Below are positions 1 to 64,000 of a DNA stretch of 64,000 bases, one piece after another. The position numbers and the translations under genes are program-made. The stretch spans positions 1-64,000 of the forward strand of contig QCKN01000004.1 in assembly GCA_003215295.1 (NCBI GenBank), read 5' to 3'. How positions within the stretch are numbered: position 1 is the stretch's first letter; the number at the start of each line of letters is the position of its first letter. This DNA comes from Prochlorococcus sp. AG-409-P03 (GTDB lineage: Bacteria > Cyanobacteriota > Cyanobacteriia > PCC-6307 > Cyanobiaceae). A model generated the notes under the pieces. The model was not told the DNA's origin. It saw nothing but the letters and a program-made list of their open reading frames with translations, and searched no databases.

Positions 1-261
1 ATGAGAAGGTTGATACGCTCCTTCCATTACCAACTCAATATCATCCAAAAGCGCTTGGCGAGATAGTCCATTAGGAAGAGGTGCAATATCGGGCATCACG
101 CTTAATGAAGGGAGAGGCCCACCTTGACCACCCTGCGCAAACCATTCACAAAGTAGTGCTGAAGAGTCCACAAGAAACGAGTGCAGCTCTGGATCTAGAT
201 GATCAGGAGACGCAAACAGTTCCAACGAAGGAGTCGAGCTTATTTGAGGGAAAGCCGCCAA
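1..261 (-). CDS. PLP-dependent (group II) decarboxylase, N-terminal part
   Basis: An open frame runs leftwards off the window edge from position 261, giving about 87 N-terminal residues. The segment ending in EGAYQPSH resembles the region just before the conserved 'HP.. AHLDPP' block of the glutamate/diaminobutyrate decarboxylase family (pyridoxal-5-phosphate enzymes), but the catalytic lysine lies outside. A TAG stop sits two codons upstream, so the first possible start is TTG at 261. An internal ATG at codon 60 is an alternative, but the family usually has residues before it. It is divergent from tadA. Substrate cannot be told from this piece; the family call rests on a short N-terminal segment. 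Confidence 0.55.
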   Translation of the reverse strand, partial: MAAFPQISSTPSLELFASPDHLDPELHSFLVDSSALLCEWFAQGGQGGPLPSLSVMPDIAPLPNGLSRQALLDDIELVMEGAYQPSH

Positions 262-332
262 TGTCTAAAGCTATTCATGTTCATTCTCCCTCTTAATGGC
301 ATTGTTTGATTAAGGACTAACTACCAAAAAAG

Positions 333-821
333 TTGGACAAGCCCATTGAGCTATCTCCAAAACAATGCGAAACATGGATGAAAAGACTTCTGGCAAGGGC
401 TAAAGAAATTGGCTCATCAGGTGAAGTTCCAGTTAGTGCCGTGATTTTGGACAAATCTGGGCATTGCATTGGATATGGAAACAATAGAAGAGAAGTCGAC
501 TACAACCCTCTAGGGCACGCAGAACTAATAGCTCTCAGACAAGCTGCTTGGGTGAAACAGGACTGGAGATTCAACGATTGCACTCTAATTGTCACACTTG
601 AGCCTTGCCCCATGTGTGCTGGGGCCCTAATCCAAGCAAGAATGGGTCAGGTTCTTTTCGGAGCTAGAGACCCAAAGAGAGGAGCGCTGGGGGGGACTAT
701 CCACCTTGCCAAGCATTCAAGTTCACATCATCACATGATTACCCAAGGGGGAATCATGGAAAAAGAAGCACAAAAACAACTCCAAGAATGGTTCAAGCTG
801 CGCAGGCAACATTTTCTTTAA
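333..821 (+). CDS. tadA: tRNA-specific adenosine deaminase TadA
   Basis: Zinc-dependent deaminase that converts adenosine 34 to inosine in the tRNA-Arg(ACG) wobble position. The deaminase signature is complete: H62-A63-E64 supplies one zinc ligand and the proton-shuttling glutamate, and P91-C92-P93-M94-C95 the two cysteine ligands. At 162 residues it has the usual length. The start is TTG at 333; the first ATG (codon 16) would remove part of the first helix. The gene is convergent with, and overlaps by 29 bases, the class V aminotransferase. A free-base (cytosine/guanine) deaminase is the alternative, but the length and the ARDPKRGALGG segment favour TadA. Confidence 0.88.
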   Translation: MDKPIELSPKQCETWMKRLLARAKEIGSSGEVPVSAVILDKSGHCIGYGNNRREVDYNPLGHAELIALRQAAWVKQDWRFNDCTLIVTLEPCPMCAGALIQARMGQVLFGARDPKRGALGGTIHLAKHSSSHHHMITQGGIMEKEAQKQLQEWFKLRRQHFL

Positions 822-1977
822 AGCGAGGCAGCTCAGTTTTAAATAGGTTGAGAATCCTTTCTACATTTTCAGGAGTTGAGTTATAACCCATAAGTCCAAT
901 ACGCCAAACCTTTCCAGCAAGGCTTCCTAGTCCTGCGCCAATCTCTATACCATGATTATTGAGAAGGTGAAGATTAAATTCTTTCCCGTTAACTCCCTCA
1001 GGAATCTGAACAGTTGTCAAAGTAGTCAACCGCAAATCTTCTGATACGTGCAATTTTAAGCCGAGACTTTCAAGTCCTTCCCACAACTTTTCAGCATTCT
1101 TTTTATGCCGTTCCCAAGAATTCTCTAATCCCTCCTCAGAAAGCAGACGAAGGGCTTCACGAATTCCAAAGTTCATATTCACAGGAGCTGTATGGTGATA
1201 AACCCGATCACTGCCCCAATACTTATTTAAAAGCGAGACATCTAAATACCAATTAGGAACCTTGCCAACTCTTCTTTCCAGTTTCTTCTCGGCTCTAGGG
1301 CTCATAGTAAAAGGCCCTAATCCTGGGGGGCAACTTAGACCTTTCTGACTGCAACTGTATGCAAGGTCAACACCCCATTCATCAATAAACAGAGGGACTC
1401 CGCCTAAAGATGTGACCGTGTCCAATAGCAAGAGGCAATCATATTTGTGACAAAGCTCTCCTATCCCCTGCATAGGCTGACAAACGCCAGTCGAGGTCTC
1501 TGCATGAACCATTGCAAGAACAGAAGGTCGATATTGTTCAACAGCTAATTCGAGTTCTTCTAAAGAGAATGCATCTCCCCAAGGCTTTTCTATTGTCTCC
1601 ACCTGAGCTCTATACCTGCCTGCCATATCAACCAAACGATTTCCAAAATAACCATTAACTGCTACCAAAACACACTCATTCGGTTCTACGACATTTGCAA
1701 TTGTTGCCTCCATCGCTGAGCTCCCAGTGCCACTCATGGGCAAGGTCAATCTGTTATCTGTCTGCCAGGCATATCTCAGTAATTCTTGGACTTCACCCAT
1801 CAAATCGACATAGAAGGGATCCAAGTGGCCAATAGGAGGCAGCGAAAGTGCCTTGAGGACTGAAGGATGCGCATTCGATGGCCCTGGGCCTAGCAAAAGC
1901 CTCTCAGGGACAGATATTGAATCAAAAGCTTTGTGATGGCGTTGATCAACAGGGGGTAAGTTTTGCGTTGTCGCCAA
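793..1977 (-). CDS. class V aminotransferase (serine/alanine-glyoxylate type)
   Basis: A 394-residue pyridoxal-phosphate aminotransferase of the class V group that includes alanine-glyoxylate and serine-glyoxylate/pyruvate transaminases. Visible family marks are LLGPGPSNAHP near residue 29, SGTGSSAMEA (82-91) for cofactor phosphate binding, the HAETSTG segment (158-164), the DTVTSLGG block (186-193) and the Schiff-base lysine K212 in SQKGLSCPPG. In cyanobacteria this enzyme is expected to recycle photorespiratory glyoxylate to glycine (inference). The start is ATG at 1977. The gene is divergent from glnA across a 256-base spacer, and its 3' end overlaps tadA. Confidence 0.88.
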   Translation of the reverse strand: MATTQNLPPVDQRHHKAFDSISVPERLLLGPGPSNAHPSVLKALSLPPIGHLDPFYVDLMGEVQELLRYAWQTDNRLTLPMSGTGSSAMEATIANVVEPNECVLVAVNGYFGNRLVDMAGRYRAQVETIEKPWGDAFSLEELELAVEQYRPSVLAMVHAETSTGVCQPMQGIGELCHKYDCLLLLDTVTSLGGVPLFIDEWGVDLAYSCSQKGLSCPPGLGPFTMSPRAEKKLERRVGKVPNWYLDVSLLNKYWGSDRVYHHTAPVNMNFGIREALRLLSEEGLENSWERHKKNAEKLWEGLESLGLKLHVSEDLRLTTLTTVQIPEGVNGKEFNLHLLNNHGIEIGAGLGSLAGKVWRIGLMGYNSTPENVERILNLFKTELPRFKENVACAA

Positions 1978-2157
1978 GGCCCTGGGCTAGTTCAATTAAT
2001 TCGAGCCTAAACAGCCGAGGTTTAAGAATTGAAAATCCCTATAGGGATTGCAATGGCTTATAACAGATAGGGAAAGGGAACTCGAGTCAACCTGTTAATA
2101 AAAGTATGAGAAGCACCAGGGAATTGAAAGCCTGTCAAGAAAGAAAGTCTGATAAAA

Positions 2158-2199
2158 GTACCCGTTGATACAAAACTAGTAGCAAGCGGTGATTACGGT
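2158..2199 (+). promoter_or_regulatory. NtcA-activated promoter of glnA
   Basis: A perfect NtcA palindrome GTA-N8-TAC lies at 2158-2171, followed after 22 bases by a -10-like TACGGT at 2194-2199. This matches the established class II NtcA promoter layout (GTAN8TAC, about 22-24 bases, TAN3T). Transcription would begin near 2206, about 28 bases before the glnA ATG. NtcA is the nitrogen-limitation regulator of cyanobacteria, so glnA is probably induced when 2-oxoglutarate rises. Confidence 0.88.
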
Positions 2200-2233
2200 C
2201 AGGTTATTTTCTCAGCTAGGTCGCAGCATTCCC

Positions 2234-3655
2234 ATGGGCAAATCTCCTCAAGAAGTCCTCCGTCAAATCAAAGACGAGAATATTGAACTAATTGATCTGA
2301 AGTTCACAGACCTTCACGGGAAATGGCAGCATTTAACTGTGACTTCAGACATGATTGACGAAGAAGCTTTTAAAAGCGGGGTCGCATTTGATGGCTCATC
2401 AATACGTGGATGGAAAGCCATCAATGAATCAGACATGGCGATGGTTCCCGATGCCACAACTGCCTGGGTAGACCCGTTTTATCGCCATAAGACCCTCAGT
2501 CTAATTTGCTCTATCCAAGAACCCCGCAGTGGAGATCCTTATGAAAGATGTCCTAGAGCTCTTGCTCAAAAAGCTCTTAACTACTTATCCAGCACAGGTT
2601 TAGCTGATAGTGCTTTTTTCGGTCCCGAACCGGAATTTTTCTTATTTGATGATGTTAAATACAGCTCTAGCGAGGGTGGTTCCTTCTACAGCGTTGACAC
2701 AATTGAAGCTCCATGGAATTCAGGTAGAGAAGAAGAGGGAGGTAACCTTGCCTACAAAATTCAATTAAAAGAAGGATATTTCCCAGTATCACCTAACGAC
2801 ACAGCGCAAGATATACGTTCTGAGATGCTCCTATTGATGGGAGAACTAGGAATACCAATTGAAAAACACCACCATGAAGTAGCAGGAGCAGGTCAACACG
2901 AATTAGGAATGAAGTTTGCAGAGCTTATACAAGCAGCGGATAACGTAATGACATATAAATATGTAGTGAGAAATGTTGCCAAAAAATATGGGAAAACAGC
3001 CACCTTTATGCCAAAACCTGTTTTTAATGACAATGGAACTGGAATGCATGTTCACCAAAGCCTATGGAAAGGAGGTCAACCTCTCTTTTTTGGTGAAGGA
3101 ACTTATGCAAACCTATCTCAAACAGCTAAGTGGTATATAGGAGGCATTCTTAAGCATGCACCTTCTTTCCTGGCCTTTACAAACCCAACAACGAATAGCT
3201 ACAAGCGTCTTGTCCCAGGGTTTGAGGCTCCGGTTAACTTAGTCTACTCCCAAGGAAATAGATCAGCAGCAGTAAGAATTCCCTTAACTGGACCAAGCCC
3301 AAAAGCGAAAAGATTAGAGTTCCGTTCAGGAGATGCAATGGCCAATCCATACCTTGCATTTAGTGCAATGATGATGGCAGGGATTGATGGCATTAAAAAT
3401 CAAATCGACCCAGGAGATGGAGTTGATGTTGACCTATTTGAGCTTTCACCAGACAAACTGGCTAGTATTGATACAGTTCCAGCCTCATTAAATAGCGCCC
3501 TTGAAGCTTTAAATGCAGATAATTCCTACCTGTGTGAAGGTGGCGTATTTACCAAGGATTTTATAAACAATTGGGTGGAAATAAAATACGAGGAGGTTCA
3601 ACAATTGCGTCAAAGGCCTCATCCCCATGAGTTCACTATGTACTACGACGCATAA
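2234..3655 (+). CDS. glnA: glutamine synthetase type I
   Basis: ATP-dependent ligase joining ammonium to glutamate, the entry point of nitrogen in the GS-GOGAT cycle; dodecameric and cytoplasmic. The product is 473 residues, the standard GlnA length. Family blocks are present: DGSSIRGW (53-60), [10 protein letters not shown], the [13 protein letters not shown] metal-binding block and [10 protein letters not shown]. The ATG at 2234 is chosen because [10 protein letters not shown] matches the normal cyanobacterial N-terminus. The frame is open from a GTG at 2189, but that codon lies upstream of the predicted transcription start. An NtcA promoter precedes it and a long inverted repeat follows. 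Confidence 0.97.
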
Positions 3656-3696
3656 ATGATCTTATTTTATTAGGCACAACTCTCTGTTCAAAACAT

Positions 3697-3763
3697 AAAA
3701 TGGGTCAAGACGGTGAAGTAGTTTTTTTAAATGAATATCTTGCTTACTTTCTTGATCCATTTT
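3697..3763 (+). terminator. long stem-loop downstream of glnA
   Basis: A 14-base arm at 3697-3710 (AAAATGGGTCAAGA) pairs with 3750-3763 (TCTTGATCCATTTT), with a single G-T pair. A second short pairing (AAGTA with TACTT) is possible inside the 39-base loop. It begins about 40 bases after the glnA stop. There is no U-run after the second arm, so it is either an atypical terminator or a 3'-end stabilising structure; the call is inferred from position. Confidence 0.45.
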
Positions 3764-3804
3764 AAACAAATAGGAGAAACATCTTTTAACTTAGTGAATG
3801 TCTA

Positions 3805-4158
3805 ATGTCACTCAAAGTTCCCACAAAGCTGCTGCTAATCCAATTGACATCTGTGATATTTTTCCAAAATTTTGTCTTCACAGGTCAAGCGAAAGCCGTC
3901 CATTCAGATACTCATTCAATACAGAGAATTAACAATTCACTCGAGCAATTAGAGTTAAACATGCGGTATCAAAATAAAAAACAAATATGTTTGAATGCAC
4001 AGAAGTCAGCAGATCTAATTGCTAATAATAAAAACACCCTTAAAGATATTGAGCCTAACTATAATTGGAAAGAGATCCGAAAGGTTCTAATATTGGTTCA
4101 AAGAGAACATTGCGACCCAAAAGCCAGCTACTCTGGCCAAAGAGTCAAGCTTTCCTAG
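3805..4158 (+). CDS. small secreted protein, unknown
   Basis: 117 residues, not recognised. Residues 1-31 look like a signal peptide: a basic start (MSLKVPTK), a hydrophobic core (LLLIQLTSVIFF) and an AKA end before VHSD. The mature part is polar, with a helix-like region rich in N, Q and K and two cysteines (in KKQICLNA and REHCDP) that could form a disulfide in the periplasm. An AGGAG-like element lies near 3772. It stands alone downstream of glnA and its hairpin. Codon use looks like the neighbours. Probably real because of the coherent signal peptide. Confidence 0.6.
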   Translation: MSLKVPTKLLLIQLTSVIFFQNFVFTGQAKAVHSDTHSIQRINNSLEQLELNMRYQNKKQICLNAQKSADLIANNKNTLKDIEPNYNWKEIRKVLILVQREHCDPKASYSGQRVKLS

Positions 4159-4337
4159 CCATAAGAGTCCAATATATAGATATTATGCTAACTATTGATT
4201 ATTTGTTAATCCTTGATCGAATGTCAAAGCTAGTTAGAGTTATGGAATTTGTCTGAATTATTTGTAATTAATACAATCCAAGTAAAATCAAATAACATGG
4301 GACAACATACCCCTACAACCAATTTGAAACTGGGTTC

Positions 4338-5402
4338 ATGGCTTCACCAAGCCTTACGAAATTAGCTTACTTTGCACTTCAGCAAGGAAAAAGTATTGCT
4401 GGATTGGCTCACAAAGAACTCAGCACAAAGTTGATGGGTCTTGTGGCTCCAGAGGCCATGACCAAAACCAAGCCAATACCAAACTCCCTACTTGTAGAAC
4501 TAAGAAAGTCAATAGCCGCACTTGAACAAGTGGACTGGCAAGAAGCTGAACAAGGGATTTATCCAACAAGTCAACTCTTTGATTCTCCATGGATTGAATG
4601 GGCAGCCCGCTACCCACAAGTATGGCTAGATCTCCCCTCCACATGGGAAAGACGAAAAAAGAAACAAACTCGAAATATCCCTAGGAAGATAAACCGCGAA
4701 ATCTATCCTGATTATTATCTTCAAAACTTTCACCATCAAACTGATGGTTACCTGAGTGATCATTCTGCTGCTCTATATGACCTGCAAGTAGAAATTCTGT
4801 TTAATGGCACAGCTGATTCGATGCGAAGAAGAATTATTGCGCCTCTAAAAAGAGGTCTGCGCCGTTTTCGTGACAGGCCTCACGGAAGCTTACACATACT
4901 TGATGTAGCAACTGGAACTGGACGCACTTTGCACCAAATCAGAAGTGCTTTGCCAGAAGTGGAGCTGATCGGGATAGATCTTTCCTCTTCCTATCTGAAG
5001 CAAGCCAGCCGTCATTTAAATAGCAAATCTGGGAACTTAGCTCAGCTCATAAGAGGGAATGCTGAACAAATGCCTTTTGCAACTGGAAGCATGCAAGCAT
5101 TAACATGCGTATTTCTATTGCATGAACTCCCTCGAAAAACAAGGCAGAAGGTTATCAATGAATGCTGGAGGGTGATTGAACCAGGAGGTGTTTTTGTTCT
5201 AGCTGATTCAATACAACTAGAAGATTCGCCGAAATTCGAGCCAATAATGGAAGACTTTCATAAAGTGTTCCACGAACCATATTACCGTGACTATATAAAA
5301 GATGATGTTGAAGGAAAACTTTTAAACAGTGGTTTTGAAGGGGTTCAAACAGGCTCACATTTCATGACTAAAGTTTGGACAGCAACTAAACCAATCAATT
5401 AA
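4338..5402 (+). CDS. class I SAM-dependent methyltransferase
   Basis: 354 residues. The C-terminal half is a Rossmann-like methyltransferase domain: motif I LDVATGTGR (188-196) binds S-adenosylmethionine, LIGIDLSSSYL (210-220) is the acidic motif II region, and the following blocks (NAEQMPF, CVFLLHELPR, EPGGVFVLADS) fit the methyltransf_11/25 families. The N-terminal 140 residues form a separate helical domain typical of the cyanobacterial version. The substrate is not predictable from sequence; lipid or quinone-like small molecules are common in this group. Free-standing gene with ATG start. Confidence 0.78.
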   Translation: MASPSLTKLAYFALQQGKSIAGLAHKELSTKLMGLVAPEAMTKTKPIPNSLLVELRKSIAALEQVDWQEAEQGIYPTSQLFDSPWIEWAARYPQVWLDLPSTWERRKKKQTRNIPRKINREIYPDYYLQNFHHQTDGYLSDHSAALYDLQVEILFNGTADSMRRRIIAPLKRGLRRFRDRPHGSLHILDVATGTGRTLHQIRSALPEVELIGIDLSSSYLKQASRHLNSKSGNLAQLIRGNAEQMPFATGSMQALTCVFLLHELPRKTRQKVINECWRVIEPGGVFVLADSIQLEDSPKFEPIMEDFHKVFHEPYYRDYIKDDVEGKLLNSGFEGVQTGSHFMTKVWTATKPIN

Positions 5403-5499
5403 GCAGAGCCAAGTCATAATTCCCTGACAGTAAGGTTTGCACTTGACCAATATTTTCATAAGGTTAAATTGACGACCTAAATTCTCTTCAAGGAGGGAT

Positions 5500-5754
5500 A
5501 TGAAAAGTCCCTTCCGATTAAGATGGCTTGAAGGTTGGATCTTTCAAGTTGTTTTTATGGGGCCTCAAATGCAAATAGAGGCACATGGATTTGGAATATG
5601 CCTTAGGAAATCCTTATCGCCAGGAGAGAGTCTCCACATGGCTGCTGATAGCCTAATCCTTACTGAGAATGAAAGAAGAAGGTCTATTTACAGAGCCTGG
5701 ATTAGAAGTAATACTTCCCCTATTCCCCTTGAAACATATCAAATCTTCGACTGA
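5500..5754 (+). CDS. conserved hypothetical protein, 84 residues
   Basis: Short soluble protein of unknown function with no known motif seen. It opens with basic and aromatic residues (MKSPFRLRWLEGW), has a central GPQMQIEAHGFGICLRKSLSPGESLHMAADS region and an arginine-rich segment ENERRRSIYRAWIRS. The start is well supported: a strong AAGGAGGG ribosome-binding site at about 5490-5497 lies at good spacing before the ATG, unusual for this genome where many starts lack one. The gene stands alone, with a 309-base spacer after it. Confidence 0.65.
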   Translation: MKSPFRLRWLEGWIFQVVFMGPQMQIEAHGFGICLRKSLSPGESLHMAADSLILTENERRRSIYRAWIRSNTSPIPLETYQIFD

Positions 5755-6063
5755 ATCTCAGATGAAGTAAAGTCTCTCATCTAAAGGCTGAAACACCAAT
5801 ACAAAAGTAGTTAACACAGAAAAGAGAGTCACTAGAAAACTTATTAATGGTTAATGCACAAATTGCAAATAGATAGCATCCTTATCCTTATATTTATATT
5901 CAGAAGGAACAGCTGAGCAGACAGAATAAGGTCAACATTTCTTCCAAAAAGAGAACCTTATCAATATAGTTTGGTTTAATATATACATAATCTAAAGGAA
6001 AGTATTTATCATGACAATAGATAGTATGGTGTTATTTCACTAGTAAAATATTTATTTAAACCT
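5755..6063. other. 309-base spacer without a supported gene
   Basis: AT-rich spacer. A weak AGATGA...TCATCT hairpin near the start could end the upstream transcript. Near its right end an AAAGGAAAG element precedes a 10-codon open frame at 6011-6043, too short to support. No tRNA or known small RNA was recognised. Confidence 0.4.
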
Positions 6064-6318
6064 ATGAAAATAGAAAAAACTAAGTGGCCAATTCAGACCA
6101 AAGAATTAGCAGTTCTTCTCCATTCAAAGCTCAGTCTTACACACAAGAATTGGCACCATCGCAAAGGCGACTCAGAGACAAGGGCCGCCGAGCTTTTATC
6201 AGCAGCAATTGTCCAACTACTGCAAGATGGGAAGGACTCTGAAATCATTGATTTAATCGAGCACTCGCTCGGCTGGCTTAAAGGTGAAGTAAAAGATCCT
6301 GGCTGCCCTCATAATTAA
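6064..6318 (+). CDS. DUF6439-like conserved cyanobacterial protein
   Basis: 84 residues, predicted soluble and helical, with the pattern KNWHHRKGDSETRAAELLSA followed by a second helix and a conserved-looking end (LIEHSLGWLKGEVKDPGCPH). I associate this pattern from memory with the small cyanobacterial family DUF6439, whose function is unknown; that family name was not checked. ATG start. The last 41 bases overlap the 3' end of the convergent RsbW-like gene. Confidence 0.65.
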   Translation: MKIEKTKWPIQTKELAVLLHSKLSLTHKNWHHRKGDSETRAAELLSAAIVQLLQDGKDSEIIDLIEHSLGWLKGEVKDPGCPHN

Positions 6319-6778
6319 TTTGAGTTTTACGCCGGCACGCGAGCTGAAGTCGATTACCTCTTCGGCTCCAGCGGACATCATCAAAGCAGTTGTGAATCAA
6401 GAAGAATCCTCTTCCACTATTTGCTTCTAAGTCTGTAGGAAGACAAGTAAACCTTCCAGCACTAGGAACACCATCACCCTCATCTTGAATCTGCCAGACA
6501 AACCAATTGGGCGTAAGTATTCTACGTACTCTAAGGTTTTTACTGGGGTCTTCTGAGTTGCCATGCTTTACTGCGTTAACTAACGCCTCATGAAGCCCTA
6601 GTTGAATTTTCTGGCTAGTTTCTTTGCAGTCCACTGGCTCTATTAGCAATTCAATCAAAGGAGCCAGTTGGAGTGTAGAAGGAAGAATAAAGTCGGCCCA
6701 ACGAAATCTAGATGACACAAAAAAACTAATTAGTTTGTAAAAATGCCCTACAGCCTTTTCTGAGCTTAATAGTCTCAT
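6278..6778 (-). CDS. RsbW-like anti-sigma factor / serine kinase ATPase domain
   Basis: 166 residues with a GHKL ATPase fold: N-box HEALVNAVKHGN (63-74) with the Mg-binding asparagine, G1 box DEGDG (99-103) and G2 box GRG (122-124). This is the layout of RsbW/SpoIIAB anti-sigma factors, which bind a sigma factor or phosphorylate a STAS antagonist on serine. About 50 extra residues precede the domain. It is not next to a sigma factor or phosphatase gene. A STAS protein that could be its partner is encoded at 34731-35087; that pairing is inference. It overlaps its convergent neighbour by 41 bases. Confidence 0.78.
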   Translation of the reverse strand: MRLLSSEKAVGHFYKLISFFVSSRFRWADFILPSTLQLAPLIELLIEPVDCKETSQKIQLGLHEALVNAVKHGNSEDPSKNLRVRRILTPNWFVWQIQDEGDGVPSAGRFTCLPTDLEANSGRGFFLIHNCFDDVRWSRRGNRLQLACRRKTQINYEGSQDLLLHL

Positions 6779-6851
6779 GATTCCATTGACTTCTACTAAA
6801 GCAATGGCTTAATTGTCTAATTATTATATTTAACTTTAGGCTTTACGACAT

Positions 6852-7622
6852 TTACTTCATTCGAGCAATCAAAGCCTCGTGGCTCAACAAGGCGTCCATA
6901 AGACGAATCCCACGCAATTGATTGATCAAAGGCATATGCCCTTCAGGGGCATTGATCGACCAGTCAAAAGCCTTTGGATATCTAGTCCAAACCCCATCTT
7001 GCTTCCAACCGATCCTTGGCCAGAGTCGATCGTATCTTCCTTCTAAAGAAGCTAAAAGACGAGCCTGGACTGAGAAACCAAACCGACCCTGAGAGTAGGC
7101 CACCCATAGTCGATCAATCGTGACGAGATCCACTGCTGGGATTAAATCCACCTCACTGAAGTAGACATAACCTCTTGCTTCAGCCTGAGCCCCAGCCAAT
7201 TTCCGGAGAGTCGCGCTGGTAAAACGATCTGCCTCTTCAAAACTTTCATTCAATAAATATTCCTGTAAGGGTTCATAATTAATATCGGCATTTGATGGAG
7301 CCTTAAACCATCCGTGCGATTCGTCAGAAAGCACTTGAACCAAGGCAGACTCTTTGTGTCGTTTAAGAACCTGCAAAAGCCAGCCTGCAGACCAACTATC
7401 ACCTTCAGGGTCATAAGGAGCAAGCAGTTGACTTCTCAAGAGGCTCAAATCATCAGCTCTTGACTCAATTGCATTAAGAAGCCCTCTTCTCTTTCGAGAT
7501 GAACCACTTGAGAATTGCTCAAGCAGCTGCTCGATGCTGATATTGGTTGAGTTGGATGTTTCAGAAGGCATGGCTGACAGCCCGTCTCTAATTTCCCTAA
7601 GTACGCCCACTATGTCAGGCAT
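6852..7622 (-). CDS. GUN4-domain protein
   Basis: About 256 residues. The C-terminal half carries the GUN4 core (residues about 100-245): LNESFEEADRFTSATLRKLAG, then IDRLWVAYSQGRFGFSVQ and WPRIGWKQDGVWTRYPKAFDWS. GUN4 binds protoporphyrin IX and Mg-protoporphyrin and stimulates Mg-chelatase, the committed step to chlorophyll. The N-terminal half is a helical repeat-like domain as in cyanobacterial GUN4. The start is uncertain. ATG at 7622 overlaps the divergent selU start by 11 bases; ATG at 7571 would clear it. A TTG at 7631 also exists. I use 7622. Confidence 0.85.
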   Translation of the reverse strand: MPDIVGVLREIRDGLSAMPSETSNSTNISIEQLLEQFSSGSSRKRRGLLNAIESRADDLSLLRSQLLAPYDPEGDSWSAGWLLQVLKRHKESALVQVLSDESHGWFKAPSNADINYEPLQEYLLNESFEEADRFTSATLRKLAGAQAEARGYVYFSEVDLIPAVDLVTIDRLWVAYSQGRFGFSVQARLLASLEGRYDRLWPRIGWKQDGVWTRYPKAFDWSINAPEGHMPLINQLRGIRLMDALLSHEALIARMK

Positions 7623-8676
7623 AGGAATCAATTCTGCTATTCCATTCGAAAAGTTCCGATCTCAGCAAGGATCATTAATTGATCTTCGCAGTCCAAAAGA
7701 GTTCACTCAAGGGCATTGGCCAGGGGCAATCAACTTGCCTTTATTCTCAGATGAGGAAAGAGTCTTGGTGGGAACCACCTACAAACAACAGGGCAGAAAA
7801 GAAGCAATTCTTCTTGGTCTACAAATAACAGGTCCAAAGTTGCTAAAACTCAAAAATCAGTTGTTACAACTTTCTAACCAAAAAGCGTCTAGGGATAAAC
7901 AAAGCCAAACAAATTACCTTCGTATCTACTGCTGGAGAGGTGGCATGCGTTCAGCCAGTATAGGTTGGTTCGCAAGTCTTCTTAATATTGACTGTGTTGT
8001 ATTAGAAGATGGATACAAGGCCTATAGGAGATGGGCCCTTCATCAATTTGAAAAGAAGTGGCCAATAAGGTTGTTAGGGGGTCGAACTGGAAGTGGAAAG
8101 ACAGAAGTACTTCTAGAGCTCGCTAAAAAGGGAATCTCAGTTATAGACCTAGAAGGCCTTGCAAATCATCGAGGCAGCAGTTTTGGCTCATTCGGGCTGC
8201 CTCCACAACCTACTTCAGAACATTATGAGAACTTAATTGCAGAATCTCTTCAAACTTGCAAAGAAAACTCATCTACAGGTATCTGGTTAGAAGCCGAAAG
8301 TGCCAATTTAGGGAGATGCAGAATACCCAAACCCTTATTTAGCCAAATGAAAGAAGCTGCGGTTATTGAATTAAATAGAGCCAAACATGAAAGAGTGGGA
8401 AAACTGGTGGAAGTGTATGCCCAATATGGCAAAAAGAATCTTGAAGAAGCCACGCTACGGATCAGCCGTAGACTAGGCCCCCAAAGGACACTGCAAGCCC
8501 TAAGAGCAATTTCCAAAGAAGACTGGGTTGAAGCCTGCCTCGCAATGCTTGATTATTACGACCGCTGCTATGACTATGAACTAGAGAAATCCACTAAAAG
8601 GAAAACCGCGAACATCACAGGGTTAAGTCCCGAAGAAGCAGCTGTTGAATTACTTGACCTTGGGCTACTTAAATAA
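7612..8676 (+). CDS. selU: tRNA 2-selenouridine synthase (SelU/MnmH)
   Basis: 354 residues combining an N-terminal rhodanese domain (about 10-130) and a C-terminal P-loop domain. The rhodanese part has LIDLRSPKEF and the catalytic loop YCWRGGMRS with C107; the P-loop is GGRTGSGKT (156-164). This two-domain order defines SelU/MnmH, which replaces sulfur by selenium in 2-thiouridine 34, via a geranylated intermediate. No selD was seen in this window. The ATG at 7612 is the last start that leaves the rhodanese domain whole. The frame extends upstream to 7534, but that lies inside the divergent GUN4 gene. Confidence 0.88.
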   Translation: MSGIGINSAIPFEKFRSQQGSLIDLRSPKEFTQGHWPGAINLPLFSDEERVLVGTTYKQQGRKEAILLGLQITGPKLLKLKNQLLQLSNQKASRDKQSQTNYLRIYCWRGGMRSASIGWFASLLNIDCVVLEDGYKAYRRWALHQFEKKWPIRLLGGRTGSGKTEVLLELAKKGISVIDLEGLANHRGSSFGSFGLPPQPTSEHYENLIAESLQTCKENSSTGIWLEAESANLGRCRIPKPLFSQMKEAAVIELNRAKHERVGKLVEVYAQYGKKNLEEATLRISRRLGPQRTLQALRAISKEDWVEACLAMLDYYDRCYDYELEKSTKRKTANITGLSPEEAAVELLDLGLLK

Positions 8677-8732
8677 AAGCCAACAAACAAAGAGCACAAA
8701 AAATTCCTATTATTCTGATTTAGAAGGAACTC

Positions 8733-9098
8733 ATGGCCAGGCCTAACTCCGTTGCTGCTATCCAATTCTTTCGGGGTGTAGATGAGCCTGTCGTACCAGA
8801 AATACGTCTCACAAGAAGCAGAGATGGAAGAACTGGTCAGGCTTTCTTTGTATTCGAACAGCCAGAAGCCTTAACAAAAGAAACAATTACTGATATCAGA
8901 GGAATGATTATGGTCGATGAAGAAGGTGAACTAGTAACCAGAGAGGTCAACGCTCGTTTTGTAAACGGGAATCCGAGTGCACTTGAAGCAACTTACAGCT
9001 GGAAAACAGAATTAGATTTTGAGCGATTCATGCGTTTTGCTAAGAGTTACGCGAGCAGTCACGGCTTGGGTTACTCACAAGCACCGGAACAAAAATAA
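8733..9098 (+). CDS. psb28: photosystem II assembly protein Psb28
   Basis: 121 residues matching the Psb28 (Psb13, Ycf79) family along its length: [25 protein letters not shown] at residues 8-32, then [17 protein letters not shown] and the [17 protein letters not shown] region. Psb28 is a peripheral thylakoid protein that binds early photosystem II complexes near CP47 during assembly and repair. AAGGA ends about 7 bases before the ATG. Only two bases separate its stop from the next gene, so it is probably co-transcribed with the two permeases. Confidence 0.94.
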
Positions 9099-9100
9099 CA

Positions 9101-10180
9101 GTGAAGTTTTCCAATTGGCTAGCACTATCTTTTCTAGTGGCCTCAGGACTACTTTTATGGAGTTTAAGAGAAATAATTATCCAGATTTTTGCAGGAATTG
9201 TTATAGCTATGGCATTTTGCACCCTAGTGGAAAAGATTCGTTCTCACCTACCTGTCCATCGACTAATTGCCTTAATAATTGCCCTATCAAGCCTTTTATT
9301 GATTCTCAGTCTGACAGTAATAATTGTAGTTCCACCCTTTACCAAAGAGTTTCAAGAATTAATTCTTCAACTACCCAATGCTGCCAGAACTTTATGGGAG
9401 ATTGCTGTAGGAGGAATAAATTCCTTAACTGACAAAATATATGGCGAGAATGCTGGACAGATACTAAGTGAGAAATTAATAACGAGTGGTATCACTAATT
9501 TACCTGACGGTTCAACTTTAGCGAGCGGAGTTGGTGACGGAATCAAAAAACTACTTGGCTTGGCTGGCAACCTCGGAAGTGGTTTTGTACAAATTATATT
9601 TATACTTGCTGTTAGTTTAATGATTTCGGTTCAGCCAAATGCTTACAGAGAAGTAGCAATACTTTTAATACCAGCATTTTACCGAAAAAGAGCACAGTCG
9701 ATACTTAGAAAATGCGGAGACTCCCTTAGTGACTGGATGGTAGGAGTATTAATAAGTTCACTTTGTGTTGCAATTTTAGCAGGTGTTGGGCTATCCATCT
9801 TAGGAGTTAAGCTTGTAATCGCCAATGCACTTCTTGCAGGAATGCTAAATATAATTCCAAATGTTGGGCCAGTAATTAGCACAATATTCCCAATGTCTGT
9901 AGCTCTCCTTGACGAACCCTGGAAGGCTATAGCTGTGCTTGGAATGTATATAGTAATTCAAAATCTTGAAAGCTATTTAATCACTCCTTCTATAATGCAG
10001 CATCAAGTTAAATTATTGCCAGGTTTAACTTTAATAGCACAGTTTATTTTTACAGTAATATTCGGTCCAATTGGTTTAATTCTTGCTCTTCCATTAGCAG
10101 TAGTTCTTCAAGTCCTTGTAAAAGAGATAATCATTCATGACCTACTAGATCCCTGGAAAAAGCAACGGCTAGCAAGATGA
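9101..10180 (+). CDS. AI-2E/PerM-family permease, copy 1
   Basis: 359-residue integral membrane protein of the AI-2E transporter (UPF0118, PerM) family. There are two or three membrane segments at the N-terminus, an amphipathic soluble stretch (about 75-165), and a C-terminal group of segments carrying the family pattern NIIPNVGPVISTIFP and the PSIMQHQVKLLPGLTL segment. Some members export AI-2 or act as Na+/H+ antiporters; the substrate here is unknown. The start is GTG at 9101, two bases after psb28. Its stop overlaps the next start (ATGA). Confidence 0.85.
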   Translation: MKFSNWLALSFLVASGLLLWSLREIIIQIFAGIVIAMAFCTLVEKIRSHLPVHRLIALIIALSSLLLILSLTVIIVVPPFTKEFQELILQLPNAARTLWEIAVGGINSLTDKIYGENAGQILSEKLITSGITNLPDGSTLASGVGDGIKKLLGLAGNLGSGFVQIIFILAVSLMISVQPNAYREVAILLIPAFYRKRAQSILRKCGDSLSDWMVGVLISSLCVAILAGVGLSILGVKLVIANALLAGMLNIIPNVGPVISTIFPMSVALLDEPWKAIAVLGMYIVIQNLESYLITPSIMQHQVKLLPGLTLIAQFIFTVIFGPIGLILALPLAVVLQVLVKEIIIHDLLDPWKKQRLAR

Positions 10181-11178
10181 GTTCGAGAGCCTTACTTGCT
10201 GTATTAACTCTTGTAGTTCTGGCTGTTCTTAGCTGGCAACTCCGATGGGTATTACTAGTCTTCTTTGGAGCTGTTGTACTTTCTGTAGCTCTCGATGTCT
10301 TAATTCAGAAACTGAGAAAAAAAATTCCAATACCTAGAGCAATGGCATTAGGTTTAGTACTTATTTTCCTGCTGATATGTGGAGCTTGTATTTTTCAACT
10401 ATTAGTTCCAGAATTAATAGCACAAATCAGTGAATTAGGACGTATTCTTCCAGATGTAATTGCAAAGCTCAAATCAATCATCTCAAACCAACCCAGGCTA
10501 GAAGGATTGCAACAATCTATTCCAGATCAATTTAGTTGGGAAAAAATACAACCAGTAGGATCAAAACTTCTTGGATTTGCAGGCGGAGCAGCCAACACTC
10601 TTCTGCAATTAGTACTTATAAGTCTACTTGCAATTCTTCTTGCCTTAGATCCAAATTCACATAGAAAAATAGTCATTGCTTCTACACCTCGCCCATTTCG
10701 TCATCATATGAGCAACGTACTTGATGACTGCAGGGCTGCTTTAGGTGGATGGCTTACAGGAATGACAATATCTGCTACAACCGTTTTTATGCTTACCTGG
10801 GCTGGCCTATCGCTATTAAAAATTCCTCTAGCTTTATTAAGTGCTCTTATATGTGGACTACTAACATTTGTGCCAACTATTGGGCCAACAACTGCATCCC
10901 TTTTACCAATAGGCATAGCTCTGATTAAATCTCCAACATTAATGGTTGAAGTTTTAATCCTAAGATTAGCAATTCAAAATCTAGAGGCCTTTCTTCTAAC
11001 CCCAGTACTACTAAGAAAGTCAGTAAATCTACTACCAACTGTAGCCTTAATGGCTCAATTAAGCCTAGGCGCCCTGCTAGGAATACCGGGTGTTCTTCTT
11101 GCTCTTCCTTTATCAGTAGTTATACAAGTTGGTATGCAAAAAATAATTATCAAAGAAATAATGGATAAATGGATTTAA
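10177..11178 (+). CDS. AI-2E/PerM-family permease, copy 2
   Basis: 333 residues, a paralogue of the gene just upstream with the same layout: N-terminal membrane segments, a short soluble region (about 80-130) and C-terminal segments with TFVPTIGPTTASLLP and PVLLRKSVNLLPTVAL at equivalent places. The shared architecture and the four-base ATGA overlap indicate tandem duplication followed by divergence and translational coupling. AI-2E permeases may oligomerise, so a heteromer is possible (inference). It is convergent with the small membrane gene at 11199, about 20 bases away. Confidence 0.85.
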   Translation: MSSRALLAVLTLVVLAVLSWQLRWVLLVFFGAVVLSVALDVLIQKLRKKIPIPRAMALGLVLIFLLICGACIFQLLVPELIAQISELGRILPDVIAKLKSIISNQPRLEGLQQSIPDQFSWEKIQPVGSKLLGFAGGAANTLLQLVLISLLAILLALDPNSHRKIVIASTPRPFRHHMSNVLDDCRAALGGWLTGMTISATTVFMLTWAGLSLLKIPLALLSALICGLLTFVPTIGPTTASLLPIGIALIKSPTLMVEVLILRLAIQNLEAFLLTPVLLRKSVNLLPTVALMAQLSLGALLGIPGVLLALPLSVVIQVGMQKIIIKEIMDKWI

Positions 11179-11198
11179 CTAGTTACTAGTAACCATAT

Positions 11199-11429
11199 CT
11201 ACACAGACCTACTACCATTCTTCTTGAAAATATTGGCCAAGATAGAAGGACTGGCCATTAAAACAAGTACAGAGAAAGGATGATGGTTAATGCAGAATAT
11301 TAAAGCTGTAAATGTAAAGTGCTCAAATATGATTTGAATCTCAGTACGCAAATCCCAAACAGCTATTAGAATCATCAGTAGAGGTAATAGTTTCAAAGAA
11401 ATTCTTGCGATTTGGTTCCTATGATTCAT
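11199..11429 (-). CDS. small membrane protein downstream of secF
   Basis: 76 residues with two hydrophobic stretches (LKLLPLLMILIAVW and FTFTALIFCI...FSVLVLMAS), so probably two membrane passes. It has a basic N-terminus (MNHRNQIARISLK) and C-terminus (FKKNGSRS). Its ATG overlaps the secF stop (ATGA), pointing to translational coupling with the SecDF translocase genes. Function is unknown; a role in protein export is only suggested by position. Confidence 0.6.
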   Translation of the reverse strand: MNHRNQIARISLKLLPLLMILIAVWDLRTEIQIIFEHFTFTALIFCINHHPFSVLVLMASPSILANIFKKNGSRSV

Positions 11430-12454
11430 TCATTACTACTTATTTGATTACTTAATACCTTCCTATTCTTTGCCCCATCAATACCCATGGTTAACAATGA
11501 GGGAGCTAATGCGATACTGGACCAGCTTCCAACAAGAACTCCTGAAGCAAGAGCAATTGCAAACCAGTATAAACTTGTTCCTCCAAACAAAATTAATGCA
11601 ATCAAAGGTAGCAATGTCGTACTACTCGTATATATCGTTCTTGTAAAAGTTGCAGATACAGCACGATCAATTTGCAAAGACAATGGTAATGCTTTATCTT
11701 TTTTAGAACGTTCACGAATTCTATCAAAAACAACAACTGTATCATTAACCGAGTACCCAGCAATTGTTAGAAGTGCTACAGCAAAAAGGCTGTCAATTTC
11801 AAGTGATACAAAGAATCCCAACCAGGCAAAAATACCACAAACAATTATCACATCATGGGTGAGTGCAACGAGAGCTAGGAAAGCAAATTTTTTGTCATAG
11901 CGAATACTAATGTAAAAAGCTATCCCTACAAATGCCACTAAAAGAGAGACGAGGCTGCTACGAAGTAATTGTCTCCCAAGAGTTGGTCCAATAGTTTCAA
12001 CAGACTGACCTCCTGACTCAAAAGGGCCAAACTCCTCAACAACGTGTTTAATCACAAATTCGGCCTGAGAAGCAGTTAAAAATGGCATCCGCAAAGCAAT
12101 AGCCTTCGAACCATCAAGCACTTGCACTCTGACTCGGGACAATGACGGAGCACTTTTCTCATTCTCTGGCTCTAATGACAAATTAGCCAAAGATTTTGAT
12201 ACACTAGAAGTATTAATACCTTCACAGGTTCTTTCACATCTCCTTTCTAGTTTTATTTGGGTTCCTCCTGTAAAATCAAGTCCTGGACGGAGAGGTGCTC
12301 CTATTGAAGGAGTAAACCAACAAACAAAAAGTCCTGCAAAACTAATTAAAACTGCAATTGCAGAAACCAACCAAATGCGACGTCGATTTCGAGAGATATA
12401 AAATCTAAGTTTGATATTGGTTTTGGAGCTATCCAATGGAGACGAGGAAGCCAT
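11426..12454 (-). CDS. secF: protein translocase subunit SecF
   Basis: 342-residue membrane protein with the SecF plan: one N-terminal membrane segment (about 25-45), a periplasmic domain beginning GLDFTGGTQIKLE, and a C-terminal bundle of five segments with GYSVNDTVVVFDRIRE. SecF acts with SecD to pull proteins through the SecYEG channel using the proton-motive force. I use the ATG at 12454; the TTG directly before it overlaps nothing and adds one residue. secD lies immediately upstream and a small membrane protein overlaps the end. Confidence 0.95.
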   Translation of the reverse strand: MASSSPLDSSKTNIKLRFYISRNRRRIWLVSAIAVLISFAGLFVCWFTPSIGAPLRPGLDFTGGTQIKLERRCERTCEGINTSSVSKSLANLSLEPENEKSAPSLSRVRVQVLDGSKAIALRMPFLTASQAEFVIKHVVEEFGPFESGGQSVETIGPTLGRQLLRSSLVSLLVAFVGIAFYISIRYDKKFAFLALVALTHDVIIVCGIFAWLGFFVSLEIDSLFAVALLTIAGYSVNDTVVVFDRIRERSKKDKALPLSLQIDRAVSATFTRTIYTSSTTLLPLIALILFGGTSLYWFAIALASGVLVGSWSSIALAPSLLTMGIDGAKNRKVLSNQISSNE

Positions 12455-12457
12455 CAA

Positions 12458-13945
12458 TCAAGCAGAAATAGAGGGGAGCTGATTTACAGGTAAGAAGTTA
12501 GTTGCACGCCTAAGAGACTGATATCCCATGAGGAACCTTAAAAGAGTGCGAGTACAACTAAGGGCTGTAAAAAGACTCAAAACAACGCCTATACCTAATG
12601 TCGCTGCAAAGCCTTTCACGAAGCCAGTACCTAATGAAAAAAGGGCTGTACAACTAATCAAAGTCGTCAAGTGACCGTCAACTATTGAGGAAAAAGCTTC
12701 TGCAAACCCCGTTTCTATTGAGCGAATCAGGCTGTTCCCTCTTCTAAGTTCATCTTTTAAACGCTCAAAAATAAGGACATTCGCATCAACAGCCATTCCA
12801 ATGCTGAGAATAAAGCCTGCAATCCCTGGGAGAGTAAGCGTTACAGGAAGCAATGAATACACAGCAAGGTTGAACAAGGTGTAAAGACACAACGCAACAA
12901 CAGCTACAAAACCTGCCAACCGATAGATCCCTAGCATAAAAACGGCAACCAAAAGAAGGCCAGAAAGTGCAGCTATAAGGCTACGGCGAATATTTTCAAC
13001 CCCCAAGCTGGGTCCAACAGTCCTGATCTCAATTATTTTCACTGGCAACGGTAAAGATCCACCTCTCAACTGAACTTCAAGATCTCGAGCAGCCTCAGCA
13101 CTAAAGTTTCCGCTGATAGTTGCAGCACCACCCGTGATCCCCGCAGCCTTAAATTGAGATCCAACACTAGCTTCACTTATAGATCTTCCATCAAGAACTA
13201 TGCCAAGCAATCTCCCAGTACCAGCAAGTGATTGAGTTAACTTGGCAAATTTTTCACCTCCTTCTTGATTAAAAGAAAGAGTTACTTCCCAACCAGCAAT
13301 ATTTTGTTCTTGCTGTCTACCAGCAGTTAAAAGATCTTTGCCCGTTAAGTAGGCAGGCTCATAAAGACTAACAATTTCATTATTCACTTTTTCAAGGATC
13401 TGTTCAACTTGTTCAAGGTCAGTTCCTTTCGCTCCTTTTATGCCCAAAGACTCCTGCACCTCCAAAAGTTGTTTGTTATTTATAGTCATATCTTCTGACT
13501 TATTTTTTGACTCCTGATTACTAGCCCCCTGCGTTTTAATTATTGCTCTTGCTTGTGAGCGTAATCTCCTAAGACTTTGCATTTGTTGCTCTGTATCTAC
13601 TTTTTGCGCTCTAAATTCAAGTAGAGCAGTTTCGCCAAGAACCCTTGCTGCTCTAGAGGGATCCTGCTCTCCAGGAAGCTCTAGGACTAATTGATCATCA
13701 CCAATGGTTTGCAATGTTGATTCGGCAACACCTAACCCATTAACTCGGCGATCTAAAACAGCTTTAACAGCCTCAACTTGCTCAGTTTTGACTCTTGGGA
13801 TTTCGTCTGTCGCTTGAACTTCTAGAGTGAGCTGACTACCACCACGAAGATCAAGCCCTAATTGAAGAGGATAACTAATACAAACAGCTGTCGCAGAAAT
13901 AGCTAAAGCAAGTATTAAGGCAAACCAACCTTGTTGTCGTGCCAT
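12458..13945 (-). CDS. secD: protein translocase subunit SecD
   Basis: 495 residues, first membrane segment at 5-25 followed by LGLDLRGGSQLTLEV, the SecD signature. A long P1 periplasmic domain (about 30-315) includes a Q/S/K-rich insertion near 145-160. Six C-terminal membrane segments carry GIAGFILSIGMAVDANVLIFERLKDE, the proton-conducting region. It is followed by secF three bases on and preceded by pdhB with a three-base gap, so pdhB-secD-secF appear to share one transcript. Confidence 0.96.
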   Translation of the reverse strand: MARQQGWFALILALAISATAVCISYPLQLGLDLRGGSQLTLEVQATDEIPRVKTEQVEAVKAVLDRRVNGLGVAESTLQTIGDDQLVLELPGEQDPSRAARVLGETALLEFRAQKVDTEQQMQSLRRLRSQARAIIKTQGASNQESKNKSEDMTINNKQLLEVQESLGIKGAKGTDLEQVEQILEKVNNEIVSLYEPAYLTGKDLLTAGRQQEQNIAGWEVTLSFNQEGGEKFAKLTQSLAGTGRLLGIVLDGRSISEASVGSQFKAAGITGGAATISGNFSAEAARDLEVQLRGGSLPLPVKIIEIRTVGPSLGVENIRRSLIAALSGLLLVAVFMLGIYRLAGFVAVVALCLYTLFNLAVYSLLPVTLTLPGIAGFILSIGMAVDANVLIFERLKDELRRGNSLIRSIETGFAEAFSSIVDGHLTTLISCTALFSLGTGFVKGFAATLGIGVVLSLFTALSCTRTLLRFLMGYQSLRRATNFLPVNQLPSISA

Positions 13946-13948
13946 TTA

Positions 13949-14932
13949 TTACAGCCCTTCCTGAACAATCTTCTGAGCAGTCTCCACAATCTGATGAGGC
14001 TGAATAATCGTCAAATTCTCAAGCTGCCCGTTATAAGGAGTTGGAATATCCTGACTCGATAGACGAACAGGCCTTGCATCCAAATCGTCAAAACATTTCT
14101 CAGTAATTAAAGCTATCAATTCGGCACCAATTCCTCCTGTCTTCATGCATTCCTCTACAACTATAACTCTATGAGTTTTCTCTATCGAACGACTTATCAA
14201 GTCCATATCAAAAGGTTTAAGACTTATCAAGTCAATAAGCTCTGCATCAATTCCTTTATCTTCTAACAACTCAACTGCCTTTAAGCAATGATGTCTCATT
14301 CTTGAATAAGTAAGGATTGTGACATCGGAGCCTTCTCTGACTAAGTCGGCTTGATCCAAAGCGCAAACATAGTCACCTTTAGGCAACTCCTCACTTAAGT
14401 TATAAAGCAAAACATGTTCAAAGAATAAAACTGGATTGTTATCCCTAATCGCCGCTTTCATAAGACCTTTAGCATTAGTGGGGGTACTGCATGCAACTAT
14501 CTTTATGCCTGGAACAGCATGAAAATAAGCTTCTAATCTCTGACTATGCTCTGCACCTAACTGTCGCCCAACACCACCAGGTCCTCTCACAACGGTAGGG
14601 ATGGTGTAATTACCACCACTCGTATACCTCAACATTCCCATATTGTTAGAAATCTGATTAAAAGCCAATAACAAAAATCCCATATTCATCCCTTCTACTA
14701 TCGGCCTTAAGCCTGTCATCGCAGCTCCAACAGCCATTCCTGTAAAGCTGTTCTCGGCAATAGGAGTATCTAGAACCCTTAATTCTCCATATTTCTCAAA
14801 TAAATCCTTGGTGACTTTGTAAGAGCCTCCATATTCGCCCACATCTTCACCCATCACACATACAAGTGGATCTTTAGCCATCTCTTCGTCGATGGCTTCG
14901 CGCAGAGCATTGAAAAGTAGAGTCCCAGTCAC
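13949..14932 (-). CDS. pdhB: pyruvate dehydrogenase E1 component, beta subunit
   Basis: 327 residues of the transketolase-like pyrimidine-binding plus C-terminal domain pair typical of E1-beta. Marks include [20 protein letters not shown] near residue 25, [20 protein letters not shown], and the C-terminal [14 protein letters not shown] block. With E1-alpha it decarboxylates pyruvate with thiamine diphosphate, feeding acetyl-CoA to lipids. The start is GTG at 14932, giving the family-normal N-terminus [14 protein letters not shown]. It heads the secD-secF run; a 31-codon ORF lies just upstream. Confidence 0.95.
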
Positions 14933-14992
14933 GGTGTTAATTCAATCCGAAAGACAGGCTTAATAGGCCAAACTATCTCAGCCTGTGCCTCA

Positions 14993-15088
14993 TTATCCTC
15001 CTGCAGCAAATGTAAAGAGGAGTAATACTGATAGCAACATTCCTGGACTGAGTAGAAGAATCAATAAGCCAAGATCATGAAGCGTCAT
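14993..15088 (-). CDS. 31-residue single-pass membrane micro-protein
   Basis: An ATG-to-TAA frame (start 15088) encodes 31 residues, nearly all one membrane span: MTLHDLGLL, then a leucine-rich core with LLLSPGMLLSVLLLF, ending TFAAGG. Size and composition resemble the small photosystem, cytochrome b6f and NDH-1 subunits, but it matches none that I can recall (PetN, PsbM, PsaM, PetM and PsaI all differ). It sits on the same strand between a DUF3082 gene and pdhB with gaps of about 45 and 60 bases. No clear ribosome-binding site is visible. Confidence 0.45.
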   Translation of the reverse strand: MTLHDLGLLILLLSPGMLLSVLLLFTFAAGG

Positions 15089-15131
15089 CTAGAAAAAGCC
15101 CAAATGGCCTTAATAAGATAGTGATCAAAGA

Positions 15132-15491
15132 CTAATCTGCATCTACTGGCCTGGCATCAAACAAACTCCGAATGAATACAAGTGTCAAGCCAAGTCCTAT
15201 AAAGCCAAAGCTAAAAGTAGCTAAAAAACTTATCCCAATCACAAGTGTTTTGAAGCTAGTTGCAACACTTTGAGCGACGTCAGAGCTGTAATGAGGAGCA
15301 TGAACAGTGAAATAACGAACAATCGCCTGACTCAAACCAAGGCATAGCCACGCCAACAAGCCACTTGTAATTGCCCCTGACAAAAAACTCATTGGGCCTT
15401 TTCTAGGTTGAACATCAACATTCCCTTGAGAATCCTTGGATCGCTTTGACTCTCTCTGGCTAAAAGTTGCTTCTTTTTCCGAATCACTCAT
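15132..15491 (-). CDS. DUF3082 membrane protein
   Basis: About 119 residues. The first 35 are charged and probably cytosolic ([20 protein letters not shown]). Two membrane spans follow ([20 protein letters not shown] and [20 protein letters not shown]), with a loop [16 protein letters not shown] between. This fits DUF3082, a cyanobacteria/plastid family of unknown function. The ATG at 15491 is preferred: it overlaps the ispE end. A TTG or ATG twelve bases further upstream is less likely. Confidence 0.72.
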
Positions 15492-16446
15492 TTCCCAATT
15501 CAACTCCTTCTGTTCGAAACGAACAACACCAAGTGTCTAAACCTTCTTTTTCAAAGGCCTCTCGGTGACGATCCAAATCCCGCTGTGCCAAGCTTTTTCC
15601 TGGATAAAGAGCAAAGCAACTAGGGCCTGAACCACTCATTGCAAATGAAATAGCTCCTGGCAAGTTAGAAAGAAGCCTTAAAGCTTTACGTACTGCAGGC
15701 ACAACAGGAGCAACGACAAGCTCAAGATCGTTGTATAGAGGTGGCGGATCCTTGACACTCCAATTCTTCAGCCAACTCTTACTTCGGAGCAACTGTCTTC
15801 TCATTTCAAATTCAGCCTCACTCGTAAGGTATCTAGAACTATTCCTCTCGCGAGAGAGTCCATAAGCCCAAGGCGTTGAAACAGTCACTTTGGGATCTTT
15901 AACAAGTAATAGACCCATCGAGGTTCCTAAAGCCATTGAAGGTTCTAAGCATTCTCCTCTCCCAAAACACAACTGTGTTCCCCCTTCCAAACAAAAAGGA
16001 ACATCTGAGCCAATCTCAGATGCAATATCTTTTAATTCATCCTTAGAAAGCCCCGTTCCCCATAATTTATTAAGCCCTAACAAAGTTGCCGCAGCATCAC
16101 TGGAACCACCTGCCAGGCCCGCTCCAATAGGAATATTTTTTTGAAGGTAAATCGATGCACCAAGATTTCTACAGCCTGATCTTTCGCGCAACAAATTAGC
16201 CGCCCTAATAATCAAATTATCAGAACCTGTACTAAGACTTTGATCATCAGAAGTTAAATTAATAAATCGATCTTCAGATGGAGAGATCTCCAGGTAATCA
16301 GCTAAGTCAATGCTCTGCATAACCATTGCCAGCTCATGGAAATCATCACTTCTAATTCCTAGAACTTCCAGATGAAGGTTAACCTTTGCCGGAGCAACTA
16401 CTCTCAAGCAACCCTTCTTCTCCTCTGAACCCAAAAAATTACTCAT
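15484..16446 (-). CDS. ispE: 4-diphosphocytidyl-2-C-methyl-D-erythritol kinase
   Basis: GHMP-family kinase of the MEP isoprenoid pathway, 320 residues, phosphorylating CDP-methylerythritol at the 2-position. It shows [15 protein letters not shown] at the N-terminus, the ATP-binding loop [18 protein letters not shown] (residues about 105-122) and the C-terminal [13 protein letters not shown] glycine loop. The start overlaps the rsmA stop (ATGA) and its end overlaps the DUF3082 gene, so the three genes look translationally coupled. The pathway supplies carotenoids, phytol and quinone tails. Confidence 0.96.
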
Positions 16447-17288
16447 GATTTTGAGTCAATGAAGTTACTAGTTTCATCAAAGCCCCTTGCAAGTTCCAAC
16501 CATGTCGAGACAGGTAATTCTTGAGGTCTTTGTTCAAGACTAATCCCTGCCCCTTTTGCAAAAAGCTCTAGTTCATAAGAAGAAAAAACTCTCCCCAAGG
16601 AATTCCGCAACATTTTTCTTCTTCCCAAAAAGGCAATACATAACAACGTTTCAACCTTCTTTTCCAAATCCAATGCCAAGCGTTCGTAGACTTTCAACGG
16701 TTTAATAGCAATCACCTGAGATTGAACCTTGGGAGGGGGGGAAAAACAATCAGGCGAAACAAAACAAACACTCTTACATTGAGCCAACAGTTGAATCTTA
16801 ACGCTCAAAGAACTAAAGCAACTATTTCCAGGCTTGGCGAGGATTCTATCCGCAACTTCCTTTTGAACAAGAAGCACTAAAAGATCATAATTTACCTCAG
16901 AATATTGTCCTAGACGACCTACTAATCGCTCTAATAGTGGCCCAGTTATATTATATGGAATATTTGCTACAACTTTATTAGCATATTCACCATTTGGAAG
17001 TTTTAACGAGGCAGAAAGTGCATCTCCTTCTATCAAAGAGAACCGAGGCTCATGTCCAAATCGTTTACGCAAACCAACCACCAAATCCCTATCAACCTCT
17101 ACCGCATGAATTGCAGTCGCATCAGTCCTCAACAATCTTTCGGTAAGAGCTCCCTTGCCTGGCCCAATCTCCAATACCCGATCAATATTATCCAAATCTG
17201 CAGCCGCCAAGATATTGTCCAGGACTGAGGAGTCCTTAAGCCAGTGCTGTCCAAATCTCTTCCTGGCTGCATGTCCTGAGAAAGGCAT
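16443..17288 (-). CDS. rsmA: 16S rRNA dimethyladenosine transferase RsmA/KsgA
   Basis: 281 residues. It dimethylates A1518 and A1519 in helix 45 of 16S rRNA during late small-subunit assembly. The N-terminus has FGQHWLKD, the SAM site [15 protein letters not shown] (about 40-54) and the catalytic motif NIPYNIT (about 110-116). The C-terminal helical domain follows, with [18 protein letters not shown] start. First gene of the minus-strand rsmA-ispE run; about 290 bases of AT-rich spacer with no supported gene lie upstream. Confidence 0.96.
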
Positions 17289-17578
17289 AATTAAATAATT
17301 ACAAATACATTTTAAATGCTCAACTAGCTAAATCTATTTCAATAAGAACTACTCCTATTTCTAAAGCAGAATGCACTAATCTGGCTGCACATAATATTAT
17401 TCATTCTCAATTCTTAATTATACAAGATGGCAGTCCCAACAAGAAGCTACTACTTTAATCATCTAATGAATTCTCATTAAGCTGACAACAAATGTTTAAT
17501 TATTACCGATTTATTGCTTCCAGTACATCCATTCTTCCAATAACAGACTTAGGGTTTATGTACTCATAATCCATTGCA

Positions 17579-17842
17579 ATGCGTGCCCGCCTAATGGCAC
17601 TGGCCGCTGCTGCCCTCCTCCTCCTTTTGCCTTTCCAGGCAAGCTGGGCTGCCATCGATATCACAAAACCAGATGCCAATTCAATCAATCTTGACCTCCC
17701 TGACGCCCTGGCCGAAGACGACAGCTTTACAGACCTCCCTTTCGAACAGCTCCGCCAAGCCCTTAGAGAAGAAGTAGAGCACGATCCAAACAAACGGCTC
17801 ATACCCCACTCAACTAAGCGCTATAACCTACTAATTCGATGA
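17579..17842 (+). CDS. small exported protein, unknown
   Basis: 87 residues with a clear signal peptide (residues 1-25): MRARLM, a run of alanine and leucine, then FQASWAA before IDITKP. The mature part is short and acidic (DLPDALAEDDSFTDLPFEQLRQALREEVEHDP) and ends with a basic tail. Conserved-looking in marine cyanobacteria, but no function is recognised. Its stop overlaps the next gene's start (ATGA), so the two are coupled. An open frame on the opposite strand (17503-17802) is judged a shadow. Confidence 0.62.
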   Translation: MRARLMALAAAALLLLLPFQASWAAIDITKPDANSINLDLPDALAEDDSFTDLPFEQLRQALREEVEHDPNKRLIPHSTKRYNLLIR

Positions 17843-18234
17843 GCTTTGATTCTCACAGCCTTGAGCGTCTTCGCAAACTTGGCCGCACCCTTCCCAAATC
17901 AATAGCCAAACCCAATACAACCCAAGAAGTCGGCTTCCCGCAAAAAGCAAAACTTCATCCAATTGAAATTGAGAATGACCCTCAAGCACTTTTCCAAGAA
18001 CTTATGAAAGCAAGCCCAGATGGCAAAGTCCCTCCGCACTTGATAGATCGTCTTAAAAAGGTCGAAGAAAATAAGCTATCTCAAGACAATAATGATCTAA
18101 CGAAAGAAAGATCTGCTCCCAATAAACAAGGATCCAACACTTCCAGAAGATCTCAATACCACAAAGGCAACGAAGAAGACCTTTTATACACCTCCTTCGA
18201 AAGGTTACTTCTCGAAACCGAAGAAGAAATATAA
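17839..18234 (+). CDS. hypothetical polar protein
   Basis: 131 residues, soluble and low in hydrophobic residues, rich in K, E, N, Q and S; no motif recognised. The segment DPQALFQELMKASPDGKVPPHLIDRLKKVEENKL could form two helices, and the K/Q/S-rich stretch at about 95-118 looks disordered. ATG overlaps the stop of the exported protein upstream, and rlmH follows 22 bases later, so it probably belongs to an operon ending at rlmH. Confidence 0.6.
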   Translation: MSFDSHSLERLRKLGRTLPKSIAKPNTTQEVGFPQKAKLHPIEIENDPQALFQELMKASPDGKVPPHLIDRLKKVEENKLSQDNNDLTKERSAPNKQGSNTSRRSQYHKGNEEDLLYTSFERLLLETEEEI

Positions 18235-18256
18235 ACCCCTTCAGAAAAAATTACTT

Positions 18257-18694
18257 TTGTTAAATCCATCTCGCTATCGCATTATTGCCATAGGCAAAGT
18301 TCGCAAACGCTGGATCCAAGATGGTCTAAAGCTATACCTCAAGCGCCTCCCTGGCCTGACAATAATTGAATTGCGTGACTCCGAGCCTTCTCAAGAATCG
18401 AAAGCTATTCATGCTGCACTAAGAAACAACGAATCAATTGTTTTACTAACTGAAGCAGGCGAAGCTCTTAACTCCATTGATCTTGCAAAAAAGCTACAAA
18501 GCTTCGGATCAAAGAGGCTAGCTTTTGTAATCGGAGGCGCCAATGGCCTGCCGCCAGAAATCAATACTTCAGCCCATTGGCACCTCAGCCTATCTCCACT
18601 AACTTTTCCTCACGAAATAGCACGCCTACTACTAGTCGAGCAGATCTACCGTGCTCATAACATCACGATGGGCGGCGCCTATCACCGAAACTAA
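18257..18694 (+). CDS. rlmH: 23S rRNA (pseudouridine1915-N3)-methyltransferase RlmH
   Basis: 145-residue SPOUT methyltransferase that modifies pseudouridine 1915 in helix 69 of 23S rRNA. Family marks: RIIAIGKVRKRWIQDGLKLYLKRL at the N-terminus, the SAM-binding knot FVIGGANGLP (residues about 90-99) and the C-terminal LSPLTFPHEIARLLLVEQIYRA followed by YHRN, the typical end. The start is TTG at 18257, giving the normal cyanobacterial N-terminus. Last gene before the SOS-type umuDC promoter. Confidence 0.95.
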   Translation: MLNPSRYRIIAIGKVRKRWIQDGLKLYLKRLPGLTIIELRDSEPSQESKAIHAALRNNESIVLLTEAGEALNSIDLAKKLQSFGSKRLAFVIGGANGLPPEINTSAHWHLSLSPLTFPHEIARLLLVEQIYRAHNITMGGAYHRN

Positions 18695-18716
18695 GAGCCC
18701 AGCATCCACCCATTCC

Positions 18717-18734
18717 TATAATACAGGTGTACTA
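18717..18734 (+). promoter_or_regulatory. LexA (SOS) box overlapping a -10 element of umuDC
   Basis: A consensus -10 TATAAT at 18717-18722 overlaps ATACAGGTGTACTA (18721-18734). Read on the other strand this is TAGTACACCTGTAT, close to the cyanobacterial SOS box AGTAC-N4-GTACT with one clear mismatch in the second half. A repressor here would block RNA polymerase. The expected transcript start (about 18729) rules out the upstream in-frame ATG at 18651 as the umuD start. Confidence 0.7.
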
Positions 18735-18761
18735 TTAAGAAGTTGTCTATGGCTTCTCCTT

Positions 18762-19196
18762 GTGACTCTGACGCAATGCCCGTTACCACTGTGCATCGGC
18801 CCAGCAAAGGTGTCCATACCACTAGCTAGCGAATACGTATCTGCAGGCTTCCCCTCACCTGCAGATGACTACATAGATGTAGGTATTGATCTAAACGAAG
18901 TGCTTGTCCGGCATCCAACAAGTACCTTTTTTCTCCGTGTCAGCGGACATTCCATGAATGGTGCCGGAATTCAAAATGGCGATCTTCTTGTCATAGACAG
19001 AAGCCTCGATGCCAAACCAGGGCATGTCGTAGTAGCAATAATAGATGGGGCCTTCACGCTAAAAAGGTTGACTCGCCACAATGGGTTTCTCTATCTAGAA
19101 GCAGACAATCCCAGCCACCCTCAACTTGACCTACAACACTACGAGAACATCCAAATCTGGGGTGTTGCAGTGTATTCCATTCACAGCCTCAACTAA
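18762..19196 (+). CDS. umuD: SOS mutagenesis protein UmuD
   Basis: Serine peptidase of the LexA/UmuD (S24) family, about 144 residues. RecA-stimulated self-cleavage gives UmuD', which joins UmuC as DNA polymerase V. The cleavage site is A28-G29 in YVSAGFPSPADDY. The catalytic serine S64 (in SGHSMNGAG) and lysine K101 (in FTLKRL) are 37 apart, as in the E. coli enzyme. The start is uncertain: GTG at 18762 gives the best length and lies inside the predicted transcript; GTG at 18810 is possible. The stop is nine bases before umuC. Confidence 0.88.
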   Translation: MTLTQCPLPLCIGPAKVSIPLASEYVSAGFPSPADDYIDVGIDLNEVLVRHPTSTFFLRVSGHSMNGAGIQNGDLLVIDRSLDAKPGHVVVAIIDGAFTLKRLTRHNGFLYLEADNPSHPQLDLQHYENIQIWGVAVYSIHSLN

Positions 19197-19205
19197 AAAT
19201 CAAAC

Positions 19206-20480
19206 ATGAGTGCAGCCATAGCCCTAGTAGACGGCAACAACTTCTATGCCGCATGCGAGCAAAGTGTTGACCCTTCAATCGTCAGACAACCAGTAGTCGT
19301 ACTATCAAATAATGACGGCTGCATTATTGCTAGAAGCCCGGAAGCTCGTGCTCTTGGTATAAAAATGGGACAGCCATATTTCAAGGTTCGTCATGACCTA
19401 AAAAGACTTGGAGTAACTGTACGCAGTTCAAACTACGCCCTCTATGCTGACATGAGTCAACGGCTCATGCGCATTCTAGAAGCTTATTCAGAAGAATTAG
19501 AAATCTATTCCATTGATGAGGCATTCTTAAAAATAAGCCGCCCTTCAAATCATGACCTACGACCCTGGGCTCGTCAACTCAGAGAATCTACATACCAAAG
19601 TATAGGCATACCAATTTCCATCGGACTTGGCACCAGCAAGGGCCAGGCAAAACTAGCAAATCACCTAGCTAAAACAGTCCCAGATTATGCAGGAATCTTT
19701 GACCTAAGCGTAGTCAATGATCCAGACACATGGCTCAACAAAGTTGACGTCGAATCTGTCTGGGGAATAGGTTCAAAAATGGCACGATGGTGCCGCATAA
19801 GAGGAGTTAATAATGCTCGACAATTACGTGACATGTCAAGTAGTGCTCTGCACAAGAAATATGGGGTAGTCGGTATACGCCTGCAACACGAACTCCGAGG
19901 GCACTCCTGCCAACCTCTCGTAGTACTACCACTACCAAAAAAAGAGACCTGCGTAAGCAGAAGCTTTAGTCATCCAATCACAAGCCTGGATGAACTGTCC
20001 AAGGCAATTAGTAGCTATACGGTACGGGCAAGTGAAAAGCTGCGTACACAAAAGCAACGAGCAGGTACCATAACCATATTCACACGCACTAGCCCTTTCA
20101 TACAATCTGTTTACAGCAAATCCGCAACAGAAACATTGGTCATGCCAAGCAATGACACCTCAGTACTGCTACAAGTCGCTCTAAGGTTGACAAGACTAAT
20201 CTTCAAGGCCCATCGACCGCTCATAAAAGCAGGGGTACTAATGCAAAATCTTCACAGCACCAATCATCTACAAACAAATCTCCTAAAAGAATATGATCCC
20301 AAAGTCCTGGAGAAACGAGAAAGGCTAATGAACACCATTGACAGTCTCAACCATCGCTATGGCAATGGCACCATCAACTGGGCTGCCTGTGGACTAAATC
20401 AAGGATGGGTAATGCGACGCGAAAAACTAGGTTCTGCTGCAACAACCCGCCTAACAGAAATCCCCATTGTGTATACCTAA
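19206..20480 (+). CDS. umuC: DNA polymerase V catalytic subunit UmuC
   Basis: 424-residue Y-family translesion polymerase. It has ALVDGNNFYAACE with the first metal aspartate (D9), VVVLSNNDGCIIARS, the catalytic YSIDEAFL block, a helix-hairpin-helix thumb (VESVWGIGSKMARW) and a C-terminal little-finger region with ETCVSRSFSHPITS. With cleaved UmuD it copies damaged DNA at the cost of errors. Nine bases after umuD, so one SOS operon under the LexA box at 18717-18734. ATG start; full length. Confidence 0.95.
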   Translation: MSAAIALVDGNNFYAACEQSVDPSIVRQPVVVLSNNDGCIIARSPEARALGIKMGQPYFKVRHDLKRLGVTVRSSNYALYADMSQRLMRILEAYSEELEIYSIDEAFLKISRPSNHDLRPWARQLRESTYQSIGIPISIGLGTSKGQAKLANHLAKTVPDYAGIFDLSVVNDPDTWLNKVDVESVWGIGSKMARWCRIRGVNNARQLRDMSSSALHKKYGVVGIRLQHELRGHSCQPLVVLPLPKKETCVSRSFSHPITSLDELSKAISSYTVRASEKLRTQKQRAGTITIFTRTSPFIQSVYSKSATETLVMPSNDTSVLLQVALRLTRLIFKAHRPLIKAGVLMQNLHSTNHLQTNLLKEYDPKVLEKRERLMNTIDSLNHRYGNGTINWAACGLNQGWVMRREKLGSAATTRLTEIPIVYT

Positions 20481-20532
20481 GTTAGTGCAAACAAGGCTCA
20501 GGAAGCTAAAACCATCACACTAAAAAGAAGCC

Positions 20533-21000
20533 ATGGAGTTCCTCCTATTTTTAAATACAAACGAAAAAGAAATACTATCTCTAATCTACAAAGCAAATTT
20601 TTCTGTAGAAGAAAACACGCCTTTATGTCTTCTAGGAGAAAATTTCTTTGGTTTCTTAAAGAGAAAACAGAAAAGAGTAGTTATATGCACTAAGAATGCA
20701 ATGAATATTGGTGGCTATTGGATACCAAAAGGAATTAGAGATAATGATTATGATGCCACAGGAGCAATAGTAAGAAGAGCTCTTCGACACGAAGCAGTGC
20801 ACGTTGCACAGAGCTGCAATAAAGGCAATCTCCTAAATATAGATCAAGGGAGAAACCTTAAACTACATCCATACAAAGTTGAGGCGCTAAGAGGTTCAAT
20901 AAAAATCTCTCAAGGTAGCAAGGCAAGAGAGTATGAAGCTTATCTTATTGAAGACAAACCGAAGCTTGTTATTACTGCTCTAAAAAAATACTGCCTTTAG
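20533..21000 (+). CDS. HEXXH-containing putative metalloprotease-like protein
   Basis: 155 residues, no named family recognised. It carries a zinc-binding HEXXH motif, HEAVH at 86-90 inside RRALRHEAVHVAQSC, and an acidic cluster REYEAYLIED (132-141) about 45 residues later that could supply the third ligand, as in gluzincin-type peptidases. No signal peptide; six cysteines. It starts about 50 bases after umuC on the same strand, so read-through from the SOS operon is possible. The metallopeptidase role is inferred only from the motif spacing. Confidence 0.65.
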   Translation: MEFLLFLNTNEKEILSLIYKANFSVEENTPLCLLGENFFGFLKRKQKRVVICTKNAMNIGGYWIPKGIRDNDYDATGAIVRRALRHEAVHVAQSCNKGNLLNIDQGRNLKLHPYKVEALRGSIKISQGSKAREYEAYLIEDKPKLVITALKKYCL

Positions 21001-21015
21001 AAAAAGATCAAAAGC

Positions 21016-21315
21016 TTATGCATCAAATAGAAGTTGAAATAGCTTTTCCTTCTTGCTAAGAATCAAGAGCATTCCTTTGTCATAAAAAGAAAAACCGGTC
21101 TGATGATGCAATAGGTGTATATTTGCCAATGCAATTCCACATGTCTCAACAAGTAAAACTGGAATGGTATCGTTGTCACCATTCATACGTTGCAAGTCAG
21201 CAGCCTGCCGAACAGCTTGCTGTGCTTTAAAGAGGCCCAATTTCTCAACAAAACAAGGCCATAAATGATTAACATGCTCAAATTCTGAGAAATTAAATTT
21301 TAATTTTTTTGTCAT
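21016..21315 (-). CDS. conserved hypothetical protein, 99 residues
   Basis: Soluble protein of unknown function. A basic, aromatic N-terminus (MTKKLKFNFSEFEHVNHLW) is followed by helix-like segments with KAQQAVRQAADLQRM and a hydrophobic stretch IPVLLVETCGIALANIHLLHH. No known motif. It is convergent with the HEXXH gene, leaving a 15-base gap. Marine cyanobacterial distribution is suspected from style only. Confidence 0.55.
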   Translation of the reverse strand: MTKKLKFNFSEFEHVNHLWPCFVEKLGLFKAQQAVRQAADLQRMNGDNDTIPVLLVETCGIALANIHLLHHQTGFSFYDKGMLLILSKKEKLFQLLFDA

Positions 21316-21363
21316 AAGTACAAGGCCTATGAAAAGAAATTAATGCATTCAAATGTAGTCCTC

Positions 21364-21519
21364 CTAATTGGCATTAGAAATCATTGAAGGAAATATATTA
21401 ATAATCTCTAGCAACTCACTCTTATCAAGGTATTTCTCAAGTATTCCATATCGACTGACATGAGAATTAGAACTATAATCCTGGCAGACCACACACACAT
21501 TAACTTTTTGAAGATTCAT
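21364..21519 (-). CDS. possible 51-residue cysteine-containing protein
   Basis: An ATG-to-TAG frame of 51 residues in the spacer between the 99-residue gene and dnaG. The N-terminal part has a cysteine pair (NVCVVCQD), the rest an amphipathic helix-like pattern YGILEKYLDKSELLEIINIF. Composition looks protein-like, not random AT sequence. An AAGG lies about 15 bases before the start, rather far. Same strand as both neighbours. Could be chance; expression or conservation data would decide. Confidence 0.35.
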   Translation of the reverse strand: MNLQKVNVCVVCQDYSSNSHVSRYGILEKYLDKSELLEIINIFPSMISNAN

Positions 21520-21597
21520 GATGTGAATTAATACCTTAGTTTAGATTCTAATTTTACCGTTAGTCGAATAAGCAAATCAAAGGAAGTCGTCACCAAT

Positions 21598-23652
21598 CTA
21601 CGCAGAGAGAGCTTCTTTAGAATCATAACCAGCACAACGTTGTTTATCTAAGTGAAGAATATGTTTACGTTCGGTGTAATAAAGCTCTTGAAAGCGTAAA
21701 GCATCTTGGTTTAATTCTTCAAACATCTCATCAATTCGAGTTTCCATATCAGACGATACCTCTGGCTCATTACGTTCTTTCTCAATAAGAGAAGCTATAC
21801 ATCTTTCCAAAGTCTCAAGTCTCTGACTGCCCCAGGCTTCAAGTAAATGTCTACAGCGTTTAAGGGATTTCTGTCGTTCCAAAACAGCTACTGTGCCACG
21901 CAAATGAAGCATGGGCTGGGTCATAGACGCCATCTGAACTTCGTCAGGTTCTAACAATGGGGTAAGTCGTGTAGACAATTCATTGTTTTCCATCATGAAT
22001 TGATCTGCCAGCAAACGTGGCAGATCCAAATCAGTCAACTCCAATCCGTCATCGCTACCACGAGCAATAGCTTCCAATCGTCCAACGCCTAGGTTTATTT
22101 CTTCTAAATCACAGATTGCCGCCCAGAGCAATCTGTGATGCTGCAGCCCAAAATCTTCCAAGTCTCTCTGCCGTAGTTCTCTGCGTATGTCAGCTCTATG
22201 GCTAGAACAATGAAGGTAAATCCTCAGAATTTCTGCTTCACTTCGCTCTCTCTGATTAGCTTCCCCAGGCTGCTCAAATTTACTAGCGCGACCATGCCAC
22301 CTCTGCCCCTTTACCTGCTTACGAAGATCCTGCTCTAACTGCAAGGCAAGTCGAGCCTGACCTCCACTTAGACGTTCAGAAACTTTCTGGAGATAATGAG
22401 TGCGAATTGCCGACTGGGGCAACTTACCAAGCAACTGAACCAAGCCACTTACCGCTAGCTGAAAGTGATCTGCCTTACTTAGGTCTAGATTTTGAAAAAC
22501 CTGGTCAATTTGCCAATCAAGCCAGAGCGGAGACTGATCAAGGAGCGCTCTGTACTCTCCTGCTCCATGGTCTTGTAAAAATTCATCAGGGTCTTTTCCA
22601 GAAGGCAAGTGGAGCACTCTCAACTCCAACTGGCCTTGCATAGCCAACTGCTCAACTTCTCCTATCGCTCGGTTAGCAGCACGCACACCTGCACCATCAG
22701 CATCAAAATTAAGTACAATTCGCTTACTATCACTGCAACGGCATAGTTGTGTTATTTGCTGACTACTAAGACTGGTACCTAAAGACGCAACAGAATTTTG
22801 TACTCCAGCAGAGTGAAGAGCAATAACATCAAAATATCCTTCTACAACAACAGCCCTGTCAGCCTTACGAATCGAATTGGCTGCTTTATCAAGAGCAAAA
22901 AGGTGCTTTCCTTTTTCAAAAACTTCAGTTTCAGGAGAATTGAGGTACTTCGGCTCAGAACCGTCAAGACTTCGCCCACCAAAGCCAATTACTCTGCCTT
23001 GCCTGTCATGAATTGGGACTATTACCCTTCCTCTGAAGCGATCATAAAATCCGCCACCCCCTTTCTTTGCAATTACAAGGCCGGCTGCCTCTAATAACTC
23101 AGCAGGAAGTGATTCAACGTTTTGAAGGTAAGTCAACAAAGAGTCCCATTTATCCGGGGCATAGCCCAACTCAAAAGCATCAATAGTTCCTTCACTCAAG
23201 CCTCTAGTATTGGTGAGATATTCACGAGCTATCAAGCCAGAAGATGACCGTAATTGGTCTCGAAACCAGCCTGAAGCCAAAGCTAAAGCGCGGTGCAACT
23301 TATCTCGGCGTGAAAGTTGCTGACGCAAACGTTCTTGCTGAGGCCCCTCAAGTGTCTCAACGGGAAGTTGATATTTTCGAGCCAAGTCAAGAACAACATC
23401 CCCAAAACTCTGGCGCTGGAATTCCATCAGAAATTTGATGGCATTTCCCCCAGCCCCACAGGAAAAACAGTAATAGAACTGCTTCGCAGGCGAAACAGTC
23501 ATAGACGGCTTACTGTCATCATGAAAAGGGCAAATACCTACAAATTCCTTCCCTTTTCTCTTCAAAACAACATGCTCACCTACTACATCAACAATGTCTG
23601 CACGTTCCTTTACGGCTTCAATAGTGCGCGGGTGGAGATGAGGGATTGCCAT
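21598..23652 (-). CDS. dnaG: DNA primase
   Basis: 684 residues, synthesising RNA primers at the replication fork. The N-terminal zinc ribbon is complete (C41, H44, C62, C65 in CPFHDDSKPS...YYCFSCGAGG). The central TOPRIM core includes AVVVEGYFDVIALHSAG and IVLNFDADGAGVRAA, with the metal-binding acidic residues. The C-terminal region (about 450-684) is the DnaB-helicase-binding domain and is poorly conserved. ATG at 23652 is used; a TTG one codon upstream is an alternative. Free-standing on the minus strand. Confidence 0.96.
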   Translation of the reverse strand: MAIPHLHPRTIEAVKERADIVDVVGEHVVLKRKGKEFVGICPFHDDSKPSMTVSPAKQFYYCFSCGAGGNAIKFLMEFQRQSFGDVVLDLARKYQLPVETLEGPQQERLRQQLSRRDKLHRALALASGWFRDQLRSSSGLIAREYLTNTRGLSEGTIDAFELGYAPDKWDSLLTYLQNVESLPAELLEAAGLVIAKKGGGGFYDRFRGRVIVPIHDRQGRVIGFGGRSLDGSEPKYLNSPETEVFEKGKHLFALDKAANSIRKADRAVVVEGYFDVIALHSAGVQNSVASLGTSLSSQQITQLCRCSDSKRIVLNFDADGAGVRAANRAIGEVEQLAMQGQLELRVLHLPSGKDPDEFLQDHGAGEYRALLDQSPLWLDWQIDQVFQNLDLSKADHFQLAVSGLVQLLGKLPQSAIRTHYLQKVSERLSGGQARLALQLEQDLRKQVKGQRWHGRASKFEQPGEANQRERSEAEILRIYLHCSSHRADIRRELRQRDLEDFGLQHHRLLWAAICDLEEINLGVGRLEAIARGSDDGLELTDLDLPRLLADQFMMENNELSTRLTPLLEPDEVQMASMTQPMLHLRGTVAVLERQKSLKRCRHLLEAWGSQRLETLERCIASLIEKERNEPEVSSDMETRIDEMFEELNQDALRFQELYYTERKHILHLDKQRCAGYDSKEALSA

Positions 23653-23762
23653 CAATTCATTGTGAAGGTCTCATCAGCATTGGTCTAGAGGGGGTTATTA
23701 GAGCCTTACAAAAAAGATTCGCATTCAAAGCAAAAGGCAACTGACAAGGAAGAAGAAAGCTC

Positions 23763-24668
23763 ATGCCTTATCAATGGCAGCAAATGAACAACGGGCATAC
23801 TCAGATTAATAGAGGACACTTGGTTCTTATCGCAAGCGCATTTGCCTTCAGCCTGATGAGCGTGTGCGTTAAACACCTTGGCGGCAATTTACCGATCTCT
23901 GAAATCGTATTTTCAAGATCAGTGATAAGCCTCGCAATTACAAGGTCAATGCTTTATCGCGCTCATGTATCGCCGTGGGGTAAAAACAAATCATTGCTTT
24001 TGGTTAGAGGAATACTTGGGACGGCAGCCTTATTTTGTGTTTTCGAGGCCCTAACAAAATTACCTTTAGCTGTTGCGACGATACTTCAGTACACATATCC
24101 AACTTTTACCGCTATAGGAGCCTGGTTTCTACTAAAAGAAGGGGTGGGCTACAAAATTGGAATATCCGTATTTATTGGCTGGATTGGCACAAACCTGATC
24201 GTGAACCCGAATTGGGTCATTTCATCCACAGCAAATCTTCCTATCAAAGAATCTTTAATTGCTTTGGCAGGAGCATTCCTAACTGCCCTTGCATACATAT
24301 CCATACGCAAACTGTCAAAACACGAGCACCCTCTAGTGATAGTTCACTATTTTCCTTTTGTTTCAGCACTTATTACCCTGCCCTTAGTCCTAAAAAGCGG
24401 CGTTTTTCCATCAGGAGAGGAATGGATCTGGCTCATTGGAGTAGGGGTATTTACGCAAGTTGGGCAAGTTTGGATTACAGAAGGATTCTCTCAACTACCT
24501 GCTGCACAAGCAAGTTCTATCAATTACGTACAAGTTATCTTTGCAGCTCTATGGGGAGTAACAATTTTCAATGAAAGAATAGGCCTTGAGATTGGACTAG
24601 GTGCAATCTGTATTTTAGTGTCAATTCTTATAAATTTTAATGTCAGAGACTACCTAGTAAAAAACTAA
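23763..24668 (+). CDS. DMT-superfamily (EamA) transporter
   Basis: 301-residue membrane protein with about ten spans and two EamA repeats. The first begins LVLIASAFAFSLMSVCVKHLG, the second SLIALAGAFLTALAYISIRKL, and each contains the glycine/proline pattern of drug/metabolite exporters (for example PLAVATILQYTYPTFTAIGAW and LPAAQASSINYVQVIFAALWG). Substrate unknown; relatives export amino acids or small metabolites. The start may be ATG at 23763 or at codon 8. Not co-directional with dnaG. Confidence 0.82.
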   Translation: MPYQWQQMNNGHTQINRGHLVLIASAFAFSLMSVCVKHLGGNLPISEIVFSRSVISLAITRSMLYRAHVSPWGKNKSLLLVRGILGTAALFCVFEALTKLPLAVATILQYTYPTFTAIGAWFLLKEGVGYKIGISVFIGWIGTNLIVNPNWVISSTANLPIKESLIALAGAFLTALAYISIRKLSKHEHPLVIVHYFPFVSALITLPLVLKSGVFPSGEEWIWLIGVGVFTQVGQVWITEGFSQLPAAQASSINYVQVIFAALWGVTIFNERIGLEIGLGAICILVSILINFNVRDYLVKN

Positions 24669-25021
24669 TAAAGTCAATTTGTACAATGGATTCCAGCATT
24701 TTACTGTATAACCAGTGAACCAAAATCGATCATGCCGGGTGCGACCTGACTGAAATTCACTAAACTTATGTTATTTAATGAATCGAAAATAACCAGGAAA
24801 ACTATATAATAAATTTTATCCACACAAGCAAGACGGTTAAGGCATCAAAAGGCTATCAAAGTCCTATTATAATTGGAGTTTTTAAATCCCTAAACAAAAA
24901 GCCGTAACTTTTAGTTGCGCAAGTCATCAAAAACTGGCAAGAATAATAGAAGGACATAACAAAACACCTCCTCTCTCTCCTTCAACTAAATCAACATAAA
25001 TCCCTTCAAAGGTCTAGACCA
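24669..25021. other. 353-base spacer without a supported gene
   Basis: No tRNA, known small RNA or supported open frame was seen. The segment near 24890-24930 has a partly self-complementary stretch (AAGCCGTAACTTTTAGTTGCG), and a pyrimidine-rich stretch (CCTCCTCTCTCTCC) lies at about 24967-24982, shortly before the glycine-zipper gene. It probably holds that gene's promoter. Confidence 0.4.
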
Positions 25022-25417
25022 ATGAAACTTGCCCTCGCTACTTTTTTCGCACTGACTTCAGCGTTGCCATTTCCCGTTATCGCCGGAGAGTATCAACCTG
25101 GCTACGCCAGTTCACGCAGTTGTACTCGTAATGAATATAGAGAGGAATACGTCCCTGGGAATCAAACCTCACCTGGATATGTAAAAAGCTGGACGGAGTC
25201 TGTAGAAGTTCCCTGCGATACAGCTGGAGCAACTGTCAGGCCAGCCATTCCTCAAACAGCAGAGGATACCAATGACTGTAGTCAAGGGAGTCTTATTGGT
25301 GGGCTCTTAGGGGCTGGGCTAGCGACATCGGCTTCTCGAGGGAATGGCAGATGGTGGGCAATCCCAGCAGGGGGAGCCGCAGGAGCTATGCTTGGATGTC
25401 AAATTGATGGCGGCTAA
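25022..25417 (+). CDS. exported glycine-zipper protein
   Basis: 131 residues. The signal peptide covers residues 1-21 (MKLALATFFALTSALPFPVIAG). The mature part has two cysteine-containing segments (SRSCTRNEYREEYVP and VEVPCDTAG) and ends with a glycine-zipper membrane-like region, GSLIGGLLGAGLATSASRG and WWAIPAGGAAGAMLGCQ. Proteins with this zipper often sit in or on the outer membrane; no lipobox cysteine is placed for lipidation. Function unknown. A weak terminator lies about 130 bases downstream. Confidence 0.68.
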   Translation: MKLALATFFALTSALPFPVIAGEYQPGYASSRSCTRNEYREEYVPGNQTSPGYVKSWTESVEVPCDTAGATVRPAIPQTAEDTNDCSQGSLIGGLLGAGLATSASRGNGRWWAIPAGGAAGAMLGCQIDGG

Positions 25418-25944
25418 GAAATCAAAAGTACCGAAGAAAATTCATTTTTTGATATTAGTACGACTAACTTAGATTAAAGAATATCTTTCCTAGGGATTAA
25501 TTAAAAAATCAATTTAACGGGTAAATATAAGGAACAAATGATTTATAGAAGCCTCGAATAGATAGGCTTTTTATAAGGTATAAAGATCTCCTCCATCATC
25601 ATGTTATACCGCTAAAAGCTTGTTGACAAAAAACAAGCCTTGTCTTAAATGATAAGTATAAATTTACCTAAAGGGTATAATTTACTCTTGAACTTCGAGG
25701 ATATAATTTAAAATAATCATCTAGCATAAAGCCTTAGAAGAAGACTGTAAATAAACAAACAGACTAGATCTTCAACTCAAGTTCTATCCCCATATATTAA
25801 GGGTAAATTTGGTTGCTACACAAACCATTAGACAAACACAATCCTCCTAAAAACAAAAAAAGCCGAGCTAATGACATCTGAGGAGATTTGTTCGAGCAAG
25901 AGCTAGACAAATCAGGCAGCATAGAAGAGCTAAGACTGAAACCC
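25418..25944. other. 527-base AT-rich spacer with hairpins and -10-like boxes
   Basis: No supported protein gene. It contains a likely terminator at 25549-25572, a perfect 7-bp hairpin (GCTTGTT 25618-25624 with AACAAGC 25632-25638), TTGACA at 25623-25628 inside that hairpin, and two TATAAT boxes at 25676-25681 and 25702-25707 within repeated TATAATTTA. A small RNA or a long ruvA leader could be encoded here, but no known family was recognised. Confidence 0.4.
25549..25572 (+). terminator. likely rho-independent terminator
   Basis: AAGCCT (25549-25554), a 9-base loop, then AGGCTT running into a five-T stretch (25568-25572). It lies about 130 bases after the glycine-zipper gene on the same strand. 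The stem is only 6 bp, so efficiency may be modest. Confidence 0.5.
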
Positions 25945-26622
25945 ATGATTGGTTGGCTGAAAGGGGAGAAAATTGACACCTGGCAACAACTCTCAAGGAA
26001 GGGGATTGTTTTGGATTGCAGAGGCGTTGGTTATGAGGTTCAAACCCTGACAAGGCAACTAAACAACCTTAATCCAACTGGGCTGATAGCACTTTGGGTT
26101 CATCAAGTTCAAAGAGATGATGCCTGTAGCCTATTTGGATTCTTGGAAAAAGACGAAAGAGATTTGTTCCGTACTCTCATTGGAGTAAGTGGGGTAGGCC
26201 CCCAAGTAGCAATGGCCTTGCTGGAAGAGTCAGCCGCTCCCGAACTAATTGAAGCAATCATCCAAGGAGATATTCCGCTACTTACAAAAGCCAATGGGGT
26301 AGGCAAACGGACAGCTGAAAGACTTACTGTCGAATTACGCAGCAAACTGCCAAAAAACGCCTCTAGTACTAGCCAATTTCCTAAAAAAACAGATTGTCCA
26401 ACCCCAGAGACACTTTCAAAGAGCTCACTGCAAAAAGAGCTTCACCGAACACTTAGTGAAATCGGCTACGAAGATCTTGAAATTCAAAAAGCAATTCAAG
26501 TCGCGAGCCAAAACCTGAGGTCTGCAATTTCTAGCAACAGCCTGGATTCAGGTCTCTCATCCAAAGACTTCGATGCATTACTAAAATCAAGTCTTCTATT
26601 GCTTAGTCAAGAAGTGGCGTAA
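25945..26622 (+). CDS. ruvA: Holliday junction branch migration protein RuvA
   Basis: 225 residues from the ATG at 25945, the family-normal start MIGWLKGEKIDTW. RuvA tetramers bind four-way junctions and load the RuvB motor. Domain I is an OB fold (1-65), domain II carries the helix-hairpin-helix motifs GVSGVGPQVAMALL and KANGVGKRTAERLTVELR, and domain III (about 170-225) is the RuvB-binding helices, joined by a polar linker. The frame is open to a TTG at 25888 with an AGGAG only two bases away, which is too close to be a normal start. rpsO follows. Confidence 0.94.
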   Translation: MIGWLKGEKIDTWQQLSRKGIVLDCRGVGYEVQTLTRQLNNLNPTGLIALWVHQVQRDDACSLFGFLEKDERDLFRTLIGVSGVGPQVAMALLEESAAPELIEAIIQGDIPLLTKANGVGKRTAERLTVELRSKLPKNASSTSQFPKKTDCPTPETLSKSSLQKELHRTLSEIGYEDLEIQKAIQVASQNLRSAISSNSLDSGLSSKDFDALLKSSLLLLSQEVA

Positions 26623-26683
26623 AACGGTGCCCAAGGAGGTAAATTATGCTTTCAATGCAAAGGCTTAGAACCTTAATCGAAAA

Positions 26684-26953
26684 ATGTCGCTAGATACAGC
26701 AGAGAAGCAAAAACTAATCAATTCACATCAGACCCATTCAACAGACACTGGTTCAGTTGAGGTTCAGGTAGGCATGCTAAGCGAACGGATCAACAAACTT
26801 AGTGGCCACCTTCAAAGCAATAAGCATGACTTTTCCTCTCGTCAAGGTCTTCTTAAGATGATCGGTCAAAGAAAGCGGTTACTTACCTACTTGCGAGGAA
26901 AGAGTGAACAGCGCTATAAAGCCTTGCGTGAGAAAATAGGAATAAGAGGATAG
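26684..26953 (+). CDS. rpsO: 30S ribosomal protein S15
   Basis: 89 residues, the usual length, with the S15 pattern: [52 protein letters not shown] and the C-terminal [13 protein letters not shown]15 binds 16S rRNA helices 20-22 as a primary assembly protein. The gene lies about 60 bases after ruvA and 36 before the PAM68 gene on the same strand. Confidence 0.97.
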
Positions 26954-26989
26954 TAAAAGTCTAGACCCATCGCTATCTGAGTCATTTAA

Positions 26990-27427
26990 ATGGTAGACAA
27001 AAGTAATCCTAAGTCCTTCAGAAAGAAGAAAGAAAACATACTTAATAGTTCAAGTTCACCAAAAGACATCAATAAGAAGTCGAGTAAAGCAAGCAGAACT
27101 AAAGTTGATAAAGGTATTCCCAAACAAGTAGCAAATAGAATGGCAAGAAGAGTTGCAATTACAACTGGATTGCCCACAATAAGCGGAATGGGTGTATTTA
27201 TAGTTAGCTATCTGATGGTAACTCGAGGAATTGCTGACATCCCTCCTGCACTAACGCTTGTAAGTTCTGCTGCATGTTTCCTTATAGGTTTATTAGGATT
27301 AAGTTATGGAATACTGTCTGCAAGCTGGGAAGACTCTGAAGGAACAATTTTAGGGATAGAAAACATAAAACCAAATATACGAAGAATGCAGTCTGCACTA
27401 AAATCCTCTAAACAAGATAAAATCTAA
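26990..27427 (+). CDS. PAM68-family (DUF3464) photosystem II assembly protein
   Basis: 145 residues. The first 55 are basic and disordered (many K, S, N), then RMARRVAITTGLPTISGMGVFIVSYLMVTRGI leads into the first membrane span, with a second span at VSSAACFLIGLLGLSYGILSASWE. This is the PAM68/DUF3464 pattern, thylakoid proteins that help insert and assemble early photosystem II subunits. The end is convergent with dnaE, 13 bases apart. Confidence 0.82.
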   Translation: MVDKSNPKSFRKKKENILNSSSSPKDINKKSSKASRTKVDKGIPKQVANRMARRVAITTGLPTISGMGVFIVSYLMVTRGIADIPPALTLVSSAACFLIGLLGLSYGILSASWEDSEGTILGIENIKPNIRRMQSALKSSKQDKI

Positions 27428-27440
27428 CTGTTTATTATTT

Positions 27441-30400
27441 TTAGCTACATGTAAGAAGGCTCCCACTACATCTTGCCTTGAATGATTGCTCTTGTAGCGA
27501 GCTCACAGCTGCATCAGCATCTCTAACACAAAACTGATGTCCTAATCGTATGTAGCGGATCTTTCCATCTTGTCTTAGCGAAGCAACAACAGGAACTCGA
27601 ACTCCATACTCTTCCTTCCCTGGCCGATGACTCTGAAGACACTCTCGAAGTCGATGATGCATCGCTATATCACTGGCCTGCTCAGGGAGCAAATCAACCA
27701 GGAGCAGGCGTAAATCATCAATAGCCCTGCAATCCTCAATGATTAGTTGAATTCGATCATCTCTACGATCAACCGTTCCCCATAAAAGCAGTCTTGCCTC
27801 TGGCATTAAATGTTCAGAAAGACGTACATAGCTCTTAGGGAAAACCACTCCCTCGCATACACCAGTTAGATCCTCTATTTGCAAGATTGCCATTCTGTCA
27901 CCCTTACGTGTTGTGATCTGACGAATCTCTGGGATCATCGCAATCACACTTACTTTTGATCTGTCAGGTTGATCTTCTAGGCTTGCCAAACCAATGGGAG
28001 CCACCAACTTTGCTGGGGAAGAAAGTTGTTTAAGCGGGTGATCCGAAAGGTAAAAACCAACCAATTCCTTCTCCAACCTAAGTTTCTCGCTAGGTGAATA
28101 ATCTGCCACAGGTTGAGATTTCGGGATTGTTGATAGCTCAGTTTGCTCAAGAGGTTCAGATAATCCAATTGTTAGATCAAAGAGATTCCCCTGTCCAGTA
28201 CTACGGTCGCGAGCACGCGAGCTCGCCCAGTCAATTAAAAGTTCTAAATCAGACATAAGTTGAGCACGGTTTGCATGAGGGTCTAAATCATCCAATGCTC
28301 CACAATGAATCAGTGCTTCTAAACCCCGTCGATTAAGAACATTGGATGGCATGCGATCACATAGGTCAGCCAATGAAGTAAAAGCACCATCATTTTCACG
28401 CGACGCAATTAAATTTCTGATAGCGCCATCGCCAAGATTTCTGACCGCAGATAATCCAAAAAGAATGCGATTACCAGCCGGTGTAAAATCGATACCAGAT
28501 GCGTTGATATCTGGAGGCATAACTTCTATTCCCATAGAATTGCAATTAGTTATATATCTCTGAACCTTCTCACTTGTCCCAGAATTCACCGTCAAAAGTG
28601 CCGCCATATAAGCAACAGGATAATGTGCCTTTAGGTACGCAGTTTGATAAGTAACTGCTCCATATGCAGTAGAGTGACTCTTATTAAAGCAATACTCCGC
28701 GAATAATACCATTTGATCAAATAATTCATTGGCAATCTTCTTGTCAACACCTCGATTAGAAGCACCATCAATAAAAATAGTTCTATGCTTCTGCATTTCA
28801 GAAACCTTTTTCTTACCCATAGCACGTCTCAAGAGATCTGCTTCTCCTAGAGAATAACCTGCTAAATCCTGTGCAATTTTCATTATTTGTTCCTGATAAA
28901 CCATGATCCCATATGTTTCACGCAGAATTGGTTCTAGGGAAGAATGAGCAAACTGAATAACTTCACGACCATGTTTTCTGTTGATAAATTTAGGAATCAA
29001 TCCTGCATCAAGAGGGCCTGGTCGATACAAAGCAAGAATTGAGGAAATATCCTCAAGGGACGAAGGCCTTAAATCACGAACAATTTGACGCATTCCACTT
29101 GATTCGAGTTGAAAAATCCCCTCAAGATCTCCCCTCGAGAGCAAATCAAAAGTCTTTTCGTCTTCAGGCGGCAGAGAATCTGGATCAACTCTTTGACCAA
29201 GGCTATCTTCTACAAGGTCCAGAGTCTTTTCAATCATAGTAAGATTCTTTAAACCTAAAAAGTCCATCTTTAGTAAGCCCATATATTCAACATCTTCCAT
29301 AAAGTACTGCGTAATAATCTGACCTTCGTTGTTACGCTGAAGAGGTACTAAGTTATCTAAGGGTTCTGCAGCAATAACAACACCTGCTGCATGAACCCCA
29401 AATGTCTTATTAGTACCTTCTATTCTTATTGCCATATCAACCCATTTAGAAGTCAATGGGTCATTCTGATATTTGTCGCGAAATTCTTTATTAGGAGTTT
29501 CGTCACTGATCATAGATGTAAGCTTTGCCGGCTTGCCTCTAACTACAGGAATCAACTTAGCTAGTCGATCAGCATCTCCATACGGGATGTCTAGAACTCT
29601 TGCAACATCCTTAAGGACTGCCTTAGAGGTCATCCTATTAAAAGTAATAATCTGAGCAACTTTATCTTCTCCATAACGACTTGTTACGTAGTCAATAACC
29701 TCTCCTCTCCTTTGTATACAGAAATCAGTATCTATATCTGGCATGGACTTTCTCTCAGGGTTTAAAAACCTTTCAAAGAGCAAGCCATTCGTAACAGGGT
29801 CAATATTTGTAATTCCTAAGGCATAAGCTACTAAAGAGCCTGCCGCAGATCCTCTTCCAGGGCCAACAGGTATTCCCTTCTCTCTGGCAAAGCGAATGTA
29901 ATCCCAAACAACAAGGAAATAGGTCGGGAAACCCATTTGATCAATTACTTTGATCTCATAGGAAAGTCTATCTTTATAATTCGCTTTTATTTCTTCGTCA
30001 TCTTTTAATTCCAATCTTTTTCTCAAACCATCTTCTGTTACCTCGCGCAGATAAGCCACCGAATCTTTACCCTCCGGCACTGGGAAGCAAGGCATTTGAT
30101 AAGTAAGGTTTAGACCATAGTCTTGAACCTTTTCTGCTACAAGCGCTGTATTCTGAATAGCTGCTTGGACAACATCACTATCTAAATGATCAGCGAAGAG
30201 TTGTCCCATCTCTTCCTCCGATTTTATATATTCTGTCCCTGTATATCTCAAACGTTTTTCATCACTGATCAACTTTCCAGTAAGGACACAAAGCAAGGCA
30301 TCATGTGCCTCAACATCATTCTTAGTTAGATAATGTGCGTCATTTGTTGCTATTAGTTGAATATCTAATTCTTTCGCAATGCTTGCTATTCCGACATTAA

Positions 30401-30962
30401 CAATCCTATCCTCGAGAGATCCATGATCTTGAATCTCAAGGTAAAAGTCTTCGCCAAAAATATTTTTATACCATAGAGCGACATCTCTAGCAACATCCAA
30501 ACGCCCCCGCAATATTGCCTGAGGGATCTCACCACCTAGGCATGCAGTTGAAACGATCAAACCTTCATTGTGAGCCTTTAGCAATTCCTTATCAATACAT
30601 GCCCTAGAAAAAATGCCTCGACCACGCATCCCTCGAAGGTGACTAGCAGAAGTCAGCTTGACAAGGTTTCTATATCCAACGGAATTCTTTGCAAGAACAA
30701 CTAAATGATAACGACGTTCTTTCTTACGCTGGGGGTCATCAATAGAACCATTAATTACATACATCTCATTACCAATTATGGGTTTTATTCCAGCTTCCTT
30801 ACAAAGCTTTAAAAGTTCTATTGCGCCATACATGACACCATGATCAGTCAAAGCCAAAGCCTTTAAATCAAGCTCTTTCGCACGGCCCACCATCTTGGGC
30901 AACTGACTCGCCCCATCAAGGAGGCTGTAATCACTATGATTATGCAGTGGTACGAACCCCAT
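27441..30962 (-). CDS. dnaE: DNA polymerase III alpha subunit
   Basis: 1173 residues. The chromosomal replicase catalytic subunit. It starts with the PHP domain ([20 protein letters not shown], 1-270). The polymerase palm has [13 protein letters not shown] and the catalytic pair [12 protein letters not shown] (about 400-411). Helix-hairpin-helix, OB (about 1000-1090) and C-terminal segments follow. No intein or split is seen, so dnaE is whole here, unlike many cyanobacteria where it is split by an intein. ATG at 30962; a GTG one codon earlier is possible. Last gene of the long minus-strand run. Confidence 0.96.
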
Positions 30963-31038
30963 CACGCGATTGCATCTCTACGCACAAGATAAAGGGGATT
31001 TGAGGCAAAGAGACCCTATATACAGCGTAAGCAACAAT

Positions 31039-32499
31039 TCAAGGTATAAATTGCCCTTTAGGATGGGCGCTCATCACTTTTGCGGATTGCTCGTATTGAT
31101 GAGCAGTACGCAAAAGGCGCACCTCATCTAGAACATTTCCAATCAATTGCATCCCTATTGGTAGTCCTAAATCATCAAAGCCACAGGGAATGCTAATTGC
31201 TGGAAGTCCAGCCAAATTAGCTGGAATAGTCAAAAGATCAGAAAGGTACATTGCTAGTGGGTCATCTTTATGCGCCCCTGCCTTAAAAGCTGTAGTCGGA
31301 GAAGTTGGGGTCAACAAGATATCTACTTTCTGAAAAGCATTCTCAAAATCTCTTTTAATCAGAGTTCTAACTTGTTGAGCCTTCTTGTAATAAGCATCCA
31401 CATATCCAGCAGAGAGCGCATAAGTCCCTATTAAAATCCTTCTCTGTACCTCGCTACCAAATCCGTCTGCTCTACTAAGTGACGTCATTTCAGTAAGACT
31501 ATCCTTACTTTCAGATCTATGGCCATATTTCACTCCGTCATATCTAGCCAAATTCGCAGAGGCCTCTGATGGAGCTATCACGTAATAAGTAGCTATACCA
31601 TCAGCGAAGCGTGGACATCGAATCTCTATCAATTCAGCTCCTAAAGATTCAAGCTGACTTGCAGCTAAAAGAACAGATTCCTTAACCTGGGTTGAAAGGC
31701 CTTCCTGTTCAAAACACTCAGTAATCAAGCCAACACGTAACCCAGTTAAAGGCTCACCAAGAGTCTCTAGATAATTTGGGACAGGGTCGTTTAAGCACGT
31801 AGAATCGCGGCTGTCTCCTCCAGCTATCACCTGCAGAATCTCTGCACAATCAGCCACGGATGAAGCAAAAGGACCGACCTGATCTAAGGAACTTGCAAAA
31901 GCTATAAGCCCCCATCTACTTACACGGCCATAAGTCGGTTTCAATCCAACCACACCACAGAAAGAAGCAGGCTGCCTAATTGACCCGCCAGTATCAGAAC
32001 CTAATGCTGCAATACATTCTCCTGCTGCCAAAGCAGCAGCACTTCCTCCAGAACTTCCACCAGGAACCCGAGTAGCATCCCAAGGATTCAAGGTTGAACC
32101 AAAAAACGAAGTCTCTGTAGAACTTCCCATTGCGAACTCATCAAGATTAGTCTTGCCCAACAAAATCGCGCCTGAATTCCAAAGACGTTCTGTAACTGTG
32201 GATTCATAAGGCGGAACAAATTCTCGAAGCATGCGACTTGAGCAAGTCGTTCGTACACCTTTTGTACAAAGATTGTCCTTAATCGCGAAAGGGATTCCTG
32301 CAAGAGGAGGAAGAGTATCTCCAGAAGATCTTGCCTTGTCAATTTGATCAGCTTGACCGCGAGCACGATCCGCAGTTATTGCCAAGAACGCATGAAGCTT
32401 TTTGTCTAAAGCTTTAATTCGAGCAAGGTGTTCATCAACTAATTCACGGGCAGATACTTGCCCAAGCTGAAGTTGCTTACGCCATTCGGCGATGGTCAT
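31039..32499 (-). CDS. gatA: Asp-tRNA(Asn)/Glu-tRNA(Gln) amidotransferase subunit A
   Basis: 486 residues, amidase-signature enzyme that releases ammonia from glutamine for transamidation of misacylated tRNA; cyanobacteria use it to make Gln-tRNA. The Ser-cisSer-Lys triad is visible in [13 protein letters not shown] (lysine), [15 protein letters not shown] (cis-serine) and [16 protein letters not shown] (nucleophilic serine). ATG start and standard length. A DUF1816 gene lies upstream and dnaE downstream on the same strand; gatB and gatC are not in the window. Confidence 0.96.
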
Positions 32500-32553
32500 C
32501 TAACTTTGAGGTCTGTTTTAACTGACAGTATCAGCACGCTATCTAAGTACGGA

Positions 32554-32784
32554 CTAGATGGTCAGAGGCTCACCTCTACGGCAACGAACCAATCGATGAT
32601 CAATTGAATTCATGCCTTCTTCTGAAAGATCTTCCAGAAAAGCAGAAAGATTACCCTGGAGACTCCTTCTTGTAAGGAAAGGCCCAAACCAATAGGTAGT
32701 AGATGGCTCTTTAGTCTCAACCTCGGCCCACCAAGCTATGCCAAGAATATTGCCAAGACTGCGAAGCGCCCTGATTGGGCTCAT
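32554..32784 (-). CDS. DUF1816 protein
   Basis: 76 residues with the cyanobacterial DUF1816 pattern: GIAWWAEVETKEPSTTYWFGPFLTRRSL, then LEDLSEEGMNSIDHRLVRCRRGEPLTI. The core recalls a phycobilisome-linker-associated small domain found alone in many cyanobacteria; function not established. ATG start, free gaps of about 54 and 89 bases on each side in a same-strand run. Confidence 0.75.
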   Translation of the reverse strand: MSPIRALRSLGNILGIAWWAEVETKEPSTTYWFGPFLTRRSLQGNLSAFLEDLSEEGMNSIDHRLVRCRRGEPLTI

Positions 32785-32873
32785 AAGCTCAAAGCGTTTA
32801 CTAACTAAACATTATTCTAGATATTGATTTACTGAATCAATAGTTTCTTTCCTAACTCTTCTGAAATGAAGAT

Positions 32874-34313
32874 TTAAAGCTGCACATTATCTTCAAAATT
32901 TGCCGGTTCATTTCTAGTATTCAAATCAATATGAATGTTGTTTTCAGAATCAATCGCTATAGATGATGAATCACTCTCTATAGGAGCCTTGTGATGACCA
33001 CAGCTTTCAAATGACTCTCCTTCTTCTTCCTTATCAGATCCTTTCTCCGAATCAAAGGTTGAGGCGAACTGTGCGCGAACAATCCTTGGAGATGGAGCCT
33101 GGCCAGATAAGCCCTTCATCCAACTAGTCCGAGCCACTTCATACAAGCAAAGTGCAGTAGCCACCGAAGCATTAAGACTCTTAGTTACACCACGCAAAGG
33201 AATTCTCACCAATTGATCACAGTGTCTACGTGTGACCAGTGAGATTCCCTTCCCTTCAGAACCAGTAACAACAACAAGAGGTCCTTCAAAATCCATTTCC
33301 TGAAGAGTTACATCTCCTTCTTCTGCAAGACCGATAATTCGATAACCAGCCTTTTTTAAGTCCTCAAGTGATCGATTTAAGTTAACTACTCGAGCAACTG
33401 GCAAATGTTCAAGTGCACCTGCTGCAACTTTTGCTACTGACCCTGTCAAGCCAGCACTCCGCCTTTGAGGAAGTACCAACCCATGAGCACCCAAAGCCTC
33501 AGCTGAACGGACTATTGCCCCCAAGTTTTGTGGGTCTGTAAGACCATCTAATGCAAGTAGCAATGGTGACTCATCTAAGTTTTCACAACCTTCTATCAAG
33601 GAAGGTAAATCCAATGCCTCCGCCGCCGCAGGCTGCAAAACAATCCCTTGATGAACAGCTCCATTTGTAAGCTGACCAAGACGCGCCCAAGTCACTTCCT
33701 CAACTAGCACTCCAGAGGATTTTGCGTCACGTAATAGTTGCAAAAACTTTTGAGATGTTCGCAACTCTGGGGTACACCAAATCCGATGAATAGGTCTTCC
33801 TGACTCAAGGGCAGCCTGTGTTGAATGCCGACCCCAAATAAAATCATTTGGAGAAGATTTTCCATATCTTTCATCATCGACCTGAGGTTTAAAAGAGTTA
33901 TTACTTTGATCATTTTGTCTAGCCCTTCTCTTAATTTCTGACGAACTCGAGGAACCCTCTCCGTTAGTGAAGCGTCGAACTCTTCTTTGAATATTGGATT
34001 TAGAAAGTGATCTTTGACTATCTCTTCTAAGAAAATCAGAACGAGACCCACCCCTTCCCTCACCAGACGAAGCAAGATTTCTTCTGTCTCTTTTATAGTC
34101 CCCTCGACTTCCATATCTCTCTCTTGTATTTGAAAAATCATTTACCTCTTGACTTTCGGCCCGCTCTATTTTTGAGCGATAAACGTTCCGATCGCCTCTA
34201 GGTCTTTTACTAGAAGCCCTTTGGTCAAAGGAATCATTTCTTTTTGACTTTTTCCCACTGGGGCGAGGAAAACGGTCAGGATTGCGGCTACGGCGATCGG
34301 AGCGTGAATTCAT
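32874..34313 (-). CDS. TrmH/SpoU-family RNA 2'-O-methyltransferase with long basic N-terminus
   Basis: 479 residues. The C-terminal SPOUT domain (about 155-420) has the RlmB-like substrate-binding region FIWGRHSTQAALESGRPIHRI, motif 1 ALDGLTDPQNLGAIVRSAEALG, motif 2 VVVTGSEGKGIS and motif 3 IPLRGVTKSLNASVATALCLYE. This group methylates 23S rRNA G2251 (RlmB) or tRNA. The first ~150 residues are a low-complexity R/S/D/N extension, probably disordered and RNA-binding, and the last 60 are acidic. ATG at 34313 has AAAGAA before it; an upstream codon would run into the mini-RNase III gene. Confidence 0.85.
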   Translation of the reverse strand: MNSRSDRRSRNPDRFPRPSGKKSKRNDSFDQRASSKRPRGDRNVYRSKIERAESQEVNDFSNTRERYGSRGDYKRDRRNLASSGEGRGGSRSDFLRRDSQRSLSKSNIQRRVRRFTNGEGSSSSSEIKRRARQNDQSNNSFKPQVDDERYGKSSPNDFIWGRHSTQAALESGRPIHRIWCTPELRTSQKFLQLLRDAKSSGVLVEEVTWARLGQLTNGAVHQGIVLQPAAAEALDLPSLIEGCENLDESPLLLALDGLTDPQNLGAIVRSAEALGAHGLVLPQRRSAGLTGSVAKVAAGALEHLPVARVVNLNRSLEDLKKAGYRIIGLAEEGDVTLQEMDFEGPLVVVTGSEGKGISLVTRRHCDQLVRIPLRGVTKSLNASVATALCLYEVARTSWMKGLSGQAPSPRIVRAQFASTFDSEKGSDKEEEGESFESCGHHKAPIESDSSSIAIDSENNIHIDLNTRNEPANFEDNVQL

Positions 34314-34326
34314 TTCTTTAATAGGC

Positions 34327-34734
34327 CTATGACATGAAAGATTCGCGCTCCTCCAATCGATCCAAAAGCTGCGCAAGCCGCAGGGGATTCTTCAAAAAGA
34401 GCCAGCCAACCATTGTCTCAAACCCTGTAGCTTTAGCATAAGTAGCAGCGTCGCCTCTTCTGGAACCTCTCCCAGCCTTATTTCGGCCTCTACGGACTAA
34501 ATCCTGCTCTTGGTCAGAAAGGTAGGGTTCAAGGGCAACTAGAGCCTCAGCCTGAGCTTCTGCCTTTACTTGATTAACAACAGATTTATGAAGGTCTCTT
34601 GATCGGCGGGACTGTCCACAATGCCTGAGACGTTGATGCAGCTCCCAAACAGCATCTCCTAACCATGCCAGTTGCAGAGGCCCCAAATCCTCTGGGCAAG
34701 ATGAAGGGCTTTGATCTCGAATCCAACTAGTCAA
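34327..34734 (-). CDS. mrnC: mini-ribonuclease III (MrnC)
   Basis: 135 residues, an RNase III catalytic domain without a dsRNA-binding domain. The catalytic motif LQLAWLGDAVWELHQR (residues about 20-36) supplies the aspartate, and RRGRNKAGRGSRRGDAATYAKATGFETMVGWLFL holds the second acidic site. In Bacillus the enzyme matures 23S rRNA. The start is TTG at 34734, overlapping the stop of the STAS gene in a TTGA, so translation is probably coupled. The next gene (TrmH type) starts 13 bases after its stop. Confidence 0.86.
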   Translation of the reverse strand: MTSWIRDQSPSSCPEDLGPLQLAWLGDAVWELHQRLRHCGQSRRSRDLHKSVVNQVKAEAQAEALVALEPYLSDQEQDLVRRGRNKAGRGSRRGDAATYAKATGFETMVGWLFLKNPLRLAQLLDRLEERESFMS

Positions 34735-35087
34735 GCATTTAAATGATTAAGAGCAGCATTCAGATCAGGTGCCAAATGAAGAAATTCCTCAAGACGAACA
34801 AGCTTGATAGTTTGTACAACCCTTGCATTGCCAACTACAAGAAAGGATCGCTTAGAAGAATTGCACTGCTTTGCAATTTGTACCAAAGCTCCCAAACCTG
34901 AAGAGTCAATGAAATCGATATTTGTGAGATCGATAACAACTGAAGACGGATTGGCCTGAAGTACATCCTCAAGATAAGTTTTAAACTGCTTCTCGGAGTA
35001 GGCATCTAGTTGACCTGTGAAAGAAAACACAAGGCAGCCTTTACGCCGCTCGAAACCACCTCTCAGAGAAACGGTCAGTCGCTGCAA
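34731..35087 (-). CDS. STAS-domain protein (anti-sigma factor antagonist type)
   Basis: 118 residues. A beta-alpha STAS fold with the phosphorylatable site DSSGLGAL (61-68; the first serine, S62, is the usual target) preceded by VIDLTNIDFI. Such proteins bind an RsbW-like kinase and release its sigma factor when dephosphorylated. The nearest candidate partner is the ATPase at 6278-6778; this is inference. The start TTG at 35087 is the first possible one; no convincing ribosome-binding site. Coupled (TTGA) to mrnC. Confidence 0.82.
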   Translation of the reverse strand: MQRLTVSLRGGFERRKGCLVFSFTGQLDAYSEKQFKTYLEDVLQANPSSVVIDLTNIDFIDSSGLGALVQIAKQCNSSKRSFLVVGNARVVQTIKLVRLEEFLHLAPDLNAALNHLNA

Positions 35088-35148
35088 TTCGGTTATGGAA
35101 TTAATCCCCCTGAACCCGATGGCACGAAGTGTAGTTATAGAAGACGAA

Positions 35149-36306
35149 CTAAACCACGATTGAACGTCTTTGTGCCATTAGAGATATAAACCGAGCAAAG
35201 TGATGATCGGCATCATGCGGCCCAGGACTGGCTTCAGGGTGGTATTGAACACCAAAAATTGGTCTTTCAGAAACTTGTATTCCTGCAACAGTTTTGTCAT
35301 TGAGGTTGAAATGCGTCACAACCACCTTGCCTTTGGGTAATGATTCTGAGTCAAGTGCAAATCCATGATTTTGACTTGTAATTTCGAGACGTCCAGTAGT
35401 TCCACAGGGATGATTGAGGCCTCGATGTCCATATGGAAGCTTGAAAGTCTTTCCACCTAAAGCAAGTCCAAGAATCTGATGACCTAAACAAATCCCAAAC
35501 AAAGGTATATCTGTTTTGTTTATTAGCTCCTTTACAAGTGATATACCACTTGTAACTGCAGCAGGATCTCCAGGGCCATTTGAGAGGAAAACACCCTCTG
35601 GGCTAAGACTCATTACTGATGAGAAGTTTGAATCACATGGCAAAACACTAACTTCACATCCATAAGCCGTTAAACGCTCCAAAATAGATTTCTTAATTCC
35701 AAAATCAATTGCAACCACTTTGTAAGGCAATCCTGATACATGCTGGCTTTTAGTTCTACGGTCGAAATCAACTCTTGATAGAGAATGCCAAAAGTATTTT
35801 TTGTCCGTAGAAACCTGCTTTGCCAAATTCAAACCCTCCATATGTGGAAACCTCCTTAATTCCTTGAGAAGATCTAATGGAGATATGTTCTCTTTATTAG
35901 TTATTGCACCATTCATTGATCCAAAGTTACGCAAATGTCTAACAAGTGCTCTTGTATCTATTCCAGAGATTCCAACAACTTTATGTTTTAGAAGCCAACT
36001 TTCTAGAGGCTCCTCAGAACGCCAGTTACTGGGTTCTTTAGAAGTTTGCCTTACTATTACTCCCTTAACAGAAGGACATTTAGCCTCATTATCATCAGAA
36101 TTAATTCCTGTATTTCCTATTTCTGGGTAAGTAAAGGCTACAAATTGCCCATAATAGCTAGGGTCAGTTAAGACTTCTTGATAGCCTGTCATTCCTGTAT
36201 TAAATACCACTTCTCCGAAAACAGTGCCGCAATATCCAAAAGACTCTCCTTCAAGCAAAGTGCCATCTTCTAATACCAATAAAGCTTTCTTTGAGAGAGA
36301 GTACAT
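35149..36306 (-). CDS. carA: carbamoyl-phosphate synthase small subunit
   Basis: 385 residues. Glutamine amidotransferase half of carbamoyl-phosphate synthase, feeding arginine and pyrimidine synthesis. The N-terminal CPSase domain has [20 protein letters not shown]. The class I amidotransferase domain has the nucleophile C273 in [11 protein letters not shown] and the histidine/glutamate pair in [18 protein letters not shown] at 36306 gives the family start; a TTG three codons upstream is less likely. It lies 45 bases after trpD on the same strand. Confidence 0.96.
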
Positions 36307-36351
36307 AAGTTTCAAAAATAGAGAAATTGATTTTCTTGAATCCTATTATTT

Positions 36352-37383
36352 TTAATCAAGTGCAAGACGTAGTGCTTCCAAGCTCTTCCACGGACTACCA
36401 ACCTCTAACGAATTTAAAGCCTTAGTCGCTCCTAAACTAAAGTCATCTTCTAAGCCAGCTGCCCATAAAACCAAAGAAGTATTAAGGGCAACAACATGTT
36501 TTTGAGCAATAGTTCCACTCCCTTGAAGAGTAGAGGCAAGAATTCTTTTGTTTTCTGCAAGATCTCCCCCCCTAATAGCACTATTAGGAGCAGAAATTAA
36601 CCCAACTTCAGATGCACTAAGGAAAGAGGTTCTAACTTCACCATTTTCTAACAATCGTAACTCGTTTGAACCTTCAAGAGAAGCTTCATCTAACCCTCCT
36701 GCACCATGTACAACAATTGCTCTCTCAAGACCAAGTTGAAGTAGAGCATCTGCCATAGGGTTCAACAACTCAGCCTTGGCGACTCCCAGAACCTGTGCCT
36801 TTGGCCGGAGTGGATTGACTAATGGGCCCAAAAGATTAAAAACGGTTCTAACACCTAAGCTTTTTCTTAAAGGTGCCAAATTAATCAAAGAAGAATGCCA
36901 TGCAGGTGCAAAAAGGAATGTGACATTCACCTTCTCTACAGCACTGACAACATCTTCTAATGAGGCCTTAAGTTTAATTCCCATACCTTCAAGAACATCA
37001 GCAGAGCCAACTTTTCCACTTGCACTCCTATTGCCATGCTTTGCCACATAGGCTCCAGATGCAGCCGCAGAAAAGGCAACTGCAGTTGAGATATTGAAGG
37101 TGTCTGCGCCATCACCGCCAGTTCCACAAGTGTCAACCATATGAATTTCTGGGATTTCACACGGAAGGGAGCAGGCTTCCCTCAACACCGTTGCCATTGC
37201 CGAAAGCTCTTCACCGTTGACTCCTTTTGTTCTCAAAGCAGCTAAAAAAGCCCCCGTCTGAACTGCGGTCAACTCCTCCTTAAGCCAGGCCTGCATCAAG
37301 GCCGCTGCTTGAGAATGATTTAGAGCCTTCCCCGATAAAAGCATCTCAAGGGTTTCAGGCCAAGAAGAAGCACCAATAGACAT
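36352..37383 (-). CDS. trpD: anthranilate phosphoribosyltransferase
   Basis: 343 residues, second step of tryptophan synthesis: anthranilate plus PRPP. Visible marks are the PRPP site [17 protein letters not shown] (near 84-100), the [19 protein letters not shown] stretch (about 114-132) and the [19 protein letters not shown] block. ATG start at 37383. Its start lies only 7 bases from the end of a strong terminator hairpin (37391-37419), so expression may depend on read-through or a promoter inside the hairpin region. carA follows. Confidence 0.95.
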
Positions 37384-37390
37384 TTTTCAG

Positions 37391-37419
37391 AAAAAAACCC
37401 GGGTGCGTTGCACGCCGGG
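37391..37419 (-). terminator. GC-rich terminator or attenuator directly before trpD
   Basis: On the minus strand a 9-bp stem (CCGGG and GCAC arms with one bulged base, loop of three) is followed at once by seven T's (37397-37391). The T-run ends 7 bases before the trpD ATG. It is a convincing intrinsic terminator for the DUF3288 gene about 80 bases upstream, or an attenuator of trpD. A competing GGTGAT/ATCACC pairing lies just upstream. Confidence 0.75.
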
Positions 37420-37498
37420 CCAGGTGATGGGGACATATCTACTATCACCCAAAAAGTGCAAACTGGCGAGAATAAATAAAATTCTTTAGTGGATTATC

Positions 37499-37804
37499 TC
37501 AACCAGCTGCATCATCAGAAGTATCGAACCCAGAACCCACTCCATCTTCCTGTTGACTTCCAGGCCTATAACCAGATTGCCATATTTGACGGACTCGATT
37601 ATTCAAAGTGTCTCGACTTAATCCCCAAGCACTCAGAATCTTCTTCATATCTTCCTTTAGGTCATAAGCCCCAGGGAAACCTTCATATCTCAGAAAAAGT
37701 CGTGCCAAGTCCACTAAATCCGAATTCTCAGGAGAGTCTTTAACCAATAAACGATCAAGATTCTCACGATCAATAATGTAAAGAGGATGATTCTGTTCTT
37801 GCAT
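37499..37804 (-). CDS. DUF3288-family protein
   Basis: 101 residues. The pattern HPLYIIDRENLDRLLVKDSPENSDLVDLARLFLRYEGFPGAYDLKEDMKKIL with a following LSRDTLNNRVRQIWQSGYRP fits my memory of DUF3288, a small soluble cyanobacterial family of unknown role. The last ~20 residues are acidic and polar. ATG start. The gene heads the long minus-strand run that ends at dnaE and is separated from trpD by the terminator at 37391-37419. Confidence 0.65.
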   Translation of the reverse strand: MQEQNHPLYIIDRENLDRLLVKDSPENSDLVDLARLFLRYEGFPGAYDLKEDMKKILSAWGLSRDTLNNRVRQIWQSGYRPGSQQEDGVGSGFDTSDDAAG

Positions 37805-37891
37805 AAGCTCAATTCATTCGTCACCCCAACAACAAATATGCCCACTCTGGGGCACATCTCTGCCTAAGTTAGCCTTCATACGGGAACTGGC

Positions 37892-39652
37892 ATGGCCGCA
37901 TTTCGTTTAGATCTTATCGGCAGATACCTAAGGCCACATAGAAAAACTGTGTTCCTTGGGGCTCTAGCACTTGTATTGGTTAATGTTTTAAGCGTAGCCA
38001 TACCCATGGAAGTCAGAAAGGTTGTTGACAGCCTTAAAGAAGGCTTCTCCATGAATGACGTGCTTAGCCAGGCAGGTTGGATAGTTTTATTGGCAAGCAG
38101 TATGGGACTAGTTCGACTGATTTCAAGGCAACTAGTCTTCGGGGTAGGACGTCAAGTAGAAGTTGAACTACGCCAAAGGTTGTTTGATCACATGCTCACT
38201 CAGGATCCAGGCTGGGTGCAACAGATAGGGAGTGGAGAAGTCATAAGCAGGTCAACAAGTGACATTGAAAACATTAGAAGGTTGCTTGGATTCACAATTT
38301 TGAGTCTTACAAATACTTTGCTGGCCTACAGCTTCACTCTCCCAGCAATGCTTGCTATAGACCCATGGTTAACACTTGCGGCAATAACTCTTTATCCAGT
38401 AATGCTAGGAACTGTTGGACTATTTGGAGGAAGAATGGTTAAACAAAGAAAGCTTCAACAAAAGGCCTTATCAAGCTTAAGTGAATTAATACAAGAAGAT
38501 CTATCTGGCATAAGCGCCATAAAAATCTATGGTCAAGAGAGCTCGGAAAAGAATGCGTTCTCTGAAAGAAACCACAAATACAGAGACTCTGCAATCAACC
38601 TGGCCAGAACAGCAAGTACCTTATTCCCTTTGCTGCAGGGGATTTCCTCAATTTCATTATTACTTCTAATTGCTCTTGGTAGTAGCCAGTTAGAAAAGGG
38701 TTCTTTAACTATCGGTGGGCTAGTAGCTTTAATCCTATATGTTGAAAGACTAGTATTCCCAACTGCACTTCTAGGGTTTACTCTCAATACTTTTCAAGTA
38801 GGTCAAGTAAGTCTCGAGAGAGTAGAAGAATTGCTTCAGAGGCTTCCTAAAATCAGAAACTCTGAAAAACCTTTATCCCTTAGCAAGCCAATTAATGGAA
38901 GACTAGAAGCATTGGGACTGACAATTCGCTATGAAGATAGCAATAGAGATGTTATAAAAAACCTAAGCTTTGTTATTGAACCTGGAGAATTAGTCGCATT
39001 AGTAGGACCAATTGGGTGTGGGAAAACAACCCTAGCTCGAGCTCTAGGCAGAATGATAGTAGTGCCAAAAGGTCAGCTTTTTGTAGATGATCATGACGTA
39101 ACCAATCTGCGACTTGAAGACCTGCGCAGCAATATTGCTTTAGTGCCGCAAGAAGGATATTTATTTACTAGTAGCCTTGCCGACAATCTCCGCTACGGAA
39201 ATCCCCAGGCCTCTTTAGCCGAAGTCGAAGCTTCTGCCGTTCAATCACGGTTAATGGATGATGTACGTGGATTCCCTGATGGGTTTGATACCTTGGTTGG
39301 AGAAAGGGGGATAACACTCAGTGGTGGCCAGCGTCAAAGAACGGCACTAGGCAGGGCATTACTACTCAGCTCACCAGTAATTGTCCTTGATGATGCTCTT
39401 GCGAGCGTAGATAACAAAACAGCCTCATCGATTCTGAGCTCTATAAGAAAACAAAAGAAACGTACAACTTTAATGATTAGCCACCAACTATCTGCCGCAG
39501 CAGCCTGTGATCGCATCTTGGTAATGGAAGACGGCGAATTGGTACAGCAAGGTCACCACTCTGAGTTGATCAAAATAGAAGGTACCTATAAACGCCTATG
39601 GGAAAGGGAGAAGGCAGCCGAAAGCATAGATACTGTCTCCTCAAGTAGCTAA
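37892..39652 (+). CDS. ABC exporter, fused membrane and ATPase domains
   Basis: 586 residues. The N-terminal transmembrane domain (about 15-310) has five or six spans and an intracellular loop beginning GSGEVISRSTSDIENIRRLLGF. The nucleotide-binding domain has Walker A GPIGCGKTT (372-380), Q-loop LVPQEGYLF, signature LSGGQRQR, Walker B VIVLDDALASVD and the switch histidine in MISHQLSAAAACD. This is the homodimeric or heterodimeric multidrug/lipid exporter type (MdlB/MsbA-like); substrate unknown. No partner half-transporter lies nearby. Confidence 0.88.
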   Translation: MAAFRLDLIGRYLRPHRKTVFLGALALVLVNVLSVAIPMEVRKVVDSLKEGFSMNDVLSQAGWIVLLASSMGLVRLISRQLVFGVGRQVEVELRQRLFDHMLTQDPGWVQQIGSGEVISRSTSDIENIRRLLGFTILSLTNTLLAYSFTLPAMLAIDPWLTLAAITLYPVMLGTVGLFGGRMVKQRKLQQKALSSLSELIQEDLSGISAIKIYGQESSEKNAFSERNHKYRDSAINLARTASTLFPLLQGISSISLLLLIALGSSQLEKGSLTIGGLVALILYVERLVFPTALLGFTLNTFQVGQVSLERVEELLQRLPKIRNSEKPLSLSKPINGRLEALGLTIRYEDSNRDVIKNLSFVIEPGELVALVGPIGCGKTTLARALGRMIVVPKGQLFVDDHDVTNLRLEDLRSNIALVPQEGYLFTSSLADNLRYGNPQASLAEVEASAVQSRLMDDVRGFPDGFDTLVGERGITLSGGQRQRTALGRALLLSSPVIVLDDALASVDNKTASSILSSIRKQKKRTTLMISHQLSAAAACDRILVMEDGELVQQGHHSELIKIEGTYKRLWEREKAAESIDTVSSSS

Positions 39653-39747
39653 CAAATTAAGTGCTTAAACTGAAACGGTTATGAACAAATTCAAGACAAG
39701 TGATGATGTTTCCGCTAGGTCTAATAAATAGATAACCTCAAAAAAAC

Positions 39748-39999
39748 ATGAACCCCGGCACTTCTTACTCAGTGCGATGCGATCTCTCATTCGGGGATAT
39801 ATATTTTCAGGTCTTGGCCTGGATGGCTGTAATTTTCGTAAGTTTGGCGGCCGGACTAGCTCTAATGGGGTCATCTAGGCCGATTTTTGCTCTTGTTGGA
39901 GTTGGCTTGATCCTTGTACTAAGTCTTCCCTTCCTCTTATTCGCATTTGTAACAACATTACTGAATCATATTGAACTAAACCCCAAGGAGTCCACTTAG
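39748..39999 (+). CDS. two-span membrane protein, unknown
   Basis: 83 residues with two strong membrane spans ([23 protein letters not shown] and [23 protein letters not shown]), short loops, and polar ends ([14 protein letters not shown] and [11 protein letters not shown]). Likely a small cyanobacterial inner or thylakoid membrane protein; no motif known. ATG start. It is 24 bases upstream of msrA and on the same strand, so may be co-transcribed. Confidence 0.6.
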
Positions 40000-40022
40000 T
40001 CTTGTGGAAGGTTAAGACATCA

Positions 40023-40742
40023 ATGTTCCAGTCCTGGCTAAAGATTATTTCTCCAAATGAGAGTCCTAGACTTTCCAACACCATGCAACATGTTGTTTTA
40101 GGCAGCCTATTAGGAGCCCCTCTAGAAGATACACATGAAGAAATTCTATTTGCATGTGGCTGCTTTTGGGGAGCAGAAAAAGGGTTCTGGAAATTACCAG
40201 GTGTTGTAACAACAGCCGTTGGCTATGCAGGTGGAACTACTGATTCGCCTTCCTACCAAGAAGTGTGTTCTGGAAGGACAGGTCATACGGAAGTCGTAAG
40301 AGTCGTATGGGATATATCGATCATCGATCTAAGCGACCTATTAAAAATGTTTTGGGAGTGCCATGACCCCACGCAAGGTAACCGGCAAGGAAACGATCGT
40401 GGGAGTCAATACAGATCTGCAATATATACAACAACTAGCCAACAACTTTCTCAAGCTCAAGCAAGTAGAGATAGCTATCAAGAAAGTCTTAGGAATAATG
40501 GGTTTAGTTCTATTACTACTGAAATCAAAACAAACCAACATTTTTATTATGCAGAAGAATACCATCAGCAATACTTAGCAAGGCCAGGCAGCAGGCCTTA
40601 TTGTTCAGCAATGCCAACACAAGTCCAATTGAATGAATTCCCAGGTTCTAACTACAAACTAAGCCAAGAAGTTTGGAGCAACTTCGACTGGAAAATTAAA
40701 CATTGTGTTCTTAGATCCAATAACAATCCAATTGCATCATAA
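40023..40742 (+). CDS. msrA: peptide methionine sulfoxide reductase A
   Basis: 239 residues. It reduces methionine-S-sulfoxide in proteins with thioredoxin. The catalytic motif [11 protein letters not shown] contains C47. The rest of the MsrA fold follows ([31 protein letters not shown], then YRSAIY and EEYHQQYL). C-terminal cysteines are present for resolution. The ATG at 40023 is used; a TTG seven codons upstream also opens the frame. It sits in a run with small membrane proteins. Confidence 0.94.
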
Positions 40743-40793
40743 TCAGTTAACCATTCGGTTCAATTAATCTAAATCCACTCACACAAACTAATA

Positions 40794-40958
40794 ATGCAAG
40801 ATCCCCTTCCAGACAACACAGTCATTTTGATTATTTTGTCAACACTAATTCTGGTCTTCAGCCTAATCTTCATGTTTAGGCCCCAACAAAGTGAGCTTAA
40901 CCCATCAATCGAATGGAAAGAACCTCTTTCTACAAGTTCAAGTGCATTAGAAATCTAG
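40794..40958 (+). CDS. 54-residue single-pass membrane protein
   Basis: A short frame from ATG at 40794 to TAG. Residues 8-28 (NTVILIILSTLILVFSLIF) form one membrane span, followed by a polar tail with SELNPSIEWKEPLSTSSSALEI. Composition is that of a genuine tail- or signal-anchored micro-protein. It is in the same orientation as msrA and the next gene, about 50 bases after msrA. No identity recognised; no clear ribosome-binding site. Confidence 0.45.
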   Translation: MQDPLPDNTVILIILSTLILVFSLIFMFRPQQSELNPSIEWKEPLSTSSSALEI

Positions 40959-41017
40959 TAAGTCTAGTTTGGATCTAACAACATCAAAAATATAAAGAAA
41001 ACACTTCCTTAAGGTTC

Positions 41018-41350
41018 ATGAAAAACAGTTTGTCAAAAGATCTACAAGTCAAGGTCCTGAAACCACTACCAAAGCAACTAATTAGTTTCTATGGTTTTAT
41101 CGCAGTGTTAATAGTTTTAATTCCAGAATGGATAGCTGATTTTACCCTTAATGTTTCAGACCTAGCCTCAGAAGACACAGAGATATTTAATGATCTTGGC
41201 TGGAAGCAAAATCCAGAACTCCTTTTAGCTCCAATGAATTTTCGCGAACTTAGAGAACTGGCTTTGACCTTAAAAATCCATGGCTATTCAAATGAAACAA
41301 AAAAATCACTAACAGTTAGACTTCTAAAACATTTCCAGCAAAAGTTCTAA
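41018..41350 (+). CDS. membrane-anchored protein with SAP/Rho-N-like C-terminus
   Basis: 110 residues. A single hydrophobic span (LISFYGFIAVLIVLIPEWIADF, about 21-42) is followed by an acidic linker and a C-terminal helix-turn-helix-like segment, MNFRELRELALTLKIHGYSNETKKSLTVRLLKHF. This spacing of leucines resembles SAP and Rho-N nucleic-acid-binding motifs (MTVKELRELAKERGI...K..LI). A membrane-tethered DNA- or RNA-binding protein is therefore possible (inference). ATG start; tRNA-Pro lies 55 bases downstream on the same strand. Confidence 0.6.
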   Translation: MKNSLSKDLQVKVLKPLPKQLISFYGFIAVLIVLIPEWIADFTLNVSDLASEDTEIFNDLGWKQNPELLLAPMNFRELRELALTLKIHGYSNETKKSLTVRLLKHFQQKF

Positions 41351-41404
41351 TAATTTCCAGTCAAAGTGTGCGACATGTCAAGTCCTTGTGGTAGCTTGAT
41401 TTTG

Positions 41405-41478
41405 CGGGGCGTAGCGCAGCTTGGTAGCGCACCACTTTGGGGTAGTGGGGGTCGTGGGTTCAAATCCCGCCGCTCCGA
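41405..41478 (+). tRNA. tRNA-Pro (anticodon GGG)
   Basis: A complete cloverleaf: acceptor CGGGGCG with CGCTCCG (one G-T pair), D-loop AGCTTGGTAGC, anticodon stem CCACT/AGTGG around loop TTGGGGT (anticodon GGG), T-loop GTTCAAAT. The discriminator base is A at 41478, and CCA is not encoded. First of the two tRNAs bounding the 41.4-45.9 kb region. Confidence 0.95.
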
Positions 41479-41603
41479 TTTAAAACTAAAATTTATGTTC
41501 CCAGAAGATAGTGTGACTGAGGGGGCATAAATATTTATCAGCGATTCTTTACTCTAAGAAATGTTCAACAAAAAACGTTTTCACCGAAGCAATAAACTTT
41601 TCT

Positions 41604-42377
41604 CTATAACAAGCTTCTGAAAATCAAAGAAATGCCCATCGTGAAAGAAAGTATCTCAAAAGCCCGTTTCACTTTTCTACTACCTTTCAGTAATGAAAGT
41701 TGTGCGCCTACATAACCGCCAATTAACGATCCGAGAGTTAAGCCAGGTATCCAGTTCCATTGAACTTCCGCATTTAAACCCAAAACAATTGCACCTGTAC
41801 TATTCCAAAAAAGTCCAACCAAAATGAGGGTATAAGCAACTGCTGTTATGTAAGAAAGTCCAAACCATCTAACAAGCCAGATTGTCACGAAAAGTCCTGA
41901 TCCTGACGAAAAGGATCCATTAAGAAAGCCAATAAGAAAAAGTACCAGACCTCCCAACAAATGATGGTGAAGGTTATTTCTTTCATCAATCATCGAAGTC
42001 CCTAAGTGTGGTCGCTTAGACGAATAAAGTCCCAACCATATAGTGAGAGCACCAAGTACAAAAGTTCCTATATCCCCTGGAATAAATAGAGCCATCTTTG
42101 CGCCCAACCAAACACCAGGTAGACCAAACACAAGAATCACAGCACTTATTAGCGGCTTAAGTTTTCCATTTTGCAAATGTCTAAGTCCTGCACCAGCCCC
42201 AAGAGCAACGCTTGCGAATTTATGAGTGGCCAAGGCAATAGGAAATGGCAAGCCAAGCAAAATCAATGCGGGTAGCTGGATAAGGCCAGCTCCGCCACCT
42301 GCAAACGCAGAAAACAAATTTGCCACAAAAGCTATTGAAGCTAAAAAGAGCTGACTCAAAAGTGTCTCAATATCCAT
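41604..42377 (-). CDS. TauE/SafE-family permease
   Basis: About 257 residues, eight predicted spans with two repeats and the family start ANLFSAFAGGGAGLIQLPALILLGLPFPIALATHKFASVALG. This matches the TauE/SafE sulfite/sulfonate exporter-like family, whose substrates are various organic acids and sulfur compounds; the substrate here is unknown. ATG at 42377 gives MDIETLLSQLFLA; a TTG eight codons upstream also opens the frame. Convergent with the tRNA-Pro side. Confidence 0.85.
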   Translation of the reverse strand: MDIETLLSQLFLASIAFVANLFSAFAGGGAGLIQLPALILLGLPFPIALATHKFASVALGAGAGLRHLQNGKLKPLISAVILVFGLPGVWLGAKMALFIPGDIGTFVLGALTIWLGLYSSKRPHLGTSMIDERNNLHHHLLGGLVLFLIGFLNGSFSSGSGLFVTIWLVRWFGLSYITAVAYTLILVGLFWNSTGAIVLGLNAEVQWNWIPGLTLGSLIGGYVGAQLSLLKGSRKVKRAFEILSFTMGISLIFRSLL

Positions 42378-42580
42378 ATACCTATAAATAGAAAGTTCCA
42401 AACCAGTTGATTTTGACTGTAAATATGTCGAGTAACAAATTCAGTTCATATTAAGAGTATGAAAAGGAATCTATAATTGAAAGCATTTCAAAATTGCCCC
42501 AATGTAGAGTTACATAAATAGTAGATATTACTTTTGGTAAATTTTAGAGGCATTTAACAATGCCTAGACAACTCCTATCC

Positions 42581-42614
42581 ATGGATTTAGAAAATCTACA
42601 AAATCTAAATCCAT
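42581..42614. repeat. 10-bp perfect inverted repeat
   Basis: ATGGATTTAG (42581-42590) and CTAAATCCAT (42605-42614) around a 14-base loop that itself contains the near-repeat AAAATCTA. No T-run follows on either strand. It lies 36 bases downstream (minus strand) of the 44-residue micro-ORF at 42650-42784 and may mark the end of its transcript. Confidence 0.5.
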
Positions 42615-42649
42615 AGAAAGAAAAATCTTAGCCGCTCAAAACATAAGAT

Positions 42650-42784
42650 TCAGCGCTTAACATCATGAGCGCAACCATCACCGCTGTAGTCATCACTATC
42701 GTAGTAACCGTTTCTAGTACCAAAGTAAAGGGTTATCAATACAAATGGGATAGAGCCCCAAACAAGTGCATTAGACAAGTCCAC
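42650..42784 (-). CDS. 44-residue membrane micro-protein with acidic tail
   Basis: The frame from GTG at 42784 to TGA gives one membrane span (VWGSIPFVLITLYFG, residues 8-22) and a polar, acidic tail NGYYDSDDYSGDGCAHDVKR. The tail composition is far from what random AT-rich DNA gives, so the frame is probably real. TTG at 42778 is an alternative start; an in-frame TGA lies upstream at about 42805. Another frame on the plus strand (42664-42816) covers the same DNA but is less protein-like. No family recognised. Confidence 0.5.
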   Translation of the reverse strand: MDLSNALVWGSIPFVLITLYFGTRNGYYDSDDYSGDGCAHDVKR

Positions 42785-43121
42785 AAGAAAAGACTGCAGG
42801 AATCAAGTAATGGTTAAATCATAGCGGAAGCATTACTGCATGACATAAAGAAATAACATCTACTACAGCTCTAGTAACATACTTATTGTTATTAATTGAT
42901 AATGGACAACAGCCTAACCTTGCCGTAAGAATCTCTCAAGCCCAATTAAAATTAAACCCATAATATGATCTTCAAACCTATGATATTGTTTTTTTACAAG
43001 ATAGATTCTCAACTACAATCCGAACCACCTAATCCAAAGTATAGTTGATTCTCCTTTAGGACATTTATAAAATAATTAAAGCAACCAATTACTAAAAAGT
43101 ATAGAAACAAATAAATAGTAC
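42785..43121. other. 337-base spacer without a supported gene
   Basis: AT-rich. A plus-strand frame at about 42841-42960 encodes a protein-like stretch (NGQQPNLAVRISQAQLKLNP) but has no good start, so a decayed gene is possible. No tRNA, terminator or repeat is convincing. Confidence 0.35.
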
Positions 43122-43448
43122 TTATCTGTTTCTATAACCAGGCTCAAGTTGTCTTCGTGCGGCTTCTGTTCGCAAGACAATTTGCCTTCCAGTACTCATA
43201 ATGCTGTATCTAAGAGCCTTGCCAGATTTAAACATCGCCTCGCCAATAGCCTTCGTTCTTGCAACTTCAATTTGATATGCACGATCTACAGCCTTCTCGG
43301 CATCTACATTTGCGAGCTTTGCTTTTAAAGCCAACCTCTCAGTCTTTGACTTAGGTAATACGATCGGATCACTTTCTGGCTCCGCCCAACTCCAAAGCCA
43401 TCTGGCCTTGGGCTTTGTAATCGCTGAAGATTTGTTTTGCATGTCCAT
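43122..43448 (-). CDS. basic helical protein of unknown function, 108 residues
   Basis: Not recognised. It begins with a polar segment and WLWSWAEPESDPIVL, then a long, probably continuous helix rich in K, A, E and R (SKTERLALKAKLANVDAEKAVDRAYQIEVARTKAIGEAM), ending with RTEAARRQLEPGYRNR. The ATG at 43448 has a GTAGGA element 5 bases before it. It is the third gene of a packed minus-strand operon behind 56- and 28-codon ORFs (gap 6 bases). A coiled-coil or nucleic-acid binding role is only a guess. Confidence 0.6.
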   Translation of the reverse strand: MDMQNKSSAITKPKARWLWSWAEPESDPIVLPKSKTERLALKAKLANVDAEKAVDRAYQIEVARTKAIGEAMFKSGKALRYSIMSTGRQIVLRTEAARRQLEPGYRNR

Positions 43449-43454
43449 AGTTTC

Positions 43455-43625
43455 CTACCTAGATAACAATGCTGCAAGAGTTAACTGACCTCTCTGAAGG
43501 TTGGATGCCCAACTCCGAGTTTCAGGCAAACTTCCTTCAAGCGATCTCTTGAAGTAGCCACCTAACTCTGCAACATCTTGAAATGGTGGAGATGTTTTTA
43601 GGGGTGTCTTTAGATTGATGATCAA
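43455..43625 (-). CDS. 56-residue micro-protein, unknown
   Basis: TTG-to-TAG frame. The start overlaps the stop of the upstream 28-codon ORF in a TTGA, and the stop lies 6 bases before the next ATG, which is strong positional support. The sequence is soluble with a central DVAELGGYFKRSLEGSLPETRSWASNLQRG stretch and an end LTLAALLSR. No family recognised. It depends on translational coupling because no separate ribosome-binding site is seen. Confidence 0.5.
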   Translation of the reverse strand: MIINLKTPLKTSPPFQDVAELGGYFKRSLEGSLPETRSWASNLQRGQLTLAALLSR

Positions 43626-43708
43626 GCGGCAGGTGCGCTAAATAAGGCAAACAGGTAAAGGGAAAGGTTTGCCGCAATGGCAAGGCCCACTGAAATGAGC
43701 TTTTTCAT
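43622..43708 (-). CDS. 28-residue hydrophobic micro-protein
   Basis: ATG-to-TGA frame of 28 codons; a single predicted membrane span: MKKLISVGLA, then AANLSLYLFALFS, ending APAA. Two lysines at the N-terminus and an Ala-Pro end would also fit a signal-peptide-like stub. It is the first gene of the minus-strand run and its stop overlaps the following start (TTGA). Size resembles photosystem and cytochrome b6f small subunits, but no match is recognised. Confidence 0.5.
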   Translation of the reverse strand: MKKLISVGLAIAANLSLYLFALFSAPAA

Positions 43709-43862
43709 GAATCAAAGAAATATGAACCTACTCAATGCAGCCAGCAAACCGGTCAAATAGCGAGCGAGTGTTAGGCGTCCCTCACAAAAACATGCAATTT
43801 AAAGCAACTAGATCAAAGAATGTGTAATGCAGTATTAAACATAAAATATAAACTTTCTAGCC

Positions 43863-43906
43863 AAGTCTAGACTAGATCTCTTTCTGGAAAGATGCAGTCT
43901 AGACTT
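43863..43906. other. strong intergenic stem-loop
   Basis: AAGTCTAGACT (43863-43873) pairs perfectly with AGTCTAGACTT (43896-43906), 11 bp; the loop can add further pairs (ATC with GAT, TTT with AAA). The 10-base core AGTCTAGACT is itself palindromic and so occurs twice, which also allows cruciform-like forms. It lies 75 bases downstream of the gene at 43982-44314 (minus strand); no T-run. Confidence 0.55.
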
Positions 43907-43981
43907 ATATTAAGAGATCCATAGATAACATGTCCTAACTCTGGCAAAGATACCTATAAAGTGATCAGGAAAACAAAGCTA

Positions 43982-44314
43982 TTAGTCCATTGACATATAA
44001 ACAAAGCCTGACCTGCATCTCCTCAAAGCTTCTTTAACCCTACCTAATAACAAAAGAGAGGGTTTCGGCTCTTTCGATAGATCACGAGGAACAACTAGAT
44101 TACCATTTTTATCTAAGCGAATACGTGCTCCAAACCAAGTTCCATAGCCAATTTTCGAAGCTCTACAGAGAATCTCATCAGACGATGCATCAAATTTACG
44201 CTCAATAATCCAATCTTCTATTTTGTCTAACTTGGTGAAATCATTGAGTCCTGCCCTAGCCGAATATATTAGTATCAATAAAGGTGATAATATCAATAAA
44301 ATGATCTTAGTCAT
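43982..44314 (-). CDS. small exported protein, unknown
   Basis: 110 residues with a signal peptide at 1-21 (MTKIILLILSPLLILIYSARA). The mature part has two cysteines (in EILCRASKIG and LRRCRSGFVY) that could pair, and the segment GYGTWFGARIRLDKNGNLVVPRDLSKEPKPS. No motif known; the style is that of small periplasmic cyanobacterial proteins. ATG start. A strong hairpin follows 75 bases downstream. Confidence 0.6.
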   Translation of the reverse strand: MTKIILLILSPLLILIYSARAGLNDFTKLDKIEDWIIERKFDASSDEILCRASKIGYGTWFGARIRLDKNGNLVVPRDLSKEPKPSLLLLGRVKEALRRCRSGFVYMSMD

Positions 44315-44403
44315 TAATAACGAGCCTCACTAGTAATCACACAGCAGAGTCTACCTAAGTAAAGAATGAATGCTTTCTAGGGGTTTTATCTTCCATCTCC
44401 ATC

Positions 44404-44541
44404 TTAATCATCATCTCTGCTTCGAATAAATTTCAAAATTGTCAAGCCAATGCCTAGTACAATAATCAAGCATGCATTAACAATTAAGTATGTCAACTGT
44501 GACTCAGTAAGTTCAACACCAGCAACTAGTGAATTAAACAT
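44404..44541 (-). CDS. 45-residue single-pass membrane micro-protein
   Basis: ATG-to-TAA frame. A short N-terminal segment (MFNSLVAGVELTESQ) precedes a span LTYLIVNACLIIVLGIGLTILKF, then RSRDDD as a charged cytosolic end. The hydrophobic core followed by a positive-then-acidic tail is typical of a real anchored micro-protein. No identity recognised. No clear ribosome-binding site. Same strand as its neighbours. Confidence 0.45.
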   Translation of the reverse strand: MFNSLVAGVELTESQLTYLIVNACLIIVLGIGLTILKFIRSRDDD

Positions 44542-44652
44542 CTGAGGAATTAAGATTAAACAAAGCTCGAAGCCCAGCATTTAGATATATAGAAACTTTT
44601 CATGAGTGAAGCTAAAGTTAATCTAACACCTCCTAAAAAACAGTTCAAAAAC

Positions 44653-44769
44653 TCATGAAAACAAATGCCATCCTAACTGGCCAAAAATCCATACTCCTAA
44701 AGCAACCTTAAAGCCAGTAGCCAAAAGCCCCCATCCAATAATTTGCTTCTTAGATAAACCAAAAAACAT
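44653..44769 (-). CDS. 38-residue membrane micro-protein
   Basis: ATG-to-TGA frame: MFFGLSKKQIIGWG, then one span LLATGFKVALGVWIFGQLGWHLF ending in S. The lysine pair before a span with several tryptophans and glycines resembles thylakoid small subunits, but no match is recognised. About 110 bases separate it from the 45-residue ORF downstream. Positional support is modest. Confidence 0.42.
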   Translation of the reverse strand: MFFGLSKKQIIGWGLLATGFKVALGVWIFGQLGWHLFS

Positions 44770-44866
44770 GTCTTAACCTTAAGATTACTAAAGAATATAA
44801 AATACTTTAAGAGACAACGACCTAACTAAAGTCAAGTCTTTAAGAACCCAACAAAAAATGTAAAGC

Positions 44867-45751
44867 TCATAATAAAGCCAGGCAAACACCCAAGAAAGCC
44901 AAGCAAGAAGCCAATATTCCACAAAAACTAACTCGATCACCTTCTCTATGCCCAAAAAATAGTGCCAGGATCGGAGCAGTAGTTAAAAGAGTGACGCCCA
45001 ATCCAACAGGCATAGTTTGAAAAACCACTTGCTGAAGCAAGATTGCAATGTTTGTCCCAACTAGCGTTGCAACAAACAGAGAGCTTCTGTTTAGTCCACT
45101 GCCATGCAGGCTCTGAAGAGTTTCACTCCCAGAAAGCCTCAGAGCTAAATACAGGGCTGAAAATCCACAAAGAAGGCGTATAGATGCTGTTTGGATTGGC
45201 ATTAAATCGCCAGTAAGCAGTACCAATCTTGAAAACAAAGCACCTATCACGCCACATAGCACTGCTGCAAAAGCAAGAATCAAACCATCCCTGTTCGATG
45301 TATCCAAAGGACTAGAAGAAGGGGTTTGAGCAGTCTCTGGTACCTGCCACGCGACTATCACAACAGATGTTGAAACAAGTAATCCGCCTAAGAAGATGTT
45401 GATTGATAGATTTTCTTTCAAGAACATTCTTCCTAATAAGGAAGCAATGATTGGAGCAGTGGCTTCGATTGTTAGCGTCCTACGTGTACCCAAAAGCCTT
45501 AAGGCGGCTAGATAAAAAGTGTCACCAAGGGCTATCCCAATAGCTCCACTTATAAAAAGAAAGGATGCTGCACCTAAATTAGAAGTCCAATTAATTGAAA
45601 AAAGAACTGGGAGGAAAATTAGTGTTGCGACTCCATTTTTGATCAGGTTGAGTCTGGCTGCGCCAATAAAGCCAGTTTGGGAACGCCATATTGAGCTAGC
45701 AAATGTCCACGCAAACGCTGCACATACTGCTGATATAACACCAATGGGCAT
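44867..45751 (-). CDS. DMT-superfamily (EamA) transporter
   Basis: 294 residues, ten spans in two EamA repeats, beginning MPIGVISAVCAAFAWTFASSIWRSQ. The first repeat shows ALGDTFYLAALRLLGTRRTLTIEATAPIIASLLG and the second LFVATLVGTNIAILLQQVVFQTMPVGLGVTLLTTAPILALFFGH. Not closely similar to the DMT gene at 23763. Substrate unknown. ATG start; tRNA-Lys lies about 80 bases upstream on the same strand. Confidence 0.82.
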   Translation of the reverse strand: MPIGVISAVCAAFAWTFASSIWRSQTGFIGAARLNLIKNGVATLIFLPVLFSINWTSNLGAASFLFISGAIGIALGDTFYLAALRLLGTRRTLTIEATAPIIASLLGRMFLKENLSINIFLGGLLVSTSVVIVAWQVPETAQTPSSSPLDTSNRDGLILAFAAVLCGVIGALFSRLVLLTGDLMPIQTASIRLLCGFSALYLALRLSGSETLQSLHGSGLNRSSLFVATLVGTNIAILLQQVVFQTMPVGLGVTLLTTAPILALFFGHREGDRVSFCGILASCLAFLGVCLALL

Positions 45752-45832
45752 AACCGCTCTTAAGAACCAATCCGAAAAAAAAGGAAAGTTAGTGCACTAC
45801 TCAGCTAGTCCTTTTCATGAAGAGAGTTGGAA

Positions 45833-45904
45833 TGGGTCGCCTGAGATTCGAACTCAGGACCAGCCGGTTAAAAGCCGGATGCTCTACCGCTGAGCTAGCG
45901 ACCC
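45833..45904 (-). tRNA. tRNA-Lys (anticodon UUU)
   Basis: Complete cloverleaf on the minus strand: acceptor GGGTCGC with GCGACCC, D-arm GCTCAGCGGTAGAGC, anticodon loop CTTTTAA (UUU), T-arm GTTCGAAT. The anticodon stem has one mismatch at its outer pair. Discriminator A is at 45833; CCA is not encoded. Its 5' end touches the CATG palindrome at 45905-45936. Confidence 0.95.
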
Positions 45905-45936
45905 AATTTTCATGCATGCATGCATGCATGAAAATT
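45905..45936. repeat. 32-bp perfect palindrome with five CATG units
   Basis: AATTTT, then CATG repeated five times (45911-45930), then AAAATT. The whole 32 bp equals its own reverse complement. It directly abuts the 5' end of tRNA-Lys (45904), so any transcript starting upstream would carry a long hairpin next to the RNase P cut site. A simple-repeat origin (slippage) is likely. Confidence 0.85.
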
Positions 45937-46185
45937 ATCACGCTACCCATCACGAAACGAAAGGTTGCTGGCTTTTTCAAACAACTATCCCTTATAAAAC
46001 CTGCTTTCTAAGAAATCTGTCTAATTTCAAAGTTCACCCATATAGACCAAGGCACTATTAATAAAAGGCATCCAGAAAGAGATTGTTGAAGAGAGGGGCA
46101 TTCACCTACCGAGCAACCCTAGTAAGCTAAAAAGTTGATTCCCATATTTCATAAAGGACAGCTTGCCCCACACTCTTAATCCCTC

Positions 46186-47601
46186 TTGAGCCCACTACCT
46201 TCGATCCTAATCATTGGAGCTGGCTTGGCAGGCACTGAAGCTGCCTGGCAAGTGGCAAAAGCAGGTCTGAAAGCAAAATTAATAGAAATGAGGCCAAGGA
46301 AGAGATCTCCTGCTCATCACACAAATGAATTTGCTGAACTGGTTTGTAGTAATAGCTTTGGTGCTCTTAGTAGTGACCGTGCTGCTGGGTTATTACAAGA
46401 AGAACTTCGGCATTTGGAATCTATTGTTATCAAAACTGCTGACCTTCATGCAGTACCTGCAGGAGGTGCCCTTGCTGTTGATAGAGCAAAATTCAGTCAA
46501 GCATTAACAAAAACACTCGCTTCTAATCCACTTATCGATATTCAGCGCAAAGAACAGAAACTTCTACCAAATAATGATCAAATCACTATTCTTGCCACAG
46601 GGCCACTAACAAGTGAGTCTCTATCTGGAGAACTAAGAGCATTTACAGGGATTGATGATTGCCATTTCTTTGATGCTGCAAGCCCCATAGTGCAAGGTGA
46701 GGAGATTGATTTTTCTATTGCATTCCGTGCCAGTAGATACGACAAAGGAGATGCTGATTACATCAACTGCCCAATGAATAAAAAGCAATACTTGGAATTC
46801 AGATCGGCCCTTCTTGAGGCTGAACAAACACCCATCAAAGATTTCGAAAAAGAAGCTGCAAACTATTTTGAAGGTTGCCTACCCATTGAAGAGCTGGCGC
46901 GCAGAGGAGAAGACACCATGCGCTATGGACCACTCAAGCCAGTAGGCCTTTGGGATACCCGCTGGGGAGATTTAAACGATAAGGCCTTACGTCGTGCTAA
47001 GCGGGCTTATGCAATTGTTCAGTTAAGACAGGAAGACCGCGCTGGTCGTCTTTGGAACCTAGTTGGCTTCCAAACTAATCTTAAATGGGGTGAGCAAAAA
47101 AGAGTTCTCCATATGATTCCAGGTCTACAAAACGCTGAATTTGTTCGCTTTGGGGTTATGCACAGAAACACATTTCTCGAATCGCCAAAACTACTAAAAA
47201 CAACCCTTCAATTCAAAAAAAGAGCAACCTTATTTGCTGCAGGACAAATTACTGGCACTGAAGGTTATGCAGCAGCCGTAGCAGGAGGTTGGCTTGCTGG
47301 CACAAACGCCGTTTTACTGGCACTGGGTAGAGAGATGCTCACCCTTCCAGAAACAACAATGGTCGGAGCTTTAACCCGCTTCGTGACTGAACCTAAAGAA
47401 AGTAAAAACGTAAAAGGAAGTTTCCAGCCCATGCCGCCGAATTTCGGACTATTCCCAGTACTTCAAGAGAGAATCAAAGATAAACGATCACGATACAAGG
47501 CTTATAGAGACAGATCTTTGGAAGCCATAAATACAATTAAACACAAACAACTAGCTCATTTAACCAACTCAAAAAACTGCTTATTGGACACTGATTTCTA
47601 A
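46186..47601 (+). CDS. trmFO: methylenetetrahydrofolate-tRNA-(uracil-5-)-methyltransferase TrmFO
   Basis: 471 residues. A folate- and FAD-dependent enzyme making ribothymidine 54 in the T-loop of tRNAs. The N-terminal FAD site is [14 protein letters not shown], followed by [27 protein letters not shown] and later [23 protein letters not shown]; cysteine is present in the active region. The start is TTG at 46186, giving the normal N-terminus. crtH follows 23 bases later on the same strand. Confidence 0.94.
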
Positions 47602-47624
47602 CCAGCCTCAACATCTAGCTATTA

Positions 47625-49202
47625 ATGCCAAACAACCATATGGATAATTATTCAACAACAGCTGAAGCATCTTGTTCATGGGATGCAGTGGTAATAGGTT
47701 CTGGATTAGGGGGCTTGGTAACCGCTAGCCAATTAGCAAAAAAAGGTGCCAAGGTTCTTGTCTTAGAGCGTTACACCATTCCTGGTGGTAGTGGAGGTTC
47801 TTTTCTAAGAGACGGTTATACCTTCGACGTCGGAGCATCAATGATCTTCGGTTTTGGAAAACAAGGTTATACAAATCTCTTAACACGTGCATTGGCAGAG
47901 GTTGGGGAGGTATGTGAGACCTTCCCAGACCCTGTACAGCTTAGTTATCACCTTCCCCGTGGATTCAATCTTTCAGTTGCTCGAAATTACGAGCAATTCA
48001 TCTCTGACTTAACTTCTAGATTCCCTCATGAAGCGGTAGGAATCAGAAAATTTTATGACACTTGCTGGCAGGTTTTCAATTGTTTGGACTCAATGCCACT
48101 TCTATCTATAGAAGATCCCTCGTATTTAGCAAAAGTTTTTTTCAAAGCTCCCTTTTCATGCCTAGGCCTTGCGCGATGGTTACCAATAAATGTTGGTGAT
48201 GTAGCCAAGCGTTTCATCAAAGATCCTGACTTATTAAGATTCATAGACATTGAATGTTTCTGTTGGTCAGTGATGCCAGCAGATCAAACACCTATGATCA
48301 ATGCCGGAATGGTTTTTTCTGATCGACATGCTGGAGGAATCAACTACCCCAAAGGAGGTGTAGGTGTAATAGCACAAAAACTAGTCCATGGACTAAAGCG
48401 TCATGGAGGAGATATTCGCTATAAATCGCGCGTAAAAAAGATTCTACTGAAAGATAAAAAAGCTATTGGAGTGCAACTTGCTAATGGTGAAGAAATCCAC
48501 GCAAAAACAGTTGTTTCTAATGCAACGCGATGGGATACCTTTGGAGGAGAACATGTTAGAAACCCTTTAATAGACCAATTGGCAACGCCTAAAGCAGAAG
48601 CTAAATGGAGAGATCTCTACAAACCTTCCCCTTCTTTTCTATCGCTTCACTTAGGTGTGAATGAGCACATCATTCCACAAACAACTCACTGTCATCATCT
48701 GATCTTAGAAAGATGGGAAGAAATGGAAAATGAGCAAGGAGTAGCTTTTCTTTCGATGCCAACATTACTTGACCATTCATTAGCTCCAAACGGCAAACAT
48801 ATTGTTCACGCGTTCACTCCATCCTCCATGCACAATTGGGACAAGCTAAGTCCTAAAGATTACGCTGAAAAGAAAGAGAAAGATGCCAATCAACTCATCA
48901 AAAAAATTGAAAGGGTTTTCCCAGGACTAAGTGCTGAAATAAGTCATAAGGAAATAGGAACGCCACGTAGTCATCGTCGATTTTTAGGTCGTCATCAAGG
49001 CAGTTATGGTCCAATCCCTTCCAAGCGACTAGCAGGCTTACTTCCTATGCAATTCAACACGACCAAAATAGAAGGACTCTTTTGTGTAGGAGACTCGTGC
49101 TTCCCTGGGCAAGGTCTTAATGCCGTGGCATTTAGTGGATTTGCCTGTGCTCATCGAATAGGAGCAAATCTAGGAATTAATCCATGGGCATTACCCGAGT
49201 GA
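47625..49202 (+). CDS. crtH: carotenoid isomerase CrtH (CrtISO)
   Basis: 525 residues. FAD-dependent isomerase converting prolycopene to all-trans-lycopene in the poly-cis carotenoid pathway of cyanobacteria and plants. The dinucleotide site is VVIGSGLGGLVTASQLAKKGAKVLVLE (about 22-48), followed by PGGSGGSFLRDGYTFDVGASMIFGFG; the C-terminal FAD-binding block CVGDSCFPGQGLNAVAFSG is present. Start ATG at 47625, or codon 6 (47640). Desaturase-like phytoene/zeta-carotene enzymes share the fold, but these blocks favour CrtISO. Confidence 0.9.
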   Translation: MPNNHMDNYSTTAEASCSWDAVVIGSGLGGLVTASQLAKKGAKVLVLERYTIPGGSGGSFLRDGYTFDVGASMIFGFGKQGYTNLLTRALAEVGEVCETFPDPVQLSYHLPRGFNLSVARNYEQFISDLTSRFPHEAVGIRKFYDTCWQVFNCLDSMPLLSIEDPSYLAKVFFKAPFSCLGLARWLPINVGDVAKRFIKDPDLLRFIDIECFCWSVMPADQTPMINAGMVFSDRHAGGINYPKGGVGVIAQKLVHGLKRHGGDIRYKSRVKKILLKDKKAIGVQLANGEEIHAKTVVSNATRWDTFGGEHVRNPLIDQLATPKAEAKWRDLYKPSPSFLSLHLGVNEHIIPQTTHCHHLILERWEEMENEQGVAFLSMPTLLDHSLAPNGKHIVHAFTPSSMHNWDKLSPKDYAEKKEKDANQLIKKIERVFPGLSAEISHKEIGTPRSHRRFLGRHQGSYGPIPSKRLAGLLPMQFNTTKIEGLFCVGDSCFPGQGLNAVAFSGFACAHRIGANLGINPWALPE

Positions 49203-49268
49203 TAAACATGAAGAGAAGGTGCTATCTAGATAGATTTTTTTGTCTTCTCGCAGAAATCAAAAGATTCT

Positions 49269-50033
49269 CTACCCTGGTAATGTTTCGAGACTAAATCGAT
49301 AGCCTTGCTGCCTGACTGTTGTTATCCCTCCTCCTTCTCCAAGGCCTGCTTGTTCAAGCTTCCTTCGCAAAGTAAGTACCTGTGTATCAACTGATCTAGG
49401 CCCACCACTAAATGGTGGCCAGGCCATCCTAAGTAGCTCGTGACGGCTTCGAACCATTCCTGGAGGCATCAATAATGCACATAAGAGGGCAAACTCACGT
49501 GGACTTAACTCAACAGGCTTTTCACGCAATGTAACTTGCCTCAATAGCAAATGAACTTCTAAGGGGCCTACTGCAACTCTTTCTTGAAGACCAATTCGCC
49601 CACGTTTTAAAAGAGTCTTAGAACGAGCAGCGAGCTCTTCAAGACCAAAAGGCTTACGTAAAACATCATCAGCACCCTCATTAAGGAGTCCAACCACAGG
49701 CTCAACACCAGTACGAGCAGTTAAAACAATGACTGAGCAACCAAGCTGCTGAGCCAAACGCAAAGCAGAATTATGCTCTAGAAGTTCTGCACTGATTAAC
49801 AAATCAGGAGTTTGATCTCTACAAAGATCCACTGCTTCTTGAGCAGAACCTACAGCTGCAGTCAAATGACCATCCTGGCGCAGTCTCTGCACCAGAACTG
49901 TCCTTAGCGTTGGATGTGGTTCAACTACAAGCACTTTGGAAGGGCCTGGAGTGGTTGCCTGCGAGGTGAGAGATCCCTGACTAGAGCCAGAGGTAGGCTC
50001 GTTAGAAAGCAGTTCTGAAGAAATAGATGTCAC
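49269..50033 (-). CDS. OmpR/PhoB-type regulator with degenerate receiver domain
   Basis: 254 residues. The receiver (about 33-142) lacks the acidic pocket: the usual Asp pair is E38-P39 in VVEPHPTLR, and the phospho-acceptor position is S81/A82 in PDLLISAEL. The switch threonine (T105) and lysine (K127) remain. The C-terminal winged helix (about 155-252) has ELSPREFALLCALLMP and SVDTQVLTLRRKLEQAG for DNA binding. Likely a phosphorylation-independent transcription factor. An N-terminal S/T/G-rich extension (1-30) is present. GTG start at 50033. Confidence 0.85.
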   Translation of the reverse strand: MTSISSELLSNEPTSGSSQGSLTSQATTPGPSKVLVVEPHPTLRTVLVQRLRQDGHLTAAVGSAQEAVDLCRDQTPDLLISAELLEHNSALRLAQQLGCSVIVLTARTGVEPVVGLLNEGADDVLRKPFGLEELAARSKTLLKRGRIGLQERVAVGPLEVHLLLRQVTLREKPVELSPREFALLCALLMPPGMVRSRHELLRMAWPPFSGGPRSVDTQVLTLRRKLEQAGLGEGGGITTVRQQGYRFSLETLPG

Positions 50034-50109
50034 ATGCCATTACAGAACCCCCTTACGTTAAAGCAATCCAATGGCAGGCTGTGAGGAAAGGCTGCCGTGC
50101 TCTGAGACC

Positions 50110-50379
50110 ATGACATCTCTTGATCATCCAGATGCCATTAGACATTTTCAATCACTTTGCGATGCCTGTCAGGAACTCACTAGTCGCAACATGACACCTT
50201 CAGATCTAAGGCTATACGCAGATGGATATCTACACTCGTTAAGAAATTGCCAGAAACTAGACTCTAGAGACCTAGAAAAGCTTGAAAACCTAGTTGAGCG
50301 CTGGATTCTAGATCCATCAAGCTTCATTGGTCCTGATGGTGATTTCAACAGCCTTTTTTACAAGAAAGAAGTTGGGTAA
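50110..50379 (+). CDS. conserved cyanobacterial protein, ~89 residues
   Basis: Soluble helical protein, not recognised by function. Pattern: HPDAIRHFQSLCDACQELTSRNMTPSDLRLYADGYLHSLRNCQKL, then ERWILDPSSFIGPDGDFNSLF. The ATG at 50110 is preferred because MTSLDHPDAIRHFQ looks like the natural N-terminus; the frame is open to an ATG at 50071. It is divergent from the degenerate-receiver regulator, so both may be controlled from the same 76-base spacer. Confidence 0.62.
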   Translation: MTSLDHPDAIRHFQSLCDACQELTSRNMTPSDLRLYADGYLHSLRNCQKLDSRDLEKLENLVERWILDPSSFIGPDGDFNSLFYKKEVG

Positions 50380-50392
50380 TGAAATAAAAAAT

Positions 50393-50716
50393 TTAAGAAG
50401 CTAATGCAATTTCAAGTTTTTCACGAAGCTCACCAGAGTTGTACATCTCTATAAGAATGTCTGATCCACCGATAAATTCTCCCTTCACATAAACCTGTGG
50501 AATCGTAGGCCAATTGGAAAAGTCTTTAATCCCTTGACGTATATCCATATCACTTAGCACATCAAAGGTTTCAAAACTGATTCCTAAGGAATTCAAAATT
50601 TGCACAACATTATTGGAAAAACCACATTGAGGCATCAACTTTGTTCCCTTCATAAAAACCATTATCGGGGCTGAGTTAATAAGAGCCTCGATGCGTGCAC
50701 GTGTATTCGAATCCAT
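50393..50716 (-). CDS. grxD: monothiol glutaredoxin Grx4 (CGFS type)
   Basis: 107 residues with the monothiol motif C31-G-F-S, the glutathione-binding lysine K23 in VFMKGTK, and the TIPQVYVKGEFIGGSDIL block. CGFS glutaredoxins bind and deliver [2Fe-2S] clusters, usually with BolA partners. The adjacent upstream gene on the same strand (50729-50968) encodes a BolA protein, 12 bases away, so this is a Grx4-BolA unit. Confidence 0.94.
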   Translation of the reverse strand: MDSNTRARIEALINSAPIMVFMKGTKLMPQCGFSNNVVQILNSLGISFETFDVLSDMDIRQGIKDFSNWPTIPQVYVKGEFIGGSDILIEMYNSGELREKLEIALAS

Positions 50717-50728
50717 GTTTGAGAAAGA

Positions 50729-50968
50729 TTAAGTTTCTTTTGGAGTAGAAGTGTTTAAAGCCAATGCATGAATAGCTTCGCTAGCCAACTCTGCCTGAAG
50801 GGCTCCATACACCATTTGATGTTGACGGATCAAGGACAGTCCAGCAAATGCTTTAGAAACAACATTGATCTGAAAGTGATCTCCCCCACCGCTCAAGTCC
50901 TCAAGAGTGACCTGAGCGTCAGGAATTGCGCGCTTTATTGAAGCACTTAATTCATGAAGTTGAGCCAT
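50729..50968 (-). CDS. BolA-family protein
   Basis: 79 residues, BolA/IbaG fold with LSASIKRAIPDAQVTLEDLSGGGDHFQINVVSKAFAGLSLIRQHQMVYGAL. The conserved GGDHF...FxGxSxIxxHQxVY pattern is complete. BolA proteins bind Grx4 and cluster-bridged histidine. ATG at 50968 is used; a TTG six codons upstream also opens the frame. grxD lies 12 bases downstream, forming one operon. Confidence 0.9.
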   Translation of the reverse strand: MAQLHELSASIKRAIPDAQVTLEDLSGGGDHFQINVVSKAFAGLSLIRQHQMVYGALQAELASEAIHALALNTSTPKET

Positions 50969-51028
50969 CTGTGAAAAGCTTTTCAAATGGAAATTTCGAC
51001 AAATATAAGTTAGTGCGAAGAAAATCCA

Positions 51029-51565
51029 TTACCTATTCTTCCTTGCTGCAGCATAAGGAGTATCAACAAACCCCAATTCAAACAAGCTTTGATAGGCCCT
51101 TTGTCCAGCTTGTTGTGCAGGGGTTACAAGTCTAACCACCTCAACAAGAATTGGAACCGCTATCTCAGGCTGGTTCTGGCGTCTAAACAATGCTGCGAGC
51201 CTAAGATTTACCTCAGCAAGCAGATTCAAAACCCTTCGTCCTTTAGCATCCATCTCGCGAGGAATGCGAGCGTCAAGCCCTCTGAATGAGCCTCCCAAAT
51301 CTCTATAAAAAGAAAGTAATTTTTTTGAGACATTTCGAGCCTTGTCATAGTGCAGCCTTGCTTCGGCTAAATCTCCCCTGGCAACTGCCTGGTCTCCACG
51401 TTCGAGCAGTTTCTTGACTGCAAAAAAATTAAATCCTCCATCTTCTCTAGCTAAAACCTTAGAGCCTGCTGGAGAAGATGAGGATGTCTGAGCAGATGAT
51501 GGAACAGAAGTGAAGAACAAACCAGCCATCAAGGCTAAGGTCGTCATCGGAAGGCGACAACGCAT
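51029..51565 (-). CDS. exported helical-repeat protein, unknown
   Basis: 178 residues. A signal peptide is seen at 1-25 (MRCRLPMTTLALMAGLFFTSVPSSAQ). The mature part is alpha-helical with TPR-like spacing: KLLERGDQAVARGDLAEARLHYDKARNVSKKLLSFYRDLGG, then LAEVNLRLAALFRRQNQPEIAVPILVEVVRLV. It ends basic. Probably a periplasmic or thylakoid-lumen scaffold of unknown partner. About 60 bases downstream of plsC's same-strand neighbour. Confidence 0.68.
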   Translation of the reverse strand: MRCRLPMTTLALMAGLFFTSVPSSAQTSSSSPAGSKVLAREDGGFNFFAVKKLLERGDQAVARGDLAEARLHYDKARNVSKKLLSFYRDLGGSFRGLDARIPREMDAKGRRVLNLLAEVNLRLAALFRRQNQPEIAVPILVEVVRLVTPAQQAGQRAYQSLFELGFVDTPYAAARKNR

Positions 51566-51595
51566 GAAAAAATCAAAAGAAAGCAGGTTGAAACT

Positions 51596-52294
51596 TTAGG
51601 GCTCTTTTTTCTTTCGGCCCACTACCTGTAGTGCGGCTTGTTCAGCTGCATGCATCCGTTTGGACAGCTCAAGATTAAAACTCTTAGTAGCTTCCTTCCC
51701 AACTCCATTCACCTTCATCGACTTCCCGAAGCAGATAGCCGCTCTTCCAAAAGGTCTTGGCATAAGTTCGCTATAACCAAGACCCACAGGAACGATATTT
51801 ACATCAACACCTTTCCCATCAGCGAGTTGAGCCAAGCGAACAAGTCCCTGCTTAAGCCTTATAGGTTTTTCAGTTCTATTAATCCTGCCTTCAGGGAACA
51901 CTACAAGCTGCTGCCCCTCAACCATTAGATCAATTGCAAACCTCAGTGAAGTAAGTGAAGGTCTCACCTGATCAATAGGGAAACAGCCAAGTCTCTGCAA
52001 AAACCAACCCTGCAGACCTTTCATCTCAGTCCGAGTAACCATAAAACGACAGTCCCTTCCAGTTACGCGCCTTCCTGCGGCCAGTGTCAACATCAAACCA
52101 TCCCAACGGGCTCTGTGCGTTGGAGCGAACAAGACTGCTCCACTAATTGGCAAGTTATTTGCTCCTAATACAATTCGATCGCGAAAATAATTACGCAAGA
52201 CAACGTCTTGCGTAATTACCATGGCCAGTGAACTCCAAAAGGGATCCACACCAAGACATAAATTGGTTTCGCGTGTAGTTAGGGCCGCGGGCAC
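51596..52294 (-). CDS. 1-acylglycerol-3-phosphate acyltransferase (PlsC-type)
   Basis: 232 residues of the PlsC/LPLAT superfamily. The catalytic HX4D motif is THRARWDGL (H and D four apart), and the second block is VVFPEGRINRTEKPIRLKQG. It should transfer an acyl group to lysophosphatidic acid to form phosphatidic acid, or to a related lysolipid. Membrane-associated. GTG start at 52294; an ATG at codon 25 is possible. Followed on the same strand by the exported helical protein. Confidence 0.84.
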   Translation of the reverse strand: MPAALTTRETNLCLGVDPFWSSLAMVITQDVVLRNYFRDRIVLGANNLPISGAVLFAPTHRARWDGLMLTLAAGRRVTGRDCRFMVTRTEMKGLQGWFLQRLGCFPIDQVRPSLTSLRFAIDLMVEGQQLVVFPEGRINRTEKPIRLKQGLVRLAQLADGKGVDVNIVPVGLGYSELMPRPFGRAAICFGKSMKVNGVGKEATKSFNLELSKRMHAAEQAALQVVGRKKKEP

Positions 52295-52438
52295 CGTACA
52301 TAAGCGTCCAATCTTATGAACTTAACGTTGAAACCGAATCTTCCCTACGGAGATTGGGCAGTTAACCCGGCGGCTAAGTCAATTGAGGAGCCTAAGCAAA
52401 CAAACCAGTGAATAAAATCAATTAAATCATTTGGATTT

Positions 52439-53197
52439 ATGGCCAGTCTTGGAGTAAACATCGACCACATTGCAAATGTGCGACAAGCCCGCCGAACAAC
52501 CGAGCCTGATCCTGTTGTACTTGCTCTGCTTGCCGAGCTTGGCGGCGCTGATGGGATCACTATCCATCTAAGAGAAGATCGAAGACACATCCAAGATCGA
52601 GATCTAGAACTACTGCGTAAAACTGTGAGTTCACGACTAAATCTAGAGATGGCACCTACACCTGAAATGGTTCAAATATCGAAAAAGGTACGGCCCGATA
52701 TGGTCACGCTAGTTCCAGAAAGACGCGAAGAGATCACCACTGAAGGAGGCCTTGATGTTGCTCGAAATGAGATGTTTTTCAAGGAAGTTGTAGGTGAAAT
52801 CCAATCGATAGGTATACCAGTGAGCTTATTTATTGATCCTATTCATGAGCAACTACAAGCATCACATAATGTTGGAGCATCTTGGGTGGAACTTCATACA
52901 GGTTCTTATGCACAGGCCAAATGGACAAGCCAAGCAATAGAGCTTGCAAAACTTCAGGAAGCTACGGCAGAAGCAAGATGTCTTGGGCTAAGAGTAAACG
53001 CAGGGCATGGGCTTACGTATCAAAATGTCGAAGCTGTGGCCGCCATAGAAGGTATTGAGGAACTTAATATTGGCCATACAATCATCTCGCGAGCCATAGC
53101 TACAGGTCTTGAAAAGGCTGTAAAAGAAATGAAATTGCTAGTGGTAACCCCACGAAAAGAGACTCTATTTGCTGGATATCAAAGTCAAGGCCTTTAA
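52439..53197 (+). CDS. pdxJ: pyridoxine 5'-phosphate synthase
   Basis: 252 residues, TIM-barrel enzyme condensing 1-deoxyxylulose 5-phosphate and 3-amino-2-oxopropyl phosphate, last step of the DXP-dependent vitamin B6 pathway. It begins [25 protein letters not shown] with the conserved N-terminal loop, then [54 protein letters not shown] and [21 protein letters not shown] start and standard length. Divergent from the plsC-type gene, with a 144-base spacer. Confidence 0.96.
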
Positions 53198-53201
53198 TAA
53201 G

Positions 53202-53537
53202 TCATTTTTTTCTTCGGAAAAGTTTAAAGAATCCAATAGTCCAGGCATCCCATCTCGTCTTACTAGAAGAATCTTGCTGATGGCGCAGAGTCCCATCTCC
53301 CAAGGTGACGAGGGCTTGTTTGTTCTTCCACCAAACCCAATCTCTTATTGGAGGATTATTCATTAATTCATCCTTAGTTAAGCCGAGTCTTAACTTGGAA
53401 GAGAACTCAAGAAGAACTACCAACATCGCTTCACTGTCCTCAGAACGCGACAAGGCTTCATTCGTGCTCTCATCACCATCAAGTGACTCAAGGAGCAACT
53501 TAATCTTCTGGCTCACAGAAAGTCTTTTAGTATCCAT
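53202..53537 (-). CDS. conserved hypothetical protein, 111 residues
   Basis: Acidic soluble N-terminal half (KIKLLLESLDGDESTNEALSRSEDSEAMLVVLLEFSSKL) and a C-terminal segment rich in W, K and R (PIRDWVWWKNKQALVTLGDGTLRHQQ...WDAWTIGFFKLFRRKK). No motif recognised. Convergent with pdxJ with only four bases between stops. ATG start. Confidence 0.55.
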   Translation of the reverse strand: MDTKRLSVSQKIKLLLESLDGDESTNEALSRSEDSEAMLVVLLEFSSKLRLGLTKDELMNNPPIRDWVWWKNKQALVTLGDGTLRHQQDSSSKTRWDAWTIGFFKLFRRKK

Positions 53538-53682
53538 ACAAACGAATCAAATCAAATTCAGGCTACTTAATTCAGATGAGAATCAAGAGACTTCTGATAA
53601 ATCTTGGGACGTATTTATTTAAAAGGTACGTTCCTGCAATACTCCACAACAACACCTATACCCACCAACTCTTCACTGAACC

Positions 53683-56600
53683 TTGCTAACTGTCTACAGA
53701 AGCAATAGAGCCGAATGGCTCGCTAACGTCTTATCGGAACAACTCCGACTAAGCCCACCAAAACCATTTGAATCTGTAGAAATAATAGTGAATACCTGGC
53801 CAACAGGCAGATGGCTAGGGGAGCATATAGCAAGCGTTATTGATATTAGTGCTCATATTCAATTCCCATTTCCAGGATCCCACCTAAAAAAATTAGCGCA
53901 TCAAATCCTAGGTCTAGATGTCATTGATACAGACCCATGGAAAGCAAATAAATTGGTCTGGCATGTCCTAGAAGTACTACCCGAGCTACTTAGGAAGAAT
54001 CAAGCCGCTCCTTTACGCGAATGGCTTAAGCAACATCCATGTTTGCCTGGAGAATTAAACAAAGAAAAATGGCAATTAGCTCGAACTATCGCAGATGTGC
54101 TTGACGACTACGTTCTATACCGACCTGAAATAATGGAGGAATGGCTTATAGATACTGACAAAAAGCAGTATCAAACAGTAAATATATCTTCAGAAATTAG
54201 CTGGCAACCTGAATTAGCACAACTCCTTGCTGCTCGAATTGAAACTGATCCCTTTGGCATACAAGTAAGAAAAGCTATCAGGCTAATTAAGGATGGAAAA
54301 TCAACATTAAATGCACTTCCTCCTCAACTCCATATCTTTGGCATTAGCAGTCTTGCACCTGCCCAAATCGAATTCATCCAAGCACTTTCTGCATTAATTG
54401 ATATAAGAGTTTTTGTCTTAACACCATGTCCTGATCTATGGCAACGTTGTCACTCGAGGAGAGGAGCACTCGGCAATCAGTGGAAAACACCTCCCAAAGG
54501 AAGTTGGCTGCTACAAGGATCTCGTTTGGAAGCAAATCTCGGACGAATGGGGGCTGAATTTCAACAATTACTAGAAGGAAGTGGAGAGAGCCAACTGGGA
54601 GAATGGAATGAGGGTGATTTATTCGCTGCTCCGGCAAACATAGCCAAAGACTCAGGTCGACAACCAACTCTTCTAGAGCAACTACAGCAACAGTTCATCG
54701 TTCAAGACCAGGAGACGACTTTACAAAGAGAACAAAAAGATGACTCACTCTTGTTTGTTGCCTGTGCTGGTCAATGGCGCCAAGTCCAATTAATCAGGGA
54801 TCAAATCATCCAATGGCTTGCGAATGACGAAACTCTCGAGCCAAGAGATATTTTAATAATGACACCACAAATCAAGACATTTGCACCGTTAATAGCTTCT
54901 GTTTTCAATGACGTTGGAGCAACAAAGGTGAGTATCCCATGGATCATTACTGACCGTAGTCAACAAGAGTTACCTGGACTAAACCAATATGTACTGCAGA
55001 TCATTGAGCTTGCCAACAATCGATTAACAGCTTCTGGACTTGACAATCTACTTTGCAACTCTGTTATACAAAAACAGCATGGACTTAGCCAAGATGATAC
55101 GACTACTATCAGCAGCTGCCTACAACGTACAGGGTTTCGGTGGGGACTTGATGCCGCAGAACGTGGAGGCGATGAAGTACATAGTTTAAGTTGGTGTCTT
55201 GACCGTTGGCTCCTGGGATTAATTCTTCCTCAAAAGCCAGGTATCTCGCTAGGAGGTGCTGCACCTTTCTCAGAAGGGATAACCAGCTCGGAATTGATAG
55301 CATGGTGGGGCATACTTGCTAGGTTACGAGATCAAATAAAAGAAATGCGCAAACCCCGAGTTTGCTCTGAATGGATAAAGTTGCTAAAGGCGCTTGTAGA
55401 TGAGCTCTGTTCCAATACAGTAGAATGGGATTGGGAACGTCAATGTTTTATAGACGTATTAGAGGATTGGCAAGAAATTGCAGGTAATTGTCAATTAAAA
55501 CTGAAAGCCTCTGTAGTTAACGATGTACTTAGTGAGGCTCTCTGTGTTTCAAGTGGTCGTTTCGGGCATCGCTCAGGCAAGCTCACCATTAGTGCTCTTG
55601 AGCCAATGAGGGCAATTCCCCATAGAGTCATAATCTTAATGGGGCTTGATACAGATATCTTTCCTCGATATGAAAACAAAGCAAGTTTCAGCCTGTTAGA
55701 GCAGAGACGAAAAATAGGAGACCCACGCAATGGCGATCAAGACCGTTATGTAATTTTAGAAGCCCTAATGTCTAGCCGACAACATCTATTAATTTCTTGG
55801 AGTAATCGAGATGAAAAGAGCGGAGAGCAGAAACCTCCAGCGAACCCCATTCAACAATGGCTAAATCAGCTTAAAAGAGAGCTATCGCAAGAGAGCTTTA
55901 TCGGGCTTTTTCAAGAACCTTCACCAAATCCTCTTGATAGAAGTAATTTCCTAGCCAAAAACAATCGTCCCTCAATAAGCTGCGACCAGAGAAATTTAAA
56001 CGCACGTCAGTGGCTTGATAAAAACATAAGTCCCGAGCCACTAGGGTTATCTCTACCTTTGAGATGGTCAAGTAAAGCAATTCAAACGCCTAATAGTATT
56101 TCTCATGAACTTCTTAAAGCATGGTTAGAAGCACCTCAGGTTATTTGGCTTGAAAAACTACAACTAAAACCACGCGAATGGAAAAGCTCTATTGAAGATC
56201 TTGACTCTCTTAGCCTCAATGAACTGCAAAGATACCAACTCCTAAAAGAGAACCTAGATGAACTTCTCAAACACAACTTGGAAAGTAATGACAACCAAAA
56301 TATGTTTTTAAATGCTCAACTGGACTGGGAGTTAAAGTACTCAGGACAAGGCAGATTCCCTGCTGCATCAGCAGCAACACTAGAAAGAGAACTTTTATTG
56401 ACTCGTTCGCAAAGCCTTAAATCAAAGCTATTAAGTCTTGGACCATACGAAAAGGAACTAATTCACTTCAAAAGTGGATCTGCTGAAATTCTCTGGGCAG
56501 GAAGTTTTTCAGTTGTCATTGAACTCGGACGACTTAAGGCAAAAAGTGTCATGGCAGGCTGGTTAAATCACCTTTTAGTTTGTGCTCATGGAAAAAGTCC

Positions 56601-57000
56601 TACCAAAACAGTAGTTATCGCTCGAAAGAACTCCAAACTTAAAAAAGACGAGTTCGAAATAGCACTCGAATGGGATCCCATGTCAATAGAAAGTGCTAAA
56701 AAGAGTCTCGAACATTTGCAATCAATAGCTAGTCAAGGGCTAAGTCAATGCTGGCCTATCCCACCAGAAAGTGGATGGGAGCTTGCTAATGCAACGCTCC
56801 AAAAAAATTACCTAAAAGCGAATCAGGCATTTGAAAAAAAATGGAATGGAGTTTTTGATACTCCTGGTGAGCGTGACAAAGCTGAAATGCAACTATGCTT
56901 CGGACCTCACCATGAAGCCTCTGACTTCATTGAAAACGAAGCTTTTCAAGCTGCGTACAATGCTCTCTACATTCCACTAATAGAAAACCTAGCGACATGA
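53683..57000 (+). CDS. recC: exodeoxyribonuclease V gamma subunit RecC
   Basis: 1105 residues. RecC carries the inactive helicase/nuclease scaffold that recognises the regulatory (Chi-like) sequence within RecBCD. Family marks are MLTVYRSNRAEWLANVLSEQL at the start, LHIFGISSLAPAQIEFIQAL near 215-235, GRLTISALEPMRAIPHRVIILMGLD-type block (GKLTISALEPMRAIPHRV), and LISWSNRDEKSGEQKPPANPIQQW. No Walker A is seen, as expected. TTG start at 53683. First gene of the 53.7-63.2 kb recombination cluster. Confidence 0.9.
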   Translation: MLTVYRSNRAEWLANVLSEQLRLSPPKPFESVEIIVNTWPTGRWLGEHIASVIDISAHIQFPFPGSHLKKLAHQILGLDVIDTDPWKANKLVWHVLEVLPELLRKNQAAPLREWLKQHPCLPGELNKEKWQLARTIADVLDDYVLYRPEIMEEWLIDTDKKQYQTVNISSEISWQPELAQLLAARIETDPFGIQVRKAIRLIKDGKSTLNALPPQLHIFGISSLAPAQIEFIQALSALIDIRVFVLTPCPDLWQRCHSRRGALGNQWKTPPKGSWLLQGSRLEANLGRMGAEFQQLLEGSGESQLGEWNEGDLFAAPANIAKDSGRQPTLLEQLQQQFIVQDQETTLQREQKDDSLLFVACAGQWRQVQLIRDQIIQWLANDETLEPRDILIMTPQIKTFAPLIASVFNDVGATKVSIPWIITDRSQQELPGLNQYVLQIIELANNRLTASGLDNLLCNSVIQKQHGLSQDDTTTISSCLQRTGFRWGLDAAERGGDEVHSLSWCLDRWLLGLILPQKPGISLGGAAPFSEGITSSELIAWWGILARLRDQIKEMRKPRVCSEWIKLLKALVDELCSNTVEWDWERQCFIDVLEDWQEIAGNCQLKLKASVVNDVLSEALCVSSGRFGHRSGKLTISALEPMRAIPHRVIILMGLDTDIFPRYENKASFSLLEQRRKIGDPRNGDQDRYVILEALMSSRQHLLISWSNRDEKSGEQKPPANPIQQWLNQLKRELSQESFIGLFQEPSPNPLDRSNFLAKNNRPSISCDQRNLNARQWLDKNISPEPLGLSLPLRWSSKAIQTPNSISHELLKAWLEAPQVIWLEKLQLKPREWKSSIEDLDSLSLNELQRYQLLKENLDELLKHNLESNDNQNMFLNAQLDWELKYSGQGRFPAASAATLERELLLTRSQSLKSKLLSLGPYEKELIHFKSGSAEILWAGSFSVVIELGRLKAKSVMAGWLNHLLVCAHGKSPTKTVVIARKNSKLKKDEFEIALEWDPMSIESAKKSLEHLQSIASQGLSQCWPIPPESGWELANATLQKNYLKANQAFEKKWNGVFDTPGERDKAEMQLCFGPHHEASDFIENEAFQAAYNALYIPLIENLAT

Positions 57001-57065
57001 AGATTTAACTCTCACTCCAAGCCACAAAACAGACTAACCTTGACAGAGCTCCATGGTCAAAAGAC

Positions 57066-57626
57066 ATGAAGTATAAAGAAGTATCCACACTTAGGTTATC
57101 AATGATGGCATTCTCGGGGTGGGGACTTAGATGGCGAGGCCTTTTTGATAATGAGCAAGGAGAATGGTGGCTTCTCAGTCAGGTGTCAATTATTGCGGCT
57201 CATCTCCTCCCCTCATGGCCCTCTCCTATGAATTTAGGTTTTGCTTGGCCAAAAGTTGCTGAAAATATTGGACTTAGCCTCTTTCTGTTTGGTGTAATCC
57301 TTTCCATGAGAGCCTTTCTGCATTTAGGCTCAAGTCTTTCTCCTCTCCCAGACCCAAAAGCAGGAGCAACTTTGAAGACATTGGGTGCATACAGCAAATG
57401 TCGCCATCCCCTCTACCAATCCCTACTAATAAGCTCACTAGGAATAAGCATATGGCTTGGCAGCTTATTCCATTTGTCTTTATTAATTTGTCTATGCTTT
57501 GTATTAAAAGGGAAAGCTAGAAGAGAAGAAAGAAGGCTCAAGGAACTTCATCCTGAATACACTCAATACCTTGCAAATACTCCTGCTTTTTTTGCAGGCA
57601 TGCCCTTTCTAGATTGGCGTGTTTAA
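57066..57626 (+). CDS. isoprenylcysteine methyltransferase-like (ICMT/PEMT family) membrane protein
   Basis: 186 residues with five predicted spans and the family core near the C-terminus: YSKCRHPLYQSLLISSLGISIWLG, then EERRLKELHPEYTQYLAN. This pattern (RHPxY, EE, EY) is the ICMT/phospholipid-methyltransferase/DUF1295 superfamily that methylates membrane lipids or prenylated substrates using S-adenosylmethionine. It is inserted between recC and recB, leaving gaps of about 65 and 68 bases. No link to recombination is known; it is probably an independent gene. Confidence 0.75.
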   Translation: MKYKEVSTLRLSMMAFSGWGLRWRGLFDNEQGEWWLLSQVSIIAAHLLPSWPSPMNLGFAWPKVAENIGLSLFLFGVILSMRAFLHLGSSLSPLPDPKAGATLKTLGAYSKCRHPLYQSLLISSLGISIWLGSLFHLSLLICLCFVLKGKARREERRLKELHPEYTQYLANTPAFFAGMPFLDWRV

Positions 57627-57694
57627 TCAGACTGGCGCAATGAGACAAGAACACAGCTACATACGAGAAAATTTCTCATATTCTTCCCAGACGT

Positions 57695-60600
57695 ATGGTC
57701 ACAGATAAACAATCCACACTCTTTGAGTTTGATGCAAATGAATACCCTCTAGATCCGGGTATTCGACTTCTTGAAGCAAGTGCTGGGACAGGAAAAACAT
57801 TTGCTCTTGCACATCTAGTTTTACGACTCATAACAGAGAGAGCCCACTCCATTAATGAAATTCTTGTAGTAACTTTCACTGAGGCGGCAGCGGCCGAACT
57901 CAAAGCAAGAATAGGCAGTCGACTAGAAGATGCCCTCCAACAATTAGAAGCTCCTCAAAAAGTTAAAGGAAATGTGACTCCCGATGCGGTGCTCAAGACT
58001 TGGGTAGAACAAAAAGCTCAGGAAAATTCTGACCGTTTACGGTTTGCAAATCTAATAATTGAAGCTCTCGAAAATCTTGACCGTGCAGACATAACCACAA
58101 TTCATGGTTTTTGCAAACGAACCCTAAAACGTGAAGCCTTATCGAATACTTCAACAATGTCTCCCCTCATTGAGGAAGACAATAAAGAGTTAATCCTCGA
58201 AGTCGTTCATGATTATTGGCTAAAAGAAGTTCTAAAACTAAACCCTAAAGATTTAAAAGGAGTTGTAAATGCTGGTCTATCTCCAGAATCCTTAATCATG
58301 GCTCTAACAAAAGTTGATAGTGATGTAAGCCTAGATATCGGAAGTGATCTACAAGAAATAGATATATCAGAACCCCTTAGAGAGCGATTCAAAAGCTCTC
58401 TAATAAAACGCTGGAGGGATTTTGTCATCAACTGGACGCAACAAGGTAAAGACTTAGACGTTAAACTCAAAGAGCAGGCAATGCAATGGCGAATAGAAGG
58501 AGCTAATGAAACAAAGCCATTTAGTCCTAAACCAAGAAAAAACCGATACGAGATACTAAACAGATGGGTAGAAAGCTTCAACCTAAAAGTAAAGGACTCT
58601 GACCAGGCTCAAGCACCTTCCTATGGAGAGATCAGGAACCAGATCTTGCTCTCCAACTATTTCCACCCAGCAACTTTCTGCGAAACAGCAAGAAGATGTG
58701 GAGAAAACAAGCCCTCACTTATAAACGATAAGCTTCAAACTTCTATAGCAGAGCTTTGGGATGGCCCAGCAGAGGATCTCTTAAGGCATGGATTAGTTTG
58801 GACATTAAGCGCCTTAAAGGAGCGAAGGATTCAACGTGGAGTAATGAGTTTTGGAGACCTTCTAAGAACGGTAGATCCAGGCTCTCTAACAACAAAATCC
58901 TCTGAGGAGTCAACAGCTTTAATAAATAAATTGCGTCTTCGTTATCGAGTCGCACTAATTGACGAGTTTCAAGACACTGACTTACTTCAGTGGAGACTTC
59001 TTAAACAGTGTTTTGGAACCCGCTCTAAACACACATTAGTAATGGTTGGCGATCCAAAGCAAGCTATTTACAGTTTTAGAGGAGGTGATCTGAATACCTA
59101 TAGAAAAGCCCGAGAGGAAGTTGATCGTATAGATGCACTATTAGACAACTATCGGAATACAGAGTTACTGATGAAGTCTATAAACCAGTTTATGTCGCCA
59201 GGATTAAGACGTTCATATTTAAAGGTTCTGCCTTTGAATCCATCCGCCAACAAAAAAGGATTGGAGCTATCACCAACAGATTATCCTCTTCAAATCTTGA
59301 CCCTCGACAAGCTATGTGAAGTAGCAACTAGAAACACATCTCTACTACCCTCAAAGACGACTATTGAAAAGTTAATTCCAAATTTAGTAGCCAATGAAAT
59401 ACTAGAGCTTCTAAATAGCAGTTCAAAGAAATTAAACCCTTCAGACATATGCATTCTCGTAGGGCGCCATGAACAAGCAAGTGAGATCAGGGAAGGGCTT
59501 GCATTGGCAGGTTTACCAAGTCGACTTATCAATCAAGGAGATGTATTAACTAGTGAAGCAGGCAAAGTTTTGCAATACTTCCTCGACTGCCTCGCTAATC
59601 CTGGAGATTCAGGGAATCTTAGACTAATTGCAAGCTCATCTTTGATGCAATGGAATGCAAGGGAACTTGCTGAAAGTAATACAAATGGAGAACTCGACAA
59701 GCTCTCAGTACGATTTAAGAAATTATCAAGAGCGTTACCAAAACTAGGACTCTTAGGATGCCTAGCTGAGTTTCTAGAAGGACGAACCATAGCTGAGCTT
59801 TCAGAAAGAGGCAGAATGCTAAGTGACCTACAGCAATGTGGGGAACTTATACAAGAAGCGATTCACCTTTATGGTCTAGATTCTTTGCGTGCAGCAAGAT
59901 GGTTAAAGAAGCAACGGCTAAATCCAGTGGGTTCCATCCCTACAGATCGTCAACCACATAGTGATGTAGTTGAAAGTGCAATCAATGTAGTAACTATTCA
60001 TCGCAGTAAAGGTCTCGAATTTCGAATAGTTTTTTGTCCCTATCTTTGGCAAACACCACCATTTCAAAAAGGACCTCTATGGAGTTGCCGAAAGACACAC
60101 TCTTGGATCATTGCTCTAAATAAAGGATGGGGAAAAGGAAGGAAAGCCTCTGAGGAGGCTAATAACACTGCCTTAGAGGAAGCAGAAAGACTTGCATATG
60201 TAGCTATTACACGTTCATGTGAACGTCTATTTATTTATTGGGCCAGTTGTTTAAATCAAGAAGGGAATCCACTCACTAGCTTCCTTTTTGGTCCAGACAA
60301 TCTCAATACAAGTCTAGAGCTACTAACACCTGAAAGGATGACTGAATGGATAAAGTCGAATAACGTCCCTGCAACAATCAAGTCTCCAACTTCAGTCCAA
60401 ATAACTAGTTATTGGCAATCACCAAAACCTCAAGGGGAGCTTCAATTAGGACCTATACCTGATCGTCAACTTGACCGATGCTGGGGTAGACATAGCTACT
60501 CTTCATGGATTAACACCGAAAAAAATGCGCCAATACCTCCACACCCTTTGATGTTAGATGAAGGTAGAGATTTAGATCCACAAATCAAAGAAATCAAAGC

Positions 60601-61492
60601 CGAGCAAAAGCTCAATTCTAAAACAATTCCCTCAGAAGCAGAATATTCACTCAACAGCCAAGATCCTCTTAGCCACTTCCCAAGAGGAGCGGTTGCAGGC
60701 AACTGTCTCCACAAAATCTTAGAGAAGCTGGATTACAGAACTTCACTTTATAGTAAACAGTCAAAAACATTAATTGTAAATGAGCTTAGACGATCAGGGT
60801 TAGATACCAGCTTCCTCAGATCCGTACAAGATGGGCTAACAAATGTTTTCAACACATCTTTAGGTTCTTCTCTAGGAAACCTAAAGCTGAGTCAGTTAGA
60901 TCGATGCCACCGTATGAATGAAATCAACTTCGACCTAGCAATTGCACAAAAGGGTAAGCCGATCACAGCATTGGATCTCTCCTCCGTTTTTCTGCTAAAC
61001 CCCGAAGCGCGTTTTTCATCAAAATATGCGCAGAAACTTTGTTCATTAGACCTTGAAAGTCAAGGGATTCTAACTGGATCCATCGACCTTGTTTTTACAG
61101 ACAACAAAGATAACCCCAGCGCGCGTTGGTGGGTTGCCGATTGGAAAAGTAACTGGATAGGGAAGCTTGATGACAACAACGAAATCATTTCCTGCGGTCC
61201 TATTGACTATCACGAAGAAGCGATGGAGGAACAAATGATTTTCCACAACTACCCTCTTCAGGCGCATCTTTACCTGGTGACTCTCCACAGGTTCTTGAAA
61301 TGGCGTTTACCTAACTACAATCCAACAAACCATCTAGGTGGTTATGTATACGTCTTTTTAAGGGGCCTTCCTGGAGGTGACTACTGTCCCCGCGAATCTG
61401 ACAAGAATAATATTCCAGGCCTTATTATTGAGTCAGCTCCATTAGAAAGAGTTCTCGAACTAGATCGTCTGCTTAAGGAAGGAGGTAAATGA
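57695..61492 (+). CDS. recB: exodeoxyribonuclease V beta subunit RecB
   Basis: 1265 residues. UvrD-like helicase: Walker A ASAGTGKTFALAHL (about 26-39), FTEAAAAELKARI, TTIHGFCKRTLKREA, Walker B ALIDEFQDTDLLQWRLL, VGDPKQAIYSFRGGD, and the C-terminal helicase motifs TIHRSKGLEFRIVF and YVAITRSCERLFIYWA. The last ~250 residues are the RecB nuclease domain with GSIDLVFTDNKD and VADWKSNWIG (the catalytic D and K) plus QAHLYLVTLHRFLKWRLP. Its stop overlaps recD by four bases (ATGA). Confidence 0.95.
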   Translation: MVTDKQSTLFEFDANEYPLDPGIRLLEASAGTGKTFALAHLVLRLITERAHSINEILVVTFTEAAAAELKARIGSRLEDALQQLEAPQKVKGNVTPDAVLKTWVEQKAQENSDRLRFANLIIEALENLDRADITTIHGFCKRTLKREALSNTSTMSPLIEEDNKELILEVVHDYWLKEVLKLNPKDLKGVVNAGLSPESLIMALTKVDSDVSLDIGSDLQEIDISEPLRERFKSSLIKRWRDFVINWTQQGKDLDVKLKEQAMQWRIEGANETKPFSPKPRKNRYEILNRWVESFNLKVKDSDQAQAPSYGEIRNQILLSNYFHPATFCETARRCGENKPSLINDKLQTSIAELWDGPAEDLLRHGLVWTLSALKERRIQRGVMSFGDLLRTVDPGSLTTKSSEESTALINKLRLRYRVALIDEFQDTDLLQWRLLKQCFGTRSKHTLVMVGDPKQAIYSFRGGDLNTYRKAREEVDRIDALLDNYRNTELLMKSINQFMSPGLRRSYLKVLPLNPSANKKGLELSPTDYPLQILTLDKLCEVATRNTSLLPSKTTIEKLIPNLVANEILELLNSSSKKLNPSDICILVGRHEQASEIREGLALAGLPSRLINQGDVLTSEAGKVLQYFLDCLANPGDSGNLRLIASSSLMQWNARELAESNTNGELDKLSVRFKKLSRALPKLGLLGCLAEFLEGRTIAELSERGRMLSDLQQCGELIQEAIHLYGLDSLRAARWLKKQRLNPVGSIPTDRQPHSDVVESAINVVTIHRSKGLEFRIVFCPYLWQTPPFQKGPLWSCRKTHSWIIALNKGWGKGRKASEEANNTALEEAERLAYVAITRSCERLFIYWASCLNQEGNPLTSFLFGPDNLNTSLELLTPERMTEWIKSNNVPATIKSPTSVQITSYWQSPKPQGELQLGPIPDRQLDRCWGRHSYSSWINTEKNAPIPPHPLMLDEGRDLDPQIKEIKAEQKLNSKTIPSEAEYSLNSQDPLSHFPRGAVAGNCLHKILEKLDYRTSLYSKQSKTLIVNELRRSGLDTSFLRSVQDGLTNVFNTSLGSSLGNLKLSQLDRCHRMNEINFDLAIAQKGKPITALDLSSVFLLNPEARFSSKYAQKLCSLDLESQGILTGSIDLVFTDNKDNPSARWWVADWKSNWIGKLDDNNEIISCGPIDYHEEAMEEQMIFHNYPLQAHLYLVTLHRFLKWRLPNYNPTNHLGGYVYVFLRGLPGGDYCPRESDKNNIPGLIIESAPLERVLELDRLLKEGGK

Positions 61493-63207
61493 ATAACGAG
61501 TCAAGAGCCGCAAGTACTACTCACCTAAAGCATGCCCTATACAAAACATTAATGCGACGTATTCCCCCAAGAAAAAATTCTGTTCATTTAGAAGACATCA
61601 TCTCAGTCTTAGTAGATGCAACAACTTTAGGTGAACTGGAAGTAAACCTTAGAGCAAAAAATCCGCCTGAAGATTTGAAGGCGAACGGCTGGCCTGAAAG
61701 TCATCTAGAAGCATTATTAGATAGTGGGTGGTCAGAAGGAGAGTACTCACCAATTGTATGGTGTGAGAATCATCTGAGTTGGAGACGTTGGTATGACTCA
61801 GTAGAAGAAGCCATTAAGGATCTAAATCAAAGAGCAAATAATAATTCAAAATTCATAGGTCAACCTATTAGGCACCTCGACATTCATCCAAATTCATTAC
61901 TTAATAACGATCAAATAGCCGCCGTAAATGCAATCCTCACTCACCAATTGATAATCCTCAGTGGAGGTCCGGGAACTGGCAAAACTAGTACAATTAGAGG
62001 TATGCTCGAATTAGCTACTGATATAGAGCCTAATCTCAGAGTTGCTCTAGCAGCACCGACAGGGAAAGCAACTCGAAGACTCCATGAGACCATAACGGCA
62101 GGTCATAATTTTTCAGAAGGGGCAACAAGAAGTTTTCTAGCAACTATCAATTGCAAAACCTTACACAGTTGGCTCCAAGCCAGACCAGGCGGATTTGGCA
62201 AAAACAAACACAACCCTCTCGACTTAGATCTTCTTATCGTAGATGAAATGTCGATGGTTGACCTTTCCTTAATGCATGCATTACTAGAAGCACTACCTAA
62301 AACAACTCAACTAGTTCTTGTAGGTGATCCAAACCAATTACCTCCAATTGGTAGTGGTGCATTTTGGAATAAGCTCCAAGGTATAAAAGGCAATAAGAGC
62401 TTAAATAAAGTCAAGTTTCACCTTAAAAAAATCTACCGTAACCGTGGAGATTTAGCTATTGCTAGTGCTGTTCTATGTGATTATGGTGTCAACTCTTTCT
62501 GGGAAAAACTTTCTCACATACCCAAGTCAGGAAACATCCATAGGCATCATCACAATATCCATAGAATTCCTTCTACTCTAAAAGCTCATATTGAAGCTCA
62601 TTGCAGAAACCTTGAAAACCTGGCCAAAGAGCTCCAAGAAGAGTTACCTCAGGATTTCAATGGTTTAGGCATGCTTAAAATGCAAGAAACATCTACTGCT
62701 AATGAACTTCTTTCTTCCGTAGAAGAAATCATGGTGCTGTGTCCCAAAAGACGTGGCTTGTGGGGCGTAGATAATTTTAATAGAACATTTTTAGGGAGTA
62801 ATGATCAAGACGGAATTAACAGTTGGCCCCAAGGAACTCCTATAATCTGTGAACAGAACCAATCGGATCTGGGCCTAGCCAATGGTGATATTGGAATAAT
62901 TATTGGAGAAGGTGATAAACGTAGACTTCTATTTAGAGTCTTATCTGAGGCGCAAAATATAAGTACAAGACTGATTCATCCTGCGAGATTAAAATCATTT
63001 CAACCAGCCTTAGCAATCACAATTCATAAGTCACAAGGGAGTGAAGCTAAGCACATTTTCTTGCTATGGCCAAATTCCGACTCAACATCACTAAAATCAA
63101 ATGAGCTGTTAGAGCATAATGAGAGTTATGAGCAAAAACTCTTATATACAGCTATCACGCGAGCAAAAGAGACAGTAGATGTCTTCACCCAAAAGACACT
63201 CAGCTAA
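61489..63207 (+). CDS. recD: exodeoxyribonuclease V alpha subunit RecD
   Basis: 572 residues. The 5'-3' helicase of RecBCD (SF1B). Walker A GGPGTGKTSTIRGML near residue 165, Walker B LLIVDEMSMVDLSLMH, then LVLVGDPNQLPPIGSGAFW, ITIHKSQGSEAKHIFLLWP and YTAITRAKETVDVF. The N-terminal ~110 residues are the RecD-specific domain contacting RecC. Coupled to recB by ATGA overlap. Start ATG at 61489. Ends about 195 bases before the DEAD-box gene. Confidence 0.95.
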   Translation: MNNESRAASTTHLKHALYKTLMRRIPPRKNSVHLEDIISVLVDATTLGELEVNLRAKNPPEDLKANGWPESHLEALLDSGWSEGEYSPIVWCENHLSWRRWYDSVEEAIKDLNQRANNNSKFIGQPIRHLDIHPNSLLNNDQIAAVNAILTHQLIILSGGPGTGKTSTIRGMLELATDIEPNLRVALAAPTGKATRRLHETITAGHNFSEGATRSFLATINCKTLHSWLQARPGGFGKNKHNPLDLDLLIVDEMSMVDLSLMHALLEALPKTTQLVLVGDPNQLPPIGSGAFWNKLQGIKGNKSLNKVKFHLKKIYRNRGDLAIASAVLCDYGVNSFWEKLSHIPKSGNIHRHHHNIHRIPSTLKAHIEAHCRNLENLAKELQEELPQDFNGLGMLKMQETSTANELLSSVEEIMVLCPKRRGLWGVDNFNRTFLGSNDQDGINSWPQGTPIICEQNQSDLGLANGDIGIIIGEGDKRRLLFRVLSEAQNISTRLIHPARLKSFQPALAITIHKSQGSEAKHIFLLWPNSDSTSLKSNELLEHNESYEQKLLYTAITRAKETVDVFTQKTLS

Positions 63208-63402
63208 AGGCGGATCTTATTAATGCTTTTCATCATATAGAGAAATATGAATGAATTTAGCGTTCAAAAATACCTAAAGAACAGGGCTGGATGTTACATT
63301 TAAAACAACCTTTAAAAAGGCGAGTCAACACAGCACGGTTATTAACCGATTGGACGTTGTCTGCCTGACTTGAAGGGGCAATCAGGACAACGCTCTGTTT
63401 AG
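63208..63402 (+). promoter_or_regulatory. leader region of the DEAD-box helicase gene
   Basis: A 195-base spacer with several pairings: CGGTT/AACCG near 63337-63349, and a larger stem at 63356-63391 (GTTGT with ACAAC and CCTGA with TCAGG, 5+5 bp, three-base bulge, 13-base loop). CCTTTAAAAAGG lies at 63309-63320. A structured 5' leader like those of cold-shock RNA helicases is plausible; the transcript start is not known. Confidence 0.45.
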
Positions 63403-64000
63403 ATGAACAATAACAAGAGGCACGAGTTACTTTCGTGTGAAGAAAATATGGGCACGTCTGGGGCTTCTATAGCAAAAGAAAATGATGCCTCCTGTGATTC
63501 GATAGACAAACCTGCTGGAGACTCCTCCGAGTCTCCAGCAGGAACTGACAGCGTTGCAGATGAAGGTTCTATTCAAAACAGTTTCGAAGGCTTTGGCTTC
63601 AGTGACGCACTCCTCAAAACCATTGCCGACAAAGGTTACAAAGAGCCCTCCCCGATACAAAAGGCTGCCTTTCCTGAACTAATGCTGGGCAGGGATCTAG
63701 TAGGTCAGGCTCAAACAGGTACAGGGAAAACAGCTGCCTTTGCGTTGCCTCTTATAGAGCGCGTACTACCTAATGAAAAGCTACCTCAGGTTTTAGTCCT
63801 TACACCAACTCGTGAACTAGCTGTACAAGTAGCAGAAGCATTTCGAGCTTATGCAGCTGGACATCCACATCTCAAAGTCTTAGCAGTTTATGGAGGAGCT
63901 GACTTCCGCTCCCAGATAAGTAGTCTTAAAAGAGGGGTGGATGTAATTGTTGGAACTCCCGGACGAGTGATGGATCATATACGCCAAAAAACCCTCAATT
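63403..64000 (+). CDS. DEAD-box ATP-dependent RNA helicase, N-terminal part
   Basis: Frame from ATG at 63403 to the window edge (199 codons). After an acidic N-terminal extension of about 65 residues come the Q motif (GFGFSDALLKTIADKGYKEPSPIQKAAFP), Walker A/motif I AQTGTGKTAAFALPL, motif Ia TPTRELAVQVAEAF and motif Ib VGTPGRVMDH. Motif II and the second domain lie outside. Similar to the cold- or redox-induced CsdA/CrhR group; unwinds RNA duplexes. An ATG at codon 16 (63448) is an alternative start. Confidence 0.93.
   Translation, partial: MNNNKRHELLSCEENMGTSGASIAKENDASCDSIDKPAGDSSESPAGTDSVADEGSIQNSFEGFGFSDALLKTIADKGYKEPSPIQKAAFPELMLGRDLVGQAQTGTGKTAAFALPLIERVLPNEKLPQVLVLTPTRELAVQVAEAFRAYAAGHPHLKVLAVYGGADFRSQISSLKRGVDVIVGTPGRVMDHIRQKTLN
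63511..63542 (+). other. perfect 13-bp hairpin inside the DEAD-box gene
   Basis: CCTGCTGGAGACT (63511-63523), loop CCTCCG, then AGTCTCCAGCAGG (63530-63542). Its GC content is far above the neighbourhood, and it falls in the disordered N-terminal extension about 36-47 codons in, encoding the near-mirrored PAGDSSESPAG. It could hinder translation or RNA decay; the function is inferred from stability and place. Confidence 0.8.

Follow-up and report, generated by a model that had tools for sequence, protein, structure and literature searches.

The 64,000-nt stretch of Prochlorococcus DNA analysed here (the window) probably carries an intrinsic terminator inside the leader of its trpD-carA operon, with the two genes being expressed by read-through and a small RNA being released. 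At the centre of this reading stands a near-invariant 44-nt block upstream of trpD, composed of GUCCCCAUCACCYGG, a hairpin, and a U-tract. The anatomy of the block, its conservation, its linkage to trpD-carA, and the recurrence of its motif before other terminators are established by the observations below.

A conserved hairpin and promoter-like sequence ahead of trpD

On the minus strand, the 115-nt spacer between the DUF3288 gene and trpD (Table 1) contains, in this order, TCGCCA, 17 nt, GATAGT, 6 nt, GTCCCCATCACC, TGG, the stem, T7, and 7 nt, after which comes the ATG of trpD (37383-37381), whose position is backed by the N-terminal SWP stretch recognised by eye in relatives. A previous sequence-only reading of this DNA had pointed to a hairpin with a 9-bp stem and seven T's that ends 7 nt before this ATG; the structure is real, and its coordinates were confirmed. 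Positions 37419-37415 pair with 37402-37398 and 37413-37410 with 37406-37403, leaving C37414 as a bulge and 37409-37407 as the loop, and the seven T's occupy 37397-37391.

Table 1. Position of the trpD leader elements and neighbouring genes in the window
Feature	Positions	Strand	Remarks
carA	35149..36315	minus	TIGR01368, 483 bits; 36 nt downstream of trpD
trpD, anthranilate phosphoribosyltransferase	36352..37383	minus	NCBIfam TIGR01245, 356.9 bits (cut-off 199.05)
Predicted intrinsic-terminator hairpin with T7	37391..37421	minus	9 bp, one bulge; possible G-U extension to 37421
Conserved unpaired motif GUCCCCAUCACC	37423..37434	minus	identity 0.87; predicted start near 37434
-10-like hexamer GATAGT of the inferred trpD promoter	37441..37446	minus	6 nt before the block
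-35-like hexamer TCGCCA of the inferred trpD promoter	37464..37469	minus	17-nt spacer to the -10; identity 0.38
DUF3288 gene	37499..37804	minus	PF11691, 95.4 bits; upstream of trpD

Folding of the leader, which the same reading had proposed as a check, returned the 9-bp hairpin just as read from the sequence, and across 103 loci its median minimum free energy is -16.8 kcal/mol. Taken alone as proof of the hairpin, the energy test was unconvincing and was set aside (z -1.86 for an 86-nt stretch, with 12 of 200 shuffles equally good), and the trpD-proximal hairpin was absent from the output of a generic terminator scan. The hairpin is far above chance; conservation, and not fold energy, is decisive.

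The comparison of the same spacer in other strains, likewise proposed earlier, bore this out, as the block is kept at 103 of 178 trpD loci, spread over 29 genera of a single cyanobacterial family. These loci are a non-random sample, made up of 30 plus 120 top-scoring places from 374 matching genomes out of 400, and of 28 further places from three genera; the window itself is one of them (L001), and duplicates (L031-L034, named Prochlorococcus records) as well as distant paralogues (L183-L184) were excluded. A block was scored as present when a 20-nt core differed by no more than 4 edits, which counts the degenerate copies L003 and L004. Calculated with one sequence per genus, mean pairwise identity amounts to 0.87 for the 12-nt motif, 0.81 for the hairpin with its T-run, and 0.75 for the -10 stretch (8 nt); it is 0.38-0.45 for the -35 stretch, the promoter spacer, and the discriminator, 0.40 upstream, 0.30 past the T-run, and 0.42 over the opening 60 nt of the matched trpD region. 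In an alignment of 72 of the 103 block sequences (A1, dereplicated at 0.93), 97.2% of the cells in the terminator hairpin are paired and one two-sided change occurs. Covariation, another of the checks suggested before, is thus uninformative for the terminator, which is near-invariant. Furthermore, anywhere from 1 to 173 nt (median 18) lie between the T-run and the furthest in-frame ATG or GTG, a variability which indicates that the hairpin has no fixed position relative to the start codon.

The block criterion failed at the other 75 loci, including all those examined in g18 (16), g57 (11), g11 (11), and g10 (8), so that the block is dispensable for trpD; a few of these loci (e.g. L015, L048, and L038) retain a degenerate copy. 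Model R1, derived from the 72 sequences, matched 9 of 145 genomes that were drawn from the class (E <= 0.001, strict filters). All nine belong to the same family, of which the draw contained at least 14 members, and the matches comprise a degenerate trpD leader in G010 and places elsewhere in the genomes of G039 and G056. A near search of phages with the spacer gave no match. Scans of viral contigs (26 stretches; at least 120 stretches, with 80 loci among the matches listed) looked like chance; a loose energy threshold assigned a hairpin to at least 17 rows, and one of these, L396, is Prochlorococcus-like. This viral-labelled contig of 12,657 bases bears a motif-terminator module with hairpin letters identical to those of G109, and may represent host carry-over or a mobile element.

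Upstream of the block, the -10 takes the forms GATAGT (75), GATATT (14), AATAGT (11), and AATTTA (1) in 101 located promoters, and it sits 6 nt ahead of the motif in 91 of them; the usual -10 was not found at 2 of the 103 block loci, both from g25. The -35-like hexamers chosen in the same 101 promoters, by a script that favoured this hexamer and spacer shape, were mostly TCGCCA (27), TGGTCA (17), and TGGCCA (16), with a spacer of 17 nt in 64 and of 18 nt in 28; conservation of the -35 stretch is poor. Of the 75 loci lacking the block, 34 show a -10-like hexamer no further than 120 nt from the matched trpD start, against 18.3 expected from shuffles. Such a hexamer occurs without the block at 8 of 8 loci in g5 and 5 of 6 in g53, and at none of the 16 g18 or 8 g10 block-negative loci. 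carA was present in the fetched trpD flank at all 58 loci tested. The promoter-like pair stops 6 nt short of the block, and some relatives retain the -10 where the hairpin is gone. The hairpin therefore most probably belongs to the 5′ leader of the trpD-carA operon, and the operon would be transcribed by read-through from a predicted start near 37434.

Copies of the motif elsewhere in these genomes

The 11-mer TCCCCATCACC gave 76 matches in 10 genomes against 5 for a reversed control, a count that overstates the non-coding family as it includes matches in long reading frames and, in each genome, one match at an apparent conserved gene end. Other matches fall in the trpD leader, in intergenic palindromes (type A), or immediately ahead of other terminators. 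The gene-end copies (L215, L252, L255, L256, L258, L260, L263, L270, L278, and L280), several of which read ..IPITLAS-stop by eye, are probably a coding coincidence.

In the same genomes, the tag CCCCAUCACCYRG also stands directly before unrelated terminators, where the reversed pattern scored 0, and this suggests a shared RNA-level function. After overlapping rows had been collapsed by hand, the motif-hairpin-T5 pattern was counted at 42 places, which are spread over 15 of 16 genomes and include 9 at trpD, with the reversed control at 0 in all 16; two of the non-trpD places are type A copies with a chance T-run. In a second set of 19 genomes, 11 had the pattern, at 17 places altogether (control 0); G024 and G101 belonged to both sets. 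No such module was found in five g10 and two g24 genomes, and the eight g10 loci and one g24 locus examined at trpD were also without the block. G151 and G094, which we take to be high-light Prochlorococcus, have modules and lack the block at trpD, and G101 and G024 have the trpD copy and no other clear module. Among the non-trpD modules the hairpin letters vary while the motif stays constant, and this favours a role of the motif itself at the RNA level. It is conceivable, though rather doubtful, that UCCCCAUCACCYRG 5′ of a terminator constitutes a general picocyanobacterial RNA module, a shared seed or binding site carried by several RNAs with different terminators, including the trpD-carA leader, and that one partner, RNA or protein, would thereby couple amino-acid and pyrimidine biosynthesis to a multi-copy ncRNA family.

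Multi-copy intergenic cassettes around TCCCCATCACC were seen at L281, L245, L246, L249, L250, L216, L264, and L283. They are laid out as a 5′ TCCCCATCACC, a body that varies and holds CACCAnATnTGGTG-like palindromes, and mostly a 3′ copy resembling CCCATCACC(Y)(R)G by a terminator. In some of them the 5′ TCCCCATCACC lies inside the palindrome CCGnnTGAT-CCCC-ATCAnnCGG; the terminator copy of L216 is on the opposite strand, and a clear 3′ copy was not seen in L250. Rfam gave no match at the cassettes in eight loci around them, and a Glutamine-II riboswitch (58.5 bits) occupies L264:119-176, in the same region as the cassette. At L213, L214, L216, L197, and L198, the opposite strand of the palindromic copy is GGCCGGGUGAUGGGGAUCAC or a close variant, and copies of this type precede a small membrane-protein gene that presumably resembles Ycf20/DUF565. 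By eye, L214 offers 18 nt complementary to the C-type trpD leader and is a candidate pairing partner. L186 and L188 have a hairpin, AGUGA-UGGGGA-UCACU, just past a reading frame and about 140 nt before the type A motif, whose loop is complementary by eye to the UCCCCA motif.

Probable read-through of the trpD leader and its alternatives

From the promoter-like sequence and the block we infer the start site, termination, read-through, and any trans role of the RNA in the following manner. RNA polymerase would start near 37434 from TCGCCA-17-GATAGT and make an initial product of about 44 nt, in which an unpaired GUCCCCAUCACCU is followed by the terminator. Counted from the motif, the predicted terminated transcript has a median length of about 44 nt (range 42-48, n=103), and the motif is predicted to be unpaired with a median probability of 0.99 (at 0.8 or above in 102 of 103). 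A share of the transcripts would stop at the hairpin, yielding the small RNA, and trpD and carA would be expressed from the read-through fraction, a layout of the sRNA/mRNA “actuaton” kind. As the leader shows neither an antiterminator fold in itself nor a leader peptide, regulated read-through would need an outside factor, either RNA or protein, that recognises the unpaired motif.

For trpD the sequence-only reading had offered an attenuator, transcription by read-through, or an internal start, and one of the first two is probably correct; what did not hold is the competing structure on which its attenuator was built. GGTGAT (37449-37444) and ATCACC (37428-37423) are both present and can pair in the window, and 83.1% of the aligned cells do pair, with four two-sided changes (reached by 14 of 500 shuffles). 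Yet 29 of the 72 aligned sequences break the first of the six pairs and 33 break the third, all six are intact at only 32 of 101 loci, and the GGTGAT arm shares GAT with the -10 and falls outside any RNA starting at 37434. Neither arm overlaps the terminator stem, so that “competing” is the wrong word, and the window leader, taken to 25 nt into trpD, folds at -17.0, or at -8.6 with the 3′ arm of the terminator barred, with no alternative fold of a strength near that of the terminator. We consequently rejected this pairing as an antiterminator, and attenuation by it is highly improbable. The earlier remark that no Trp-rich leader peptide was found stands, as a leader starting at 37434 has no ATG ahead of trpD; an ATG that overlaps the predicted start (37436-37434) is unconserved and opens a frame that by eye contains no TGG before the trpD start. 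Thus, neither a Trp-codon leader peptide nor a mutually exclusive antiterminator, as in a ribosome-mediated trp attenuator, was found. At their gathering score, Rfam covariance models detected only two tRNAs in the whole window and left the leader unmatched (sub-threshold matches of 17.8 and 14.7 bits against cut-offs of 50 and 61.1). The idea of a T-box, with UGG before CCCGG, was likewise discarded, as C replaces U in many relatives and Rfam gave no match.

Without a competing fold of similar strength, and with the GGTGAT/ATCACC pairing off the stem and often broken, either leaky termination or control by an outside factor is left. The latter could take the form of an attenuator acting in cis, in which a protein or sRNA binds UCCCCAUCACCYGG and the 5′ arm in the nascent leader, blocks the terminator, adjusts trpD-carA to a signal, and leaves the released RNA idle. 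A near-invariant unpaired motif that abuts the terminator on its 5′ side and extends to the 5′ arm would suit such binding, as would an operon holding two biosynthetic genes; on the other hand, the same motif is found ahead of terminators outside trpD, and the ligand or factor is hypothetical; we consider this a plausible but minority reading. A reading in which a transcription factor instead binds the conserved stretch as a DNA operator half-site at +1, with an incidental hairpin, is unlikely: the 11-mer does occur elsewhere within the imperfect palindrome described above, but the copies at trpD and at other terminators show by eye only its right half, and the hairpin is as conserved as the motif. 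The hairpin might also be the ordinary terminator of the DUF3288 gene, a common neighbour (found upstream of trpD at 47 of 58 loci tested) whose end on the same strand is 79 nt from the stem, with trpD transcribed from elsewhere. Against this, the block is retained at 8 of the 11 tested loci where DUF3288 was not found upstream, promoter-like sequence separates DUF3288 from the hairpin, and the window has no promoter-sized room between the hairpin and the trpD ATG; we hold this to be quite unlikely, and the hairpin may stop DUF3288 transcripts as a side effect. Altogether, we favour leaky termination within the trpD-carA leader over outside-factor control, and the released RNA may also act in trans.

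Relation to known RNAs and significance

In Synechocystis 6803 and 6714, an actuaton is a terminated sRNA that forms the 5′ part of a coding unit without a further start, and at least ten cases were derived from mapped starts (PMC5386190, in excerpt). The trpD leader is similar in that a promoter and a terminator, recognised by sequence and conservation, bracket a putative sRNA ahead of the gene, and it differs as a trpD-carA case in picocyanobacteria whose start and termination are predicted. A resemblance also exists to Yfr1, Yfr10, Yfr12, and Yfr18, short RNAs with a common conserved unpaired C/A-rich motif that in Yfr1 is followed by a terminator hairpin (PMC2518516 and PMC1242208, in excerpt). 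The trpD leader RNA shares this order of unpaired motif and terminator hairpin with Yfr1, whereas the motif itself is aCUCCUcACACAC in the Yfr family and UCCCCAUCACC in the trpD leader. Yfr1 is further defined by aCUCCUcACACAC between two stem-loops; by eye this motif is absent from the 44-nt RNA, which has a single hairpin. The places at 348934 and 936799 in G151 (taken as MED4) are not among the Yfr8-Yfr21 locations in the accessible part of Table 1 of PMC2518516.

Yfr103 is an abundant ncRNA of 290-328 nt, multi-copy in marine Synechococcus (seven paralogues in one strain, CC9605) and also occurring in Prochlorococcus, with an imperfect palindrome upstream of its start (PMC5069720, in excerpt). 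Going by that excerpt, length and copy number exclude Yfr103 as the trpD leader. The intergenic cassettes are possibly the Yfr103 family, and its upstream palindrome is possibly our type A repeat; G215 (taken as CC9605) has six type A copies where the excerpted text reports seven paralogues, but the lengths disagree. The trp attenuation systems of E. coli and B. subtilis likewise have a terminator in the leader of trp genes; unlike these, the trpD leader is devoid of a Trp-codon peptide and of a similarly strong alternative fold.

Transcription starts in MED4 and MIT9313 were reportedly treated by Voigt et al. 2014 (ISME J), and since a prior description in that study is possible and may pre-empt ours, we regard the terminated trpD leader as new only provisionally. 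A literature search by title and abstract start returned, among the papers listed, no description of it and no account of trp control in Prochlorococcus, and “trpD” is absent from the main text of PMC7368042 and PMC1242208.

According to PMC2518516 (in excerpt), Prochlorococcus has very few regulatory proteins. A near-invariant terminated trpD-carA leader, with a tag common to other terminated RNAs, would be a concrete control point; in many picocyanobacteria such a leader RNA appears to precede this gene pair, which serves the biosynthesis of tryptophan (trpD) and of pyrimidines and arginine (carA). The host cells are among the most numerous photosynthetic cells of the ocean, and their element-free relatives provide natural comparisons.

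Follow-up and report, generated by a model that had tools for sequence, protein, structure and literature searches.

The closest counterparts of the protein described here are found in uncultured cyanosiphoviruses related to Synechococcus phage S-CBS4, for example IMGVR_UViG_3300021963_000002 and IMGVR_UViG_3300044701_003128, which bear no family name. These viruses encode the same basic helical domain as P1, the product of a 108-codon frame of Prochlorococcus sp. AG-409-P03. In the viral carriers the domain is embedded in larger modular proteins, whereas P1 consists of the single domain with an N-terminus of its own and is encoded outside any phage gene cluster. S-CBS4 (NC_016766) is the closest cultured phage based on the major capsid protein of the carrier contigs (54.6%), but no P1 domain was found in the 22 kb that hold its portal, head, and capsid genes.

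The P1 frame was analyzed as part of a window of 64,000 nucleotides, a term used here for the whole stretch of DNA under study. A preliminary description of the window had reported three minus-strand frames of 28, 56, and 108 codons (here P3, P2, and P1) between two tRNA genes and had read them as one packed operon. The three frames, their location between tRNA-Pro and tRNA-Lys, the TTGA overlap of the 28- and 56-codon frames, the 6-base gap between the 56- and 108-codon frames, and the GTAGGA element ahead of the third ATG were all recovered (Table 1). The 4.35 kb between the two tRNA genes also contain tauE, an EamA transporter gene, P4, and further small frames.

Table 1. Features of the P1 locus and its surroundings, in window coordinates
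Feature	Position	Strand	Basis
tRNA-Pro, flanking the small-frame region	41405-41478		
44-aa membrane peptide, GTG start	42650-42784	-	conserved in some lineages, on the downstream side of P1
P1 frame, 108 codons, ATG start	43122-43448	-	window sequence
P1 domain common to cyanophage head-cluster proteins, about residues 31-108	43125-43358	-	profile and BLAST
P1 ribosome-binding site AGGTAGGAAACT, with the P2 stop codon inside	43449-43460	-	sequence; AGGA-type sites in several relatives
P2 frame, 56 codons, TTG start	43455-43625	-	window sequence
P3 frame, 28 codons, ATG start	43622-43708	-	window sequence
P4, 110 aa, upstream neighbour of P3	43982-44314	-	alignment, 57 of 201 family genomes
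38-aa membrane peptide MFFGLSKKQIIGWGLLATGFKVALGVWIFGQLGWHLFS	44653-44769	-	conserved in some lineages as an upstream neighbour
tRNA-Lys, flanking the small-frame region	45832-45905		

The earlier statement that such spacing is rarely accidental was not borne out. The TTGA frame stayed open for at least 50 codons in 5% of spacer shuffles, and some frame of at least 45 codons was present in 14% of mononucleotide shuffles of the 173-nt spacer between P3 and P1. The Shine-Dalgarno region of P1 reads AGG-TAG-GA-AACT-ATG, and the 6-base junction arises because the P2 stop codon TAG is part of this Shine-Dalgarno sequence; in AGGTAGGAAACTATG, the TAG of the P1 ribosome-binding site is the P2 stop. 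AGGA-type sites occur at a similar distance in several relatives that have no P2. No homologue of P2 was detected in 400 related genomes (best non-self match E 0.013), an outcome that the preliminary description itself had named as evidence against the 56-codon frame, and the P2 spacer could be aligned with none of the spacers of the relatives. P2 is probably not a gene and represents an unconserved frame in the spacer; its codon score is gene-like (z 3.5), which leaves room for a lineage-specific gene.

P1 is a real gene under extreme purifying constraint, with a dN/dS of 0.019 among 18 LLI sequences. Searches with a single sequence and with a profile gave the same count of matches, 49 of 201 family genomes, a number that includes genome G188, whose match sits on a phage-like contig. 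The gene was present in LLI, LLII, LLIII, and many uncultured low-light lineages, with the locus linked to trmFO in many lineages, and it was found neither in HL strains nor in MIT9313. P1 belongs to the core genes of most lineages of low-light Prochlorococcus. Its carriers include genomes that we take to be NATL2A, SS120, and MIT9211, and those without it are presumably MED4, MIT9301, MIT9312, and MIT9313. It is also carried by AG-402-M23 and AG-402-O21, which are listed as LLI (PMC6370341). The predicted protein has a pI of 10.2 and a net charge of +10, and its AF2 model (pTM 0.45) contains helices at residues 35-75 and 77-101. An N-terminal tryptophan-rich segment (WLWxWxEPES) occurs in the cell version only.

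An initial scan of viral sequences, made with a cell-only P1 alignment, gave no match because the patterns of that alignment were cell-specific. The sole P1 match outside low-light Prochlorococcus was a distant one on the 4.2-kb phage-like contig of G188 (L095), where the carrier gene adjoins a phage-endolysin-like gene. The 285-aa protein encoded there has 38 relatives in IMG/VR, and in every one of these loci the P1 profile picked up the domain, aligned from model position 23-34 to 106-107. Scanning with a joint alignment (A4) returned 79 viral loci, including a second type that is 52-55% identical to the window P1. The pooled viral scans comprise 110 open frames that match the P1 domain below 1e-5, a figure drawn from two overlapping scans in which some contigs were revisited, and the reversed and shuffled control sets gave zero P1-domain matches. 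The window P1 alone, when compared with the viral carriers by BLAST, was aligned over 83 ungapped residues (E 5e-19), and the identity between P1 and the phage domain is 40-55% without gaps. The shared region is a basic helical domain of 75-80 residues with the pattern SKTxR...AE...E..R...M...G.A...R...RRxxEPGYR. Sequence comparison thus establishes P1 as a homologue of a domain that occurs in modular proteins of a cyanosiphovirus-like head gene cluster, a relationship missing from the earlier account of the 108-codon frame.

The phage carriers are modular proteins of 230-1100 aa encoded on uncultured cyanosiphovirus-like contigs. Portal and Mu-F-like minor head genes lie on one side of the carrier gene, and genes for a DUF2213 protease, cement, and major capsid proteins lie on the other. 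Cysteine motifs occur in both carrier types together with hydrophobic segments, and some carriers also have a RIO/Kdo-type kinase or an LRAT/NlpC-like module; based on these features, the carriers may be packaged or ejected, effector-like proteins. Head-cluster proteins on the IMG/VR contigs L155, L156, L163, L193, and L217 have repeated cysteine motifs and a hydrophobic segment together with RIO/Kdo/Pkinase, LRAT/NlpC-like, or P1-type modules. The GC content of the carrier loci is 54-65%, compared to 31-42% for the Prochlorococcus loci, and the carrier phages therefore probably do not infect Prochlorococcus today.

Among 283 genomes from across the cyanobacterial phylum, the domain was detected with confidence only in low-light Prochlorococcus, and the other cyanobacteria sampled had no P1 domain at a credible E-value. 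In the domain tree, which is unrooted and based on 79 columns, the 47 Prochlorococcus sequences form one clade (support 99/100) attached beside the closer viral type, and the phage copies split deeply into two types. Since the tree is unrooted and short, the direction of transfer was inferred from the distribution of the domain, which is narrow in cells and broad and deeply split in phages. Judged in this way, capture from phage to cell is about twice as probable as the reverse, or better, and the distribution suggests that P1 is an old phage domain retained by the cell. The opposite course, in which the domain has its origin in a cyanobacterial gene that phages captured once into their modular head-cluster proteins, is rather unlikely. 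It agrees with the cell sequences forming one clade, as a single transfer in either direction would fit, but it has to contend with the confinement of the domain among cells to low-light Prochlorococcus, with the deep division of the phage copies, and with the high GC content of the phages, whose likely hosts are without the domain. Host mimicry by phages was considered separately as the source of the shared domain and was given a low rating, since the Synechococcus-type genomes searched contained no P1 homologue.

If the domain passed from phage to cell, the ancestor of LLI, LLII, LLIII, and related lineages would have captured one phage domain after LLIV had split off, without the cysteine-rich and hydrophobic modules of the phage proteins. 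The captured domain would then have acquired its short tryptophan-rich N-terminus, become a core cell gene, and subsequently been lost in high-light strains. A more specific form of this proposal, that a structural or packaged-effector domain of the cyanosiphovirus head was captured once after the LLIV split and became a near-invariant low-light core protein, lost in high-light strains and thus a niche-tied innovation, is put forward tentatively, with somewhat less than even confidence.

For the cell, the more tentative proposal is that P1 is a small, basic rod of helices in the cytoplasm whose arginine/lysine face would bind an invariant partner, be it nucleic acid, a membrane surface, or a conserved complex; the tryptophan segment would serve as an anchor. 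The job of P1 would be housekeeping. A small adaptor or scaffold is the most likely role, given that P1 is without enzyme-like features and that its constraint fits a fixed partner over an arms race. The homology to a phage head-cluster domain could also point to an antiviral decoy, with P1 interfering with the assembly of phage heads or preventing superinfection. Such a role is improbable, as a dN/dS of 0.02 is the reverse of what an arms race would produce, the GC content of the carrier phages is far from that of Prochlorococcus, and high-light strains, which meet phages too, do not have P1.

P3 is a real gene that encodes a conserved microprotein with a single membrane span. Homologues were found in 48 of 201 family genomes, with a dN/dS of 0.15-0.28; in the family alignment A10 and N14 are invariant and an SLYxWAL segment is conserved, the window P3 having F in place of the usual W. 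The gene is also present in genomes without P1, and no consistent neighbour was found when one was looked for at its alternative loci. A P3-type peptide of 26-28 aa is encoded at an unrelated locus of an LLIV genome (L130, 1096876-1096953, minus strand), without P1 or P4 beside it; this genome (G070), which we take to be MIT9313, has P3 only and neither P1 nor P4. As a 28-aa single-span peptide, P3 is similar to the small single-span subunits of cyanobacterial photosynthetic complexes, but it is absent from HL Prochlorococcus, which runs the same photosynthesis. Comparison of the P3 profile with PDB chains of these complexes gave no match, the only hit being TraM (E 0.14).

The neighbouring P4 gene probably encodes a secreted two-cysteine protein: a probable signal peptide and two invariant cysteines are evident in the alignment, the dN/dS is 0.27-0.34, and the AF2 model has a pTM of 0.72. 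Larger genomes of Synechococcus size contain P4 as well (E about 1e-24), and no P4 relative was identified in viral sequences, against which one pattern was scanned. Several further small genes were noted in the vicinity. The 38-aa membrane peptide near tRNA-Lys and trmFO is kept in 11 of 28 representative loci, and the 44-aa membrane peptide, with 68-82% identity in related lineages, lies near P1 also at loci that have neither P3 nor P4. In nine representative loci, including L093, P1 is followed after 361-458 nt by a same-strand gene for a conserved 100-aa protein without an assigned function (MQLYLVTWEFESSEDQTFAGDALIDYVESGKPIDEIEG...), which was found in genomes of LLI, LLII, and LLIII type.

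The recurrent gene order is trmFO (opposite strand), P4, P3, and P1, accompanied by the 38-aa and sometimes the 44-aa membrane peptide. P1 and P3 are both present in 38 genomes and are adjacent in 29 of these and apart in the other 9. Their spacing in the relatives is 118-312 nt with an unconserved spacer, promoter and terminator scans of the locus gave results near chance level, and the P1, P3, and P4 families differ in their distribution among genomes. From these comparisons, P4, P3, and P1 appear to be neighbouring small genes that are inherited independently and form no obligate operon. That P3, P2, and P1 form one packed operon and a small functional system is highly improbable: the TTGA and 6-base junctions on one strand and the gene-like codon score of P2 speak in its favour, but P2 has no homologue, the distance between P3 and P1 is variable and unconserved, and these two genes are apart in nearly a quarter of the genomes that have both. 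Tight start/stop junctions by themselves overcall operons.

The preliminary description was therefore upheld in proposing undescribed small genes and set aside in joining three of them into one packed system. The homologue search it had suggested recovered P1 and P3, usually in the order P4-P3-P1, and no P2, and the Ka/Ks comparison agreed with P1 and P3 being coding. One product with a single membrane span (P3) and one long basic helix (P1) were correctly described, as was the lack of a recognized family for the small genes, and the three-gene set had left out P4, the conserved gene just upstream of P3. A different association, in which P4 outside the membrane, P3 within it, and P1 inside the cell make up one envelope-related system, has a very low probability. 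The P4-P3-P1 order kept across many lineages and the complementary predicted locations are compatible with it; against it are the differing distributions, with separate loci in several genomes, a terminator-like hairpin between P4 and P3 (from a scan near chance level), and evolutionary rates of P4, P3, and P1 that differ more than tenfold.

No match to P1-P4 was found in Pfam, PHROGs, or NCBIfam, and profile searches of the PDB yielded nothing credible. When the P1 and P4 models from AF2 were compared by Foldseek, insignificant matches only and no structural neighbour were returned, and no description of the P1, P3, and P4 families was found in the literature. The overall interpretation, a neighbourhood of small genes in which P1 derives from one ancient phage-domain capture and has a housekeeping role, is held with about even confidence. 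P1 ties a core gene of most low-light lineages of Prochlorococcus, absent in high-light strains and MIT9313, to an undescribed cyanophage head-cluster module. If the capture is true, P1 would clearly exemplify how a phage domain can become fixed in a streamlined genome, and it would give a handle on the role of the domain inside the phage.

The P1, P3, and P4 families are in none of the libraries searched, and phage-domain capture is an event of a known kind. Like domesticated bacterial phage genes in general, P1 is cellular, vertically inherited, single-copy, and under purifying selection; it has significant homology to phage proteins, with negative controls, and it is fixed at a stable trmFO-linked locus with a dN/dS of 0.019.
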